From: Candidatus Saccharimonadota bacterium
Lineage (GTDB): Bacteria; Patescibacteriota; Saccharimonadia; Saccharimonadales; UBA4665
Assembly: GCA_025928155.1 (NCBI GenBank)
Contig: JAICKC010000007.1
Location: 1 to 64,000 of the forward strand
DNA: 64,000 nucleotides
Reading direction: 5' to 3'
How positions within the stretch are numbered: position 1 is the first letter of the stretch; the number at the start of each line of letters is the position of its first letter. Positions 1 through 64,000 of the stretch are shown here, in pieces. Position numbers and translations under genes: made by a program. The notes beneath the pieces were generated by a model, which had not been told where the DNA came from, did not search any database, and was given only the letters and a program-made list of their open reading frames with translations.

Positions 1-2
1 CA

Positions 3-128
3 CTGCCGTCTAATCCGTTTGGTCCTGGTCAGCAGATGATGCCTCCGCCTCCGCCTGGTTCGATGCCTGCTGTTGGCGGTGGCGCTCCGCCTGTACCACC
101 CCCGTTTGTGCCTCCTTTGCCTCAATAA
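3..128 (+). CDS. 3' end of an upstream CDS with a Pro/Gly-rich C-terminal tail (…MMPPPPPGSMPAVGGGAPPVPPPFVPPLPQ*)
   Basis: Open frame from base 3 to TAA at 126-128; the 5' part is outside the window. Confidence 0.6.
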   Translation: MPSNPFGPGQQMMPPPPPGSMPAVGGGAPPVPPPFVPPLPQ

Positions 129-197
129 GTTTTCTGTAAGGCGCACTCGTTGAGTTGTCGCAACTATTCTAAGGTGGGTTGTGATAGCCTATTAGGT

Positions 198-887
198 ATG
201 CAAGGAGTTTTGTTAGTAGACAAGCCTAAGGGCTGGACGAGCTTTGACGTAGTGAACTACGTGCGCCGGCGGGTGGCGGCAGCCGAGGGTAAAAAGCCCA
301 AAAACGTACGCGTAGGGCACACCGGCACGCTAGACCCACTGGCGACTGGTTTGCTGGTGTTGTTGGTGGGCAAGGAGTATACCCGCCGAGCGACAGATCT
401 GACCAAGCTCGATAAGTCCTACGATGTGACGATGAAGCTGGGCGAAGTGAGCTCTACTGGCGACGAAGAAGGCGAAAAAACATCTGTATCTGATACTGTT
501 CCGGGCGAAGCGGCCATTCTGGAGGCTTTGCAGAGCTTCGAGGGTCAGATTATGCAGGTGCCGCCGGTCTTTAGCGCCATGAAGATAAACGGCCAACGGG
601 CATATAAACTCGCCCGCGAGGGCAAAGAAGTGATACTGGAAGCGCGGCCCGTACAGATTTATAGTAATGAGCTGACTTCTTATACGCACCCCTTTGTGAA
701 GTTCACGAGCGGAGTTGGCAGCGGCACATACATCCGCTCTCTGGTGGAAGACCTAGGCAAGGCGCTCGGCACGGGAGCTTACATGTCGGATCTTCGCCGT
801 ACTCGTGTCGGGCAGTTTGATATAGCCGACGCGCAGCTTACGAGCGACTCGAAGTTGCTTGACGGCTTGGCATCACTCGATTCGTAG
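198..887 (+). CDS. truB: tRNA pseudouridine(55) synthase TruB
   Basis: MQGVLLVDKPKGWTSFDVV…GHTGTLDPLATGLLVLLVGK motifs; ATG at 198 preferred over 150. Confidence 0.95.
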   Translation: MQGVLLVDKPKGWTSFDVVNYVRRRVAAAEGKKPKNVRVGHTGTLDPLATGLLVLLVGKEYTRRATDLTKLDKSYDVTMKLGEVSSTGDEEGEKTSVSDTVPGEAAILEALQSFEGQIMQVPPVFSAMKINGQRAYKLAREGKEVILEARPVQIYSNELTSYTHPFVKFTSGVGSGTYIRSLVEDLGKALGTGAYMSDLRRTRVGQFDIADAQLTSDSKLLDGLASLDS

Positions 888-897
888 TAGAATTTTA

Positions 898-926
898 TTG
901 ACATAAAGTAAACTCTATGATATGAT
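898..926 (+). promoter_or_regulatory. Sigma70-type promoter TTGACA-N17-TATGAT
   Basis: TTGACA at 898-903, TATGAT at 921-926, 17-nt spacer, upstream of the CDS at 968. Confidence 0.8.
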
Positions 927-967
927 ACAATCATCCCAATCAAAATAAAGGGAAGCTGAAGCTCAAA

Positions 968-1435
968 ATGGCTGTCGACTCATATCTCCACACATTTGTC
1001 CCGCGAACTGCCCTGGAAGATCCCGCGGCCTTCGACAAGGCTCACCGAGCGGCATATGGTACCACTGAACCGGCAGTGAGGGGTGCGGCTCTGACGAGCC
1101 TTGTAGAAGGCACGCGATTGGTCGATGGCGCTACTTTGGCGGATCGTATCCTTGAAGAAGCTGTAGCTGCGGAGAAGGTGGACACTGCTGCTGATCGGCT
1201 GAGAAGCTTGCAGGATATGTCAGATATGATACTGGACGTTACTCTTGACCCGGAAACCACAGAGGTCGTCGGTGTACACAAGAGAACTAGTGTAGCTGGC
1301 CCTAGCTCGCGCGAGGTTGCGCTTACGCGAAGGTCACTCCAGCGCATTCCCTCAGGGCCGGCCCAGAATGCTCTCTCGGGGGGTGCCAATCCTGGCAGCT
1401 TGCGACCGGGTGATGGGGTGGTTAAAATCGCCTAA
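968..1435 (+). CDS. Hypothetical protein
   Basis: 155-aa ORF downstream of a consensus-like promoter; no family recognised. Confidence 0.7.
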   Translation: MAVDSYLHTFVPRTALEDPAAFDKAHRAAYGTTEPAVRGAALTSLVEGTRLVDGATLADRILEEAVAAEKVDTAADRLRSLQDMSDMILDVTLDPETTEVVGVHKRTSVAGPSSREVALTRRSLQRIPSGPAQNALSGGANPGSLRPGDGVVKIA

Positions 1436-1537
1436 GCTGCACTTCCGCAGTTTCAGGCTTGCTTCTCGGGGTGGGAGGTAGTACAATAGACGGTAACGCC
1501 ATCACAAAACCTCTTTAATTAACAGACTAGGAGTTAC

Positions 1538-1804
1538 ATGATCTCGACAGAGAAGAAGACGGGCATTGTCAAAGATTTACAGGCAAGCAAAAACGACACT
1601 GGCAGCGCCACTGTGCAGGTTGGTATTTTTACCGAGCGGATTAAGGAACTCACCGAGCACCTTAAGGCCAACAAAAAAGATTTCGCGGCTCGCCGCGGCC
1701 TGTTGCAGCTCGTCGGTAAGCGTAAGCGCTTGCTGCAGTACATTGCGGCTCGCGACGGCCAGGCGTACCTGGATCTCATTCAGAAGCTCGGCATTCGCCG
1801 CTAA
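1538..1804 (+). CDS. rpsO: 30S ribosomal protein S15
   Basis: S15-like sequence (QVGIFTERIKELTEHLKANKKDFAARRGLLQLVGKRKRLLQYI); adjacent to pnp. Confidence 0.97.
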   Translation: MISTEKKTGIVKDLQASKNDTGSATVQVGIFTERIKELTEHLKANKKDFAARRGLLQLVGKRKRLLQYIAARDGQAYLDLIQKLGIRR

Positions 1805-1877
1805 TTTCTGTGCTTAAACCAGGTGCCCCGCAAATTTCGAGGCACCGAGCTTGTGCACATTAATAGTTCTCGTACGT

Positions 1878-1946
1878 GGGTAGGGACCAGATATATAGCT
1901 CGTTATGTTTACAGCACAAGGTGAGCCATATATTTGCACCCCGCCC
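1878..1946 (+). promoter_or_regulatory. Large hairpin in the rpsO-pnp intergenic leader
   Basis: GGGTAGGG (1878) pairs with CCC-CG-CCC (1939-1946); ATATATaGCTC (1891) pairs with GAGCcATATAT (1923). Confidence 0.45.
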
Positions 1947-1979
1947 CGGTACTAAGAGCAGAAAGATTTGGTTAAGGCG

Positions 1980-4151
1980 ATGAGTCAAACAGTGAGCCAA
2001 ACGAAAAACAACGCGACCATCAATCCGTACGGTAAAGCCGTTATTACGGTTGAAACGGAATTTTGCGGTCGCAGACTGACGCTTGAGGTCAATCGTGTGG
2101 GCTTCCGCACGACCGCCAGCGTGCTGGTGCGCTACGGTGAAACCGTGGTACTAGGTACTGCGATGCTCGGCGGGATAATTCCAGGTATGGATTACTTCCC
2201 TTTGAGCATTGATTACGAAGAGAAGTTTTACGCCGCCGGTAAGATTAGCGGTTCGCGGTTTATTAAGCGCGAGGGCAAGCCGAGTGATGAGGCGGTGCTG
2301 ATCGGCCGACTCATCGATCGCCCGATCCGCCCCTTATGGCCAAAGGGCTATCGTAATGAGGTGCAGGGTGTGGCGAGCGTGCTGTCTATGGACCCGGCGT
2401 TCCGCCCGGACATGGTGGCCATGATTGCCATGAGCGCTGCCTTTATGCTGACTGGCGCACCGTTTGACGGCCCGGTGGCCGGCGTGCGTGTGGGTATGGA
2501 CGAAAAGGGTAAGTACCAGGCGTTTATGAGTGTTGAAGAGCTGGCGTCTAGCAAGCTCGATCTAGTTGTGGCCGGTACTGACGGCAGAGTGATGATGGTG
2601 GAAGCCGGCGCCAAAGAGGCGACCGAGGACGAAGTAATCAAGGCTATGGAGTTCGCCGTGGAGGCCATCAAGCCTGCTCTGGAAGCCCAGCGTGAGCTCG
2701 CCAAAAAGGTCGGCGTCATCGCCCAGGAATATGAGTTGGCGTTGCCTGATGCAAAGTTCCAGACCGAAGTCGATGTCTGGGTGGAAGGCCGTCTGGGTGC
2801 TGACCTGCGTGCGCCGTACCCGGAGCGCAACGAACTCATCAAGGTTTTGCGCGAGCAGATGCACGACGAGTTTGCCGGCAAGTACGGCGAAGAATATTCT
2901 AACCTGCGCGGCGAATACGACGAAGCACTGCAGCTGGCTATTCACAAAGATGTCCGCAAGGGAATTGTGGAGCACGGCGTCCGTCCGGATGGCCGCAAGC
3001 TGGACGAAATCCGGCCTTTGAGCACCGAAGTCGGCCTGTTGCCGCGGGCACATGGCTCCAGCCTGTTTACGCGCGGTATGACGCAGGGTATGAACATCGT
3101 CACTTTGGCACCTCTGAGTTACGCCCAGATGGTTGACACTATGGAAGTCAGCGACGGCGAGCGCCGCTATATGCACCACTACAATGCGCCGGGCTATACC
3201 GTAGGTGAAGTGCGCCGACTGGGTTCGCCGGGCCGCCGCGAGATTGGCCACGGCTATCTGGCGGAGCGGGCGCTGAGCGCCGTACTGCCGGATGAAGCAG
3301 AATTCCCGTACGCGATTCGCTCGGTGACCGAAATTATGTCTCAGAATGGCTCGACCTCTATGGCTGCGACTTGCAGTAGTTGTTTGGCACTGATGGATGC
3401 GGGCGTGCGGCTTAAAAGCCCAGTTTCAGGTATTGCCATGGGTTTGATGGTTGACGGTGCCAAGGCCTACGTGCTTTCAGATATCGCTGACGCCGAAGAT
3501 TTTGCCGGTGACATGGACTTCAAGGTGACTGGCACAACCAAGGGTATCACTGCATTACAGATGGACATGAAGGTCCACGGTCTGCCGGTAGCGACGCTTA
3601 AAAAGGTGCTGGAGCAGGGCCGGACTGGGCGTGCATTTATACTGGAGCACATGCTGAAGACGCTCGCCGAACCGCGCAAGGATCTAAGCCCGTACGCGCC
3701 GCGCGTCGAAAGCATTACCATTAACCCTGACAAGATCCGTGAGGTGATCGGCAAGGGCGGTGAGACTATCCAGAAGATTACGGCCGAAACCGGCACCGAA
3801 ATTGATATCAAAGATGATGGTACCGTGATGATCGCCAGCCCCGACAAAGAGAAGATCGAAGCTGCCAAGCAGTGGGTACTCAGCATTGTAGAGGAGCCGG
3901 AAGTGGGCAAAATCTACCACGACAAGCCGGTGGTGAGCGTACTGGACTTTGGGGCATTTGTGCAGATTATGCCGGGCAAGGACGGTCTGGTGCACGTCAG
4001 TGAAATCAGTGAGGAGCGCACTGAAAAACCGAGCGACAAGCTCAAAGAAGGCGACAAGGTCACCGTGAAGCTGGTAGCCGTCGACGACCGCGGGCGTTTA
4101 CAGCTCAGCATGAAGGCTGCCGCCCGTGAGCTGAAGGATAAAAAGAAATAG
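1980..4151 (+). CDS. pnp: Polyribonucleotide nucleotidyltransferase
   Basis: Two RNase PH domains, KH domain (IREVIGKGGETIQKI) and S1 domain at the C-terminus. Confidence 0.98.
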   Translation: MSQTVSQTKNNATINPYGKAVITVETEFCGRRLTLEVNRVGFRTTASVLVRYGETVVLGTAMLGGIIPGMDYFPLSIDYEEKFYAAGKISGSRFIKREGKPSDEAVLIGRLIDRPIRPLWPKGYRNEVQGVASVLSMDPAFRPDMVAMIAMSAAFMLTGAPFDGPVAGVRVGMDEKGKYQAFMSVEELASSKLDLVVAGTDGRVMMVEAGAKEATEDEVIKAMEFAVEAIKPALEAQRELAKKVGVIAQEYELALPDAKFQTEVDVWVEGRLGADLRAPYPERNELIKVLREQMHDEFAGKYGEEYSNLRGEYDEALQLAIHKDVRKGIVEHGVRPDGRKLDEIRPLSTEVGLLPRAHGSSLFTRGMTQGMNIVTLAPLSYAQMVDTMEVSDGERRYMHHYNAPGYTVGEVRRLGSPGRREIGHGYLAERALSAVLPDEAEFPYAIRSVTEIMSQNGSTSMAATCSSCLALMDAGVRLKSPVSGIAMGLMVDGAKAYVLSDIADAEDFAGDMDFKVTGTTKGITALQMDMKVHGLPVATLKKVLEQGRTGRAFILEHMLKTLAEPRKDLSPYAPRVESITINPDKIREVIGKGGETIQKITAETGTEIDIKDDGTVMIASPDKEKIEAAKQWVLSIVEEPEVGKIYHDKPVVSVLDFGAFVQIMPGKDGLVHVSEISEERTEKPSDKLKEGDKVTVKLVAVDDRGRLQLSMKAAARELKDKKK

Positions 4152-4153
4152 GT

Positions 4154-4351
4154 ATGTTGGCTCCGCTCGACAAGTTCCATAAGACTCGCGTGGGCTTCGT
4201 GGTTTTTGGTCTTGTCGAGCTAGCTATGGCGTATGGTTTTTTGAGCTGGGCGTTCGACACGGGGAATTTGCTGTTGTGGGCGGTGGCGATAATCCTGGGT
4301 GTAGGCTTTTTGCAGAATGCCGTACATGCAATTGTGGGGGCTAAGCAGTGA
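4154..4351 (+). CDS. Small membrane protein
   Basis: 65-aa hydrophobic ORF between pnp and the UDG, overlapping the next start. Confidence 0.65.
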   Translation: MLAPLDKFHKTRVGFVVFGLVELAMAYGFLSWAFDTGNLLLWAVAIILGVGFLQNAVHAIVGAKQ

Positions 4352-4932
4352 CCGCAGCAAAAACCAAGGAGCAGTTGCTCGAAGAGCTGAAGGTGCGGAT
4401 TGAGGCTGCCAATGTGACGCCGGAGCTCAAAAAGCAAGCGACTCAGCTGGTGTTTGGTGACGGCAACGCCGAAGCCGACATTATGTTTATCGGCGAAGCG
4501 CCAGGTAAGAACGAAGATGAGCAGGGCAAACCGTTTGTGGGCGCAGCCGGCAAGTTCCTAAACGAAATGCTCGAGATGGTGGGGCTGAAGCGCGCGGACG
4601 TTTACATCACCAACATTGTAAAATACCGGCCGCCAAACAACCGCGACCCGGAGCCGTCTGAAAAGGAGGAATGGCTGCCGTATCTGCGGGAACAATTGGA
4701 TATAATTCAGCCAAAACTGATTATCACTCTAGGCAGGCACAGCATGGATGTGCTGCTGCCCGGGCTGAAAATCAGCCAAGTGCACGGCCAGCCGAAGCGG
4801 TACAAGGATCATGTCTACCTACCGCTGTTTCACCCGGCTGCCGCGTTGTATAACGGGGGAATGCGCCAGACGCTTATAGACGATTTTGCGCTGATTCCCC
4901 AAATTCTCCAGAAAATTACTAACAAGGGATAA
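4348..4932 (+). CDS. Uracil-DNA glycosylase, family 4 type
   Basis: IGEAPGKNEDEQGKPFVGAAGKFLNEML…VYITNIVKYRPPNNRDP…HPAAAL motifs. Confidence 0.93.
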   Translation: MTAAKTKEQLLEELKVRIEAANVTPELKKQATQLVFGDGNAEADIMFIGEAPGKNEDEQGKPFVGAAGKFLNEMLEMVGLKRADVYITNIVKYRPPNNRDPEPSEKEEWLPYLREQLDIIQPKLIITLGRHSMDVLLPGLKISQVHGQPKRYKDHVYLPLFHPAAALYNGGMRQTLIDDFALIPQILQKITNKG

Positions 4933-4958
4933 TTCAGTAGCAACTGAAAGGAAAAAGT

Positions 4959-7016
4959 ATGGATAAACCAAACAACAATACCAGTAGGCCACCCAGGCAA
5001 AATCGCGGTGGCCGCGGCCGTCAGAACGACGGCGGTAAGCCGCAGCAGCCCAACGCCGCTGGCGGCGAGAAAAAAATTAGCCGTGGCGCTGCCGTGCGTG
5101 CCCAGAAGCGTACGCAAATGGACGCCCAGCGCGTGGCTAACCAGTATATGCCGGCTGCCGTGGACGAAAAGCGCCGCGCGAACTTCATTGACGACAGCCC
5201 GCGGCTGAAAATCATTGGCCTGGGGGGCATGGATCACGGTGGTAGCAAAAATACGATACTCGTTGAATACGTGAACGACGCGGTAATTATCGACGCCGGC
5301 AATGACCTTGGCGTGGACTTGCCTGGCATCAATTACGGCATTGCCGACATGGCATACCTGGACAGTATCAAGCACAAGCTCCGCGCCTACGTAATCACAC
5401 ACGGGCATCTTGACCACATCGGTGGCTTGCCGCACATCGTGCCGCAGTATCCGGCACCTATTTACGGCAGCAAGTTCACCATTGGCCGTGTGGAAGAAAT
5501 CTTTGAAAACTTTGGTCTGCCAATGCCGGAAGGCTTTGAGCTGCAGACCGTGACCATGAACGAAACGACGCACGAACGGCTTAAAGTCGGCGAATTTTAC
5601 CTGGAGCTAGTACGGATAACGCACTCCATTCCGGGTTCAACCTGTGTAGTGCTCGATACACCGGTGGGACGCATCATCAACACTGGTGACTTTCGGTTCG
5701 ACCAGAATCCGCTCGACCACGAGCGCAGTGATATTGAGCGCTTGCAAGAGCTTGGCAACGAAGGTGTGCTTGCGCTACTAAGCGAAAGCACTACCGTGGA
5801 GCGCATGGGCCGCACACCTAGTGAGAGCACTATTGAGCAGAGCTTCATTGATCTCATGGACCAGGCACCGGGCCGTATCTTTATTGGTCTCTTCAGTACC
5901 AACATGAATCGTGTGCAGATGATCGTAAATGCCGCCGTACACCACGGTAAGAAGGTGGCTATGGACGGTCGCAGCATGGTGTCCACTCTCGAAATGGCAG
6001 TACGCAACGGCTTCATGAAGATCCCGAAAGGAACCTTCGTGCCGATCGCGAGTGTCGCCAGCCTGCCCGAGGACCAGGTGGTAGTGGTCGCCACTGGCTC
6101 TCAGGGTGAGCCGAGCAGCGCGCTGCAACGCATGGCGAATGGTGAGCACAAGCACGTCAAACTCCACGAAGGAGACACGGTGGTCTTGAGCAGCACGCCA
6201 ATTCCGGAAAGTGGTAATGATGAGCTGATTGGCCAAATGGTCGACAACATGGTACGCATGAACGTACACGTATTTGAGGCGCGCAACCATGACCTAGATC
6301 ACGTCGGGCCTCTGCACGTTTCCGGCCACGCTTCACGAGACGAGTACGCCGAAATGATTCAGTACACCAAACCAAAATTCTTCATCCCCATCTACGGCGC
6401 CTATCGTGTCAAGCAGCGTCACATCGACCTGGCGGTCGAGCAAGGTATACCGCGTGCTAACTGCATGAATGCGCTGAACGGCGAAGTCATGGCTCTGACG
6501 CCCGATAAAATGGAAGTAATCGGCCAGGTGCCGAGTGGTACCATCTTGGTCGACCAGACCGGTGCTATTGTGAACAACGTGGTGGTTAAAGACCGTGTGC
6601 TGCTGGCCGAGGAAGGCCTGGTAGCGGTCGTCATCACCGTGGATAAGAAGAACGGCAACTTGCTGACCAGCCCGGACATTATCAGTCGCGGTTTCATCTA
6701 CATGCGTGAGCAGGAAGAGCTAATGAACGGCTTGCGTAACGAAGTGCGCCGTGCCGTGCAGCAACGATTCAAGCGGATCGATCTCGACCGGTTTAAGGCC
6801 GAACTTAAGGATCACATTACGCACTACCTGTTCGAGCAAACCCAGCGTAGCCCCATCGTCATTCCAGTAGTGAACGTCATCGGCGGCAAAACCGAAAACG
6901 TCAAGACGGTGCATCAGGGCAAAACTAAGACGGCCGAGGAAATTGCTGCCGAGCAACAGGCCCGCTTCCAGCAGATGCGCGAACGGCTGCTTACCCAAGA
7001 CGCAAGAACTGACTAG
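4959..7016 (+). CDS. rnj: Ribonuclease J
   Basis: Metallo-beta-lactamase motif THGHLDHIGGLPHI, beta-CASP region and RNase J C-terminal domain. Confidence 0.95.
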   Translation: MDKPNNNTSRPPRQNRGGRGRQNDGGKPQQPNAAGGEKKISRGAAVRAQKRTQMDAQRVANQYMPAAVDEKRRANFIDDSPRLKIIGLGGMDHGGSKNTILVEYVNDAVIIDAGNDLGVDLPGINYGIADMAYLDSIKHKLRAYVITHGHLDHIGGLPHIVPQYPAPIYGSKFTIGRVEEIFENFGLPMPEGFELQTVTMNETTHERLKVGEFYLELVRITHSIPGSTCVVLDTPVGRIINTGDFRFDQNPLDHERSDIERLQELGNEGVLALLSESTTVERMGRTPSESTIEQSFIDLMDQAPGRIFIGLFSTNMNRVQMIVNAAVHHGKKVAMDGRSMVSTLEMAVRNGFMKIPKGTFVPIASVASLPEDQVVVVATGSQGEPSSALQRMANGEHKHVKLHEGDTVVLSSTPIPESGNDELIGQMVDNMVRMNVHVFEARNHDLDHVGPLHVSGHASRDEYAEMIQYTKPKFFIPIYGAYRVKQRHIDLAVEQGIPRANCMNALNGEVMALTPDKMEVIGQVPSGTILVDQTGAIVNNVVVKDRVLLAEEGLVAVVITVDKKNGNLLTSPDIISRGFIYMREQEELMNGLRNEVRRAVQQRFKRIDLDRFKAELKDHITHYLFEQTQRSPIVIPVVNVIGGKTENVKTVHQGKTKTAEEIAAEQQARFQQMRERLLTQDARTD

Positions 7017-7048
7017 CGTTTCGCTGCTGCTTGCTATAATGGACGCAT

Positions 7049-7597
7049 ATGGCTGTTCAAACGGCTGGCCTCGCTCGCTATAAATATGCGCGGCAGATGC
7101 TTGTTAAGCGTCTGCTGGTCGTGCTCGGCGTGCTTCTCGTGCTGGCTGTGGCGTTTGTGATGGTGCGCAATATGCGCAAACCAAAGGTGCCAAATCCTGC
7201 CGCGCTCACACCGCAGCTAAGCTATGAAGCAAAGCAGGCTATAGACGTACACCTAATAGGTGGCGCCGTGAGCCAATATGCGGCGGCAAATGGTGAGTTG
7301 CCAATACACCTTTTGGCGGCACCGGACGGCGGCATAGTACTCTGCGGGACGACGTGCAACCCGGCGTTGTATGAAGTGACCGGCTTTGGAGTATACGAGG
7401 CCGCAAATATTAAGATGATTGGTTACCGGGCAGAGCTGGAAGCGCCCGATCCGAGCGCAATGTATCTGGTGCCCGGCGCCGCATGCGGTGACGATGGGCG
7501 CGTGGGGGAACCGAGTTCGGCGCCGCGGGCGATGGTGATTTTGTACGTCGGCACTAAGAGTACTGGTGAGAATACGCCCCGCTGTGTTGTACTATAA
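7049..7597 (+). CDS. Membrane-anchored hypothetical protein
   Basis: 182-aa ORF with an N-terminal TM segment (LLVVLGVLLVLAVAFVMV). Confidence 0.65.
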   Translation: MAVQTAGLARYKYARQMLVKRLLVVLGVLLVLAVAFVMVRNMRKPKVPNPAALTPQLSYEAKQAIDVHLIGGAVSQYAAANGELPIHLLAAPDGGIVLCGTTCNPALYEVTGFGVYEAANIKMIGYRAELEAPDPSAMYLVPGAACGDDGRVGEPSSAPRAMVILYVGTKSTGENTPRCVVL

Positions 7598-7677
7598 CCT
7601 CCCGTGTGTATGGCACGCTCGAAACGTGCAAGCGAGCTTCCATGTTTCTCCGTGCTGCTCGTATAACCACAAGCAAG

Positions 7678-7706
7678 TTGACAAAAGTTGTAATTTTGGC
7701 TATAAT
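7678..7706 (+). promoter_or_regulatory. Perfect consensus sigma70 promoter TTGACA-N17-TATAAT
   Basis: TTGACA 7678-7683, 17-nt spacer, TATAAT 7701-7706, upstream of ftsK. Confidence 0.9.
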
Positions 7707-7764
7707 TTATTACGCTTACACTTAAAATTGGTATACTATATCGTATAGCGAGATAAAAACTGCA

Positions 7765-9963
7765 ATGGCGAAAAAGAAAAAGGCAACTAAAAAGAAGGCG
7801 GCCGAACCCGAAGTAATCGAGCGTTCACCGCTCTGGTCTTACAGTGCGGCGGTGTTGATGATAATCGTAGCTCTATTCGTGCTGCTGGGTGGTTTTGGTA
7901 CTGGCGGCGCGTTACCGAAGGCGCTGTTCGGAGGGGGTGACTGGCTGTTCGGCTGGGCTGCCTGGATACTCCCGCCGGCACTCGTGTACTGGGGCGTGTA
8001 CAAATTTGCGAGCGAAGAGCACAAGCTTCCTCTCAGCCAACGTTTTAGCATGGTTGGTCTGTTTGTGTTTGCAAGTGGCTGGTTTTTTACGGCATTTGCC
8101 AATATATCGACGGCTGGCGGCGCGACAGGTGGCCACGGCGGCAAGGCCGGTTCACTGTTCGGCGGCGCGGTGCTGAACTTGCTCGATAAGGTACCGGCCA
8201 GCATTTTCCTTTTCCTGGTAATGCTGTTTGCATTTCTGTTTGCCTTTGGTATCCATCCTCGTGTGCTGCTTAAGCCCTTCCAGCGGCGTGATCGCGAAGA
8301 CGACGAAGATGGATTGGAGGCGCTCCAGGCTAAGGCGGCGGAGAGTGGCCTAAAGATTAGCGGTGATGTGCCGGTGGAAAGTTCCTTGCCTAAAGTTGCG
8401 CCGCGCCTCAACCTGCGTAACACGGCCCAAAAACTTACGGCTCAAGAGAGCCACTCAGCACTCACGGCGGCCAGCGACCCAGACTGGAAGTTCCCGGGCA
8501 TGGAGCTGCTTGACCAGAAAAGCGATAAAGCCGACCCTGGCAACGTAGAAGTCAAGGCCCGCGCTATTAAGGAGACGTTCGACAACTTTAACATCGAGGT
8601 TGAGATGGAGGGCGCCAACATTGGCCCGCGCGTTACGCAGTACACGCTGCTGCCACCGCCCGGCGTGAAGCTCACCAAGATTACCGCTCTGGAAAATAAT
8701 CTGGCACTTGACCTGGCCGCGACGAGTATTCGCATGGAAGCACCCATTCCAGGCAAGCGTGCCGTTGGTATAGAGGTGCCGAATATCAAGCCGGCCATGG
8801 TGCGTCTCAGTAGTGTACTGAGCTCTAAGGACTGGGATGACTCGGACGACCCACTGACGTTTGCTATCGGCAAAGACATCGCTGGTAAGCCAGTAGTCGC
8901 TAACCTAACAAAAATGCCGCACTTGCTGGTCGCCGGTCAAACCGGCTCTGGTAAGTCGGTAATGATAAACGACATCCTAACGAGCTTGCTGTACCGTAAC
9001 ACTCCGAGCGAACTCAAACTGATTCTAGTTGATCCGAAGACAGTGGAGCTGACGCCCTACAACGACATTCCACACTTGTTGACACCGGTCATTACTGAGC
9101 CCGAAAAGTGCATTAGTGCGCTCAAATGGGCGGTGGCCGAGATGGAGCGCCGCTACCGCACTTTGGCCGAGCAGAAAAAGCGTAACATTACGGAGTACAA
9201 CATGCTGAAAGACGAAGAAAGCATGCCGTATATAGTGATCGTGATCGACGAGCTGGCCGACCTGATGATGATGGCCGCCCGCGACGTGGAAGCACTAATT
9301 GTGCGCATTGCTCAGAAGGCTCGAGCGGTAGGCATCCACCTGGTGCTCGCCACGCAGCGCCCGAGTGTGAATGTTATTACTGGTCTGATTAAGGCTAACG
9401 TACCGGCGCGTATTGCCTTTACGACGGCCAGCCAGGTGGACTCACGCACCATTATCGACCAGATGGGCGCCGAAAAGCTGCTGGGGCAGGGTGATATGCT
9501 ACTGCTGACCAGTGATATGCCTGCACCGAAGCGTGTGCAGGCCTCATTTATCAGCGACAGCGAAACGGTGAAGGTCACTGACTTTATTCGCACACAGCGC
9601 GCGCCGCAGTACAACGACGAGGTAGTCAGCCAGCCGGTGACCATCGGTAAGGGCGGGGTAGTCGCCGACATGGACAGCGGCGGTGGCGATGACGACATGC
9701 TCCAGGATGCGGTGCGGGTGGTTATTGAAAGTCGCAAGGCATCCACGAGTCTGCTGCAACGCAAGCTGCGTATCGGCTACGGCCGCGCCGCCCGACTCAT
9801 CGAAGAAATGGAAGAGCAGGGGATTATCGGCCAGGCGGATGGCTCACGGCCCCGCGAAGTGCTGGTGAGTAGCCTGGAGCAAGTATTTGGCGGTGGCACC
9901 AGCGGCAGTCCGGCTGAACCGGTCGCCCCGCAACCGGTTCAAGATGTATATCCGGTCGAGTAA
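7765..9963 (+). CDS. ftsK: DNA translocase FtsK/SpoIIIE
   Basis: N-terminal TM segments, VAGQTGSGKSVMIND Walker A, C-terminal gamma winged helix. Confidence 0.96.
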   Translation: MAKKKKATKKKAAEPEVIERSPLWSYSAAVLMIIVALFVLLGGFGTGGALPKALFGGGDWLFGWAAWILPPALVYWGVYKFASEEHKLPLSQRFSMVGLFVFASGWFFTAFANISTAGGATGGHGGKAGSLFGGAVLNLLDKVPASIFLFLVMLFAFLFAFGIHPRVLLKPFQRRDREDDEDGLEALQAKAAESGLKISGDVPVESSLPKVAPRLNLRNTAQKLTAQESHSALTAASDPDWKFPGMELLDQKSDKADPGNVEVKARAIKETFDNFNIEVEMEGANIGPRVTQYTLLPPPGVKLTKITALENNLALDLAATSIRMEAPIPGKRAVGIEVPNIKPAMVRLSSVLSSKDWDDSDDPLTFAIGKDIAGKPVVANLTKMPHLLVAGQTGSGKSVMINDILTSLLYRNTPSELKLILVDPKTVELTPYNDIPHLLTPVITEPEKCISALKWAVAEMERRYRTLAEQKKRNITEYNMLKDEESMPYIVIVIDELADLMMMAARDVEALIVRIAQKARAVGIHLVLATQRPSVNVITGLIKANVPARIAFTTASQVDSRTIIDQMGAEKLLGQGDMLLLTSDMPAPKRVQASFISDSETVKVTDFIRTQRAPQYNDEVVSQPVTIGKGGVVADMDSGGGDDDMLQDAVRVVIESRKASTSLLQRKLRIGYGRAARLIEEMEEQGIIGQADGSRPREVLVSSLEQVFGGGTSGSPAEPVAPQPVQDVYPVE

Positions 9964-10091
9964 ACTTTACAACAACAACTTACAGAGATAACTGTGGTTA
10001 TTTTAGCCACGAGAAATAGTTCAGCCGGGGGTGGTTTTGAACACTTTTTGTGCTAATTTGCTTGCCAATTTAGCGTAAGCGTTCTAACATA

Positions 10092-11297
10092 GTGGTAAAA
10101 CAAAAAGCCAAATGGAGGACGACAGTGGCGACCAAGTTTGAAGCTTTGAGAGACGGTAGAGAGCTTGATTGTCCACTGTCGCCGCCAGGCGCATCGCCAG
10201 GCAATTTTGTACAATTTGATTCTGAAGAAGCTCCCGTGCGTGATGCCAGGAGCTTTTTCGTTGGACAAAATTTGGACGGCCCTATGTTCAATGGCGACGA
10301 ACCTCGTTCGCACCGCGACTACTTCGAACATCCACTCTATGCGCGCTACATGCGGCTACCCAAGGGCTTACTGCCGCCCGCTGACGCGAACGTACTGCAA
10401 GACATACATGAAGGTTTGGCTGCCGAGCGCGCGAGTAGGTTCTTGTTCGCAAGTGGTTGGGCCGCCGCCGAGGCGGCCATCGTAATGAGAGGCGTACGGA
10501 ATAATGAAAGGGTGCGCGAACGACTGGTTGAGGGGGCTGCGAACGCTTGGCTAGGCGCGCGTGACCGAGCCATAGAGATAGCCAAGGGGGGCGGAGAAAC
10601 GGGTGACCACTACGCATTGAAAGAGCGCACCGAACTAGCACTCGCAAGTGTTCCGCTCTTGGAGGACATCGTTGCGGGCAACGTCAAAGTAGAGACCCTA
10701 GGATGTGTAGCGGATGGTTATATACAGGTTGGCGTAGAGAATACCGCATTTGGAAAGGAAAAACGGGAGACTGGTGACACAAAACGTGCCGTTTTCCACG
10801 AGGGGCTATCTTACGAGATACTCGCATTGCTCGGACTTGGCGAAGACTTAACACCGAGACGATTTGCTATGCCGGCTACTGCCCGCAATGACAGCGGCTA
10901 TTACTTCCCAAAACTAACGCACGACCTCATGATTTTCAAACAGCGTGGGGGCCAACTAAAATCAATGCTTCCGGCGGAAATAAAATCGAAAATGAGCAGG
11001 TACGACAGAAGGCGGTACAAGGCGCTCGTGATCGACGGCCCGTTCATGGATGTGTTGCAGGCGGGCGAGCCCGGTCCTATGATAGACCTCGTCGCGCGGG
11101 TCCATCACGGTGATGGGACTGAGGCTGATAGGGCTGCGGTTACAACGATGACGAGAAATCTGTGGGCTATGGTGGCTCAATATTCGTCTGGTGACACGAT
11201 CAGGACCGGCGGCAGTCATTCGTTTATCCAATTCCATGACACATCTAAAGTCAGGCTAGGGGGCTATGCAGCGTCGGCAGCGCTGGCGGCGGTATAG
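10092..11297 (+). CDS. Hypothetical protein, no recognisable family
   Basis: 401-aa uninterrupted ORF; no domain recognised by eye. Confidence 0.7.
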   Translation: MVKQKAKWRTTVATKFEALRDGRELDCPLSPPGASPGNFVQFDSEEAPVRDARSFFVGQNLDGPMFNGDEPRSHRDYFEHPLYARYMRLPKGLLPPADANVLQDIHEGLAAERASRFLFASGWAAAEAAIVMRGVRNNERVRERLVEGAANAWLGARDRAIEIAKGGGETGDHYALKERTELALASVPLLEDIVAGNVKVETLGCVADGYIQVGVENTAFGKEKRETGDTKRAVFHEGLSYEILALLGLGEDLTPRRFAMPATARNDSGYYFPKLTHDLMIFKQRGGQLKSMLPAEIKSKMSRYDRRRYKALVIDGPFMDVLQAGEPGPMIDLVARVHHGDGTEADRAAVTTMTRNLWAMVAQYSSGDTIRTGGSHSFIQFHDTSKVRLGGYAASAALAAV

Positions 11298-11391
11298 TTG
11301 ACGAACAGAGGCGATTAGGGTAAAATAACAAGGTAATAGCAACTCAGCTTGTGTCCCCTTGTGAGCACGGGCTTTAACCAAAGGAGTTTGG

Positions 11392-11769
11392 ATGCAATAC
11401 GAAATCGCTGTACTCTACGACCCCGGTCTAGAAGTAGATTTGGAGAAGGCGACGACACGCGTGGAGAAGATCCTCGTAGACAACGGTGCCAAAGTTACCA
11501 ATGTCGATAACTGGGGTAAGAGAAAGCTGGCTTACACCATAAAGAAGCACGACATGGCTATCTATGTGTTCTATACCGTAGAAATGCCGGGTGCGAACGT
11601 GCAGAAGCTGGAAAGCATTCTGAACATTACCGACGAGGTAATCCGTTTCCTGATTACCAAGCCGGATCTAGAGGCGATCGCCAAGGCCGAGGCCGAAAAG
11701 GCCCGCAAGGCCGAGCAGGCGGCTAGGCGTGGCGAGAGCGCTGATGGCGACGAGGAAGCCGAGGAGTAA
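11392..11769 (+). CDS. rpsF: 30S ribosomal protein S6
   Basis: YEIAVLYDPGLEVDLEKATTRVEKIL…KRKLAYTIKKHDMAIYVFY; rpsF-ssb-rpsR order. Confidence 0.96.
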   Translation: MQYEIAVLYDPGLEVDLEKATTRVEKILVDNGAKVTNVDNWGKRKLAYTIKKHDMAIYVFYTVEMPGANVQKLESILNITDEVIRFLITKPDLEAIAKAEAEKARKAEQAARRGESADGDEEAEE

Positions 11770-11859
11770 ATTTTACAGCTTGACGCAGTTTTGGCTGCGG
11801 CGTAACGTGGAAGTACAAATTAATGAGGACATAGTTTCCTTAAGGGAGGGGAATGCCAT

Positions 11860-12357
11860 ATGGCACGTAGTTTCAACCAAGTAATCTTAATGGGGAACCT
11901 GACCCGAGATCCGGAGCTCAGGCAAACCCCAAACGGGCAGAACGTATGCTCGTTTAGTTTGGCGTTGAACCGCAGCTACAAGGGCACGGACGGCAATTGG
12001 CAGGAAGCGACTGATTATATCGACGTCGTGGCCTGGGGACCGCTCGGTGAGCGTGTCGCGCAGTATCTGAGCAAGGGGCGACCGTGCCTGGTCAACGGTC
12101 GGCTGCAAAGCCGTAGCTGGGAACAGGAAGGCCAGAAGCGTAGCAAAGTCGAGGTGGTGGCACAGGATGTGACATTCTTAGGCGGCGCTGGCGGTGGTTC
12201 TGACAACGGCAGTTCTAATGGCGGGGGATACCAAGGCGGTGTTAGTTCTGTCTCGAATGGTGGCCCAAGCAAGCCCGCGCCGAGCAAGAAGCAAGATGAC
12301 GTTGTCATCGAAGACATCGGCGATGAACCAATTAACCTAGATGATATCCCATTCTAA
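11860..12357 (+). CDS. ssb: Single-stranded DNA-binding protein
   Basis: NQVILMGNLTRDPELRQTPNGQNVCSFSLALNR OB fold and acidic tail ending NLDDIPF. Confidence 0.97.
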   Translation: MARSFNQVILMGNLTRDPELRQTPNGQNVCSFSLALNRSYKGTDGNWQEATDYIDVVAWGPLGERVAQYLSKGRPCLVNGRLQSRSWEQEGQKRSKVEVVAQDVTFLGGAGGGSDNGSSNGGGYQGGVSSVSNGGPSKPAPSKKQDDVVIEDIGDEPINLDDIPF

Positions 12358-12367
12358 GGAGTAAATA

Positions 12368-12571
12368 ATGGCAAAGATTTTTAAGCACAAGACAGACGTA
12401 GCATATTTTGACTACAAGGATTTCAAGACCTTGCAGCGCTACGTCAACCAGTACGGGCAGATTGAAACTCGCAAGAAGACCGGCCTGACCGAGAGTCAAC
12501 AGCGGCACCTGGCGGCGGCTATTAAGCGCGCGCGCCACATTGCGCTGCTGCCGTTCGTAGCCAAGGCGTAA
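12368..12571 (+). CDS. rpsR: 30S ribosomal protein S18
   Basis: VAYFDYKDFKTLQRYVNQYGQIETRKKTGLTESQQRHLAAAIKRARHIALLPF. Confidence 0.97.
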   Translation: MAKIFKHKTDVAYFDYKDFKTLQRYVNQYGQIETRKKTGLTESQQRHLAAAIKRARHIALLPFVAKA

Positions 12572-12589
12572 ATGGATTAAGACGGTCAA

Positions 12590-13162
12590 ATGGGCGCTGA
12601 GCTGGTATTTCTCGGTCCTTCTGGGGCTGGCAAGACTACCTTAATGCGCGGGCTGGCCGATACGGCAGAAGGTAAATATCGCTTTACTATTGACCGTCCA
12701 TGGACTACCCGAGATCGACGGCCCGGAGAGGACGACCACGAGTACATATTTGCCAGCGAACGGCGATTTAATACTAAACGTCGTGAGTTTCTCTTCACGA
12801 TGGGTACGTATGGGACAGATGAGTTTGGGTTGGAAAGGCTCCGGCCGCTCGGATTGAACGAGGTTCGCATGCGGGTATTACTACCTGATAACGCGCTTCG
12901 TTTCCGGCATCTTTTAGGAGGTTTAGCGACATTTTGCGCGATTGTACCCGCTGTAGGTGAGGCTGTGCTGACAGAGCGTATCAGGAGGCGCGACCCTATG
13001 GCAGACGCGGCCAATGTAGCAGAGCGTATACAGCGCCTTCGCGAGGATGCGGAAAGTGCGAGATCGATAGCGGACGTAGTGTTTGAGAATGGACTGGGTA
13101 TCGACCGGTCGGTAGCCGTGCTGCATGGCGTGCTCGAAGAGTATTTTACAAATAAAGCGTAA
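12590..13162 (+). CDS. Guanylate kinase-like P-loop protein
   Basis: FLGPSGAGKTTLMRGL Walker A plus RPWTTRDRRPGEDDHEYIF, which resembles GMP kinase. Confidence 0.7.
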   Translation: MGAELVFLGPSGAGKTTLMRGLADTAEGKYRFTIDRPWTTRDRRPGEDDHEYIFASERRFNTKRREFLFTMGTYGTDEFGLERLRPLGLNEVRMRVLLPDNALRFRHLLGGLATFCAIVPAVGEAVLTERIRRRDPMADAANVAERIQRLREDAESARSIADVVFENGLGIDRSVAVLHGVLEEYFTNKA

Positions 13163-13202
13163 AGAGAGTCCGCGTTGCATCAATCTATAAGGATTTGAGA
13201 CA

Positions 13203-13538
13203 ATGAGTTCGATGGACAATACGTCGCCGTTTCTGGCTATGCAGCGAGTGGAGGGACAAATAAAGGCACTGCTGCGCCAGGTTGATCCCGACTTGCTGAG
13301 TGCAGACGAAAAGAAGGCGTTCGCGAGCTTGCGGCGTTTGGTGGTAGATACGCGGCTGGATATTCGTGACTACGAGCTTAGCGAAACGCGCGACGAGCAG
13401 CTCAAGTGCGCTGTGACAGCTAAGAAGCGGCTGGTACGCTTAAGAGCCATGATTTTGGCCGCAGGTATAGCTTTCGGGCCAGCGGATGTCGCGCAGCTCA
13501 CCGCTCACTTGGAGCAAATCGAGAGCAGAGTATTATGA
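13203..13538 (+). CDS. Hypothetical protein
   Basis: 111-aa ORF, stop overlaps the next start (ATG at 13535). Confidence 0.6.
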   Translation: MSSMDNTSPFLAMQRVEGQIKALLRQVDPDLLSADEKKAFASLRRLVVDTRLDIRDYELSETRDEQLKCAVTAKKRLVRLRAMILAAGIAFGPADVAQLTAHLEQIESRVL

Positions 13539-13788
13539 AGGTAAACGAAATTGCAGGATTACTGTTGCACCGTATCAACGGTTCGAGCTGGAGCGACAGC
13601 CAGTTTGGTATAACCGCAGGTGGTATTACGAGTATGCTGCAGCGTGACGTAAACCGGGCGCTGGAGTTATGGTGCACCTCCAGAAAAACGGATGGATTAG
13701 GCAGGTTGCCGCCACCATGCATGCCTACGGCAGTTGGACCGATGGCGACTACGAACAGATAATAGAAGCATTAGACGGAGAAAAGTAA
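13535..13788 (+). pseudogene. Small hypothetical gene split by an apparent frameshift (or two overlapping ORFs)
   Basis: ORF 13535-13762 becomes non-protein-like after about 13669; a second frame 13669-13788 reads MVHLQKNGWIRQVAATMHAYGSWTDGDYEQIIEALDGEK*. Confidence 0.5.
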
Positions 13789-13789
13789 T

Positions 13790-14356
13790 ATGGCGTTAAG
13801 CATTACGAACTTGAAAAAGGGTGTGTTGTTCCAAATGGACGGCGTACCGTACCGGGTGGTGGATTATAATCAGAAAGTGATGGGCCGCGGCGGCAGCATT
13901 GTAAATGTGCGCATCAAGAGCGTGTTGGATGGCAAGGTACTCGACAAAACCTTCAAAGGCAATGAAACTGTCGAGCCGGCCGAAGTGACGAACGAGCCCG
14001 CGCAGTACCTGTACAGCGACGGTGATACCTTCCACTTTATGAACCCGGACACCTTCGAGCAGTTTGAAACTCCAGCTGAGCTAGTCGGCGATAACGCTGG
14101 CTACATGAAAGAAGGCGATACGATATCGTTGCAGTTTTTTGAAGGCCGTCCGATTAGTGTGGAACTACCCAAAAACGTACCCCTGCTCGTTACTTACGCC
14201 GAAGACGTGGTAAAGGGCGACACCACTAGCAGCGTGCAAAAAAACGCGACGCTGGAAACAGGTGTCACCATCAAGGTGCCGGCGTTCATCAAACAGGGCG
14301 ACTTGATCAGCGTTGATACTGCCACCGGCTCATACCGTGAGCGTGTAAAGGAGTAG
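13790..14356 (+). CDS. efp: Elongation factor P
   Basis: KKGVLFQMDGVPYRVVDYNQKVMGRGGSIVNVRIKSVLDGKVLDKTFKGNE; EF-P domain organisation. Confidence 0.96.
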   Translation: MALSITNLKKGVLFQMDGVPYRVVDYNQKVMGRGGSIVNVRIKSVLDGKVLDKTFKGNETVEPAEVTNEPAQYLYSDGDTFHFMNPDTFEQFETPAELVGDNAGYMKEGDTISLQFFEGRPISVELPKNVPLLVTYAEDVVKGDTTSSVQKNATLETGVTIKVPAFIKQGDLISVDTATGSYRERVKE

Positions 14357-14359
14357 CGC

Positions 14360-15079
14360 ATGAAACGGCGGCTGGATGTGGTGATGGCGGAGCGAGGGCT
14401 GGTAGCATCGCGGAGTCAGGCAGAAAGCTATGTGCGGCTCGGCCAGGTAAAGATAAATGGCCGGCCAGCCGGGAAAGCCGGCCAGATGATAGTCGACACC
14501 GACGACATCGTAGTAGCGGGAGGGGAGCAATACGTAGGCCGCGCCGCGCTGAAGCTGAAAAGTGCAGCCGAGGTGTTCGGATTAAATTTTACAGGGAAAA
14601 CGATATTGGACGTGGGCTCGTCGACGGGCGGATTTACCCAGTACGCCCTGCGGCAGGGTGCTATAAAGGTAATCGCGGTAGATGTGGGCACCAACCAGCT
14701 GCACCCTTCTTTGCGTAGTGACTCACGCATAGAGTTGCACGAAAAAACCGACATCCGTGACTTTACTACTCTTGAGCGTATCGACACAGTTGTCGGCGAT
14801 GTCTCGTTCATATCTTTGCGCGAAATCTTGCCCCATGTGGTGACACTGATTGACAGAGACGCCGAGATTGTTGCCATGGTAAAACCGCAGTTCGAGGCTA
14901 TTAAGAGCGAAGTAAAGCACAAAGGGGTTATAAAAAACGACAAAATGCGCCGTGATATCCTGAAAGATTTTGAGGCTTGGGCGGGGCAGTATTTCAAAAT
15001 TATGCAAAAGGCGGATAGCAGCGTGCCGGGCGGTAAGGGTAACGTGGAGCGCTTCTATTTACTCAAGAAGCTGGCTTAA
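14360..15079 (+). CDS. tlyA: TlyA family rRNA methyltransferase / hemolysin A family
   Basis: S4-like N-terminus plus LDVGSSTGGFTQYALRQGA FtsJ-like SAM motif. Confidence 0.92.
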   Translation: MKRRLDVVMAERGLVASRSQAESYVRLGQVKINGRPAGKAGQMIVDTDDIVVAGGEQYVGRAALKLKSAAEVFGLNFTGKTILDVGSSTGGFTQYALRQGAIKVIAVDVGTNQLHPSLRSDSRIELHEKTDIRDFTTLERIDTVVGDVSFISLREILPHVVTLIDRDAEIVAMVKPQFEAIKSEVKHKGVIKNDKMRRDILKDFEAWAGQYFKIMQKADSSVPGGKGNVERFYLLKKLA

Positions 15080-15097
15080 AACTGATAGAATACGGTT

Positions 15098-15757
15098 ATG
15101 TATTATTTCCCGAACCGCAAGATTGCCGGTGACCTGATTGCATACAAACTCGGGAAACAATATCGCTATGAAGACTGTGCAGTAGTGGCTCTGAACGACG
15201 GAGCTGTAATAGTGGGCGCGCAAATCGCTGCGTGGCTACACTGTCCGCTCAATATGCTGCTAACTGAGGCTATCCACTTGCAGGGCGAGTATGATACGCT
15301 GGCGCAGATAGACCAGGCGGGCGGCGTGACCTATAACGATACATACTCAGTGGGCGAGCTCGAGGAAATAAAGGCTGAAAACTTTGGGTATATAGAACAG
15401 CAAAAACTGGAAAAGCTGTTCCAAATGAACAAGCTGCTGGGCCAAGGAGGTGTCATAAGCCCGCGCCTGTTGCGCGGCCGGCATATCATCGTCGTGTCGG
15501 ACGGCCTTAGTAGCGGGCTTTCGATGCGAGCCGCGGCCGCTTATCTTAAGCCTATAAAAACCAATCGATTGGTTATGGTGACGCCGTTTGCGAGTGTGAA
15601 AGCGGTGGATTTGATGCACGTGCTGGCCGACGAAATCGTCTGTCTGAACGTGCTGGAAGATGTGATCTCGATTGACCACTACTATGACGATAATCGGTTG
15701 CCGGATCACGAAAAAATTATACAAGTGATAGAGGACATAATCCTCCACTGGAAGTGA
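15098..15757 (+). CDS. Phosphoribosyltransferase-like protein
   Basis: PNRKIAGDLIAYKL N-terminus and PRTase-like core HIIVVSDGLSSGLSMRAAAAYLK. Confidence 0.6.
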   Translation: MYYFPNRKIAGDLIAYKLGKQYRYEDCAVVALNDGAVIVGAQIAAWLHCPLNMLLTEAIHLQGEYDTLAQIDQAGGVTYNDTYSVGELEEIKAENFGYIEQQKLEKLFQMNKLLGQGGVISPRLLRGRHIIVVSDGLSSGLSMRAAAAYLKPIKTNRLVMVTPFASVKAVDLMHVLADEIVCLNVLEDVISIDHYYDDNRLPDHEKIIQVIEDIILHWK

Positions 15758-15760
15758 TAA

Positions 15761-16408
15761 CTAGAGCGAGTCGTGTAGCATCCGTTCGTCAAGTATAGTT
15801 ATACAGGACTGCTCGGTTTGGATGTAGCCCTTGCGCTCCATTTCGGCCAGAGCGCGGCTGGTGGTTTCGCGCGTGGCGCTGATGCTACTGGCGATATCCT
15901 GGTGTCTGAGTGGTACGACGATACACAGGCCGGCTGCGGTTGGCTCGCCAAACCGCCGTGCGGTGGTCAGGAGAAAAGAGGTGAGCCGCTCGCGCACGGT
16001 GCGATATTCGAGTGTCATGATGCGCTCACTGTGCAAGCGGTACATGTCGGTTATCATATCGACGACCGGCAGGGCGGACGCCGGATTGCTGCGCATAAAT
16101 TTCACGAACGTGTCACGCGACACAAGCCAAACCGTAGTTGGCGCCAAGGCAGTGTATATGATGTGGCGATCTTGACCGGTTATGGCCCAGGTGAGGCCCA
16201 TCAATTCGCCGCTCTTCCGAATGATAAGCAGATTTTCTTCGCCGTATTTGGTAATGTCGTAGGCTTTGGCCAGCCCCTCTTCGATGTAAAAAACACCCGG
16301 CGGAGACCCACCGGGCCGAATGATAAACTCACCTTTTGAGTAAGTCAACTTGGTGCCACCATGAAACAAGTTGACGAGAGCGCGCATTTCATCTGCGTTC
16401 GCCAGCAT
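15761..16408 (-). CDS. Crp/Fnr-family transcriptional regulator
   Basis: cNMP-binding-like fold and C-terminal HTH (HQDIASSISATRETTSRALAEMERKGYI). Confidence 0.9.
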   Translation of the reverse strand: MLANADEMRALVNLFHGGTKLTYSKGEFIIRPGGSPPGVFYIEEGLAKAYDITKYGEENLLIIRKSGELMGLTWAITGQDRHIIYTALAPTTVWLVSRDTFVKFMRSNPASALPVVDMITDMYRLHSERIMTLEYRTVRERLTSFLLTTARRFGEPTAAGLCIVVPLRHQDIASSISATRETTSRALAEMERKGYIQTEQSCITILDERMLHDSL

Positions 16409-16560
16409 ACCTCTATTATTTCATATGCTCAACGATTACCCAAGTTGTGATAAATATCCTGCCAAACCTGTGACGAAGCTAACAGTATTTCGGGGCGACT
16501 ACTCGCATACTACACATGTACAGGTGGCTAATAGGCTGCCACCCGAAAAGGGGGTGCAAC

Positions 16561-17127
16561 ATGGTAAGTTTCAGTGAAGTAGAAAAGCAGCTGAACCACG
16601 TTGGCTGCAATTTTAAAATGTGGGGACGGGCCGAAATACGGGAGCTCAGCAATGTGCTCATGCCGGAAGAAAAAATTGCTCAAGCTGTAAACGGGTCATA
16701 TGAAGGCGGATTTGCTATGCTGGTCGTGACGAATTACCGAGTACTGCTGATAGACCGTAAACCCATGTTGCTGACCATAGAAGACCTTCGCTACGACATG
16801 ATTGCCGAAGTTGACTTCAATAACCGCCTTATGGGCTCGACAATCAAAATTATTACCCCAGTGCGCAATCTAGTGTTTAACAGTTGGAGCAGCACGCGGC
16901 TACGCAAATGTGTGAACTACGTGCAGCAGCGAGTAATGGAAATTCGTCAACACGGATTGACTGCGCAGCTGCAGGGGCAGCTGGTGGGAACGCCACAGCC
17001 GCTGCCGGGACTCAACCCGCAGCTTGCCGCGTCCGGCCAGAGTGGGGGCGTGCCCTACGCGCCAATGAATCCATACACCAAAGCGCCACTTTTGAGCCGG
17101 CGTCGCAGGTTCCCGAGTTTTTACTAG
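16561..17127 (+). CDS. PH-domain-like (YokE-type) protein
   Basis: YEGGFAMLVVTNYRVLLIDRKPMLLTIEDLRYDMIAEV pattern; ATG at 16561 chosen. Confidence 0.6.
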   Translation: MVSFSEVEKQLNHVGCNFKMWGRAEIRELSNVLMPEEKIAQAVNGSYEGGFAMLVVTNYRVLLIDRKPMLLTIEDLRYDMIAEVDFNNRLMGSTIKIITPVRNLVFNSWSSTRLRKCVNYVQQRVMEIRQHGLTAQLQGQLVGTPQPLPGLNPQLAASGQSGGVPYAPMNPYTKAPLLSRRRRFPSFY

Positions 17128-17158
17128 GCCCAATATATTCCGGTTAGCGAGACGGCGG

Positions 17159-18247
17159 TTATTTCGAGACGTTAAAACGGAACTCGACAATGTCGTCGGG
17201 TTGCATGATGTAGGTTTTGCCTTCGGTGCGAACTTTGCCTGACGCCCGAGCGGCTTGGAGAGAGCCTGCGGCAATAAGGTCGTTGTAGGCAACAGCTTCA
17301 GCGGCGATGAAGCCGTGTTCGAAGTCGCCGTGGATGACTCCGGCGGCTTGCGGCGCAGTGGCGCCTTGCGGGATCGTCCAGGCGCGGACTTCTTTGGCAC
17401 CCGCTGTAAGGTAGCTTTGCAAACCGAGTGTATCATAGGCGGCGCGGATGAGTTGATTCAAGCCTGATTCAGCTTGGCCGTAGCTTTCGAGCAGTTCGGC
17501 GCGGTCGTTACCATCCAGGCTGCGCAGCTCGTCTTCGAGCTTGGCGCAGATGAACAGGGAAGGCGACGGCGCAATCAGTTGCGCCAGGCGGCTGTGTAGG
17601 GCAAGGTCACTCAAGCCATTTTCGTCAACATTAAACACGTAGATAACCGGCTTGGCCGTGAGCAAGAACAGATCACTTAGGTGGGTGGGATCGATATCGG
17701 GCCGGCTCCAGATGGGCATGCCGCTGTCTAACAGGCCGTGCACTTCTTGCAGGGTATCGTATTCGGGCTTGAGCTTGGGGGTGGCACGTGACTCTTTTTC
17801 GAGCTTGGGCAGACGCTTTGCGACCGTCTGCAAGTCGGCTAGTACCAGCTCAGTGTTGATAATGTCGATGTCGCGTATCGGGTCGTGCGTGCCGGTGGCT
17901 TCATCGGTGACGACGTTGGGGTCTTCGAAAGCGCGCACGACCTGCGCAATTGCATTAGTGGCACGGATATGGCTCAAAAATTGATTGCCCAAGCCTTCAC
18001 CTTCGCTGGCGCCTTTGACCAGGCCGGCGACATCCACAAACGTGACCGTGGCTGGCTTGATAGGCGCGTTGCCGTACAGCTCGCTTAAGCGTTGCAAACG
18101 CGGGTCGGGCACCGGCACAATACCGGTATTTGGCTCTATAGTCGCGAAGGGGTAATTAGCTGCCAGCGCTGACGAGTCGGTGAGGGCATTAAACAGGGTT
18201 GATTTGCCGACGTTCGGCAGACCCACGATGGCTATGGAAAGACTCAT
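17159..18247 (-). CDS. ychF: Ribosome-binding ATPase YchF (Obg family)
   Basis: MSLSIAIVGLPNVGKSTLFNALTDSSALAANYPFATIEPNTG and C-terminal TGS domain. Confidence 0.97.
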   Translation of the reverse strand: MSLSIAIVGLPNVGKSTLFNALTDSSALAANYPFATIEPNTGIVPVPDPRLQRLSELYGNAPIKPATVTFVDVAGLVKGASEGEGLGNQFLSHIRATNAIAQVVRAFEDPNVVTDEATGTHDPIRDIDIINTELVLADLQTVAKRLPKLEKESRATPKLKPEYDTLQEVHGLLDSGMPIWSRPDIDPTHLSDLFLLTAKPVIYVFNVDENGLSDLALHSRLAQLIAPSPSLFICAKLEDELRSLDGNDRAELLESYGQAESGLNQLIRAAYDTLGLQSYLTAGAKEVRAWTIPQGATAPQAAGVIHGDFEHGFIAAEAVAYNDLIAAGSLQAARASGKVRTEGKTYIMQPDDIVEFRFNVSK

Positions 18248-18342
18248 TTCACCATACATTATAGCCGATTTCAACAGATATGGCACGGGGTATTGGAAAC
18301 TTGTGGTGTTAGCACAAGCACTTTGTTATACTCGAGGTAACT

Positions 18343-18891
18343 ATGAGTGAGCACAAGCAGGCGAACGTGGTTGCCTCTGCAAAGTCTGGTATGGTGGTGG
18401 GCGGCAGTGGTCATCGCCACCTAGTGGATGCAAAGCCGGCAAGCCTAATCGGAATGGGTGTGTTTGCTCTACTAGCCCTCGCTCTGCTGGCGGTATATCT
18501 TGTACATCGTAGTAACACAAGTCCCAACCACCAGGCGCATGTTGAAGTTAAGAGTCTGCAATCACAGATTAAGGCCCAAAAGGGTGATGATGGCAGTAAG
18601 ATCAGCTTATACCAGCAGCTCGCCGTGGCGTGTGCTAAGGCGGGTGATACAAAATGCGCCAACGACGCCAACAACAAAGTTACGCAAGCCCAAGGCGCTC
18701 AAGACCCGGGCACACTTACGACGCTAGCGCAGACGGCGGCGGCGTCAGGCGATAAGCAGAAAGCGATAAGCTACTACCAGAAGGCTATACAAGCGCTCCA
18801 GAAACAAGACGGTGGCGTACCTAAGCCAGTGACTCAGGATGCTATTGACAACCTCCAGGCGGAAATAAATAAACTCCAGGGAACAAACTGA
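18343..18891 (+). CDS. Membrane-anchored TPR-like protein
   Basis: TM segment IGMGVFALLALALLAVYLV followed by TPR-like helices. Confidence 0.6.
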   Translation: MSEHKQANVVASAKSGMVVGGSGHRHLVDAKPASLIGMGVFALLALALLAVYLVHRSNTSPNHQAHVEVKSLQSQIKAQKGDDGSKISLYQQLAVACAKAGDTKCANDANNKVTQAQGAQDPGTLTTLAQTAAASGDKQKAISYYQKAIQALQKQDGGVPKPVTQDAIDNLQAEINKLQGTN

Positions 18892-21593
18892 TGATACAGA
18901 AGCACAGAACCCTGTTGCTAGCACTATATACGCTGACAGTGCTGGGTGGTGTGCTGGCTCTGCGGGGATCCGTGTCATTTGCCTACAGTCAGATACCCGC
19001 TCCAGGAACACCGAGTGTCCGCGAAGAGTTAAGTGTGGCAGGAGGAGGCCTATCTCTCAATGCCCCGACTAGCTACTACTCGATGTTCTCACCTGACCCC
19101 ACGAAGTTTAGTTTTGTGCTTGAGAAGTGTCCTTTCGACCAAACCGATGCAGACCTCGCTACGGAGGCGTGCCAACCGACTGGGCCAAATAACTTTACTC
19201 GTGGCAATAACCTGTACATGAAGCTTACCTGTACTCATTCCGCGGTGGCTATCACTACATACAGCACTGTCTCTACAGCCGCTATGCGGGGCAGTGGAAC
19301 GTTTACGGTTAATCACTCCTGCGGTGCAGCACAAGGCAAAGATAGCTCAACGGGAATGTACAAGATGATAGTGCAGCTCTGTCTATCGACGACACCAGAC
19401 TGTAACAACCCTGTGGGTCCTCAGCTGTACGGCTTCCGGTTGTACTCTTCTGCCAGCCCACAGACTGAGATAGGCTACGATGGTGACGACTCCGTATCGT
19501 TCCCTTTTGCCCAACAGTACCGCGGCGCTAGCTGTGCCAGTGTCGGCTATAGTGATGATGGCTCAGGCTCTCCACCAAGGACTGACTGTTTGTCAAGCTG
19601 GCCCATTACGTTTGAAGGGGCATGCGATAACTCCACCACGCAGACCGGCCAGGTTAAATGGCAGGATGGAGATGGGTATCCCAGCCTGTCGCCGCAAAAC
19701 TGGAGCATTAACTTTAGGCTGACGGGCGGTGGTAATAATATTACCGGCAGTGGCCAGAAGACTCCGCCGGCAGGTGCAGTAAGGGTGGGCGGCCAAGGTG
19801 CCGATGGTCCTCCCGCGGGAAGTAGCCCACAGACGGTAAAGATTCCACCTGGTAACGCTACGAGTGATGTGGTGACCTGGCGGTGGAATGAGGTACTGTA
19901 CAGTAACGGCATACAATTCTGGGTGCCGGCTAATACGATAGCAGCGGCTATCGACTGCGGCCAGCCACCCACCGGCTCGCTCACGCTTGGCTGTAACGGC
20001 GATGGCACCGCCTATGTAATGGTCAAGTTCAATGATCCAGACGGCCCCACCACGGGCACGCTCACGATTAACTTTGCCGGCAGCACGCCGCCCGACAAAA
20101 ACTATGCGCTCGGCTCAACATATGACACCACAGGGGCGGCAGTTAAATACAACATCCCTGAGCCGGCTGCAAACTTCAACGGTTCGTGGGGTGCGCGGCT
20201 GACAGTAAATAATGTTCCGTCCGGTGCAGATCTCGCCATACCAAGCACTACCACGTTCGTTACGCATGGTACTTGTGTAGTCTTCACGCCGAATTGTTCG
20301 CCGGGAACTGATTTCTATCCACCGCCTTCCGGCAGAGATCCCGTACCCGGATCTTCCTATGTGTTCCATGTGGGTACCGGGGTTGCTGGTAACGACCCAA
20401 CGATTCCAGCGGCCAGCGAGTTCACAGTAACTGTCGTGAATACTACAACAAGCACCACATCTATCTCCACTGCGCATCCAGCAGTAGACGGCAGCAAAAC
20501 GCAAACGGGCGCAGGTGGAGCCATTACACACCTAGAAAGCAATACGCTGTCGTTCACGCCAACAGAGGGATCGTATACGGTTACGTGGTCATTCACGGGC
20601 GACGCTACACCATGTACTGTAACAATCCAGTCTGGCTACCGACCATACTTTACTGTGGAAGGTGGCGATATGGCGGCTGGCGCGGGGTTTGCCGCGAGTG
20701 GCACGGCGTGCGCTACCACCAACGCCACGGCGCAGATAAAAGGTGAGGGACTCGATGACGTCGGCAGCTTTTATGGTGCGAGTTCGCAGCTCGGGGCGCT
20801 CGCCAACGGCACTATTACTCTCTTTGCTGCCGACAACACGAATAATGCGGCAAGCAACCTGGGCGGTAGTACTAACGGCATAGCGCCTACCGATACGATT
20901 AACCCGCACAGTCCAAGCGGCTTGGCATTTGCTAACACTACGACTCCGCACCCGCAGTATGGCAGCGGCTTGAGCCGGTCAACCTGGTGTGTGCCGGACT
21001 ACTACGGTGCTGCACCAGCCGCCACGGGCGGGTCGTTTAATGCGGCCGCGCCTGTGTCGGGAGTGTACGTATATGGCTCCAGCCAAACTTTTAATACGCC
21101 AATAACATTGAACCAAGGCGTGCATGTGACCATCGTGGTAAAAGGTAATGTCCAAATAAACCAGCCGATAAAATACAACTACACGAGCGTTGCCAGCAAC
21201 AATCCTGCGGACATCCCGGAATTTAAGCTCTTGGTACAGGGGAATATATATGTTGCGCCAGGCGTTGACACGCTGACCGGTTTCTATGACGCCCAACCAG
21301 GGGCGGCGGGTACTGGCACGTTTTACACTTGTGGCAGCGGCTTTGCGGAAACGCCAGGCTACGACACATGCCGTGCCACGCAGCTAACGGTTTACGGTGC
21401 GGTTGCTTCGAAGGCGCTTAAACTCGACCGTACGCAAGGGCATCTGCGCTCAGTTGGCGGGACGGCAAATACACCGGCAGAGCGGTTTGTGTTTACGCCT
21501 GAGCTGTGGATGGCTGGCCTAACTGGACTGGATTGTACGACCGCCACCGACTGTACTTATCAGGGTTACTCAAACTTGCCGCCGGTGTTCTAG
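18891..21593 (+). CDS. Large secreted Ser/Thr/Gly-rich protein upstream of the pilus operon
   Basis: 900-aa ORF, N-terminal hydrophobic segment, repetitive beta-rich composition. Confidence 0.7.
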   Translation: MIQKHRTLLLALYTLTVLGGVLALRGSVSFAYSQIPAPGTPSVREELSVAGGGLSLNAPTSYYSMFSPDPTKFSFVLEKCPFDQTDADLATEACQPTGPNNFTRGNNLYMKLTCTHSAVAITTYSTVSTAAMRGSGTFTVNHSCGAAQGKDSSTGMYKMIVQLCLSTTPDCNNPVGPQLYGFRLYSSASPQTEIGYDGDDSVSFPFAQQYRGASCASVGYSDDGSGSPPRTDCLSSWPITFEGACDNSTTQTGQVKWQDGDGYPSLSPQNWSINFRLTGGGNNITGSGQKTPPAGAVRVGGQGADGPPAGSSPQTVKIPPGNATSDVVTWRWNEVLYSNGIQFWVPANTIAAAIDCGQPPTGSLTLGCNGDGTAYVMVKFNDPDGPTTGTLTINFAGSTPPDKNYALGSTYDTTGAAVKYNIPEPAANFNGSWGARLTVNNVPSGADLAIPSTTTFVTHGTCVVFTPNCSPGTDFYPPPSGRDPVPGSSYVFHVGTGVAGNDPTIPAASEFTVTVVNTTTSTTSISTAHPAVDGSKTQTGAGGAITHLESNTLSFTPTEGSYTVTWSFTGDATPCTVTIQSGYRPYFTVEGGDMAAGAGFAASGTACATTNATAQIKGEGLDDVGSFYGASSQLGALANGTITLFAADNTNNAASNLGGSTNGIAPTDTINPHSPSGLAFANTTTPHPQYGSGLSRSTWCVPDYYGAAPAATGGSFNAAAPVSGVYVYGSSQTFNTPITLNQGVHVTIVVKGNVQINQPIKYNYTSVASNNPADIPEFKLLVQGNIYVAPGVDTLTGFYDAQPGAAGTGTFYTCGSGFAETPGYDTCRATQLTVYGAVASKALKLDRTQGHLRSVGGTANTPAERFVFTPELWMAGLTGLDCTTATDCTYQGYSNLPPVF

Positions 21594-21731
21594 ATGCGGA
21601 AATGCTTGCGTTTATTGGTTCCGCTCGTGCTATAATCAAGACAACTTAGCCCTGCCTTGCCGGGCAGGATAGAAGGGTGCGGATACAGCCAACATGACAG
21701 TTAAAACAAATGAAAAATCGGGGCAACAGCG

Positions 21732-22772
21732 GTGAGCCTACTGAGTGGCGTTTCGGCCTTTTTTGGCCTTGATATCGGCACGACGGGCATACGTCTGGTT
21801 GAACTGCGCGGACAGGGTACCACCAAGGCGCTTGTAAAGTACGCCTATGTACCGGTTGACGCTAAGCTGGCGCAGAGTGACAGTAGGGCCGACCAGCAGA
21901 AGCTGGCGCAGATCATTGCTAATTTAGTCAGCGAAGCCCGTCTGACTACAAAAAACGTTGCTGTCGGGCTGCCCAGTAGCCGCGTATTTACAACCGTGGC
22001 GGACATGGATCGTTTGCCGATGGGCGAACTCGGCAAGGCGCTTATGTACCAGGCGGATTCGCTTATCCCCACGCCGCCGGCCGAGAGCAAAATAGACTGG
22101 GCGCTGTTGGGCGATTCGCCAAAGGACAAAACCAAGATAGAGGTACTGCTCAGCAGTGTGACTAATAACTTTATCGAGCAGCGGCTCGACATGATCGAAG
22201 GTATCGGTCTGAACGTTATAGCCTTTGAGCCGGACGGTATTGCGCTGCCGCGGGCAGTAGTGCCACTTGGCACTACTATGCCGCAACTGGTTATTGACAT
22301 GGGTAATTTAAGCACTGACCTGGTCGTCACTATGGGTGATGCACCGCGCTTGGTGCGCTCCATCCCGACCGGTGCGAACGCAGTCGTGCTGGCTGCCCAG
22401 CAGAACCTTGGCATTGACGACAAGCAGGCGCAACAATTTGTGTATAAGTTTGGCGTGAGCAAGGACAAGCTTGAGGGACAAGTGTATCAGGCGGTCATTA
22501 ACACCGTGGATACGCTCGTCAACGAAGTCGATAAATCAATCAAGTTTTTCCAGGCGCGCTACACGGAAAGCAAGCTAGAGCGCATCGTCGTGACCGGCGG
22601 CGCCTCGGCTATCCCCGAATTCCCACTGTATCTGGCAAACAAGTTCGGTATCAACGTGGAAATCGGCAACGCGTGGCGCAATGTGAGCTTTGCGGCTGAT
22701 CGCCAAAACGAGCTGCTGGCAGTCAGTAACCAATTTAGTGTGGCAGTAGGTCTGGCGGAGAGGAACGAGTAG
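21732..22772 (+). CDS. pilM: Type IV pilus assembly protein PilM
   Basis: FGLDIGTTGIRLVEL actin-like motif; GTG start; position before pilN/pilO-like genes. Confidence 0.92.
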   Translation: MSLLSGVSAFFGLDIGTTGIRLVELRGQGTTKALVKYAYVPVDAKLAQSDSRADQQKLAQIIANLVSEARLTTKNVAVGLPSSRVFTTVADMDRLPMGELGKALMYQADSLIPTPPAESKIDWALLGDSPKDKTKIEVLLSSVTNNFIEQRLDMIEGIGLNVIAFEPDGIALPRAVVPLGTTMPQLVIDMGNLSTDLVVTMGDAPRLVRSIPTGANAVVLAAQQNLGIDDKQAQQFVYKFGVSKDKLEGQVYQAVINTVDTLVNEVDKSIKFFQARYTESKLERIVVTGGASAIPEFPLYLANKFGINVEIGNAWRNVSFAADRQNELLAVSNQFSVAVGLAERNE

Positions 22773-22773
22773 C

Positions 22774-23427
22774 ATGGTTCAGTTCAACCTTCTTCCCGAC
22801 GTTAAACTGGAGTACGTTAAGACCCAGCGTACCAAACACTTGTTGACGCTGGCTTCATTTGTGGTGAGTATTGCTGGCATCGCGGTATTAGTCGTGTCGC
22901 TGGTGACGGTTGACGTAGTGCAGAAGAAATCTTTGAGTGACGAAAATCGTGACATTGCGCGCTACAGCTCTCAACTCAAGAGTACGGCGGATCTTAATAA
23001 AATCCTGACTGTGCAAAACCAGCTCAAGACGCTTTCGACCTTGCACGATCAAAAGCCGGTTACGAGCCGCCTATTTGCGTATATTTCGCAGGTGACACCG
23101 GCGCAGGCCAACCTTAACCAGCTAAGTGTTGACTTCGTGGCCGATACGCTGACCATCGGTGGCAAGGCTCCGTCGCTTGATGTGGTAAGCACCTACACTG
23201 ATACGCTTAAAGCCACTCAGTACGCCGTTACGGGTTCGAACGAGGGCAAAAGGAGCGCCTTTTCGAAAGTAGTGCTGGGCAGCTTTGGCCGCAATGACAG
23301 CGGCGCAACCTTCACCATTACGTGCAACTTTGATCCGATTATTTTCAACACCGATGACAATATAGCCTTGACGGTGCCGGCCACGGCCAACGCCGGGCAG
23401 TCAAATATCTTCCAGGGGGGCAATTAA
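22774..23427 (+). CDS. pilN: PilN-like protein
   Basis: VQFNLLPDVKLEYVKTQR N-terminus then a TM segment; position after pilM. Confidence 0.75.
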   Translation: MVQFNLLPDVKLEYVKTQRTKHLLTLASFVVSIAGIAVLVVSLVTVDVVQKKSLSDENRDIARYSSQLKSTADLNKILTVQNQLKTLSTLHDQKPVTSRLFAYISQVTPAQANLNQLSVDFVADTLTIGGKAPSLDVVSTYTDTLKATQYAVTGSNEGKRSAFSKVVLGSFGRNDSGATFTITCNFDPIIFNTDDNIALTVPATANAGQSNIFQGGN

Positions 23428-23431
23428 AAAT

Positions 23432-24109
23432 ATGACGGCTGGTACTCCATCGGTCAAGCGGATGCTGATCGACAAGGCCAACGCGCGTATCGTTGTGTAT
23501 GTAAGCGTGGCGGCATTTATTTTAGTGTTTTCGCTGGTGGCTACCAAGACGCTGGTCAGTCAAGCAGCGTATCAAAACCGTGTCATTAGCGCCAAGCGCA
23601 CGGCGGTCAATCAGCTCAAGACAGATATATCCGCTACCTCCCAACTCAAATCGGCGTATGACGCGTTTGTAAATACGCCGCAGAATGCCATCAACGGCAA
23701 CCCGAGCGGCACTGGTACCCAGGATGGTAGTAACGCCAAGATTGTACTTGACGCCTTGCCAAGCAGCTACGATTTCCCCGGTCTTACTACCGCCCTCGAC
23801 AACTTGCTGTCGGCGCAGAACGGCATAAAGATTAACAGCATCAGCGGCACCGACGACGAATTGAACCAAGCGAGCAATCAGACCAGTTCCAGCCCGCAGG
23901 CGTCGCCCATACCGTTCAGCGTATCGGTTACGGGTAATTACCCAAGCATACAAAATGTAGTTGGCGTGTTCGAGCGCTCCATTCGTCCGATACAGGTTCA
24001 GACCGTGCAAATAAGCGGTACCAGCGACGGTATCACTATGAACGTTACTGCACAGACGTACTATCAGCCGGCAAAGTCGCTTAATATCAACAAGAAGGTT
24101 GTGCAGTGA
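23432..24109 (+). CDS. pilO: PilO-like protein
   Basis: Single TM plus coiled-coil/ferredoxin-like region; position after pilN. Confidence 0.65.
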   Translation: MTAGTPSVKRMLIDKANARIVVYVSVAAFILVFSLVATKTLVSQAAYQNRVISAKRTAVNQLKTDISATSQLKSAYDAFVNTPQNAINGNPSGTGTQDGSNAKIVLDALPSSYDFPGLTTALDNLLSAQNGIKINSISGTDDELNQASNQTSSSPQASPIPFSVSVTGNYPSIQNVVGVFERSIRPIQVQTVQISGTSDGITMNVTAQTYYQPAKSLNINKKVVQ

Positions 24110-24351
24110 AGCAGAAAGATATAGCACTCATTGTACTTATAGCCGGTATTAGCGCCGTGGCGTCGTTTGTTGTGTCGAATAAACTTTTTGTTACGCCGGC
24201 TAACCGCCAACAGCAGGTGGAAGTGGTGGACGTGATTGATCCATCGTTTACAACGCCAAACAACAAATACTTCAACAGCAACAGCATAGATCCGACCCAG
24301 AACTCCCAACTCGGAACCAACAATAACGAGAACCCCTTTAACGGCAACTAG
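24106..24351 (+). CDS. Small membrane protein of the pilus operon
   Basis: 81-aa ORF overlapping the pilO stop; N-terminal TM. Confidence 0.65.
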   Translation: MKQKDIALIVLIAGISAVASFVVSNKLFVTPANRQQQVEVVDVIDPSFTTPNNKYFNSNSIDPTQNSQLGTNNNENPFNGN

Positions 24352-24360
24352 GAGCCTGCT

Positions 24361-26151
24361 ATGAGCGTTCTCTCCGCTACCGCACAGGCCCAGGTAGAAG
24401 ACAAACTTGTCGAAAGTAAGATTCTGACGCGCGCAGACCTGGCGATGTTGAAAGATGAGTCCAAAAGAAAGGGCACGCCGCTTTTTAGCCTGCTCGTGAG
24501 TAGCGACAAAGTGAGCAACGAGGAGCTTACCAAAACTATCGCGCATGTCACCAAGGTGCCGTACGTAAACCTGACCGAGGCGAAAATCGACCCTAAAGTG
24601 CTTGATTTGTTGCCGGAGGACGTCGCAGAGCGCTACATGGCAGTGCCCCTTGGCGAAATGCAACACAAGCTAGTAGTGGCCATGCTTGACGCTGACAACG
24701 TGCAGGCGGTAGACTTCCTGAGCAATCGCATCGGTCGACCGCTCAAGGTGTATGCCGCCTCTGAAGAGGGTGTTCGCCAGGTGCTGCACCAGTACCAGAC
24801 CAGGCTCTCGGATGAGATCGTGAACGAGATCGGTGACGTTGGTGAAGTGAAAGACGAAGGTGGCAAGGTGGCTGATCGGAAAAAGGCACCCAGCGTCGCA
24901 ACTATTGTCCAAGATTCGCCGATCAGCAAGGCGCTCACCACTATTCTGGAGTATGCCGCTCGCAACCGCGCCAGCGACATTCATATTGAGCCACTCAAAG
25001 AGTCACTCAAGATCCGCTGCCGTATCGATGGGATTTTGCGGGAGCTCATGAAACTACCCAAGAGCACCGAGCCGCCGCTTATTTCCCGCATCAAAATTTT
25101 GAGTAACCTCAAGATTGACGAACACCGCGTGCCTCAAGACGGTGAGTTTAGCGTGATTGCCGCTGGCAAAGAGATTGACCTGCGTATATCAGTCAGTCCG
25201 GTGGTGTGGGGCGAACAGGTGGTCATCCGTCTGCTCGACAAGAGCGGTACGACGCTCAAACTGGAAAGTATGGGCTACCGTGGTCGAGCACTGCGCTCTA
25301 TTCGATCCGGGCTGGAGCGTACCAACGGCATGGTTCTGACTTCCGGCCCGACTGGGTCAGGTAAATCCACGAGTTTGTATGCGCTGTTGCAGGAAGTGAA
25401 GAGCGACGGCGTGAACATCGTGACACTGGAAGACCCAGTCGAGTACAAGATGGACGGGGTTAACCAAATACAAGTAAATGCCGATGTGGGCCTGACGTTC
25501 GCGAGCGGTTTGCGCTCAATCCTCCGGCAGGACCCTGACATCGTCATGGTGGGGGAGATCCGTGACAAAGAAACCGCCGAGCTGGCGGTGCAGGCCTCCC
25601 TGACCGGTCACCTGGTATTCAGCACGCTTCACACTAACAGCGCTGCAGGCATTCTGCCGCGCCTGCTCGATATGGGTGTGGAGCCGTTTCTTATCGCCAG
25701 TACGGTGCATACGGTGATTGGTCAGCGTCTGGTACGGCGGATTGGCAAAAATAAGCAGACGTATACCTCTGACTTGGCTGAGACGGCGGCCATAAAGAAT
25801 GCGCTGGGCTCATTACTGCCGCAAACGAAGGATCAGGCAGCAGCGGTCGCCAAAGACATGGGCTACCAGAGCTTGCCCTTAAGCACTGATTCCGCTTATA
25901 CTTTAACCAAGGGCGTTGATACTCCGGACTCGCCCGGTGGCTACAAGGGTAGGATGGGTGTCTATGAGGTGTTTGACATCAGCGAAGCTATACAACAGCT
26001 CATCCTCAAACGAGCCACCAGCAACGAGATTCAGGCTCAGGCCCAGCGTGAGGGCATGGTTACCATGCGTCAAGATGGTTATCTGAAAGCATTAGCCGGC
26101 GAGACGACCATACGTGAAGTGAACCGGGTAGCGTCGGCTGATAGCGCTTAA
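24361..26151 (+). CDS. pilB: Type IV pilus assembly ATPase PilB (GspE family)
   Basis: GspE N-domain, LTSGPTGSGKSTSLYALL Walker A, LEDPVEYKMDGVNQIQVN, MVGEIRDKETAELAVQASLTGH. Confidence 0.96.
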   Translation: MSVLSATAQAQVEDKLVESKILTRADLAMLKDESKRKGTPLFSLLVSSDKVSNEELTKTIAHVTKVPYVNLTEAKIDPKVLDLLPEDVAERYMAVPLGEMQHKLVVAMLDADNVQAVDFLSNRIGRPLKVYAASEEGVRQVLHQYQTRLSDEIVNEIGDVGEVKDEGGKVADRKKAPSVATIVQDSPISKALTTILEYAARNRASDIHIEPLKESLKIRCRIDGILRELMKLPKSTEPPLISRIKILSNLKIDEHRVPQDGEFSVIAAGKEIDLRISVSPVVWGEQVVIRLLDKSGTTLKLESMGYRGRALRSIRSGLERTNGMVLTSGPTGSGKSTSLYALLQEVKSDGVNIVTLEDPVEYKMDGVNQIQVNADVGLTFASGLRSILRQDPDIVMVGEIRDKETAELAVQASLTGHLVFSTLHTNSAAGILPRLLDMGVEPFLIASTVHTVIGQRLVRRIGKNKQTYTSDLAETAAIKNALGSLLPQTKDQAAAVAKDMGYQSLPLSTDSAYTLTKGVDTPDSPGGYKGRMGVYEVFDISEAIQQLILKRATSNEIQAQAQREGMVTMRQDGYLKALAGETTIREVNRVASADSA

Positions 26152-26175
26152 GTAAAGGAATAGGAAGAAAACAGG

Positions 26176-27243
26176 GTGGCACAAGCACAACGCGTAGAAG
26201 TCCTTCTCGAGGAAGTAGTAAAGAAAAAAGCCAGCGACCTACACTTACAAGTGGGGTTGCCGCCTATGTTGCGTGTTGATGGCACGCTCGTGCCAGTCGG
26301 CGGCGCCGAAGTATTAAACGAAGAGGCAGTCGAAACGCTTATTTTCGCCATTTTGGACGAAGACCAGAAGCAGATCCTGCTCAAAGACAAGGAGTTTGAC
26401 TTCAGCTTTGCCTTCGGCGACCTGGGACGTTTCCGAGTGAACGCCTTCCACGAGCGCGGTAACTTGGCCGCGGCGCTGCGGCTTATCCCAAGTGAAATCA
26501 TGACCATCGAGCAACTAGGTTTGCCGCCAGTGGTCGGTAAGTTTGCCGACTACCCGCGCGGTCTCGTACTGGTAACCGGGCCGACTGGCTCCGGTAAATC
26601 GACCAGCTTGGCGGCGCTTATTCACAAAATCAACCTCGAGCAATCCAAGCACATCATTACCATCGAAGACCCCATCGAATACACGCATAAGAGCAAGAAG
26701 AGCGTGATTGTCCAGCGTGAAGTGCACTACGACACCTATAGCTTTAGCGCGGCACTTCGCTCGGCGCTGCGTGAGGACCCGGACGTGGTGCTGATCGGTG
26801 AAATGCGCGACCTTGAGACTATCGCCAGCGCTATTACCATTGCCGAAACGGGCCACTTGGTATTCGCTACGCTGCACACCAATAGCGCGGCCCAGAGTAT
26901 CGATCGTATGATCGACGTTTTTCCGCCACACCAGCAGCCGCAGATTCGCGCCCAGCTTAGCAATATTCTGATGGCCATCTGTTCGCAGCGCCTGATTCCA
27001 GCTATAGGCGGCGGGCGTATCGCCTCGGCCGAAGTCTTGATGGCCACGCCGGCCGTGCGCAACATCATCCGTGAAGGCAAAACGCACCAGCTCGATGCCG
27101 TTATCCAAACCGGCGCCGAATTTGGCATGCAGAGTATGGACAAGACCCTGGTGTCACTCATCCACGCTGGTACCATTAGTTACGACGAGGCTCGCAATTA
27201 CGCTGTTGACCAAGATGAATTAGACAGGCTCATGCGAGACTAG
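26176..27243 (+). CDS. pilT: Twitching motility ATPase PilT; GTG start
   Basis: VTGPTGSGKSTSLAALIHKIN, IEDPIEYTHKSKKSVIVQREV, LIGEMRDLETIASAITIAETGHLVFATLHT. Confidence 0.96.
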   Translation: MAQAQRVEVLLEEVVKKKASDLHLQVGLPPMLRVDGTLVPVGGAEVLNEEAVETLIFAILDEDQKQILLKDKEFDFSFAFGDLGRFRVNAFHERGNLAAALRLIPSEIMTIEQLGLPPVVGKFADYPRGLVLVTGPTGSGKSTSLAALIHKINLEQSKHIITIEDPIEYTHKSKKSVIVQREVHYDTYSFSAALRSALREDPDVVLIGEMRDLETIASAITIAETGHLVFATLHTNSAAQSIDRMIDVFPPHQQPQIRAQLSNILMAICSQRLIPAIGGGRIASAEVLMATPAVRNIIREGKTHQLDAVIQTGAEFGMQSMDKTLVSLIHAGTISYDEARNYAVDQDELDRLMRD

Positions 27244-27253
27244 GATTAACCAA

Positions 27254-28480
27254 ATGCTAACCTATCAATACACCGCGCGCAACCCGCAGACCGGCCAACA
27301 GACTCATTCGACGGTTGAAGCCGACAGCGAAGCTGCGGCAGCCAAGCTCATTAGCAACCAGGGGCTGGTGGCTACGAGTATCAAGGTCCGGGGTGCGGGT
27401 AGCGGTTCAATGTTGAGCGGTTTTGGTAGTCGGGTGCCTGCAAAAGACCGGGTGTTGTTTAGCCGCCAGCTGAGTACGCTCATTAATGCCGGCTTGCCGC
27501 TCCTACAAGCGCTACGCAGCGTAAACCAGCAAACCACCAGCAAGCCGCTGCAGGGGATATTGAGCCAAATCATCGGTAACGTAGAAGGCGGCTCCACACT
27601 GTCAGCGTCCATGGCTAAGCACCCTCGGGTGTTCAATCAGGTCTACATAAGTCTCATAACCGCCGGTGAAACCTCGGGTACACTTGATAGAGCGCTGGAG
27701 CGCTTGGCTATCCAACAGGAAAAGGAAGCTGACCTGAACAGTAAAATCCGCGGCGCCATGACGTATCCTATCATCGTGTTGCTCGTGATGGGTGGTGTGG
27801 TCGGATTTATGGTCGTGAAGGTGCTGCCGCAGGTGAAAACGCTCTATCAGGGTTTGCCGGGCGCCACGCTTCCCTTAATTACCCGGATACTGCTCGGCTT
27901 TTCGGACTTCATTATTCACTTCTGGTGGCTGGTGCTCATCGCGCTGGGCGTACTCGTTTTTATGACGACCCGTTGGGCGCGCACCGGCCCCGGCAAAGAA
28001 GTGATCGATCGTCTGAAGATGAGGGCTTGGCCGATCGGTCCACTTTTCATGAAGATGTACATGGCACGGTTTGCCCGGACTGGTACCACGCTGGTGGCGA
28101 GCGGTGTGCCCTTACTGCAAATGCTCAGCATCACAGCCCAGGCGGTCAACAATGTGCATATCGCGCGTTCTATCAACCAAGCGGCCGAAAAGGTCAAGGG
28201 TGGCAAAAGTCTCGGCGACAGCATAGAGAATGACCCGAATTTTCTGCCGCTTGTACCAAATATGTTAAAAATTGGTGAGCAGTCCGGCGCCATCGAGCAG
28301 ATGATGGCCAAAGTTGCCGACTACTACGAAAAAGAAGTAGACAACGAAGTCGCAAACATATCATCCATCATCGAGCCGGTCATGATGGTGATACTCGGTG
28401 TGGTGGCATTTGTGATTGTTGCTGCGGTCCTGCTGCCTATCTATGGGTTGGCAGGCAACAGCACTCTGACCGGCAACTAA
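27254..28480 (+). CDS. pilC: Type II secretion/type IV pilus inner membrane protein PilC (GspF family)
   Basis: FSRQLSTLINAGLPLLQALRSV and GspF repeats with three TM segments. Confidence 0.95.
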   Translation: MLTYQYTARNPQTGQQTHSTVEADSEAAAAKLISNQGLVATSIKVRGAGSGSMLSGFGSRVPAKDRVLFSRQLSTLINAGLPLLQALRSVNQQTTSKPLQGILSQIIGNVEGGSTLSASMAKHPRVFNQVYISLITAGETSGTLDRALERLAIQQEKEADLNSKIRGAMTYPIIVLLVMGGVVGFMVVKVLPQVKTLYQGLPGATLPLITRILLGFSDFIIHFWWLVLIALGVLVFMTTRWARTGPGKEVIDRLKMRAWPIGPLFMKMYMARFARTGTTLVASGVPLLQMLSITAQAVNNVHIARSINQAAEKVKGGKSLGDSIENDPNFLPLVPNMLKIGEQSGAIEQMMAKVADYYEKEVDNEVANISSIIEPVMMVILGVVAFVIVAAVLLPIYGLAGNSTLTGN

Positions 28481-28574
28481 GATACCTGTGGATAATTGCT
28501 TGTATTGCTGCGTTTTTACAGGTATTATTCGAAACATAAGTGTAAACGTAAATTTGCAAAGGGGCACCTGCAAT

Positions 28575-29072
28575 ATGTTCAAACAGTTACAGAAACATAA
28601 TCGCCAAGAGGGCTTCACTATCATCGAAGTGCTTATCGTCTTGGCGATCGCCGGTTTAATTATGGTAGTAGTGTTCCTGGCAGTACCAAACTTGCAGCGT
28701 AGCCAGCGCAATAACGCGCGTAACTCAGACGCGAGCAACCAGCTGCAAGAGGGGTCGAGCTACGTCGCTAACGCGAATGGACAAATGCCGCCTGCTTGTG
28801 GTCCGTACACCTACGACCCATCTAGCGGAAGCTGGGGCACGGTTGCCGCTACTTGCAGCTGGTTGACCGACTACAAACCACAGCAGCTTTTGACGGTTCA
28901 GTCCGAAGCCTACGCTGCCGGTTTAACTCCAGATAAGTCGCACGCCTACCTTGTTACTGGCGCGGTTTGTAGCGGGACGAGCTATACCAACACAGGTGCC
29001 ACGACACGTGACTATGTAATATTCTATGGCCTCGAAGGCAGCACTACCACTAAGTGTACCCAAGGCTCATAA
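28575..29072 (+). CDS. Type IV pilin (major pilin candidate)
   Basis: EGFTIIEVLIVLAIAGLIMVVVFLAVP prepilin cleavage/methylation motif; ATG at 28575. Confidence 0.93.
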   Translation: MFKQLQKHNRQEGFTIIEVLIVLAIAGLIMVVVFLAVPNLQRSQRNNARNSDASNQLQEGSSYVANANGQMPPACGPYTYDPSSGSWGTVAATCSWLTDYKPQQLLTVQSEAYAAGLTPDKSHAYLVTGAVCSGTSYTNTGATTRDYVIFYGLEGSTTTKCTQGS

Positions 29073-29092
29073 CCAGAACTGAGTCATGAGTC

Positions 29093-29123
29093 AGGAAGAG
29101 CTCCTCGGAGTTCTTCCTTTTTT
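29093..29123 (+). terminator. Rho-independent terminator after the pilin
   Basis: AGGAAGAgCTCC-tc-GGAGtTCTTCCT followed by TTTTT. Confidence 0.9.
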
Positions 29124-29140
29124 ATGGTAGCATTACGGTT

Positions 29141-29980
29141 ATGGTTGTAGTGTGGCTGGCTGTGCTGGGGGTGATTTTCGGAAGTTTTGTAAATGCGCTG
29201 GTGTGGCGCATTCACGAGCAGGCTCAGTTAGCTGACAAGAAAGGGAAGGTGGCTGCAAAACGGCGCCAGGAACTTTCCATAATCAAAGGCCGCAGCATGT
29301 GTCCGCACTGTGGCCACGAGCTTGCGGCCAAGGATTTGGTTCCGGTGCTGAGCTGGCTGTGGTTGCGAGGCAAGTGCCGCTACTGTGGTACTAAAATTCC
29401 GGACAGCCCGCTCGTAGAACTTTTTACCGGTCTACTCTTTGCGCTGTCGTACATAAGTTGGCCGCAGACACTCCAGGGAGCAGAGCTGGCTACGTTTGCT
29501 GCGTGGCTCGCCATAGTGGTAGGGTTTACAGCGCTCATAGTATACGATTTGCGGTGGTATTTGCTGCCCGATCGACTCGTATTCCCGCTTACAGGGCTGG
29601 CCGCATTACAAGTGTTCGTAGTAGCGGTCTGGAGACAGAGCGGGGAAGAGGTTTGGATGTCTGTGCTCGGTGCAGCCGTCATTTTTGGGCTGTTTTGGCT
29701 ACTGTTCCAGATCTCGAAGGGAGCCTGGATCGGCGGTGGCGACGTCAAGCTGGCGGTGACGCTTGGCCTGCTGGCGGGGACGCCGTTTCGCGCGCTCACA
29801 CTTATCTTCTTCGCGTCGCTCATTGGTACGCTGGTTAGCCTACCACAGCTTCTCAACGGCAAGAACGGCCTAACGCAGCGGATTCCATTCGGTCCGCCGT
29901 TGATACTTGCGGCCATAATCGTAGTGCTCTATGGTACGCCGATAGCTGACTGGTACCAACACCTCGTTCTTCCGAGCTGA
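29141..29980 (+). CDS. pilD: Prepilin peptidase (PilD/TadV type, A24)
   Basis: MCPHCGHELAAKDLVPVLSWLWLRGKCRYCGTKI zinc motif and GGGDVKLAVTLGLLAG. Confidence 0.95.
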   Translation: MVVVWLAVLGVIFGSFVNALVWRIHEQAQLADKKGKVAAKRRQELSIIKGRSMCPHCGHELAAKDLVPVLSWLWLRGKCRYCGTKIPDSPLVELFTGLLFALSYISWPQTLQGAELATFAAWLAIVVGFTALIVYDLRWYLLPDRLVFPLTGLAALQVFVVAVWRQSGEEVWMSVLGAAVIFGLFWLLFQISKGAWIGGGDVKLAVTLGLLAGTPFRALTLIFFASLIGTLVSLPQLLNGKNGLTQRIPFGPPLILAAIIVVLYGTPIADWYQHLVLPS

Positions 29981-30031
29981 GATGTAGATTGCCTCTAGTG
30001 CTCTGCTTATGCTTCCTGCTATACTGGCTGC

Positions 30032-31132
30032 ATGAGCAAGGGTGGCAAAGAGGCGCCTCAGTCCCATTCGGTGGGATTTACTATTGTAGAGGTATTGATT
30101 GTGTTGGCTGTGAGCAGTGCACTGCTTGTTACTGCCTACGCGCTTGTGAGCGGCCGACAAAAGCGCACCCAGTTTACGACGAGTATCAACGACACCCGGC
30201 AACAGCTCCAACAGATTATTAACGAGACGACCAGTGGCTATTTTCCGGCGTCAGATCAGTTTGTGTGCCAGGATCCTGGCACACAGCAGCCGGTTACCTT
30301 TAAAGCTGCCGGTGCTGCTGATCCGGGCGGCCAGGGTTCAAATCAGGGGTGTGTCTTCCTGGGTAAGTCTATCCAGTTCGGGCTAGACGTAACTGATCCT
30401 GGACAATCTCAGCTGGCGGTAGTACCGGTGGTCGGCAGGCAGACCTGGAACAGCTTACCGATTAAAACGCTAGCCCAAGCTATTCCTAGGGCTGCCTGGC
30501 CTGAAGGAGCCGATCCGATGCTCACAGACCCAAGCGGGGCTGCTGCCATAGCCGCTCTGAAAGGCTTGAGTCAAGGTTCGGTGCACTCCATACAATACGG
30601 ACTGCACATAGCGAACAACAGCAGTGCTTGTCACGGCGCACACATTCCGGGTGTCGGCGCGCCTGTCATTCCTACTCCTCCTGAAGCCCCGCCGACCAAC
30701 TCGTTCGGTACCGATCCGCCAGTGTGTTTCTTGCCCACTGGTAAAGCAGATACGGCTGCAAACTACGTCGCGACAGGCATGATGGCCGTGCTGTTCGGAG
30801 ACAATGCCGGCAATATCTCGTCGTTTGATAGCTCGAACAATCTGCAATCTGGCTTGCAGCAAATGAGCCTGTATGGAGTGGGCCCAAACAAATCAAACGG
30901 TACTAACACGAGCAACTCCGCAGGCGAGTCAATCGCCGCCGCCGCCGATCACCTGGGCGATTCCCCTTCATTCGTAAGCGCTTCTGGCAGCCAGGGGAAC
31001 CTCATGAGCGCAGCCAAACTAAAACTTTGCATCGACGACGACGCCACCAACCAGTCAGGCCTGTTTACCATTAGTGGTGACGGCAGCTTCACTATATCCC
31101 TCGACATACAGAGTAATAAGACATGTCAGTAG
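30032..31132 (+). CDS. Prepilin-type N-terminal methylation domain protein (minor pilin)
   Basis: SVGFTIVEVLIVLAVSSALLVTAYALVSG. Confidence 0.9.
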   Translation: MSKGGKEAPQSHSVGFTIVEVLIVLAVSSALLVTAYALVSGRQKRTQFTTSINDTRQQLQQIINETTSGYFPASDQFVCQDPGTQQPVTFKAAGAADPGGQGSNQGCVFLGKSIQFGLDVTDPGQSQLAVVPVVGRQTWNSLPIKTLAQAIPRAAWPEGADPMLTDPSGAAAIAALKGLSQGSVHSIQYGLHIANNSSACHGAHIPGVGAPVIPTPPEAPPTNSFGTDPPVCFLPTGKADTAANYVATGMMAVLFGDNAGNISSFDSSNNLQSGLQQMSLYGVGPNKSNGTNTSNSAGESIAAAADHLGDSPSFVSASGSQGNLMSAAKLKLCIDDDATNQSGLFTISGDGSFTISLDIQSNKTCQ

Positions 31133-31581
31133 CGCGTATAAAAAACTTGGGCCAACGAGGCGACACGCTTGTAGAAGTACTCGTAGCCATTGTAGTAGTC
31201 AGCACCGTATTAGTTGCTGCTTACACCACCACTATTCGTAACATTAATGTCGGGCAAGACACACAAGAGCACAGCCAGGCGCTACAGCTCGCGGAGGCGC
31301 AGATAGAGTACTTGCGCACTACTTCGCTTGGCGGCCAAACTTGTTTTGATCCAGTCTCAGATCCGACTGACTCTAGCGCTGGAAACCCTATGAGTGGCAG
31401 TAACTGTATCATCGACAGCGCGGATCATCTCAATGGTGGTATACAACCGGTTTACAGCATCGCCATTACGCCCAACTCACCACCGCTGGGCGCACCGACC
31501 ACATATACGATAAAAGTCACATGGACAAGTATTGTCCATTCCGCCCAGACGAATAACGTAACGTTATATTACCAGCACTAA
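31123..31581 (+). CDS. Minor pilin (PilV-like)
   Basis: RGDTLVEVLVAIVVVSTVLVAAYTTTI motif. Confidence 0.88.
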   Translation: MSVARIKNLGQRGDTLVEVLVAIVVVSTVLVAAYTTTIRNINVGQDTQEHSQALQLAEAQIEYLRTTSLGGQTCFDPVSDPTDSSAGNPMSGSNCIIDSADHLNGGIQPVYSIAITPNSPPLGAPTTYTIKVTWTSIVHSAQTNNVTLYYQH

Positions 31582-31583
31582 TC

Positions 31584-32276
31584 ATGAAAATACGTCGCCA
31601 CGCCACGCCAATGCAGATGCACCGCCGCCAAGCTGGCTTCACGATTGTGGAGCTTGCGATTGCTACAACCGTATTCTCGCTAGTGCTCATAGTGGTTCTG
31701 TACGGAGTACTTAGTTTCACGCATGCGTACTATCGGGGTATTAACAACTCTGCTACGCAAAATACGGCGCGCAGTATTGTCAGCAACGTGTCCCAAGCAA
31801 TAGAGTTCAGTGGTGGTATTCCCACTGGAGACGCCATTGATGCCACGCCCGGCCACCAGAACGTGACGTACTTTTGCGATGGCAGCAATGTATACGTATA
31901 CCAACCCGGCGTCCAATTTAGTGGTAGTCCAACGCTTACCAGCCCCGGATTGTACGAAAAACCGGCGTCCCCAGGGTGCACCTTTGACGGTACGCTGAGC
32001 GGCGGTAGGGAGCTACTGGCGAAAGGTATGCGTGTCGCGGTCCTGACGGTGCAGCAAAACACAAGCAGCAAGGCGTATATGATAGCTGTAAGGCTCGCGC
32101 TTGGTGACGATGACCTACTATGTTCACCTGCAACTACGGGCAGCTGCGCGCCAAATGGCACGCTCCCTGTTTACAATAAGAATGATCTTCAGTGCAAGCA
32201 GCATACGGGCTACCAATTCTGTGCGGTTGCGGCGCTTGGCTCTACCGCGACAGTCAGAGTGGACAATGGTGGTTAA
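31584..32276 (+). CDS. Minor pilin
   Basis: QAGFTIVELAIATTVFSLVLIVVLYGVL motif. Confidence 0.9.
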   Translation: MKIRRHATPMQMHRRQAGFTIVELAIATTVFSLVLIVVLYGVLSFTHAYYRGINNSATQNTARSIVSNVSQAIEFSGGIPTGDAIDATPGHQNVTYFCDGSNVYVYQPGVQFSGSPTLTSPGLYEKPASPGCTFDGTLSGGRELLAKGMRVAVLTVQQNTSSKAYMIAVRLALGDDDLLCSPATTGSCAPNGTLPVYNKNDLQCKQHTGYQFCAVAALGSTATVRVDNGG

Positions 32277-32300
32277 AAAAATCGTGAAAACGGGTACAAT

Positions 32301-33434
32301 ATGATAAGCATGAGCGGTATGAGGCGGAGCGAACAGGGCATAGTTTCTATATTGGTGACGATGATTATGGTAATCGTCATCAGTCTCATCGTGCTCGGGT
32401 TCGCTGAGGTCACGCGACGTAACTCGCGCGAAGCGCTCGACAACCAGTTGAGCTCGCAGGCGTACTATGCCGCTGAAAGCGGTGTTAACACTGCAGCCAA
32501 CTGGCTCAGCGCTCATCCAACAGCTTTAGTTAATACGACTGACTGCAGAAGTTTTATCGTTGACGCGGCCAATGGTTTGGGTGGTACCTACAGCAACAAC
32601 AGTAATACAGACGCCGCTTTCCCTAACGCAACCAACGTACTCAATGCCACTTCCAACATCCGCTACAACTGCCTCATGGTTAATACCACACCGGACAGCC
32701 TGGAAACCAAGCCGCTCAATCAAGATACGACGAAAACCTGGCACATAGCAAACGCGGATGGTGCGGCGTTTGGGACATTCACATTTGACTGGGATAAGCA
32801 GACGGGTAGTCCGCGTCCGGCAGGTTGTAACGAGACAGGATATAGCTTGCCAGCGTACGACTCCTGGCCATGCCAGTACGGCATATTGCGGGTTGATCTT
32901 GTACCGGTAAGCGGCGGAAGTCTCAACAAGGCTAACATAGAAACTAATAGTAGCTCCACCGTCACGACGCTCTATATGATTCCTTCGCTGACTACCGGTA
33001 CATCGAGTCCCGTCACCGTTAATGCGCCTAGCCCTGCTACAAGTTGCGCCGGTATGCCGGGCGGTGTCGCTAACTGCCCGGCCCAGATAGTACTGGTGCG
33101 CTGTGCGGCGTCTGGCTGCTCGCTGACACTCACGCTTGGCGGAGGTAGTAATGAATATTATGCTCGGCTCACAATGTTGTACCAGGATTCCGACAGGGTT
33201 ACGCTCACGGCGACTGATGCCGGTGTGCCGGGAGTCTCTTCCGACTTCAGTGGTGGTCAGGCCGTTATTGATTCAACAGGCCAGGCACAAGATGAACTGC
33301 GGCGTGTACAGGTTCGTCTACCGTTGGCACTACAAACTACCGATCTGCCACTGTACGCGTTGCAGTCAACTGATGAGGTCTGTAAACAGCTCAACGTTGG
33401 GCCGAGTGTGCCCTATATCGACGAGTGTCCGTAG
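32301..33434 (+). CDS. PilX-like pilus-associated protein
   Basis: SEQGIVSILVTMIMVIVISLIVLGFAEVTRRNSREALDNQLSSQAYYAAESGVN. Confidence 0.8.
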   Translation: MISMSGMRRSEQGIVSILVTMIMVIVISLIVLGFAEVTRRNSREALDNQLSSQAYYAAESGVNTAANWLSAHPTALVNTTDCRSFIVDAANGLGGTYSNNSNTDAAFPNATNVLNATSNIRYNCLMVNTTPDSLETKPLNQDTTKTWHIANADGAAFGTFTFDWDKQTGSPRPAGCNETGYSLPAYDSWPCQYGILRVDLVPVSGGSLNKANIETNSSSTVTTLYMIPSLTTGTSSPVTVNAPSPATSCAGMPGGVANCPAQIVLVRCAASGCSLTLTLGGGSNEYYARLTMLYQDSDRVTLTATDAGVPGVSSDFSGGQAVIDSTGQAQDELRRVQVRLPLALQTTDLPLYALQSTDEVCKQLNVGPSVPYIDECP

Positions 33435-33514
33435 GGTAGCATGAGCCACTCGCAAGTGGACTTCCTATCGCGTCGGCAAGATGGTTCATATTTTGGTTGA
33501 GCTGCTCTTCATGC

Positions 33515-34423
33515 TCAGAGGTGATGGAACTGTTCGTGGACACTTTTTAGGTGCGGATCGGTGACATGGGTGTAAATCTGGGTGGTTGCGATGTTGCTGT
33601 GGCCGAGCATAGCTTGCACGCTGCGCAAGTCAGCACCGTTCATGAGTAGGTTAGTAGCAAACGAGTGTCTGAGTGTGTGCGGGCTGACGTGTTTGGTGAT
33701 GCCGGCGAGCAGGGCATACTGCGCGACCAGCCGTTGCACACTGCGCGCAGTTAGCCGGTGGTAGTTTCCGCTCAAGTCCACCTTTTTGTTGCCGGCAAAC
33801 CGGATAAACAGCGGCTTGGTGTTATCGTGCCGCATATCCATATATTTCTGCAGCCAGTCAGCCGCTTCGGCACTAATAAAAATGGGCCGGTCTTTTTGGC
33901 CTTTGCCGCGCACGGTAAACTCGCGGTGCTTGAGGTTGATGTGGTCGCGGTCAAGTCCCACTAGTTCGCTGACGCGCAAACCCGAGCTGAACAGCAGCTC
34001 CAAGATTGCCCGGTCGCGGGCTCCTGCCAGCCCGCCTATTTTAGGTTGTGCAAACAGTCGTTCCAACTCATCTTCGTCGAGCCAGGTAACTTGTTTGCGC
34101 TTGGACCGCGCGAGTTCAATTTTATCTGCCGTGAGCGCGGGTATGTTGCGCTTGGCGCAAAATTTTAGAAAGCTGCGCAGCGCAATGAGGTGGTAGTTGA
34201 GCGTGGCGGCGCCGAGCTCGTCGCTGACATTGGTGCCCAGACGATTGAGCCACAGGCGCCACTTGCGTACCAGCTCAGCATCAATGTCTGCCACTTTCAA
34301 ATCGCCGGCGTAGTCGAGCAGACGAGTGAGGTAGTGGTCGTAATTGGCGATTGTCTTTTGCGAGCGATTTTGCTCAATCTCCAAGTATTCCAAAAAGTCA
34401 GTCTTGGCTTTGCTGAATTGCAT
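33515..34423 (-). CDS. Tyrosine recombinase (XerC/XerD family)
   Basis: HTLRHSFATNLLMNGADLRSVQAMLGHSNIATTQIYTHV catalytic region and SAM-like N-terminal domain. Confidence 0.95.
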   Translation of the reverse strand: MQFSKAKTDFLEYLEIEQNRSQKTIANYDHYLTRLLDYAGDLKVADIDAELVRKWRLWLNRLGTNVSDELGAATLNYHLIALRSFLKFCAKRNIPALTADKIELARSKRKQVTWLDEDELERLFAQPKIGGLAGARDRAILELLFSSGLRVSELVGLDRDHINLKHREFTVRGKGQKDRPIFISAEAADWLQKYMDMRHDNTKPLFIRFAGNKKVDLSGNYHRLTARSVQRLVAQYALLAGITKHVSPHTLRHSFATNLLMNGADLRSVQAMLGHSNIATTQIYTHVTDPHLKSVHEQFHHL

Positions 34424-34527
34424 ATACCTATTGTAACACTGACGACTGTGTTATTTTGCGACATGGAGTTTCTGTAGAAAACAGGCCTTGCATCTGTTAC
34501 AATGCGCGTAGTTAAACAAGGAAATAT

Positions 34528-35031
34528 ATGGAACGAACGCTCATTATTTTTAAGCCGGACGCAGTCATGCGCGGCATTGTCGGCGAAGTTTTGAGCCGCT
34601 TTGAAAAGGTCGGACTCAAGATGGTCGGTGCCAAAATGCTGCAGCCGGATTACGAGCACTACTATCAGCACTACGAGGGCATCGGTACACTCAAAACCCG
34701 CAAAGGTGAAGAGATCTTTGAAAGCCAGCTACGAAATATGCAGCAGGGGCCGGTCATTGCCATGGTGCTCGAAGGTGTAGATGCGGTCGAAACGGTTCGT
34801 AAAATGGTTGGCGCCACCGAACCCAAGAGTGCCCTGCCGGGCACCATTCGCGGTGACTATGCTCACGTTAGTTACGGCGCCGCGAACTCGAGCGGTAAAA
34901 GTGTTTCAAACATTGTACACGCCTCGGCTGACAGCAACGAGGCTAAGCAGGAAATCGCTCACTGGTTTAGCGAGGGTGAGATGTTTAACTACGAAACTGT
35001 TCACGAGCAGTTTACCCAGCCGAAAAAGTAG
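34528..35031 (+). CDS. ndk: Nucleoside diphosphate kinase
   Basis: MERTLIIFKPDAVMRGIVGEVLSRFEKVGLKMVGAKML…NIVHASADSNEAKQEIAHWF. Confidence 0.97.
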   Translation: MERTLIIFKPDAVMRGIVGEVLSRFEKVGLKMVGAKMLQPDYEHYYQHYEGIGTLKTRKGEEIFESQLRNMQQGPVIAMVLEGVDAVETVRKMVGATEPKSALPGTIRGDYAHVSYGAANSSGKSVSNIVHASADSNEAKQEIAHWFSEGEMFNYETVHEQFTQPKK

Positions 35032-35199
35032 ATTAACAGATATAAGTTTGAATACAAAAATTGTTCACCATACTTTTTACTCATTGATAGAGTGAATACA
35101 AAAATGTAAGTAAGCTGCCCCACGAATGCCTGCGGCAATCGCCGGCGCTCGTCGGAAAGATTAAAACTTTGTGAGCACGATTTTAATCTTTCCTGCATT

Positions 35200-35274
35200 G
35201 CCCCCGTAGTTCAATGGATAAAATAACTCCGTCCTAAGGAGAAGCTTCACGTTCGAATCGTGGCGGGGGCACCA
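35200..35274 (+). tRNA. tRNA-Arg(CCT) with encoded CCA
   Basis: GCCCCCG…CGGGGGC acceptor, anticodon loop gtCCTaa, T-loop TTCGAAT, A discriminator then CCA. Confidence 0.93.
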
Positions 35275-35289
35275 TCTAACTTTTCTATA

Positions 35290-36270
35290 ATGAATATCGA
35301 TAAATCATCTCTAGAGCAATTGCTCGCCAAATACTTCGATAAGCCGTTCGTGGCCGATCATGTATTTATGGGCGAGGGCAAGGAGAATATAAGTGTAAGG
35401 ATCACGCTCGCAGGCGATAAGATATACATCCTGCGTCTTTGGGGCGACACCCATAGCTATATGGGTGTTCGGCAGCAAAGTGACATCGAGGGTGAGCTTG
35501 ATTTTATGATCCACTGCCACGAGCAAGGTATCCCGGTGCCCAAAATTTATTTGTCACGCGCCGGTAACCGTTACGAAAAAACGCCATCCGGCAAATACTA
35601 CGCAATTATGGATTTCGTTCCCGGCGAACTACCAGCGAACGCTACGCCGGGCATGATTAAACAAATCGCCGAAGCCATGGCGCGGATGAACGTCCTCGCA
35701 GAAACATACCGCTATCCTGCGCCACGTTCATGGCCGGGCACCGTCATAGAAGTAGCCAAAGAACGGCTAGAGCGACTGCCCACGACGCCTGCTGTGGCCG
35801 AGTATATGGGTTTTATAAAACCCATCCAAGCCGCCTTCGAAAAAGCTCTCGAAACAGTCGATCTTAGCGAGTTGCCAAGTGGCCCTATTCACGGCGATAT
35901 CATGTGGGAAAACGTAAAGTTTGAGAGTGAAACGTTGCAGGGGATTTTCGACTTTGACGATTGTCGTAACAGCTACTTCCTGGAAGACATCTCTAAATCG
36001 TTCACTGTCGAATTTGATGACACCAAGCACTGCTTCTTCGGTATCCACGGTCAAAACGTCCAAATATTTCTGGACGCATATGATGCTATCCGGCCGCTAA
36101 CCGAGCGGGAACGTCAGCTGCTCCCACTATTCATGACAGCAAGCTATCTTTCTCGGCTGGCGCGCTACCTTTCGAAGACCGTTGACGGCAAACTGGTGTA
36201 TTTAGATCGTGTCGCAGGGTATCGTGAGCAATACGAGCAGAATCCGTCATTCTTTTTGCCGGCCGAGTAG
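35290..36270 (+). CDS. Aminoglycoside phosphotransferase/homoserine kinase-like protein
   Basis: APH-fold motifs GPIHGDIMWENVKFE and GIFDFDDCRNSYFLEDIS. Confidence 0.85.
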   Translation: MNIDKSSLEQLLAKYFDKPFVADHVFMGEGKENISVRITLAGDKIYILRLWGDTHSYMGVRQQSDIEGELDFMIHCHEQGIPVPKIYLSRAGNRYEKTPSGKYYAIMDFVPGELPANATPGMIKQIAEAMARMNVLAETYRYPAPRSWPGTVIEVAKERLERLPTTPAVAEYMGFIKPIQAAFEKALETVDLSELPSGPIHGDIMWENVKFESETLQGIFDFDDCRNSYFLEDISKSFTVEFDDTKHCFFGIHGQNVQIFLDAYDAIRPLTERERQLLPLFMTASYLSRLARYLSKTVDGKLVYLDRVAGYREQYEQNPSFFLPAE

Positions 36271-36328
36271 CCCGGGCGAGGCGCTGTAGCCTAACCACAT
36301 CCTGGTAAAATCTTGCTACAATACGCAT

Positions 36329-36904
36329 ATGGTAAAAGAGAAGGCCAAGCAGTCCACGCCGGTTGTTAAGGTCAAATATTTCCCCGACCAATTTGATAAC
36401 GAGGAAGTACTATATGTATTCCGCAAGCATCCCATTGTGATGCGCAAAGGCCTGATATGGGGCTCACTCGGCCTACTTGTCGGGCCGCTCTATACACTCA
36501 TTCTCACCTATGCGCATGCCGATAATCCGCCGAGCATGACATTTTTTTACATGAGCTTTGTAGTAAGTATCGCACTCGCCGGCCTCCTATTTTTCCCGGA
36601 TTGGATGAGCTGGTACTACAGCGTGTTTATCGTGACCGACCAGCGGTTTATCCAGATCACTCAAAAGGGCTTTTTTCATCGCAGTGTGGTCGATATGGCA
36701 CTCAATCAGATCCAGATGGTCAACTACGAGATCTCCGGCCTGCAAGAGACGCTGCTCGGATATGGTACGATAATGATGCAAACTTTTGTCGGAGATTTGG
36801 TAGTTCACTACATCCACCACCCGCAGCATATCCAGAAGCATATGCTCGAAATCCTGCGTAGCGAAGGCGTGCAGGTGGCGGATTCTCCGGCAGGACAGCA
36901 ATAA
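36329..36904 (+). CDS. PH-domain-like membrane protein
   Basis: Two TM segments then VFIVTDQRFIQITQKGFFHRSVVDMALNQIQMV (bPH2-like). Confidence 0.7.
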   Translation: MVKEKAKQSTPVVKVKYFPDQFDNEEVLYVFRKHPIVMRKGLIWGSLGLLVGPLYTLILTYAHADNPPSMTFFYMSFVVSIALAGLLFFPDWMSWYYSVFIVTDQRFIQITQKGFFHRSVVDMALNQIQMVNYEISGLQETLLGYGTIMMQTFVGDLVVHYIHHPQHIQKHMLEILRSEGVQVADSPAGQQ

Positions 36905-36905
36905 T

Positions 36906-38030
36906 ATGAAACGACGAACTCCACGAGCTCCGCATATAGATACTAAGCGTTTGCGTACTAACGTCCGTAGCGTACGCAATGTTATCCCGCCCGTACCTAA
37001 GCGCTTCAAAAAAGTGAAGGGTGAGGAACGCATCCAGGAAGCGTTCGAAAACATCCCTCGCATTACTAACGAAACGGTGGCAGAGCACCGTGAAGACGTG
37101 CTCCGCGGCGCCCGCAAGTATAAATACCCGCTGGCGCACAGCAAGCACCGTATTGTTATTATCTCGACCGGGCTTATTGTGCTTGCCGTGGTAACCTTTT
37201 TTGTGTACAGCGCGCTGGCACTTTACCGGTTCCAAAGTTCATCGGGCTTTATTTACCGCATCACGCAGGTAGTCCCGTTCCCGGCGGCCCGGGCGGGCAA
37301 AAGTTTTGTGGCGTACGAAAACTACTTGTTTGAACTGCGCCGCTACAAGCACTACTACCAGACCCAGCAGCAAGTTGACTTTGGCAGCAAAGACGGCCAG
37401 CGGCAGTTAGCACAGTATAAGCCGCAGGCCATGGATGAAGTCCTGCAGGCGGCTTATGTAAAACAGCTGGCTGCCCAGAATCATGTTTCGGTGACAAGCG
37501 CGGATTTGAGCGCTGAGCTGCAATCACTGCAGGCCCAGAATCAGTCGAGTGCGCAGGAGCTGGCCGATGTAACTAACAAGTTCTTTGGTTGGTCCATGGA
37601 TGACCTAAAGCGCGAGTTGCGCCAGGAGCTGCTGGCGCAAAAGGTTGCAGCCGCACTCGATACGGCGGCCCAGGCGCGCGCCAACAGCATCCTTGCCCAG
37701 GTACAGAGCGGGACGGACTTCGGCACTTTAGCTGTCCAGAACTCTGATGCGTCTGATAAAGCCAGTAATGGTCAGTATGCCGACGGCGCTATAACGCTCG
37801 CCAGCACCGACGTGCCGGCGGCCGTAGCGCGCCAGCTGCAAACTATGCAGGTGGGGCAGACCAGTGGTGTTATCCAAGCGGGCAATACGTTCGAGATCGT
37901 GAAGCTGCTTGCCGACAACAATGGCAAGCTGCAGGCGGCGCACATCTCCGTCAATATTACGCCGATTGCCACGTACGTGGCGCAGTATCAAAAGGCCCAC
38001 TCGAGCCACGTCTTTATCAAGGTTGACTAG
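36906..38030 (+). CDS. SurA/PrsA-like peptidyl-prolyl isomerase, membrane-anchored
   Basis: TM segment, SurA_N-like helical region and PPIC-like C-terminal domain. Confidence 0.75.
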   Translation: MKRRTPRAPHIDTKRLRTNVRSVRNVIPPVPKRFKKVKGEERIQEAFENIPRITNETVAEHREDVLRGARKYKYPLAHSKHRIVIISTGLIVLAVVTFFVYSALALYRFQSSSGFIYRITQVVPFPAARAGKSFVAYENYLFELRRYKHYYQTQQQVDFGSKDGQRQLAQYKPQAMDEVLQAAYVKQLAAQNHVSVTSADLSAELQSLQAQNQSSAQELADVTNKFFGWSMDDLKRELRQELLAQKVAAALDTAAQARANSILAQVQSGTDFGTLAVQNSDASDKASNGQYADGAITLASTDVPAAVARQLQTMQVGQTSGVIQAGNTFEIVKLLADNNGKLQAAHISVNITPIATYVAQYQKAHSSHVFIKVD

Positions 38031-38108
38031 TTTAGCCCCGCCTGCAGAGAGGTTGCCTCTTAAGCTATTGGGGTGGTAAGATGTTGCTAAAGCTTAAAAA
38101 CACAAAAC

Positions 38109-40058
38109 ATGCGACAAAAGCAGCCAGATATAGCAACTCGTAGTGTAGCGCGTGTCGTGGCTATGGCCAGAAAGACTCGCCGATTCTGCGTGCGTACGCG
38201 CAACGGTGCCTGGGGCGCTGTGGGCCGGGTCTTGGCGTTTGCGTATCGCAATAAACAAATGCTCGTGCGTGCCGGCATGGGTTCAGGAGCCCTTCTGGTA
38301 GTGGCTGGCATTGTGTACTACAGCGTGCCTGCCTCGGCGGACGCCAAGAGCCGTAAGGTGGCAGTGAATGAGCCTATGGAGGTTGCCTTCTCCCATCCAG
38401 TACACAGTGCCAGGTATAAGGTTTCGCCGGCCATCACGGGCAGTTGGCACGTTTCCAAAAACTTTATGGGTGCTATTACGGCCGTGACTTTTGAGCCGGC
38501 CAGCGCGCTAAAGCCGAACACCACGTACAATGTAACGCTTAGCGGCATACGCCCATTGCTCGGCGTGGCAGAAGCAACCAAAACGGTCAGCTTTACGGCC
38601 GATAAGCTAGAACACGTTCGCCTCGTAAGCCCGGCGGCCACTAACGTTCTGGTTCAAAGCAACGTAGTAGTGGCTATGGCCGCGCCGAACCGCGGTGTAC
38701 GCCGGCTCGTAGTGCAAAGCAGCGACGCGCCGCTCGTCAGTACCAATCCGAAATCCATCGACGACCGGCGATTCACCTGGCAGTTCGCTCATGAGCTTAA
38801 GCAGGGCACTGTATACCATTTGGTGCTCACAGACCTCAATCGGCCGGCTGGCCAGCAATTACTGCAAGCCATTGCGTTTACCACCGTGAGCGAACCAAAA
38901 ATCGCAGCCGCGACCACCACTGACCACCTGTACCCTAACCAGCCCATCACGGTCGCCTTCGACCAGCTAATGGAGCAGTCCAGCAAGGCGGTTACTTTCA
39001 GCTGTGTGGGTGTCGGCAAGTGGCAGGACGCCAAGACGTACACTTTTACGCCGGCTACGTTGCCGGCAGGCACAGCCTGTCCTTACACCGTGCACAAAGG
39101 TGCGCGCAGCACAGTGGGCGGCGTAATTGAGACAGATCAACAATTCAACGTCAGTTCACCAGGCGCAGCCTATGTGGTGTCGGCGGCGCCGAGTGGTGCG
39201 GGTATAGCCTTAAGCAAGGGTATTAGCGTAACTTTCGACCAGCCAGTTGATCACAAATCTGCCCAGAGCGCTTTCAGCATGTCCCCCGCATTACCGGGAA
39301 CATTCAGTTGGGCGGACAATACAATGTCGTTTAAGCCCGCTACGCTCGACTACCAGATGACGTATCAAATCGGCCTGAAGGCCGGCGTGGTCGCAGTGTA
39401 CGGCCTGCCGAGCACCCAGGCTTTATCCGTCAGCTTTGCGACCCTACCGCAAACCATCAAGCTGAATGTGCCAGGCTATCGTCAGCAGTACGCGCTCAGC
39501 TGCGAAGAGGCGTCGCTGCGCATGGCGCTGGCGTACCGGGGCATAGGTGTGAGCGACATGGATGTATTGCAAGCGGTCGGATACGATCCGCAATCACGGA
39601 ACACGAGTACTACGCCCAATGTATGGCAGGATCCAAACCAGATGTTTGTTGGCGACAAGGATGGTAAAGAAGGTGTGACGGGCTGGGGGGCATACGGCCA
39701 ACCCATCGCCATAGCAGCGCATGTACTGGGGGGTAGCGCTGCATTCGTAGCAGGTATTACACCGCAACGGATTTCCGCAGCGATTCATGATAACGACCCA
39801 GTAGTAGTCTGGGGTGTGGTAAGCGGGCAATCTCCTAGAATAGACAGCTGGAATACCGATGACGGTGATGGCCTGGTAACTGTTGCCGACAATGCCCACG
39901 TCCGCACAGTCTACGGGGTAGTAGGGAGCGCCAGCAATCCGCTCGGCTTTTACCTGCACGACCCGCTTATCGGGGATGTCTACTGGACGACTGCGCAGCT
40001 ACAGGCCAATATGACGGCTAACGGCCAGCTTCCAACTCAAGGCGTTATCGTTTTCTAA
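38109..40058 (+). CDS. Secreted Ig-like domain protein with a C-terminal C39-like cysteine peptidase domain
   Basis: Repeated SbsA-type Ig-like units, then NVPGYRQQYALSCEEASLRMALAYRGIGVSDMDVLQAVG. Confidence 0.8.
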   Translation: MRQKQPDIATRSVARVVAMARKTRRFCVRTRNGAWGAVGRVLAFAYRNKQMLVRAGMGSGALLVVAGIVYYSVPASADAKSRKVAVNEPMEVAFSHPVHSARYKVSPAITGSWHVSKNFMGAITAVTFEPASALKPNTTYNVTLSGIRPLLGVAEATKTVSFTADKLEHVRLVSPAATNVLVQSNVVVAMAAPNRGVRRLVVQSSDAPLVSTNPKSIDDRRFTWQFAHELKQGTVYHLVLTDLNRPAGQQLLQAIAFTTVSEPKIAAATTTDHLYPNQPITVAFDQLMEQSSKAVTFSCVGVGKWQDAKTYTFTPATLPAGTACPYTVHKGARSTVGGVIETDQQFNVSSPGAAYVVSAAPSGAGIALSKGISVTFDQPVDHKSAQSAFSMSPALPGTFSWADNTMSFKPATLDYQMTYQIGLKAGVVAVYGLPSTQALSVSFATLPQTIKLNVPGYRQQYALSCEEASLRMALAYRGIGVSDMDVLQAVGYDPQSRNTSTTPNVWQDPNQMFVGDKDGKEGVTGWGAYGQPIAIAAHVLGGSAAFVAGITPQRISAAIHDNDPVVVWGVVSGQSPRIDSWNTDDGDGLVTVADNAHVRTVYGVVGSASNPLGFYLHDPLIGDVYWTTAQLQANMTANGQLPTQGVIVF

Positions 40059-40112
40059 GCGAGCATTGCTTTTTACCTCTGACCCTGCTAAACTTACCCC
40101 TGTTACGCACGA

Positions 40113-40189
40113 GGGCTCGTAGTGAAGAGGCCTATCACGCCTCCCTGTCACGGAGGAGATCGCCGGTTCGAATCCGGTCGGGCCCGCCA
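40113..40189 (+). tRNA. tRNA-Asp(GTC) with encoded CCA
   Basis: GGGCTCG/CGGGCCC acceptor, anticodon loop ctGTCac, GGTTCGAATCC T-arm, GCCA end. Confidence 0.93.
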
Positions 40190-40204
40190 AGTTGCTAGTA
40201 CTTA

Positions 40205-40235
40205 AACCATCTCAATTAAATGAGATGGTTTTGTT
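40205..40235 (+). terminator. Terminator after tRNA-Asp
   Basis: AACCATCTCA-ATTAAA-TGAGATGGTT then TTGTT. Confidence 0.75.
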
Positions 40236-40246
40236 ACACTAGGAGC

Positions 40247-40642
40247 ATGAAATTACAGGTCGGCGTAAAGCTACTTATTAAAAATAGAGATGGGCGATAT
40301 CTGCTGATTCAACGCAGCGAACCTCTACCTGATGGAACCGGTATAAAGTGGGATATTCCCGGAGGCCGTATCAATACCGACGAGCCGCTCAAGGATGCCT
40401 TAATCAGAGAAGTAAAAGAAGAGATTAATGTTGAGCTAAGCAGTGATCTCGAGCTTCTCGAAGCGCAAGATGTAATTTTACCCGAACTTGATCTTCATGT
40501 TGTACGGCTAACGTATAGTACGAGCCTGAACGAGAATATTGAATTAGGTTCAGAGCATAAAAGTTTTAAATGGGTTACTCAGCAAGAAGCGTTGGACCTG
40601 AATACAGATCCCTATCTTCACAAAGTTTTGGAAACCCTGTAA
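40247..40642 (+). CDS. NUDIX hydrolase
   Basis: GGRINTDEPLKDALIREVKEEIN Nudix box. Confidence 0.93.
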   Translation: MKLQVGVKLLIKNRDGRYLLIQRSEPLPDGTGIKWDIPGGRINTDEPLKDALIREVKEEINVELSSDLELLEAQDVILPELDLHVVRLTYSTSLNENIELGSEHKSFKWVTQQEALDLNTDPYLHKVLETL

Positions 40643-40674
40643 AACAGTTCCAAGCATCCAAGGTAACGGCCCGC

Positions 40675-40715
40675 CAAAGTAAAATACCCATACAAAGTAT
40701 GGGTATTTTACTTTG
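40675..40715 (+). terminator. Perfect 18-bp hairpin, probable terminator
   Basis: CAAAGTAAAATACCCATA-CAAAG-TATGGGTATTTTACTTTG. Confidence 0.75.
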
Positions 40716-40771
40716 AGGAGACAGCCTTACTGCGTAAGGTTGCTACCGCGCATTACAATATATGTAACGCT

Positions 40772-41290
40772 ATGAGCAAGAAGACGTTACCTTTTGATGC
40801 GATGCTTGAATCGGAAGACGAGTTTGCCGAGATGTATCAGTCGTATCAGCAGCCGATTTACCGGTTTTTGTTTTGGCGCACCCGCGACGAGGCGACTAGC
40901 GACGACCTAACGAGCAGTGTATTCGAAAAGGCCTGGCGGGCGCGGGCGAGTTTTCATGGTGGCTCCGTTCAAGCATGGCTGTATAGGATTGCCCGCAATA
41001 CGCTGACTGACCATTGGCGCCGCAAGCAGGCACTGCCGCTGGAGAACGCTGAACAGCTCGCGAACGAAGACACGGTAAGCGTAGCGGAACAGCTTGATAC
41101 TGACCAAGCCGTGGCGGAATTGCGGGTGGCGCTTCGGCAGCTGCCGAGCGATATGCGTCGATTAGTGGAACTGCGGTTTATAGAAGGGCTGTCGGCGAAA
41201 CAGGTGGGAGAGCGACTGGGCATGACGGAAGGTAACGTGCGCGTAGTGCAGTACCGCGCGCTCAAGCGGATGAGGAAGTTATTATCGTGA
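40772..41290 (+). CDS. ECF-type RNA polymerase sigma factor
   Basis: Sigma70 region 2 (YRFLFWRTRDEATSDDLTSSVFEKAW) and region 4 (LRFIEGLSAKQVGERLGMTEGNVRVVQYRALKRMRK). Confidence 0.93.
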   Translation: MSKKTLPFDAMLESEDEFAEMYQSYQQPIYRFLFWRTRDEATSDDLTSSVFEKAWRARASFHGGSVQAWLYRIARNTLTDHWRRKQALPLENAEQLANEDTVSVAEQLDTDQAVAELRVALRQLPSDMRRLVELRFIEGLSAKQVGERLGMTEGNVRVVQYRALKRMRKLLS

Positions 41291-41826
41291 AACGTGAACT
41301 ACAGACAACGCTCAAACATGAGCTACTGAGCGCTGGGGCATCGAAGTCCGAGGCTGATGAACTCGCGGCTGTAGCACAGCGCTTGCAGGCCTTACGGGCC
41401 ATACCGGAGAGCCAAACGACACGGCCGCATTTCAGGCTGGTGCCAGTTTTGTCGGTGGCGGTCGTGGCACCCCTAGTGGGCATGGCCCTGGTGACGTTTT
41501 CGCAACCTAGCCTGCCTGGTAGTTGGCTGTACCCGGTCAAACGCTTGTCGGAAAATACGGCGGTGGCTGCAAATCCGAATTACCGCGCTACACTCATGAT
41601 GCGTCGGGCGGATGAGGTGCGCCAGCTCGTCGCGGACGATGCAGGTGCCGATAAGGTTTCGGCAACGCTCAGTACGTATCAGGCTGAGGCGACAGCTTAC
41701 AAGTCGGTCAACTATCCTGCGTTTACCTATTGCCGCTCCAACCTAAAGCAGGCGGAACAGCACGCCAATTCGGCGGAAAAGGCGCAAATAGCCGCCGTGC
41801 TGAAAAATCTGGGAGATGTTAACTAA
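41287..41826 (+). CDS. DUF5667-like membrane protein next to the ECF sigma (possible anti-sigma)
   Basis: One TM then SLPGSWLYPVKRLSENTAVA; overlaps the sigma gene stop. Confidence 0.6.
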   Translation: MKRELQTTLKHELLSAGASKSEADELAAVAQRLQALRAIPESQTTRPHFRLVPVLSVAVVAPLVGMALVTFSQPSLPGSWLYPVKRLSENTAVAANPNYRATLMMRRADEVRQLVADDAGADKVSATLSTYQAEATAYKSVNYPAFTYCRSNLKQAEQHANSAEKAQIAAVLKNLGDVN

Positions 41827-41866
41827 AAGTCTGTAACAAACTACCCCAGAAGGCGTTAGCTTTGGT

Positions 41867-42709
41867 ATGTGCACCAAAACACTAGTTTGGCGGCGATTTA
41901 GCTCGGGCGTGGCGCTGGCCGCATTCCTGGTATTCACACTGTCCGGCAGCGTACAGGCCGCCGACACGAACGTTACTGGGGGAACGAACGGTGCTAGCTG
42001 CGGTTCAGGCGGTTACTTCAGACCGAGCTCGGTGACAGTTAATTCGGGTGATACGGTTACTATCTCGGTGCCGTCAGATGACCCGTATGCTTTCGGAATA
42101 CAGGTACATGGCTTTCCGGAAGGGCTATTTACAGTGCTGCCGGGTCACTCACACACAACCAACGCTCTGGCAGCTGACGTCAGCTACTATGGCACGTGGC
42201 CCAACACCAGCTGTATGAAGGGGTCTGGGACTATTACGGTAAGCGCGCCCGCGCCGCCGCCGGCATCACCACCGGCTTCTACACCGTCTACGTCGTCCCC
42301 GGGCTCAAGCACGCCATCAGCTTCTGTCACTACCACACCAAGCACTCCTAGCCAGCCAGCGACACAGCCGTCCGACACTACCCAGTCGACTCCAACGCAG
42401 CAAAGCGCCACCGTTAAGCCTTCGGGGCAGACCAAGACGCAGACAATGCAGATCGCGCCAAAGCCGCAGCCCATGTCGTTCGGCTTAACGGCCGCCTTGA
42501 GTGGCGCGGTGGTGACTGTGCTGCTGGCGGTCTTTGCGGTGTGGCGATTTGTGCTGGCGCGTCGTTTACCGGCCCAACCGATCCAGCAGACGCCGCCCGC
42601 GGTTGTGCCGCCCTCTGGCAGCGAAGTGTCTCAGGCTTCAGCCACCCCAGCTGAGGAAGAACAGGATATAAGTAAAGGAGAAGACTATGAAGACAAAAGC
42701 AATAATTAG
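41867..42709 (+). CDS. Secreted cupredoxin-like protein with Pro/Ser/Thr-rich stalk and C-terminal TM
   Basis: Signal peptide, FRPSSVTVNSGDTVTISVPSDDPYAFGIQVHG; low-complexity linker; TM. Confidence 0.65.
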   Translation: MCTKTLVWRRFSSGVALAAFLVFTLSGSVQAADTNVTGGTNGASCGSGGYFRPSSVTVNSGDTVTISVPSDDPYAFGIQVHGFPEGLFTVLPGHSHTTNALAADVSYYGTWPNTSCMKGSGTITVSAPAPPPASPPASTPSTSSPGSSTPSASVTTTPSTPSQPATQPSDTTQSTPTQQSATVKPSGQTKTQTMQIAPKPQPMSFGLTAALSGAVVTVLLAVFAVWRFVLARRLPAQPIQQTPPAVVPPSGSEVSQASATPAEEEQDISKGEDYEDKSNN

Positions 42710-43184
42710 CGCAGTACTGGCAGCTATCATTATTGGCGGCGGAGCGCTGCTATTCATGCATAACAACAAAAATAATCCCAGCTCCAGCACGGGCGCTTCA
42801 ACCGCACCGTCGACGACCTCCAGTCAGCCGCCCAGCTCAAATACACCAGCGGCTACGGCCACGCCATCTTCCGGTTCCAGCACGCAAGCTACCGGCACTA
42901 CCGAGACGTTCAGCATTACTGCCAACGATACTAGCGCCTCGCCAAACACCATCAGGGTTAAGCGGGGCGACACGGCAAAGCTGACATTCAAGGTGTCGAG
43001 TGCTGGCACCTACCACGGCGGACTGGAATTTAAGAGCACCGACCCGGCGGTTGATAGCGGCTCAATTGCCGAAGGTTCGTCTAGTACGGTGACGTTTACT
43101 GCTATCAAATCGTTTAAGTTTACTCCGTACTGGTACGAAAGCAGCGTCCAGAAAGACTATTTTGTGAACGTGGATGTACAATAA
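42687..43184 (+). CDS. Membrane-anchored cupredoxin-like protein
   Basis: N-terminal TM, SPNTIRVKRGDTAKLTFKV. Confidence 0.65.
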   Translation: MKTKAIISAVLAAIIIGGGALLFMHNNKNNPSSSTGASTAPSTTSSQPPSSNTPAATATPSSGSSTQATGTTETFSITANDTSASPNTIRVKRGDTAKLTFKVSSAGTYHGGLEFKSTDPAVDSGSIAEGSSSTVTFTAIKSFKFTPYWYESSVQKDYFVNVDVQ

Positions 43185-43189
43185 GGCTT

Positions 43190-43549
43190 ATGCTGCAAAC
43201 AAAAACCTTGCATAATCCTGCGGCGGCCGTTTGGCTACTCAGGATAGGTTTGACTTTTGTGTTTGCCTACGCCGGCGTGTCGTCTCTGCGGCAGCCGGCC
43301 GAGTGGGTCGGGTATCTGCCAGGATTTATGGCCCGGATGTCTGACGCGCAAACACTCATAAAATTGTTTGCGGCGTATGAGTTACTGCTGGCACTGTGGC
43401 TGCTCACGGGTAAATACCTGCGATACGGTGCGGTGTTTGCGGCTTTGACGCTGGCGTCGATTACTGTCATGAATGTGCCGCAGCTTATCATCACTTTTCG
43501 TGATGTCGGCCTAGTGCTGATGGCTGCCGCGCTATTCTTTCTGGCTTAA
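43190..43549 (+). CDS. DoxX-like membrane protein
   Basis: AVWLLRIGLTFVFAYAGVSSLRQPAEWVGYLP and four TM segments. Confidence 0.65.
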   Translation: MLQTKTLHNPAAAVWLLRIGLTFVFAYAGVSSLRQPAEWVGYLPGFMARMSDAQTLIKLFAAYELLLALWLLTGKYLRYGAVFAALTLASITVMNVPQLIITFRDVGLVLMAAALFFLA

Positions 43550-43576
43550 GCTCTGCCGGACTCGTATACTAGAAAT

Positions 43577-44941
43577 ATGACAAGGCAACAACGGCTTGTA
43601 TTGGTAATCGCCATTCTGGGTTCGTTCGTGGCTTTTCTGGACGGGTCAGTAGTGAACGTGGCGCTGCCGGCAATCATGCGTGACCTGGGCGGTGGCTTGG
43701 CTACGCAGCAATGGGTCGTAGACGCATACTTGCTTACGTTAGGTTCATTAATTCTGGTCGCGGGATCGTTATCCGACTTATTCGGGCGTGTGCGGATACT
43801 GATGGCCGGATTGATCGGTTTTGCCATCACTTCGCTCCTGTGTGCCGTTGCACCCACAGACATCTTTCTGACCGTTTCGCGCGGGCTGCAGGGGATTGCC
43901 GGCGCACTGCTCGTGCCAAGTTCGCTGGCGCTGATTATTTCTACCTTCCCTAAGGAAGGTCAGGGTAAGGCCATCGGTAGCTGGACAGCCTGGACGGGGA
44001 TCTCCTTTATCATTGGGCCACTCGTCGGTGGTTTCTTGGTGGACGCCATATCGTGGCGCTGGATATTTGCCATCAACCTCTTGCCGATAGCTGTTACAAT
44101 CTTTCTGCTCAAACTGCTGGAGCGGCCTGAACAGACCAAACAAGCCACTGCGATTGATACGCTTGGTGCCGTGTTATGTGCGGCGGGCCTGGGCGGTCCG
44201 GTCTTCGCATTGATTGAGCAGCCACGCTATGGCTGGGGCAGCCCGCTCATCTATCTGCCGCTGGTGCTAGGAGCGCTGTTGCTCGCGGCGTTTGTGTATT
44301 ACGAATGGCGCAATCCTCGGCCGATGTTGCCGCTCTCGCTCTTCAACGTGCGTAATTTTTCGGTCGGCAACGTGGCAACGCTGGCGATTTACGGTGCGCT
44401 GTCCATCGCCACCTTCCTGATCGTTATCTTCCTGCAACAGGTGGTCGGATTCTCGGCTTTCCGGGCTGGGCTGGCATTGTTACCGACTACTATCATCATG
44501 TTCCTGCTGTCGCCGCGTGTTGGTGCGCTGGCTGGCAAGTTCGGCCCGCGTGCCTTCATGGGGGTTGGCCCTATCATTGCAGGCTGTGGCTTTTTGCTTA
44601 TGCTTAGAACCGGCGCTCATGTTGACTACTGGACACAGTTGTTGCCAGGCGTACTAGTGTTCGCGCTCGGTTTGTCGACCACTGTGGCGCCGCTCACCGC
44701 GGCCATCCTCGGCGACGTCGAAAGCAAACACGCCGGCGTGGCTTCAGCGGTGAACAACGCCGTCGCCCGCATAGCCGGGCTGATTACCGTTGCGGTCGTG
44801 GGTGTTATCACTGGCCCGCACCTGGATCTACGGGGCTTTCACCGCGCGCTTATCGTTACCGCAGCCATGATTATGATCGGTGGTGTCATCTCAGCGACTG
44901 GAATCGTCAACCGCAAGAAACCCGTGACAAAAGTGGTCTAG
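43577..44941 (+). CDS. MFS transporter (DHA2-like, EmrB/QacA type)
   Basis: FVAFLDGSVVNVALPAIMRDLGG, 14-TM pattern. Confidence 0.92.
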   Translation: MTRQQRLVLVIAILGSFVAFLDGSVVNVALPAIMRDLGGGLATQQWVVDAYLLTLGSLILVAGSLSDLFGRVRILMAGLIGFAITSLLCAVAPTDIFLTVSRGLQGIAGALLVPSSLALIISTFPKEGQGKAIGSWTAWTGISFIIGPLVGGFLVDAISWRWIFAINLLPIAVTIFLLKLLERPEQTKQATAIDTLGAVLCAAGLGGPVFALIEQPRYGWGSPLIYLPLVLGALLLAAFVYYEWRNPRPMLPLSLFNVRNFSVGNVATLAIYGALSIATFLIVIFLQQVVGFSAFRAGLALLPTTIIMFLLSPRVGALAGKFGPRAFMGVGPIIAGCGFLLMLRTGAHVDYWTQLLPGVLVFALGLSTTVAPLTAAILGDVESKHAGVASAVNNAVARIAGLITVAVVGVITGPHLDLRGFHRALIVTAAMIMIGGVISATGIVNRKKPVTKVV

Positions 44942-44964
44942 CTATTCTGGCCGCTCGGCCCACA

Positions 44965-45402
44965 CTACGCTTTCGTAATCGGCTCGACTTTGGCTGTACA
45001 GAAGGCGCAGCGCTTGGCGGCCTTAGGGATATCGCTCAGGCACTCCGGGCATTTGCGCTCAGTTGGCTCCTCGGGTGACTTACTGCGGTTAGCCAGACTT
45101 TGTAGGCGATTCAGCGGCTGGACTACCATAAAAAACACCACGGCGGCGATAGTTAAGAACGAGAGCGTATTACTCACAAAATCACCCCAAGGGAAAATAA
45201 AATGGTGATGGAGCGCATCAAAGTGGGCGATGCCTTGTATAGCGGTGCCCTTGGAGCTCCCGGTAATCCCGTTGATAAGCGGCTGGATCAAATCTTTGAC
45301 CAATGAAGTGATGACGGCGTTGAACGCCGCACCAACTACGACCGCCACCGCCAGGTCAACCACGTTGCCGCGCAGTATGAACTTTTTAAACTCGTTTAAC
45401 AT
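44965..45402 (-). CDS. mscL: Large-conductance mechanosensitive channel
   Basis: FKKFILRGNVVDLAVAVVVGAAFNAVITSLVKDLIQPLI; C-terminal zinc-ribbon-like CPECLSDIPKAAKRCAFC. Confidence 0.95.
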   Translation of the reverse strand: MLNEFKKFILRGNVVDLAVAVVVGAAFNAVITSLVKDLIQPLINGITGSSKGTAIQGIAHFDALHHHFIFPWGDFVSNTLSFLTIAAVVFFMVVQPLNRLQSLANRSKSPEEPTERKCPECLSDIPKAAKRCAFCTAKVEPITKA

Positions 45403-45504
45403 GTACCGAATGCTCCGCTTAACTACGCCGTATTGTACACCGAAGCGTATCTGTTTGTAAGATGGTGGTTGAGGCCGTATAATAGTGCGGACGGCAGGGA
45501 AAAC

Positions 45505-45581
45505 GCCACCTTAGCTCAGTTGGCTAGAGCATCGCTTTCGTAAAGCGGGGGTCCGGGGTTCGAATCCCCGAGGTGGCTCCA
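45505..45581 (+). tRNA. tRNA-Thr(CGT) with encoded CCA and U discriminator
   Basis: GCCACCT/AGGTGGC acceptor, anticodon loop ttCGTaa, T-arm GGGGTTCGAATCCCC, TCCA end. Confidence 0.94.
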
Positions 45582-45605
45582 CACGATAATAACAAACCGG
45601 TTTCC

Positions 45606-45680
45606 GCGGGTATCGTATAGCGGCTATTATGTGACCTTCCCAAGGTTGAGATCCGGGTTCGACTCCCGGTACCCGCACCA
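45606..45680 (+). tRNA. tRNA-Gly(CCC) with encoded CCA
   Basis: GCGGGTA/TACCCGC acceptor, anticodon loop ttCCCaa, CCGGGTTCGACTCCCGG T-arm, ACCA end. Confidence 0.92.
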
Positions 45681-45756
45681 CACCTGTATCATTTCTGTAT
45701 TCGACGAGTGTCCTAGGGGTCTGCTACAATAGTGTTTGAATAACTAGAACGACCCT

Positions 45757-46116
45757 ATGGCATCTCAAAAACATTTTTTACAAGACAGAACAGCGCTTCT
45801 GCTCGTAAGCGGCATGGCCTTTCTGACGCTGACCGCTGTGGTGTTGATTTTGCTCAAGCTTGGCAGTGGGCAGGGGACTAGTAACTATATTGTGTCATAT
45901 CGCGCTTCGCTCGGTATTGACCGCTACGCCACGGGTACGTCCAAAGACATGCTAGCCTTTGTAGTGGCCGCGATCCTTGTCTTTACGGTAGGGATCATAC
46001 TGAGTTTCCGTACCTACCAGGTACGTCGCGAACTATCATTGGTTATTCTGGTGCTTACCGTACCGCTGCTGCTGTTTCTGATAGTGGTTAGCAACGCCCT
46101 ATTGGTGCTAAGATAG
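45757..46116 (+). CDS. Small membrane protein
   Basis: 119-aa ORF, three hydrophobic segments. Confidence 0.65.
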   Translation: MASQKHFLQDRTALLLVSGMAFLTLTAVVLILLKLGSGQGTSNYIVSYRASLGIDRYATGTSKDMLAFVVAAILVFTVGIILSFRTYQVRRELSLVILVLTVPLLLFLIVVSNALLVLR

Positions 46117-46125
46117 CTAGTAGCT

Positions 46126-47751
46126 ATGTCCAAATTCGAAATCCCGTTTCCGGATGAGCGCCACCGCACATACCGGTTTTTTGAAATCCTTCCTGGTGCG
46201 CTCTCGTACTTTATGCTGCTATTGCCGGTTATTTTAAGTCTTATCAATGTAACTCTGGCTGCCGTGTTTGTGCTCTTATACCTGCTTATGAACTTTACGC
46301 GTGGCGTGGCCTATACGGTGCGCAGCCTACATGGTTTCCACGTTATGAGAGTGCACCAAAAGCTGCCGTGGTCGCAGATGTTACTCGAGCTGGAGGCGGG
46401 GAAGGCCGACCAGCGTGCCAAGCGGCCTAAGTGGCACACCGCCGAGCTCAAGCGTTTAAACAGCGAGCGCCCGCTGCTTATGCCACCCCGCCAGGTCGTC
46501 CACGCCATCATTATTGCCACTGTCGCCGAAAGCGAGGAAATCCTGCAGTCTACCATCGAGTCAGTGCTGGCGAGCGATTTTGATATGAAGCAGCAGGTTA
46601 TATTCATACTGGCCTATGAGGCGCGGGCAGGTGAAGCAACCGAGAAGCGCGCGCTAGGGCTTATCAAGCGGTACAAGAGCAAATTCCTGGACGCTTTTGC
46701 CGTGAGCCACCCGGCGAACTTGCCGGGCGAAATGATCGGCAAGGGGGGAAACATAAACTTTGCAGCCCACGAGCTGCAGCGCTACCTGGAAAAGCACCGC
46801 ATCGATCCTGTGCGTGTCATAGTCACCACGCTGGACGCCGATAACCGCCCCGACAAACAGTATCTGAACGCCCTGACCTACGCCTATGTGGCGGCGCCGG
46901 ATCCAATCCACGCATCGTACCAGCCTGTATCACTCTACTCCAACAACATTTGGGATACCCCGGCGCCCATGCGAGTCATTGCGACGGGCAACTCGCTGTT
47001 TACACTAGTTATTTCGCTACGGCAGCATGCGCTACGTAACTTCTCGAGCCACGCTCAGCCCATGGCTGCGCTTATCGAGACTGATTTCTGGAGTGCTCGC
47101 ACGGTAGTGGAGGATGGTCACCAGTTCTGGCGTTCGTACTTCGTGTTCCAGGGCAACTACCGGGTCTACCCGTTACATCTGCCTATTTCACAGGATGCAG
47201 TCATGTTGGAAAGCTACCGCAAAACCCTTAGAGCACAGTTTATTCAGCTGCGGCGTTGGACATACGGCGCGTCGGACGTGGCCTATGTGGCCCACTACGG
47301 CTTCTTCCAAAAGAACAAACTTTCCAAGTGGGATTTGTGGACTAAGTTTTGGCGTCTGCTGGAAGGGCATGTCACCTGGGCGGTCGGTCCCATATTGATA
47401 CTGATTGGCGGCTTTATACCAGCATTCTTTAACCACAAAAGCATAACGGTCTATGAGCTGCCGCTCATCGTCAGCAAAGTACAAACCGTGGGAACCGTAC
47501 TGCTGGTGATTACGATGTATATGGCGCTGCGCATGCTGCCGCCAAAGCCCACGCGCTACAAACGGCACCGTACCATTCTGATGGTACTGCAATGGGTCTA
47601 CTATCCCATAACGACATTTGGGTACAACGCGCTGGCAGCCTTTAACTCGCAGACGCGGCTGATGTTCAAATGGTATCTCACCAAGTTCGATCTTACTGAA
47701 AAGGCAGTGGTTGTCGACACGGGTACCAATAAGGCGATTAAGCGCTCTTAG
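46126..47751 (+). CDS. Glycosyltransferase family 2-like membrane protein
   Basis: VVHAIIIATVAESEEILQSTIESVL…VTTLDADNRPDKQYLNAL and C-terminal TM segments. Confidence 0.85.
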   Translation: MSKFEIPFPDERHRTYRFFEILPGALSYFMLLLPVILSLINVTLAAVFVLLYLLMNFTRGVAYTVRSLHGFHVMRVHQKLPWSQMLLELEAGKADQRAKRPKWHTAELKRLNSERPLLMPPRQVVHAIIIATVAESEEILQSTIESVLASDFDMKQQVIFILAYEARAGEATEKRALGLIKRYKSKFLDAFAVSHPANLPGEMIGKGGNINFAAHELQRYLEKHRIDPVRVIVTTLDADNRPDKQYLNALTYAYVAAPDPIHASYQPVSLYSNNIWDTPAPMRVIATGNSLFTLVISLRQHALRNFSSHAQPMAALIETDFWSARTVVEDGHQFWRSYFVFQGNYRVYPLHLPISQDAVMLESYRKTLRAQFIQLRRWTYGASDVAYVAHYGFFQKNKLSKWDLWTKFWRLLEGHVTWAVGPILILIGGFIPAFFNHKSITVYELPLIVSKVQTVGTVLLVITMYMALRMLPPKPTRYKRHRTILMVLQWVYYPITTFGYNALAAFNSQTRLMFKWYLTKFDLTEKAVVVDTGTNKAIKRS

Positions 47752-48176
47752 ACCTTGGCGCTCAACGGGCCTTTGTGCCTATGGTAGGCGGCGTATTGCA
47801 CGGCAGCGGCTTTGTCGAAGTTTTTGAGCACCTGTAAGGCTGTGTCGATAATGTCTGCGGTAGTAACGACTGCAGTATCAGTGTTATGCACTAGCTTGGC
47901 GGTGATGGTGGCTGTGAGGGCCCCAGCGTTATCAATCGGCGCGGCGCGATGCCCAACCGCAGCCAGTACGCTCACAAATAATTGATCGCGGCTAAATGGC
48001 GCTGGACGGCCGGCGGGAGTTCGAACAACTAAGCTGGTGCTGAAGTCGACCACTTCGTTGGTGGTGAAAATGGCGCCACAGCTGCTGCAGGCGCGGCGCC
48101 GCCAGACCTGATGCAGGCGCTTCTGGGGCCGTGAATTGGTCACCTGAGTGTGTCCACTACAATATACACAAACCAT
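47748..48176 (-). CDS. nrdR: NrdR-like transcriptional repressor
   Basis: VCVYCSGHTQVTNSRPQ…WRRRACSSCGAIFTTNEVV zinc ribbon and ATP-cone. Confidence 0.88.
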   Translation of the reverse strand: MVCVYCSGHTQVTNSRPQKRLHQVWRRRACSSCGAIFTTNEVVDFSTSLVVRTPAGRPAPFSRDQLFVSVLAAVGHRAAPIDNAGALTATITAKLVHNTDTAVVTTADIIDTALQVLKNFDKAAAVQYAAYHRHKGPLSAKV

Positions 48177-48273
48177 GTCTACATATTGTCATAACGCTAG
48201 AGGTTTTGCCAGTGGAAAACTAAGAGGGAACTGTGGGGAACCTTAGAGAACAGGGGTGAATATGCTAAAAAAC

Positions 48274-48298
48274 CGGAGATTGTTTGGATCTCCGGCGT
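48274..48298 (-). terminator. Rho-independent terminator on the minus strand
   Basis: Minus strand: GCCGGAGAT-CCAAACA-ATCTCCGG-TTTTTT, directly after the stop of the small CDS at 48319. Confidence 0.85.
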
Positions 48299-48318
48299 AA
48301 TTTTCTTTTGGCGTAAAC

Positions 48319-48441
48319 TTAGTCGTTGTTTTGCGGGGAAATGCGGACACGGCGAACACGGGTTACGTGCTTTACCTCCGGGAGCTCCTCATAAAACAAC
48401 TCAAAACTCGCAAGCGAGTCCACTTGTTGTTTGGTACTCAC
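48319..48441 (-). CDS. Small 40-aa protein with GTG start (missed by the ORF track)
   Basis: VSTKQQVDSLASFELFYEELPEVKHVTRVRRVRISPQNND*; GAGGTG SD-like motif upstream; strong terminator just downstream. Confidence 0.6.
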   Translation of the reverse strand: MSTKQQVDSLASFELFYEELPEVKHVTRVRRVRISPQNND

Positions 48442-48559
48442 CAAAACACCTCGTTTAACCGTTTCATGTTACTCCGTGCTCCAGCTTATGTCAAGCCTGC
48501 CTACACTGGTAATGTTTATATCTGACTTGCGATAACAGAGGTGGCGTGATATATTACCT

Positions 48560-48655
48560 AGGTCTTTTATCCCGCGTGAGGGAAAAAGCGGCCCGAGACT
48601 TCTTCTTTGCCGAAGCCCAGCATGGGTGAGGAAAACCGTAAGTTTATCTCTCATA
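48560..48655 (+). repeat. Structured leader element (copy A) upstream of tRNA-Val
   Basis: Shares cccgagac.tc..ctttgccgaagccc.gc and gag.aaa…tctctcata with 54897-55002. Confidence 0.6.
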
Positions 48656-48732
48656 GGGCGATTAGCTCATTTGGCTAGAGCGCTTCCTTGACGTGGAAGA
48701 GGTGAGAGGTTCGAATCCTCTATCGCCCACCA
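48656..48732 (+). tRNA. tRNA-Val(GAC) with encoded CCA
   Basis: GGGCGAT/ATCGCCC acceptor, anticodon loop ttGACgt, GAGGTTCGAATCCTC T-arm, ACCA end. Confidence 0.93.
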
Positions 48733-48736
48733 GTAA

Positions 48737-48762
48737 AAGCACCTCGCAAGGGGTGTTTTTGT
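48737..48762 (+). terminator. Terminator after tRNA-Val
   Basis: GCACCTCGCAAGGGGTGTTTTTG. Confidence 0.65.
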
Positions 48763-48968
48763 TTGCCTGTATATTGTGTAGTAAAATCCGGCGGGCCCAG
48801 AAGGTGACGTCATGTGCGATATAAAGCAGTCAAATGAGTTTTCCACACTATCCACAGGCCGTAAAATATTCCTGCAAAAAAGTACTAGCCAAATCCGGCC
48901 ACAGGCCCTATACTACTTATCAGTGAGGCGAGGTTTTGCCGAGAGGTTTTACAAGGCAAAATTTTATG

Positions 48969-49010
48969 AAACTGTCGGACAACGTTGCGAGATTGCCCGA
49001 CAGTTTTTAT
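48969..49010 (+). terminator. Rho-independent terminator-like hairpin upstream of the thrS leader
   Basis: AAACTGTCGG…CCGACAGTTTTTA. Confidence 0.65.
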
Positions 49011-49020
49011 TTGTGATAAA

Positions 49021-49229
49021 ATCAGAGGTAAGCGAGGAAGTGGACTCACCAACCACAGAGCTTACGTCTTCAGGGAACAGACGCTAATAATTCCTTATGA
49101 GTGCTCCTTTAGTAGGGAGAAGTCCGGTGGAACCGCCCGTTCCAAACGCGAGATAAACATTTTGCGACACGGGTCCGAGACGTGAGATACGTGCAAAGCT
49201 GTCAATTTGCACGTATCCCACGTCTTTTT
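49021..49229 (+). promoter_or_regulatory. T-box leader upstream of thrS, with terminator
   Basis: GGTGGAACCGC T-box core at 49126-49136; short stem I GTAAGC…GTGG-actcaccaa-CCAC…GCTTAC at 49028-49065; terminator GACGTGaGATACGTGCAAA…TTTGCACGTATCcCACGTCTTTTTA at 49179-49230. Confidence 0.8.
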
Positions 49230-49252
49230 AATTAATCTATAAGGAGGCAAGT

Positions 49253-51109
49253 ATGTCCGAAAAGCAAGAAGACCAATTGTATGCCATGCGTCATAGCCTA
49301 GCGCATATTATGGCGAGCGCTACCCAGCACTTGTGGCCAAATGTAAAACTTGGTGTGGGGCCAGTGGTGGAAAGTGGATTCTACTACGATATCGACCTGG
49401 GCGACGAGCAGCTTTCCGTCGACGATTTTGAGCGTATCGAGGCCGAAATGCGCAAAATTATCAAGGCGGCCGAGCCGTTCGAACGGTTCGAAATGCCGAT
49501 CTTGGAAGCCATAGAATGGGCACGCCAGAATGAACAGCCGTATAAAGAAGAGTTGCTGAACGATCTGCAGCGTGCTGGTACTACGGTAGCAAAAGATTTG
49601 GACGCAACCGAACTCGGTTTGCCGGCTGAGGGCAAGGGCAAGGTCGACCAGGTATCATTTTACCGAAATGGTGACTTCACCGATTTGTGCCGGGGACCCC
49701 ACGTGGAATCAACTGACAAAGTCGGCGCCTTTAAGCTGATGCGGCTCAGCGGCGCCTACTGGCGGGGCAAAGAGGGTAACCCGCAGATGCAGCGCGTATA
49801 CGGCGTGGCATTTGCGACCGCCAAAGAACTTCGCCACTATCTGGATATGCTCAAAGAGGCTAAAAGGCGCGACCACCGTAAGCTCGGACAGGAACTCGAC
49901 CTGTTTGTATTTTCAGATTTGGTCGGCCAAGGCTTGCCACTATGGACACCCAGAGGCACTGTGCTCAAGAACGAACTAGATTGTTTTGTCCAAGAGCTGC
50001 GTGACAACGCTGGTTTTGAACAGGTTAGCATACCGCACATCACGAGAAAAGACCTCTATGAGGCCAGCGGCCACTGGGCAAAATTTAAGGATGAGCTCTT
50101 CCGTATTACGACGCGCGAAGGGCACGAGTTTGCTATGAAGCCGATGAATTGCCCACACCATACCCAGATCTATGCCTCTCGGCCTCGCAGTTATAGAGAT
50201 CTGCCAATCCGGTATCGGGACACGACCATGGTTTACCGGGATGAACAGAGTGGCGAGCTGGGGGGTTTAAGCCGTGTCCGTGGCATCACACAGGACGACG
50301 CACATATCTTTTGCCGCACAAGCCAGATAGAAGAAGAGGCCTTTAAACTCTGGGATGTCATCGAGACATTCTATACGGGGACCGGTTTCTCAGAGTTGAA
50401 GTACCGGCTCTCGGCGCATGACCCCGAGAACATGGCCGACTACGCAGGGAGCGCCGAAAAATGGAAGTCAAGCGTTGAGCAGCTGGAAAATATCCTTAAA
50501 GCCAAGGTCGGCTCTGACTACTTCGTCGGTGTGGGCGAAGCTGCGTTCTATGGTCCTAAGATAGACTTCATGGCTAAAGACGCGCTTGGCCGCGAACACC
50601 AGGTGGCTACGATACAGCTTGATTTCAATCAGCCGGAAGGTTTTAACCTGACTTGCACTAATGAAGACGGTGAAGCTGAGCGGATTGTGATGCTACACTG
50701 TGCGGTCATGGGTTCCCATGAGCGTTTCCTCTCCGTCTATATCGAACATACTGGTGGTAAGTTTCCGGTGTGGAATGCGCCCGAACAGGTACGGCTTATT
50801 ACTGTGAATCAGGAGAAGGCGACGGTTGAGCTTGCCGACGACGTTGTCCGGCGTGCTAAAGAGCTTGGCTTAAGAGTCAAGGTAGATAACGATAGTGAGT
50901 CTGTGGGTAAGAAAATCCGTTCGGCGGAGATTTGGAAGGTGCCGTACACTGTCGTAATTGGCGAAAAGGAAATTGCCGGCGGCGAGCTGGTGCCGCGGAT
51001 TCGCAGCGATCTTGTCGTTAATGAGACTACGAACAGTTATACCATGGACGAGTTTCTGAAGACGGTTGCCCACGAGGCTAAGAGCCGGGTAGCGAAAAGC
51101 TCGTTGTAG
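49253..51109 (+). CDS. thrS: Threonyl-tRNA synthetase
   Basis: Class II motifs, FAMKPMNCPHHTQIYASRPRSYRDLPIRYRDTTMVYRDEQSGELGGLSRVRGITQDDAHIFC; no N-terminal TGS domain apparent. Confidence 0.97.
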   Translation: MSEKQEDQLYAMRHSLAHIMASATQHLWPNVKLGVGPVVESGFYYDIDLGDEQLSVDDFERIEAEMRKIIKAAEPFERFEMPILEAIEWARQNEQPYKEELLNDLQRAGTTVAKDLDATELGLPAEGKGKVDQVSFYRNGDFTDLCRGPHVESTDKVGAFKLMRLSGAYWRGKEGNPQMQRVYGVAFATAKELRHYLDMLKEAKRRDHRKLGQELDLFVFSDLVGQGLPLWTPRGTVLKNELDCFVQELRDNAGFEQVSIPHITRKDLYEASGHWAKFKDELFRITTREGHEFAMKPMNCPHHTQIYASRPRSYRDLPIRYRDTTMVYRDEQSGELGGLSRVRGITQDDAHIFCRTSQIEEEAFKLWDVIETFYTGTGFSELKYRLSAHDPENMADYAGSAEKWKSSVEQLENILKAKVGSDYFVGVGEAAFYGPKIDFMAKDALGREHQVATIQLDFNQPEGFNLTCTNEDGEAERIVMLHCAVMGSHERFLSVYIEHTGGKFPVWNAPEQVRLITVNQEKATVELADDVVRRAKELGLRVKVDNDSESVGKKIRSAEIWKVPYTVVIGEKEIAGGELVPRIRSDLVVNETTNSYTMDEFLKTVAHEAKSRVAKSSL

Positions 51110-51110
51110 C

Positions 51111-51467
51111 ATGGACAGCGAGGAGATTGAATCAGGGTTTCGCGAGCGGGTAGAGACAATCGTAGCGCAGATTCCGCCCGGCAGGGTCATGACCTATGGC
51201 CAACTGGCGGCACTGTGCGGTAACGCGCGGGCTGCGCGGATTGTCGGTGGCATTGCACATTTTGGCGATCCGGCTTTGCCGTGGCAGCGAGTCGTGAATA
51301 AAAGTGGTGGCCTAGCAGCGGGCTATCCAGGCGGCCGACAGGCGCACGCAGAGCACTTACGTGCAGAAGGTTTGGCAGTCGGCCAAGACATGCGGGTGGA
51401 TGTCGGGCGGCTGCTATGGTGGCCGCCGGGCACGAGCGGACCGGCTGAGCAAATCAGGCTGGTATAA
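51111..51467 (+). CDS. Alkyltransferase-like protein (ATL; MGMT family without the active-site Cys)
   Basis: VAQIPPGRVMTYGQLAALCG…PWQRVVNKSGG, with Trp in place of the PCHR cysteine. Confidence 0.88.
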   Translation: MDSEEIESGFRERVETIVAQIPPGRVMTYGQLAALCGNARAARIVGGIAHFGDPALPWQRVVNKSGGLAAGYPGGRQAHAEHLRAEGLAVGQDMRVDVGRLLWWPPGTSGPAEQIRLV

Positions 51468-51477
51468 TTAGTTGTAA

Positions 51478-52392
51478 ATGATTCAACAAACTAACTTCTT
51501 AAAAGGTAGTAGCTCGCCCGAAAATGCACTACCTTTGATAGTGATTGTGGGTGAGACAGCCAGTGGCAAGTCTACACTCGCTATGGAGTTGGCCTTGGCT
51601 TTCGAGGGGGAAATTATCTGTGCTGACAGTTGGACCGTGTACCGTGGATTTGATATCGGCACAGCTAAACCCACTGCCGCGGACCGTTCTAAAGTTCCGC
51701 ATCATTTACTCGATGTAGCTGATCCCGCAGAGGGCTTTAGCGCCGCCGTGTTCCAGCGGCTTGCCTTGGCAACGATCGCTGATATATCGGCCCGCGGAAA
51801 ACTGCCCATTATGGTCGGTGGGACGGGCCTCTATATAGATAGTGTGTTGTACGACTATGGTTTTTTGCCACCATCTGACCCGGAACTTCGTGCCCAGCTT
51901 AACGCTATGACCCTGGAGCAAGTGCTGGCGCGCGCTGGTGAACTGGAGCTTGATACTGCTGGCATCGACCTCCGCAATAAGCGTCGGGTAATCCGGCTTA
52001 TCGAAAACAATGGGGTACGTCCAGGCAAGCGTGAGCTACGGAAAAATACGTTGGTAATAGGTACTGCTATTGGCCACGAGCAGCTGCAAAGACGTATCAC
52101 CGCTCGGTTAGATTCGATGCTCGCTGGTGGGCTTGAAGCCGAGGCTCATGGTCTAGCTGAGCGTTACGGCTGGGACGCAGAGTCCATGAAGGGAATTGGC
52201 TACCGTGAATGGCGTGAGTATTTTGCCGGTCAGCAAACAGTGGAGCAAACACGTGAGCGGATCATAAAGGCTAGCATGGATCTGGCCAAGCGCCAGCGCA
52301 CATGGCTTAAGCCAAACGAGAGTATTCAGTGGATATCTGACCGAAGTAAAGCTGTAGAATTTGTTACAACATTTCTGAACAAAATCAATTAG
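51478..52392 (+). CDS. miaA: tRNA dimethylallyltransferase
   Basis: IVGETASGKSTLAMELALAFEGEIICADSWTVYRGFDIGTAKPT. Confidence 0.95.
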   Translation: MIQQTNFLKGSSSPENALPLIVIVGETASGKSTLAMELALAFEGEIICADSWTVYRGFDIGTAKPTAADRSKVPHHLLDVADPAEGFSAAVFQRLALATIADISARGKLPIMVGGTGLYIDSVLYDYGFLPPSDPELRAQLNAMTLEQVLARAGELELDTAGIDLRNKRRVIRLIENNGVRPGKRELRKNTLVIGTAIGHEQLQRRITARLDSMLAGGLEAEAHGLAERYGWDAESMKGIGYREWREYFAGQQTVEQTRERIIKASMDLAKRQRTWLKPNESIQWISDRSKAVEFVTTFLNKIN

Positions 52393-52419
52393 CCATTGTA
52401 CTAAAACCTGGTACAATGG
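52393..52419 (+). promoter_or_regulatory. Perfect inverted repeat overlapping a -10-like TACAAT upstream of the wHTH gene
   Basis: CCATTGTAC-N9-GTACAATGG, ending 4 nt before the ATG at 52424. Confidence 0.6.
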
Positions 52420-52423
52420 AAGC

Positions 52424-53032
52424 ATGATTGAGCAACTGTTTGGGAGCAAAACGAGAGTCAAGCTGCTGCAGCTTTTTTATTCGAACCCAAACCGCTCGTT
52501 CTATGTCCGCGAAATTACACGTAAAATCGATGAGCAAATCAATTCGGTGCGTCGCGAGCTGGCTAATTTGCTGAACGTGGGCCTCATCACCAGTGACACC
52601 AGCAACAATAAGGTCTACTACGAGGTCAACCAAAAGTACGAGTTCTTTACACCGCTGCAGGAAATTTTTGGCGGTGCAACCATACGTCCGCGCAGTAAAG
52701 GATCTAAGGCTGCTAAAGCAATCGAGCTGCCGCTGCCCGACGAAGCCGCTGACCTTAAAGCGCTTGGCAATGTCGATGTCGCAGTGCTTACCGGCCAATT
52801 CACCCGTGACGACACAGCTGGTGTGGACGTGCTTATCGTGGGCAATGTGAACCAGAACGCGCTTAATAAATACGTGACCGAGCTCGAGAAGCTGGAAGGC
52901 AAGGATTTGCGCTACACCGTCTTTTCGCTGGATGATTTCACCTATCGTTTACAAATCAAAGATCGATTTACGTCTAATGTACTCAGGGCCAAGAAGCAAG
53001 TGCTGCTTGATCGGCCGGGGCTGCTGAGCTAA
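52424..53032 (+). CDS. Winged-helix transcriptional regulator (nucleotidyltransferase-like C-terminus)
   Basis: FGSKTRVKLLQLFYSNPNRSFYVREITRKIDEQINSVRRELANLLNVGLI. Confidence 0.8.
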   Translation: MIEQLFGSKTRVKLLQLFYSNPNRSFYVREITRKIDEQINSVRRELANLLNVGLITSDTSNNKVYYEVNQKYEFFTPLQEIFGGATIRPRSKGSKAAKAIELPLPDEAADLKALGNVDVAVLTGQFTRDDTAGVDVLIVGNVNQNALNKYVTELEKLEGKDLRYTVFSLDDFTYRLQIKDRFTSNVLRAKKQVLLDRPGLLS

Positions 53033-53044
53033 GGAGGATATGTG

Positions 53045-53677
53045 ATGGATGTGCAATTTTACGGAGCTGACTGTTTGGTGCTTTCAGGCAAGCAAAGCAG
53101 ATTAGTAATCGATGATAATCTTACATCACTTGGTGCTAAAGGTGTGATCAAGGACGGTGACATCTGCTTGTTTACGAGCTCCGAGCACTCGGCGATAACG
53201 GCCAAGGCCAAGTTGGTTATAGACATGCCGGGTGAGTACGAGGCAAGCAATATTTCCATTGTCGGACTACAGACACGAGCCCACATGGACGAAGACAGTC
53301 AAAAGTCCGCCGTGATGTACAAGATTACTTGGGGCGAAACGCGACTGCTGGTGGTTGGCCACGTTTTTCCTAAGCTTAGTGATGACGAACTTGAGTCCAT
53401 CGGTATCGTCGACATGATGTTTGTGCCGGTTGGTGGCAACGGCTACACACTGGACGCCACTGGTGCGCTGCAACTCATTAAAGCCGTGGAGCCCAAGCTG
53501 GTCGTGCCGACCCACTATGCCGACAAAAACCTGAACTACGAAGTCCCTCAGGCGGAATTGAGCGATGCCCTTAAGACGCTTGGTATGGAGCCCAAAGAAA
53601 CGCTCACTAAGCTTCAATTTAAGCCTGCCGAGGTAAGCGATACGACTCAGCTCGTTGTATTGGAAACGTCAAAATAA
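53045..53677 (+). CDS. Metallo-beta-lactamase fold hydrolase-like protein (UlaG-like)
   Basis: Beta-lactamase fold pattern, …PTHYADKN C-terminal region; probable operon with the wHTH gene. Confidence 0.75.
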   Translation: MDVQFYGADCLVLSGKQSRLVIDDNLTSLGAKGVIKDGDICLFTSSEHSAITAKAKLVIDMPGEYEASNISIVGLQTRAHMDEDSQKSAVMYKITWGETRLLVVGHVFPKLSDDELESIGIVDMMFVPVGGNGYTLDATGALQLIKAVEPKLVVPTHYADKNLNYEVPQAELSDALKTLGMEPKETLTKLQFKPAEVSDTTQLVVLETSK

Positions 53678-53696
53678 AAGATACAACTATACTAAT

Positions 53697-53721
53697 AAGC
53701 TCCATCGAAATGATGGAGCTT
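53697..53721. terminator. Bidirectional terminator-like hairpin
   Basis: AAGCTCCATC-GAAAT-GATGGAGCTT between convergent genes. Confidence 0.7.
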
Positions 53722-53744
53722 CTACGTACCTGTCGGCATTATAC

Positions 53745-53936
53745 TTAAGCTAGCAAACCCTTCTTTTTGAGGGTGCGGATAGCCTGGGTACTGATCTGCA
53801 GGCGGACCTTGCGGCCGTCTACGGTAACCGTTTTGGTCTGCAGATTGGGCTTCCAAACTTTCTTGGTGTGGCGCTGACTGAAGCTCACATTGTTTCCAAA
53901 TTGCTTGCCTTTGCCGGTGAGTTCACATTTTTGCAT
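53745..53936 (-). CDS. rpmB: 50S ribosomal protein L28
   Basis: MQKCELTGKGKQFGNNVSFSQRHTKKVWKPNLQ; start moved to CAT at 53934-53936. Confidence 0.94.
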   Translation of the reverse strand: MQKCELTGKGKQFGNNVSFSQRHTKKVWKPNLQTKTVTVDGRKVRLQISTQAIRTLKKKGLLA

Positions 53937-54023
53937 AAGTTTATCCTTACGATTCAGTCTTATATTATACCTGACTGACATAGAAGGGTCAACTGCTGGC
54001 AAAGTGGTATACTGGGCGTACAG

Positions 54024-54638
54024 ATGCTGGATAATCTATCGCCGCTCAATATCATCGTTGTGCTGGTTTGTCTGCTGGTAAGTATGACCATCCACGAGTT
54101 CATGCACGCCTATGTCGGTCTCAAGCTGGGGGACACAACAGCGCTCGTAAAAGGGCGGGTGAGTTTTAACCCGCTGGATCACATTGATCCGGTTATGACC
54201 CTATTGTTGCCAGCCATAACGCTGATACTATTCCATGCGCCCATCCTGGCCGCCAAGCCAGTACCATTTGATCCCCGTTCTGTCAGGTACGGTGAATACG
54301 GTACGGCACTCTTGGCGCTAGCTGGCCCGGCCAGCAACTTGGTGCTGGCTTTCCTGGCCGCGTTGCTGATGCGGTTCGTGGACCTCGGCTCATTTTTTGA
54401 CCAGGCCATCGTGTTCTTTGCGGAGCTCAATGTAGCTCTGGCTATTTTTAACCTGGTGCCCATTCCGCCACTTGATGGATCACGAGTGCTCTATGCTTTC
54501 GCGCCGGAATCGGTGCAGGAATTTATGCAGCAGATTGAACCCTATGGGTTTTTTATAATCATTGCTCTGGTGTTGTGGGGCGGGGCATCAAACGTGCTCG
54601 CCTATCTCAACAATTCTGTGTTGAGATTGTTGCCGTAA
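54024..54638 (+). CDS. Site-2 protease family (M50) metalloprotease
   Basis: TIHEFMHAYVGLKLGD (HExxH) and NLVPIPPLDGSRVL. Confidence 0.92.
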   Translation: MLDNLSPLNIIVVLVCLLVSMTIHEFMHAYVGLKLGDTTALVKGRVSFNPLDHIDPVMTLLLPAITLILFHAPILAAKPVPFDPRSVRYGEYGTALLALAGPASNLVLAFLAALLMRFVDLGSFFDQAIVFFAELNVALAIFNLVPIPPLDGSRVLYAFAPESVQEFMQQIEPYGFFIIIALVLWGGASNVLAYLNNSVLRLLP

Positions 54639-54896
54639 CAGATTAGTATTTGTTGTTACAAATACTACAATTGTATCCAATTTTGCAGACAATTTTAGGC
54701 TCTGGAAGTTGTCGAGTATAATATATAAAGCTGGGTCACGGGTGCGTTTCGTACTCTGCCGACAAATGATTAACTGAATACTAATCATTAGGGAATCCTG
54801 AAATCATCGGCCGTGGTCTATGGTGGTGGATACCCACCTGGAATTTTTCAGGTTAGTCACGTCGGCACCCAGCGATCTATATGATAGAATATCCCA

Positions 54897-55002
54897 AGAT
54901 GGGGCGAGGTAAAACCACTGACCGGGAAGAGCAGCCCGAGACCTCGGCTTTGCCGAAGCCCGGCGCGATGAGAAACCCGCTTGCGGTCTCTCATAAATTT
55001 GT
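54897..55002 (+). repeat. Structured leader element (copy B) upstream of tRNA-Pro
   Basis: CCGGG…TCGGCtttGCCGA…CCCGG and ATGAGA…TCTCAT hairpins; sequence shared with 48560-48655. Confidence 0.6.
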
Positions 55003-55078
55003 CGGGGTGTAGCGCAGTTGGTAGCGCGTACGGCTGGGGGCCGTGAGGTCGCAGGTTCAAGTCCTGTCACCCCGACCA
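55003..55078 (+). tRNA. tRNA-Pro(GGG) with encoded CCA
   Basis: CGGGGTG/CACCCCG acceptor, anticodon GGG in ctGGGgg, GCAGGTTCAAGTCCTGT T-arm, ACCA end. Confidence 0.93.
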
Positions 55079-55081
55079 TGT

Positions 55082-55110
55082 AAAAAGCTCGGAATACTCC
55101 GAGCTTTTTA
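55082..55110. terminator. Terminator after tRNA-Pro
   Basis: AAAAAGCTCGGA-ATAC-TCCGAGCTTTTT. Confidence 0.85.
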
Positions 55111-55127
55111 CATGGTAAGCTATAGGT

Positions 55128-55832
55128 ATGTGGCAAGAAACGAAACACGGATTATACAAACAATACACATTCCATGATTTTCGCAGCGCGTGGGGCTTTA
55201 TGCAGCGGGTGGCCGAGGCGGCAGAGCAGGCAAACCACCACCCGCGCTGGCAAAATGAGTGGAATGTCGTCGACATTTGGCTTAACACGCACGAAAATGG
55301 TATGCGCATCACCGACAAAGATCGCGAGCTTGCGCAGACAATTGATGCGCTCGTTGAGCCGCAGGTGGCTAACGGTGTGGAGAGTAACGTTGCTAAAAAG
55401 TCAACAAAAATAACAGAGATGCAATTGTACGCAGATGGTGGTTCTCGGGGTAACCCTGGCCCGAGCGCCAGCGGCTATGTGCTGCTCGACATGGACGGAC
55501 AGCCGGTGCTGCGCGCAGGTGAATACCTTGGCGTAACTACCAACAATCAGGCTGAGTACCAGGCGCTTAAACTTGGCCTAGAGCACGCACTGCACGACTA
55601 CCAGGCGCACGAAGTACACGTCTACATGGACAGCATGCTGGTCGTGAACCAAATGAAGAATATCTTCAAAATTAAGAATCGTGACTTGTGGCCCATCCAC
55701 AACGCGTGCGTGGAACTGACTAAAAAGTTCGAAAAAGTGTCTTTCGATCACGTGCCGCGCGAGCTTAACAAGGCGGCTGATACTGAGGTAAACAAGGCTT
55801 TAGACGAAGCCCTTGCTAACGAAAAGAGCTGA
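55128..55832 (+). CDS. Pterin-4a-carbinolamine dehydratase domain fused to RNase HI domain
   Basis: N-term FHDFRSAWGFMQRVAEAAEQANHHPRWQNEWNVVDIWLNTHE (PCD); C-term LYADGGSRGNPGPSASGYVLL…TTNNQAEYQALKLGLE…YMDSMLVVNQM (RNase HI). Confidence 0.88.
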   Translation: MWQETKHGLYKQYTFHDFRSAWGFMQRVAEAAEQANHHPRWQNEWNVVDIWLNTHENGMRITDKDRELAQTIDALVEPQVANGVESNVAKKSTKITEMQLYADGGSRGNPGPSASGYVLLDMDGQPVLRAGEYLGVTTNNQAEYQALKLGLEHALHDYQAHEVHVYMDSMLVVNQMKNIFKIKNRDLWPIHNACVELTKKFEKVSFDHVPRELNKAADTEVNKALDEALANEKS

Positions 55833-55863
55833 CAGATCGCAACAGAGGTGGTATACTGCTTAT

Positions 55864-56274
55864 CGTCAGATTGCTGATTGGTCGCGTGTGCACCGCTGAA
55901 CGGCCAAGGGAGATGGCAAAGCCATCACTGTTGGTTATCCGGCCGTGCACACGAGGAAAGTCCGGGCAGCATAGGGAGTGACAGTCGCTAACGGCGACCG
56001 GGGGTGACCCCAGGGAAAGTGCCACAGAAACGAAACTTCTGGTCCTTTGGGGTCAGTAAAGGTGAAACGCGCGAGGTAAGAGCTCGTAGTCGCCAGCGGT
56101 GACGCTGGCGGGAGGTAAACCCTGTCTGCTGCAAGGAATGGGCCGAGTCGGATACTTAAGTAATCCGTTGGTTCCCGCCAGCCCAAATATATACCGCTTG
56201 AGCCTGCCGGCAACGGTAGGCCTAGATAGATGACCAATTTCAATGACAAAACCCGGCTTACAGGCTTTCTGGCG
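55864..56274 (+). ncRNA. rnpB: RNase P RNA, bacterial type A
   Basis: GAGGAAAGTCCGGGC, GGTAAGAGCTC, ACAAAACCCGGCTTACAGG; P1 CGTCAGA (55864)/TCTGGCG (56268); P2 ATTGGTC/GACCAAT; TATACT -10 about 7 nt upstream. Confidence 0.96.
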
Positions 56275-56278
56275 CTAC

Positions 56279-56310
56279 GAAAACACCTCGCTATCCCGAG
56301 GTGTTTTGTT
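56279..56310. terminator. Bidirectional terminator between rnpB and rplT
   Basis: AAACACCTCG-CTATC-CGAGGTGTTTTG. Confidence 0.85.
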
Positions 56311-56348
56311 GTGGGTCGCCTAAAGCGCCTAGAAGAAGCTGAGGAGGA

Positions 56349-56690
56349 CTATTTGGCGGCCTTTACAACCGCTTCAAAGGCTTTTGGCTCGTTTACCGCT
56401 AGTTCGGCCAAGACTTTGCGGTCTAAGTCAATTTTAGCAGTCTTGAGGCCGGCAATCAGCCTTGAATAGGTGGTGCCGTTCAGGCGGGCCGCGGCGTTGA
56501 TACGTGCATTCCACAGCGCCCGGAAGCTGCGCTTGCGGTTACGGCGGTCACGGTAGGCGAACTGCAGGCTCTTGGTGACGGCTTGTTTGCCACGCTTAAT
56601 GCTGGCGCGATGAGGGTGCGTCATGCCTTTAGTGGCGCGGCGGATCTTTTGGTGCTTGGCGTGGCTTGTGACGCCTCGTTTGACTCGCAT
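56349..56690 (-). CDS. rplT: 50S ribosomal protein L20
   Basis: MRVKRGVTSHAKHQKIRRATKGMTHPHRASIKRGKQAVTKSLQFAYRDRRNRKRSFRALWNARINAAAR. Confidence 0.97.
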   Translation of the reverse strand: MRVKRGVTSHAKHQKIRRATKGMTHPHRASIKRGKQAVTKSLQFAYRDRRNRKRSFRALWNARINAAARLNGTTYSRLIAGLKTAKIDLDRKVLAELAVNEPKAFEAVVKAAK

Positions 56691-56694
56691 TTCT

Positions 56695-56889
56695 CTAGAC
56701 TCCCAGTTTCTGCTTAATCTTCTTACTGTTGTCGGGGTTCATGGTCAGCAGGCCGGCCAGTTTACGCTTGCGGGCGCCACTCTTCTTTTGCAAGAAGTGG
56801 CTGGCGTATGACTTGCGGGCGCGTACGCGACCGTTTTTGCTGACTTTTACGCGGTCTTTGGTACCGCTGTGGGTTTTGAGCTTTGGCAT
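56695..56889 (-). CDS. rpmI: 50S ribosomal protein L35
   Basis: MPKLKTHSGTKDRVKVSKNGRVRARKSYASHFLQKKSGARKRKL. Confidence 0.96.
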   Translation of the reverse strand: MPKLKTHSGTKDRVKVSKNGRVRARKSYASHFLQKKSGARKRKLAGLLTMNPDNSKKIKQKLGV

Positions 56890-56922
56890 ATCTTCTCCTT
56901 TGGATCTCCTATGTCTTCGTGC

Positions 56923-57456
56923 CTATTCTTCGGTAGGTTGAGCGGGTTTGCCGGTGCCCCGTATCACGAATGATAATTGTTTGCCGTTCAACTGAGGCTG
57001 CTGGTCGACGGCGATGGATTCGCCAAAGTCGTTAATGACCCGTTCGGCCAGCTTAAATCCTATATCTTTATGGGCGAGTTCACGACCTCGGAAAACAAGG
57101 GTGATTTTGACCTTGTGCCCGACTTCGAGAAACCCGGTGACTTTTCGCATTTTGACTTCGAGGTCGTGGTCGCCAATCTTGAGTCCGAAACGCATTTGCT
57201 TCATGTCAAGGCTTTTGGTGTTCCGCTTGTTGGCCTGCTGTTGCTTGGTTTTCTGGTAATTGTACTTACCCCAGTCAACGATCTTGACCACCGGCGGATC
57301 AGCATTTGGCGAGATCTCTACCAAGTCTAGCTCCTGTTCCTCGGCAAGCCGTAAAGCCTCGTTGCGGCTCATAATGCCAAGCTGTTTGCCATCACTGTCG
57401 ATGACCCGGAGCTGTGGTGCCCGAATTGCGGAGTTCAGGCGAGTGCTAGTGCTGAT
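56923..57456 (-). CDS. infC: Translation initiation factor IF-3, probable AUC start
   Basis: ISTSTRLNSAIRAPQLRVIDSDGKQLGIMSRNEALRLAEEQELDLVEISPNADPPVVKI…; AAGGAG 6 nt upstream of ATC (57454-57456); no ATG/GTG/TTG in between. Confidence 0.9.
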   Translation of the reverse strand: MSTSTRLNSAIRAPQLRVIDSDGKQLGIMSRNEALRLAEEQELDLVEISPNADPPVVKIVDWGKYNYQKTKQQQANKRNTKSLDMKQMRFGLKIGDHDLEVKMRKVTGFLEVGHKVKITLVFRGRELAHKDIGFKLAERVINDFGESIAVDQQPQLNGKQLSFVIRGTGKPAQPTEE

Positions 57457-57560
57457 ATAGGTCTCCTTATGTTGGTTTACAAACTGACATTTTACCAGAG
57501 AAGCAAACAGAGGTCAAACTGAGAATAAGCGTGGGGCACGGATACCGTTCAGCGGAGGGG

Positions 57561-58472
57561 TCACCCTTCCAAAGTGGAGCCGGGGAGGATTGGCTGACGA
57601 GATACCAGACTCGTCAGGCGGTTCCCCGCGCGTGAACGCCTTTTTGGTCTGAATATGCCGGCCCCCTGTCTAAATCGTAGCGGTAGACGTGCGGACGGTA
57701 TCGGAGAGCCTTGACTATATGCTACAGAGCGATTTTCTCTGCGCCGTCTAGGCCGGCAATGGTGCGGATGACCTCGGCGCTGCGCATATATGCTCAGGCG
57801 CTTAACTCCGGCAGCAAGCGAGGCAAGTACTTTGGCCAGCAAGCTTTTGCGCGTACCGGGCGGGCCGCCGAGCAGCAGATTATGCCCACCGGCGGCACTA
57901 ATCTCCACGGCGCGTTTACCGAGTTCCTGGCCGATCGCGTTCTCCAAGCCCAGCTCAGACTCGGCTACGGCATTAGGCACGCCAACTTTGGCTGCGAAAG
58001 CGGCATCAGCGGGGACGGTAGCACTGCTGTCGTTGAGACGTTTTTATATAGCTCAGCGAGCGTCTTGACCGGTACAAGTGTCACGTTCGGCATCAAAAGG
58101 GCTTGCTCGTAGTTACTAACAGGGACTAATTAAGCAGGTAGCGAACATGGTTGGTAGTAGCTAATATAGCTGTTGCTATGCCGAGGTCGAAGCTGCTGCC
58201 GTCTTTGGGCGCGTCGGCCAGAGTCAATTTATCGTAATGCGTTTGCGGGGCAGGTCAAGTTTGCTGCTGGCAAAGGCGCTGTAGATTCGCTCGCTCGCTT
58301 CGTCCACGGCTCTGCTCCCATAGTCCACGATGACCATGTTCGGCAGGCTGTTGCTTAAGCCACGCTCAATGGTCAGGATCAGGCCATCTCGGCCGGACTC
58401 AATCGGGCAAAATACACCCCTTCCGTTGTGTATGGATAGTCGCAATTGTAAAACAAAATCAAAAGAAAACAA
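57561..58472 (-). pseudogene. Decayed ComM/YifB-family Mg-chelatase-like AAA ATPase
   Basis: Fragments in different frames: SNSLPNMVIVDYGSRAVDEASERIYSAFASSKLDLPRKRITIN / KLTLADAPKDGSSFDLGIATAILATTNHV / PVSNYEQALLMPNVTLVPVKTLAELYKNVS / IGQELGKRAVEISAAGGHNLLLGGPPGTRKSLLAKVLASL. Confidence 0.85.
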
Positions 58473-58501
58473 CCCGTTTCTTCAGCAGAAACCGGGTTGT
58501 T
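58468..58501 (-). terminator. Rho-independent terminator on the minus strand
   Basis: Minus strand AACAACCCGGTTTC-TGCTGAA-GAAACGGGTTGTT followed by TTCTTTTGATTTTG. Confidence 0.75.
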
Positions 58502-58615
58502 CCAGAAAGTATTTTTGCCTGTTTTTAGTCGTCTTTGTATGAAACAACGGCTTGCGAGAAGCCGTTGTTTGTTCTTTTGACTTTTTGTTTTTGAGCACTT
58601 TTTTTATTCAGTGCT
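58502..58615 (-). ncRNA. Candidate small RNA (or mRNA of a 38-codon basic peptide)
   Basis: Promoter TTGACA-N17-TACTAT on the minus strand (58622-58650), hairpin AAACAACGGCTT-CTCGC-AAGCCGTTGTTT, terminator at 58468-58501. Confidence 0.45.
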
Positions 58616-58621
58616 ACAGAT

Positions 58622-58650
58622 ATAGTAGACCGGCAGAGGCACGGTGTCAA
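58622..58650 (-). promoter_or_regulatory. Sigma70-type promoter TTGACA-N17-TACTAT
   Basis: Reverse complement of 58645-58650 (TGTCAA) and 58622-58627 (ATAGTA), spacer 17. Confidence 0.75.
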
Positions 58651-58689
58651 CAATAAAATACAAGCATCTTCAGAAGGGGCTGTGTATAA

Positions 58690-59290
58690 CTTTTGCACGC
58701 AATTTCGGCCGGGTTTAGCGAGCTGAAGCAGCCTTATGTTCCGAGCACAAAACACACTCGGAAACGCGTCTGGCGGACCCCACGATGCGGTGCAAGTAAA
58801 CCCGCCGGAAATGGCTGGTTGATAATGCAGCACCGAGTCCAGAAGCCAAACTAGAAACCGCTCACGTGCGGACGGTAGCCCAGCTAAATCGCGCTATAGT
58901 TGTCATATTTCCGCGCGGGTTACTGGTCCGGCTCCGCGTCGGTTGAGTTTTTTGGTCTGGCTTCTTGGACTCGATCTCCCACGTTCTCGGCAGGGTGGTG
59001 GATTTCTACTGCGTTGCCGTAAAACCAAAAGCGGATTGACAAAAACGGGCAAGTGTAGTAGCATTGAAGTTGAGTCAGCAAAAACAAAAACAACGTTCGA
59101 ACCGCTTACTCAGGAGTAACGCTCGAACTGCCCTAAAGGCAGCAAGAGCGGTCAGTCACAATTAGCCACGCAGGCGAGAAGCGCTATTCATTCTATATAT
59201 AAGGGCGGTTTTCTCGCCGGTGGCACCATTTATCATAAATATATACGTCCCGGATGGCACTGCTTGGTGTCCGCGGGGCGTATTTTAGGC
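58690..59290 (+). ncRNA. Candidate structured non-coding RNA region
   Basis: CGGGTTTA/TAAACCCG closure around 58710-58805; 14-bp GAGTCCAGAAGCCA (58835)/TGGCTTCTTGGACTC (58958); CGGACggTAGCCC/GGGTTActgGTCCG inside; GGCGAGAA…TTCTCGCC; ATACGTCCCG/CGGGGCGTAT (59243-59283); G-U pairs favour the + strand. Confidence 0.45.
59036..59064 (+). promoter_or_regulatory. Candidate promoter TTGACA-N17-TAGCAT
   Basis: TTGACA 59036-59041, TAGCAT 59059-59064. Confidence 0.5.
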
Positions 59291-59322
59291 AATAACTAAA
59301 TAAGATAAAGACATGAAAAGAT

Positions 59323-59706
59323 ATGAACCTCACTAAGCAAACAAAACTAACGGTAGCAGCATGGTTGCTACTACTGGCATTCTTGGCGCTGACGGAGCCG
59401 ATCAGGCTCCCGGTCGTGGTGCTCATAGTGCCATTTGTGCTGCTGTTTACAGCGCTTTTCAGTATGTGGACCTCCGCGCAGCGGATACGCTTGCGCTTTT
59501 CGGCTCGTGGTAGACCCCACCCGCGGCTCGGAGCAGTCATTTGTGCCAGTGCAGTGATGCTACTGGCATTACAGTCTCTCGGACAGCTGACCCTACGTGA
59601 CGTGCTGACAGTGTTAGCAATCGTAGCGGTCAGTTACTTTTATTCGGGTAGGGCGGGCTTTTGGACGCCAAAGGACCAAGCTAACACCTATGAGACTCGG
59701 CTGTAG
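59323..59706 (+). CDS. Membrane hypothetical protein
   Basis: 127-aa ORF with four hydrophobic segments. Confidence 0.65.
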   Translation: MNLTKQTKLTVAAWLLLLAFLALTEPIRLPVVVLIVPFVLLFTALFSMWTSAQRIRLRFSARGRPHPRLGAVICASAVMLLALQSLGQLTLRDVLTVLAIVAVSYFYSGRAGFWTPKDQANTYETRL

Positions 59707-59724
59707 CGGTATATACTATATAGT

Positions 59725-60057
59725 ATGTATCCAGACACTCAGCAGAACCAGGCAGGTGTACCGGCAAACATGTCCGCTTCAGCACAGCCTCTGGCTATCC
59801 CGCAGGCCTTGCCTGGATCAGCGCCAGCCTCTAATCCCCTAACTACTATACCGGCTTCACAGGCAGCGCAGCCTGCGCAGCGCGTGCCGATGCCCTCCAG
59901 CAGTGTTGAGCAGCGCGTTGCGGAACATGCGAGGCACTTGGTCAAGCAGTACGGCAACGACCCATACCGGTTGAGCGAAGCTTTGGGGCAGCTCAAGGCT
60001 CAGTTTCAGACCGAGCAATTCCAGATTATCCCCAAACAGGGGGACGGCAGGCAGTAA
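59725..60057 (+). CDS. Hypothetical protein in the operon with the TraG/VirB4-like ATPase
   Basis: 110-aa ORF; Pro/Ala/Gln-rich N-terminus; immediately upstream of 60060. Confidence 0.65.
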   Translation: MYPDTQQNQAGVPANMSASAQPLAIPQALPGSAPASNPLTTIPASQAAQPAQRVPMPSSSVEQRVAEHARHLVKQYGNDPYRLSEALGQLKAQFQTEQFQIIPKQGDGRQ

Positions 60058-60059
60058 GT

Positions 60060-63005
60060 ATGGGCGTATTCTGGCTTATTATCATAGCTGCCGTGGCTGT
60101 TACGGGCCCTGTGTTGTTTATAAAACTACGAAAGAATAAGCAGGAAATCGTTGATTATGAGCGTGGAATCGAAATGGTTCCAGTGCTTATACACCTGCCT
60201 CCGACCAGTGAAGATACAGAGCTAAATGGTCGTGATGTCCGTGATATTGTTGACGAAAATATCTCAAAAGCACAAATTATTTACAACATTATTGCGAGTA
60301 CTACACAGAAGAATTTTAAGAATCGTTGGTTTGGGCAGCGTTCCTTTGGGTTTGAGGTAGTAGGCACGCGTGGCTTTGTGTATTTGTATGCGGCGGTGCC
60401 AGCCGATATGATCGACGTTCTCCGCCAAGCGGTTACCAGTGCATACCCGAGTACGCGACTAGAAGTCACCCAAGATCATAATATATTTAATGAAAGCGGG
60501 GGCTTCGGTGGCGTAGTAGGTGGCGAGCTTAACCTGCGGGAGTCGTTCGCATACCCGATAGCTACGTACCAGGACTTGAAGCGCGACGCCTTACAGTCAC
60601 TTTTGAACGCTATGTCTTCGCTAGAAAATGCCGACGGCGCGGCTATACAGATTCTATTCCGGCCGGCCGATAATGCTTGGCGCAAGCAGGCTAACCAACA
60701 CGCGAGCCAGAAGCGTAAGGGTGGTAAAGATGTGACCGCTGGGTTGCTCGCTAAGCAAATGGTGACGGCTCTTGTAAAGCCACCCGAGTCGACTAAGGAA
60801 GAGGGTGGCTCACCCAAGAAAGAGCTTTCGTCGCTTGAGCAGTCCGTAGTCGATGCCATAGATGACAAGACGCGTTACGCTGGTTTTGAGGTGACAATCC
60901 GCGTGATAGCGAGCTCAAACATCTCCGCGCGGTCACAGGCTATAGTAAATAATATAGTTGCCAGCTTTTCGCTGTTTGACAGCCCTGGTAAGAACGGCTT
61001 TAAGTACGAAGTATCCAAAGACAGCGGTGAGCTAGCGGTCGACTATATGCTGCGCAGGTTCCCGCGCCGGCGCAAGCGCAATATTATGAACTCGGTCGAG
61101 CTGGCGACACTGTTCCACTTCCCAGACCAGCGCAATATTCCAACGTCGCAGCTGAGCCGCCAAGAGTCCAAGCAGGTAGACGGCCCGCGCAATATGCCCG
61201 ACACGGGCTTGTTGCTGGGATTCAACGTGTTCCGGGGTGTCAAAAAGCCAATTCGGCTAGCACTCAAAGACCGCCAGCGCCACATGTATGCAGTGGGGCA
61301 GACCGGTACCGGTAAGTCTACATTCCTAGAGAACTTGGCATTGCAGGACATGCTGAACGGCGACGGCTTCGCCTTTGTGGATCCGCACGGCGATACCGTA
61401 GAGAAACTACTATCTATGGTTCCTAAGGAGCGGACCGAAGACGTTATATATTTCTGTCCATCGGAGATGGACTATCCAATGGGGCTTAATTTGTTCGAGT
61501 ACCACAACCCGGATCAGAAAGACTTTTTGATACAGGAAACTATTGGCATGCTCTATAAGTTGTATGATCCACAACACCAAGGCATCATGGGACCGCGCTA
61601 TGAAAGTATTTTTCGCAACGCTGCGCTGGCCGTTATGGCTGATCCTAACGGTGGTACCATGATAGATATTCCAAAACTCTTCCGCGATCCAGAGTTTTTG
61701 CGGCAGAAATTACAACACGTTAAGGATCCTAACGTGCTTGATTATTGGCAAAAGGAATTTCCTGCCAGCCAGAAGTCCAACGAAGCTGGGGAAATCAACA
61801 GCTGGTTCGTGAGTAAATTCGGTGCCTTCCTGAGTAATGAAATGATGCGCAATATCATCGGACAAACCAAGAGCGCCTTTGACCTGCGCGAAATCATGGA
61901 CAACAAGAAAATCTTGCTGGTGAACCTGAGCAAGGGCCGTACCGGCGACCTCAACAGCAAACTGCTGGGTATGATATTTGTGATGCAGTTCCAGGCTGCT
62001 GCTATGAGCCGCAGCAACGTTCCGGAAGATGACCGCGTGGACTTTTGCCTATATGTCGACGAGTTCCAAAACTTTAGTACTGATAGTTTCGCCACTATTA
62101 TGAGTGAGGCTCGAAAATACCATCTGAATCTCATCGTAGCCAACCAGTTTACTACCCAGTTGACCGAAGAGATTCGTGATGCTGTATTCGGCAACATCGG
62201 TAGTATCGTCAGCTTCCGTATCGGCCAGAACGATGTTGAGGCCCTTGGCCGTTATTTCCAACCGGCTTTCCAAGCCGATGATCTGCTGCGTATACCCAAT
62301 GCCAATGCGGTGGTGCGTACGTTAGTAGGTGGTGTGCCGACCCAGCCGTTCAGCATGGCTACTTTGCCACCACTCGGTAATCCCAATGCCCAGTTGTCCG
62401 ACGCGCTCAAGCAGCTCAGCGCTGCCAAATACGGCAGGCCGCGCGCGACAGTAGAAAAGGAGATCTTTGAGCGCATGACGACCAAACCCGCACCTCGGCC
62501 AGCAGCACCTGCGGCTCCGTTTGGCAGCCCAGGTGGTATGGCGCGGCCAAACTTTGGCGCGGGGTCGCCAGCCTCCGGCATGCCACCGGCCGGCCCTGGT
62601 TCCGGGTCGTTCCTCGATGAATGGCTTGCCAAGCAGCGCGCCCAGACGCCGCTGCCGTCATTTGCACCACCCCAGCCCCCAGCATCAAATGCAGCTCCAA
62701 ATATGCCACCAGCTTTGCCGCCTTCTCGGCTGTCAGGAGACTCCATTTCGGCTGGCAATATCTCAAGTACCCAGTTGGACCAGCAGGAAGTCGACGGCGT
62801 CGCTAGTGAACTTAAGAAAGGCTTGAGTGATACCTCAGGAGCTTCAGGCACTTCAGTGGCAAAGCAATCTGACCCTGACGGTGAGACCCTCCACGTGCAG
62901 CCCAAGGATCAAAAACCTGAGAACGATGACGACACGATAGCCATCGACAACGAAGGTAAGTTGCAGGTACGTCAGCCTGCCCCTGCTCAGGGTAATAGTC
63001 AATAG
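60060..63005 (+). CDS. VirB4/TraG-like (FtsK-HerA superfamily) ATPase with N-terminal TM and Pro-rich C-terminus
   Basis: YAVGQTGTGKSTFLENLALQDMLNGDGFAFVDPHGDTVEKLL, ILLVNLSKGRTGDLNSKLLG, FCLYVDEFQNFSTDSFATIMSEARKYHLNLIVANQF. Confidence 0.85.
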   Translation: MGVFWLIIIAAVAVTGPVLFIKLRKNKQEIVDYERGIEMVPVLIHLPPTSEDTELNGRDVRDIVDENISKAQIIYNIIASTTQKNFKNRWFGQRSFGFEVVGTRGFVYLYAAVPADMIDVLRQAVTSAYPSTRLEVTQDHNIFNESGGFGGVVGGELNLRESFAYPIATYQDLKRDALQSLLNAMSSLENADGAAIQILFRPADNAWRKQANQHASQKRKGGKDVTAGLLAKQMVTALVKPPESTKEEGGSPKKELSSLEQSVVDAIDDKTRYAGFEVTIRVIASSNISARSQAIVNNIVASFSLFDSPGKNGFKYEVSKDSGELAVDYMLRRFPRRRKRNIMNSVELATLFHFPDQRNIPTSQLSRQESKQVDGPRNMPDTGLLLGFNVFRGVKKPIRLALKDRQRHMYAVGQTGTGKSTFLENLALQDMLNGDGFAFVDPHGDTVEKLLSMVPKERTEDVIYFCPSEMDYPMGLNLFEYHNPDQKDFLIQETIGMLYKLYDPQHQGIMGPRYESIFRNAALAVMADPNGGTMIDIPKLFRDPEFLRQKLQHVKDPNVLDYWQKEFPASQKSNEAGEINSWFVSKFGAFLSNEMMRNIIGQTKSAFDLREIMDNKKILLVNLSKGRTGDLNSKLLGMIFVMQFQAAAMSRSNVPEDDRVDFCLYVDEFQNFSTDSFATIMSEARKYHLNLIVANQFTTQLTEEIRDAVFGNIGSIVSFRIGQNDVEALGRYFQPAFQADDLLRIPNANAVVRTLVGGVPTQPFSMATLPPLGNPNAQLSDALKQLSAAKYGRPRATVEKEIFERMTTKPAPRPAAPAAPFGSPGGMARPNFGAGSPASGMPPAGPGSGSFLDEWLAKQRAQTPLPSFAPPQPPASNAAPNMPPALPPSRLSGDSISAGNISSTQLDQQEVDGVASELKKGLSDTSGASGTSVAKQSDPDGETLHVQPKDQKPENDDDTIAIDNEGKLQVRQPAPAQGNSQ

Positions 63006-63102
63006 CCCCTAAGGTGTTTCACCTCTTGTAGCGGCTAGTCAAACACGTTATACTAATAAGCAGTTATTAAGGTGTCAATCAAAATCGGGAGAGGGTTATA
63101 CA

Positions 63103-64000
63103 GTGGCTGATAAGAAGGGCAGTGATAAAGGCTATTCGGCTGACCAGATTCAAGTACTGGAGGGGTTAGACCCAGTTCGTAAGCGTCCCGGTATGTACAT
63201 TGGTAGTACCGGTGTGGAAGGTCTGCACCACATGGTGTGGGAGATTGTTGATAACGGTATCGACGAAGCGCTGGCGGGTCACGCCACGTATGTACAGGTA
63301 ACGATGTTGGCCGATGGCGGCATAAGAGTGTTCGACGACGGCCGGGGCATCCCGACTGACATTCACCCGAAAACGGGCAAGAGTACTGTAGAGACGGTGC
63401 TGACCGTGCTGCACGCCGGAGGGAAATTCGGCGGCGGCGGGTACAAAGTGTCCGGTGGCCTGCATGGTGTAGGGTCCAGCGTGGTCAACGCACTGAGCAC
63501 AAGGCTCATCGTAAACATTTACCGCGACGGCAAAACTCATCACCAGGAGTACGCCCGTGGCGTCCCTAACGATGACCTGGCGGTAATAGGCAAGGCTCCG
63601 GCAGATCGCCCGCACGGCACCGAAATTACCTTCTACCCCGATACGACCATTTTTACTGAAACGCAGGAGTTTAGTTACGACACTATCCTGGACCGGCTGC
63701 GTCACGCAGCATATCTCACAAAAGGTATACGAACAACTCTTATCAATGATAAAACTGGTCAGCGCTATAGTTTTTATTTTGAAGGTGGCATACAGAGTTA
63801 CGTTAAACATCTCAATATTGGCAAAGAGCCGGTAGATGACGACATTTTCTACGTCGACAAAGAAGTTAAAGACTCACAGGTGGAAGTCGCCATGCAATAC
63901 ACCGACAGTTTCACTGAAACCATCAAGCAGTTTGCTAACAACGTGGTGAACCCCGGTGGCGGCAGCCACCTGACCGGTTTTCGGGCGGCGCTGACGCGCA
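63103..64000 (+). CDS. gyrB: DNA gyrase subunit B, GTG start, truncated by the window end
   Basis: YSADQIQVLEGLDPVRKRPGMYIGSTGVEGLHHMVWEIVDNGIDEALAG…VFDDGRGIPTDIHPKTGKSTVETVLTVLHAGGKFGGGGYKVSGGLHGVG. Confidence 0.96.
   Translation, partial: MADKKGSDKGYSADQIQVLEGLDPVRKRPGMYIGSTGVEGLHHMVWEIVDNGIDEALAGHATYVQVTMLADGGIRVFDDGRGIPTDIHPKTGKSTVETVLTVLHAGGKFGGGGYKVSGGLHGVGSSVVNALSTRLIVNIYRDGKTHHQEYARGVPNDDLAVIGKAPADRPHGTEITFYPDTTIFTETQEFSYDTILDRLRHAAYLTKGIRTTLINDKTGQRYSFYFEGGIQSYVKHLNIGKEPVDDDIFYVDKEVKDSQVEVAMQYTDSFTETIKQFANNVVNPGGGSHLTGFRAALTR

Follow-up and report, generated by a model that had tools for sequence, protein, structure and literature searches.

T-box leaders were placed by a 2008 census in Firmicutes, Actinobacteria, Chloroflexi, Deinococcus/Thermus and two Proteobacteria (PMC2494555). 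The canonical transcriptional members (B. subtilis thrS, glyQS; RF00230) have a long Stem I with an IDTM that binds the tRNA elbow, and the glyQS T-boxes, which are transcriptional and have no Stem II, compensate with this elbow-binding Stem I. The class II ileS leaders of Actinobacteria (Nocardia farcinica, Mycobacterium tuberculosis; taken from reviews, PMC7583486) carry a Stem II with an S-turn and a string of five purines and are translational, and TBDB used a separate model for class II elements in Actinobacteria (PMC7778990). According to a 2020 review, translational T-boxes mostly have an intermediate or ultrashort Stem I, transcriptional ones generally need a long, elbow-binding Stem I, and tRNA binding requires a K-turn and, where Stem I is short, a Stem II domain (PMC7583486). 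A search of the open-access literature found no report of T-boxes in Saccharibacteria, Patescibacteria, the candidate phyla radiation, TM7 or Parcubacteria, which is not proof of novelty. For Patescibacteria, a 2024 review calls the mechanisms of differentiation between states "completely unknown" and treats riboswitches only as synthetic tools (PMC11665869).

We analysed the region upstream of thrS in a window of 64,000 nt, the whole stretch of DNA under study (GCA_025928155.1, JAICKC010000007.1). Positions 49014-49255 run from a predicted promoter through an ultrashort Stem I, then a IIA/B-like pseudoknot and a short Stem III, to a T-box antiterminator, which overlaps a Rho-independent terminator, and on to thrS. 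We classified the leader as a T-box because the defining sequence features are present, and we put at roughly 0.93 the probability that thrS is controlled here by a transcriptional T-box riboswitch that has an ultrashort Stem I and lacks Stem II. The features are as follows.

45505..45581, + strand: tRNA-Thr(CGT), one of the genome's three tRNA-Thr genes (ARAGORN); candidate ligand family
49014..49022, + strand: extended -10 promoter box TGA-TAAAAT, recognised in the sequence; predicted start at the foot of Stem I (about 49027-49029)
49029..49064, + strand: ultrashort Stem I, 36 nt, with covariation in the C-helix and NC-helix
49029-33/49060-64, + strand: Stem I C-helix, from pairing and covariation
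GA 49037-38 / GA 49058-59, + strand: K-turn-like bulge of Stem I, the K-turn called from sequence only
49040-43/49053-56, + strand: Stem I NC-helix, from pairing and covariation
49044-49052, + strand: Stem I apical loop, 9 nt
49048..49051, + strand: specifier ACC (49048-50) and purine A49051, a Watson-Crick match to the tRNA-Thr anticodon GGU
49065..49096, + strand: IIA/B-like pseudoknot, moderately supported, straight after Stem I with no Stem II between
49065-69/49079-83 and 49072-77/49091-96, + strand: pseudoknot helices IIA and IIB, respectively
49099..49121, + strand: RRRNG motif GAGUG (49099-103), Stem III (49104-107/49116-119) and AA (49120-121)
49122..49181, + strand: antiterminator, with helices A1 (49122-127/49175-181, A49178 bulged) and A2 (49135-140/49169-174)
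49126-49136, + strand: T-box core GGTGGAACCGC
49128..49134, + strand: T-box bulge UGGAACC, in which UGGA (49128-49131) is complementary to the tRNA-Thr UCCA end
49178..49229, + strand: Rho-independent terminator, stem 49178-49197/49206-49225, then U's to 49229
49241..49247, + strand: Shine-Dalgarno AAGGAGG, by sequence, outside the terminator
49253..51109, + strand: thrS, threonine--tRNA ligase, 618 aa, the predicted regulated gene

The thrS product scored 604.7 bits against NCBIfam TIGR00418 thrS (cut-off 383.65), and its ATG (49253) follows the terminator end by 23 nt. The preliminary description of this DNA had located the T-box core, the UGGA bulge, the terminator and the UCCA end of tRNA-Thr(CGT), and each lies where it was claimed to be. 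Its short Stem I, given as 49028-49065, was refined to 49029-49064; of the Thr codons it had read in the loop, the homologues identify ACC as the specifier, and not ACU (49044-49046).

To place the leader among known T-boxes, we compared it with each described architecture. A resemblance to the actinobacterial ileS class, already proposed in the preliminary description, holds for Stem I and the predicted pseudoknot: both have a short Stem I whose apical loop holds the specifier, a purine after the specifier, a K-turn-like base and a UGGN bulge in an antiterminator-type domain, and the IIA/B-like pseudoknot of the ileS class has a moderately supported counterpart in the thrS leader. It fails at Stem II, which is absent, and at the mode of control, where a terminator is used. 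No Stem II was found in the aligned leaders, in which the predicted pseudoknot directly follows Stem I; sequestering of the Shine-Dalgarno sequence, as in translational control, was not found either, the leader having a terminator with a U-tract and a Shine-Dalgarno sequence (49241-49247) outside it. Since Stem II and translational control were both looked for and both found missing, the leader was not classed with the actinobacterial class II elements. With the canonical transcriptional T-boxes it shares the antiterminator/terminator switch, UGGN, the series RRRNG-Stem III-AA and an aminoacyl-tRNA synthetase target, whereas it has neither the long Stem I nor the IDTM, there being no long Stem I to carry one (the whole Stem I measures 36 nt). 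Like the glyQS T-boxes it is without Stem II and predicted to be transcriptional, but it does not have their compensating Stem I. As predicted, then, the thrS leader joins three features reported separately: an ultrashort Stem I, transcription termination and the absence of Stem II. We think it probable that it represents a third T-box architectural class, devoid of both Stem II and the long Stem I that binds the tRNA elbow. Such a T-box would still act co-transcriptionally, by matching its codon to the anticodon in a small hairpin loop and by engaging the tRNA 3' end, and it would belong to a phylum-wide Patescibacteria set regulating aminoacyl-tRNA synthetases. Ultrashort Stem I has been tied to slow translational switching (PMC7583486), and the thrS leader makes the question of the smallest workable T-box directly testable.

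To assess whether the proposed helices are conserved, relatives were fetched with the window's ThrRS and 13 of their leaders were aligned. In the Stem I and antiterminator helices, 88.1% of the pair cells held standard pairs, and compensatory changes occurred at 10 of the 20 pairs. None of 500 shuffles reached any of the observed measures, and pairing fell to about 42% when partners were shifted by one column. Within the antiterminator, 77% of A1 cells and 97% of A2 cells were paired over the 13 leaders, compensatory changes included. A covariance model, R1, was built from these 13 leaders, the window leader among them, and of the order's 295 sampled genomes 123 gave a match (76 of 143 genera), almost always a single one per genome and with a best E of 3e-22. 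More than half of the sampled genomes of the order had no R1 match, partly owing to strict filters, and control of thrS by this leader is therefore not universal. For detailed counts, 100 leaders of the order were aligned by R1; the gene downstream was thrS on the same strand in all of them. One R1 match before thrS (L160, G028:C1:191307-191429; also L005) has a further terminator-like stretch nearer the gene, which may reflect a duplication or partial decay of the leader.

In the Stem I loop, positions 5-7 formed a Thr codon in 100 of the 100 leaders (ACC 91, ACU 6, ACG 2, ACA 1; four leaders were misparsed by the script and read by hand), so that all four Thr synonyms occur and variation is limited to the wobble base. 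The base 3' of the specifier was always a purine (A 93, G 7), and GA stood on both strands at the base of Stem I, a K-turn-like arrangement at the sequence level, in 97 leaders. Of the 100 bulges, 98 read UGGA and the other two UGGG. All three tRNA-Thr genes of the genome (GGT, TGT and CGT; ARAGORN) end in UCCA, and UGGA is therefore predicted to pair with discriminator U73; among the isoacceptors, GGT fits the ACC specifier best. The preliminary description had proposed that thrS is under the control of a T-box whose Stem I is apparently ultrashort, and had suggested aligning homologous leaders for covariation and specifier conservation; both were found, and the comparative evidence supports its proposal.

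Pseudoknot halves matched better within their own leader: the score was 19.6, and it fell to 15.6 when halves were exchanged among leaders (permutation z about 5). The single-leader shuffle test was weak, and taken together these values lend moderate support to a predicted IIA/B-like pseudoknot. A Stem III-like hairpin was present in about 33 of the 100 leaders by a crude rule, and in the others it was reduced to an RRRNG-A-rich sequence. Two thrS leaders outside the order (L210, L228) gave an 88-nt model match with Stem I and antiterminator and no visible pseudoknot or Stem III.

At curated cut-offs, the Rfam search found no T-box in the window; at relaxed thresholds, RF00230 gave the leader 21.9 bits (E 0.01) against a curated cut-off of 93, which was passed in none of 100 genomes of the order and by none of 20 related loci. 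Of the profile searches that the preliminary description had suggested, RF00230 fell short of its cut-off; R1, as an ultrashort-Stem-I leader model, gave 95 bits (E 6e-21), a score to be read with the window leader being in the R1 training set. The region also gave weak Rfam matches to AaHKsRNA41, MIR164, rox2, MIR7504 and PVT1_3, which were rejected as chance or palindromic-terminator matches. Folding of the single leader by RNAfold did not cleanly show the antiterminator, and the part of the leader without the terminator was no more stable than shuffles (z -0.89). The case was built on comparison and not on folding energy. The leader carries every sequence-level hallmark of a T-box, though it lies far below the Rfam cut-off. 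That very low score, together with the lack of Stem II and of Stem III in many relatives' leaders as well, would suit a degenerate or non-functional T-box remnant; we give this reading a slim chance, as compensatory changes, an invariant specifier logic and conserved terminators over 76 genera argue against it.

We next considered how control would be exerted. A terminator-like hairpin with a U-tract was found after the antiterminator in 97 of the 100 leaders; of 100 control stretches from inside thrS, 5 had one. The A1 3' strand was paired within the terminator fold in 90 of the 97 terminator-bearing leaders. In the window, positions 49178-49181 are common to the A1 3' strand and the terminator 5' arm, and the terminator (-29.3 kcal/mol) is stronger than the enforced antiterminator (-19.2 kcal/mol). 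The word TTGCGAGA, from the upstream terminator, showed no enrichment across the window. Just upstream of the leader, the homologues conserve an extended -10 box: the best -10 match ended 3-4 nt before R1 position 1 in 81 of the 100 leaders, and a -10 score of at least 5 was reached by 96% of leaders compared with 9% of control stretches inside thrS. With the -10 box just before Stem I, the transcript should begin at Stem I, and a ribosome site would not fit ahead of the specifier.

This predicted lack of space weighs against ribosome-mediated attenuation, in which stalling at ACC within a Thr-codon leader peptide would pick between two hairpins. Third-position synonymous changes in the specifier would fit a coding sequence too, and a 91-aa ORF (48812-49087) does read ...SPTTELTSS across Stem I; this ORF, however, begins about 200 nt ahead of the predicted start site, and an in-frame start codon lies 5' of the specifier in only 4 of the 100 leaders. 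There is, moreover, a single conserved Thr codon position, placed within a hairpin loop, and the UGGA bulge would be left unexplained, so that leader-peptide attenuation is very unlikely here. Autoregulation of the kind known from the E. coli thrS operator, where ThrRS binds tRNA-like hairpins, would agree with thrS being the regulated gene and with Stem I being a small anticodon-arm-like hairpin, but the loop holds the codon ACC rather than an anticodon, the specifier varies with the gene in glyS, serS, valS, aspS and tyrS leaders, a terminator is present and the Shine-Dalgarno sequence is free, all of which makes it very improbable.

The predicted anatomy is that of an OFF-by-default transcriptional T-box. 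From what is known of T-boxes, we infer that the leader would bind tRNA, sense its charging and switch by antitermination. Transcription would start at the base of Stem I, and the apical loop would offer ACC to the tRNA-Thr anticodon GGU. The UCCA end of an uncharged tRNA would then pair with the bulge UGGA, stabilising the antiterminator and blocking the terminator, and thrS would be transcribed. The 3' end of a charged tRNA would be unable to dock, so that the stronger terminator would form and transcription would stop before thrS. A natural tRNA-sensing circuit of this kind, in reduced and probably amino-acid-dependent cells, would rank among the first gene-regulation mechanisms described in Patescibacteria and could serve as a genetic tool.

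To determine how widely such leaders occur, R1 was applied across the phylum, where it matched in 58 of 380 genomes. Forty matches outside the order were read: about 35 preceded ThrRS genes and had ACC, ACU or ACG as the loop codon, while glyS (GGC, UGGA) and serS (AGC, UGGC) were each preceded by one. The UGGA bulge of the glyS leader agrees with tRNA-Gly U73 in its genome, and the UGGC of the serS leader with tRNA-Ser G73, although the isoacceptor found there was GGA and not the AGC-reading GCT. R1-type leaders were present in Candidatus Saccharibacteria bacterium YM_S32_TM7_50_20 (CP025011.1), in Doudnabacteria and Dojkabacteria and, on weak scores, in Magasanikbacteria and Uhrbacteria. In thrS leaders of one family (L215, L221 (= L331) and L234; Doudnabacteria by one named record), the bulge ACGGAAWC replaces UGGAACC and loses the U that would pair with tRNA A76.

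Sub-threshold RF00230 matches in the order (100 genomes) pointed to ileS leaders whose ultrashort Stem I carries the specifier AUC in the loop CUAUCAA and which have an S-turn-like Stem II, the bulge UGGU, which agrees with tRNA-Ile A73, and a terminator. Within the order, a model of this ileS type, R2, matched 145 of the 198 genomes, among them the window's own; phylum-wide it matched 134 of 380. This second T-box of the window's genome (C22:20988-21188; L374:101-301) has AUC, UGGU and a terminator and stands before a 178-aa ORF followed by ileS. In the phylum, R2 also preceded valS (mostly GUC), aspS (GAC, bulge UGGC) and tyrS (UAC). In further classes of the Patescibacteria, ultrashort-Stem-I T-boxes stood ahead of valS, aspS, tyrS and ileS (L404-L443), where specifier and discriminator complement mostly match. 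In independent members outside the order the specifier tracks the gene (GGC glyS, AGC serS, AUC ileS, GUC valS, GAC aspS, UAC tyrS); one valS leader (L440), with an apparent AUC and UGGC, counts against this matching. Related T-boxes, as judged from these matches, span the Patescibacteria before thrS, ileS, valS, aspS, tyrS, glyS and serS, with mostly matching specifiers. A Patescibacteria T-box, which the preliminary description had singled out as a notable case, is present, though as part of a phylum-wide set of R1 and R2 matches and not alone.

The thrS and ileS types occur in the same phylum and often in the same genome, and both have a terminator and a similar loop (CUACCAA in L018 against CUAUCAA); the ileS type retains its S-turn-like Stem II, AUC and UGGU, whereas the thrS leader has no Stem II. 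Some thrS, glyS and serS leaders score with R2 too (L202 42.6 bits, L018 25.1, L224 23.2), and the R1 and R2 types are therefore probably related. It is speculative that the thrS type derived from the ileS type when U became C in the specifier. On the minus strand of L375 (G019:C5), a T-box-like core UGGGACC and a terminator lie before hisG; UGGG would fit tRNA-His C73, and the loop AUUCACGAC contains CAC in an uncertain register.

Two further observations concern the window leader and its surroundings. A hairpin insert in the antiterminator loop (49146-49168; TTKTGCGACAT-like) recurs in about 11 of the 100 thrS leaders, the others being L069, L092, L098, L101, L104, L107, L116, L128, L140 and L157; the word TTTTGCGACA has 2 copies in the window against 0.21 expected, and the insert is possibly a repeat element. 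Directly 5' of the leader lies tRNA-Val(GAC) (48656-48732), which also precedes the thrS T-box in another family of the order (L035), suggesting a conserved gene order.
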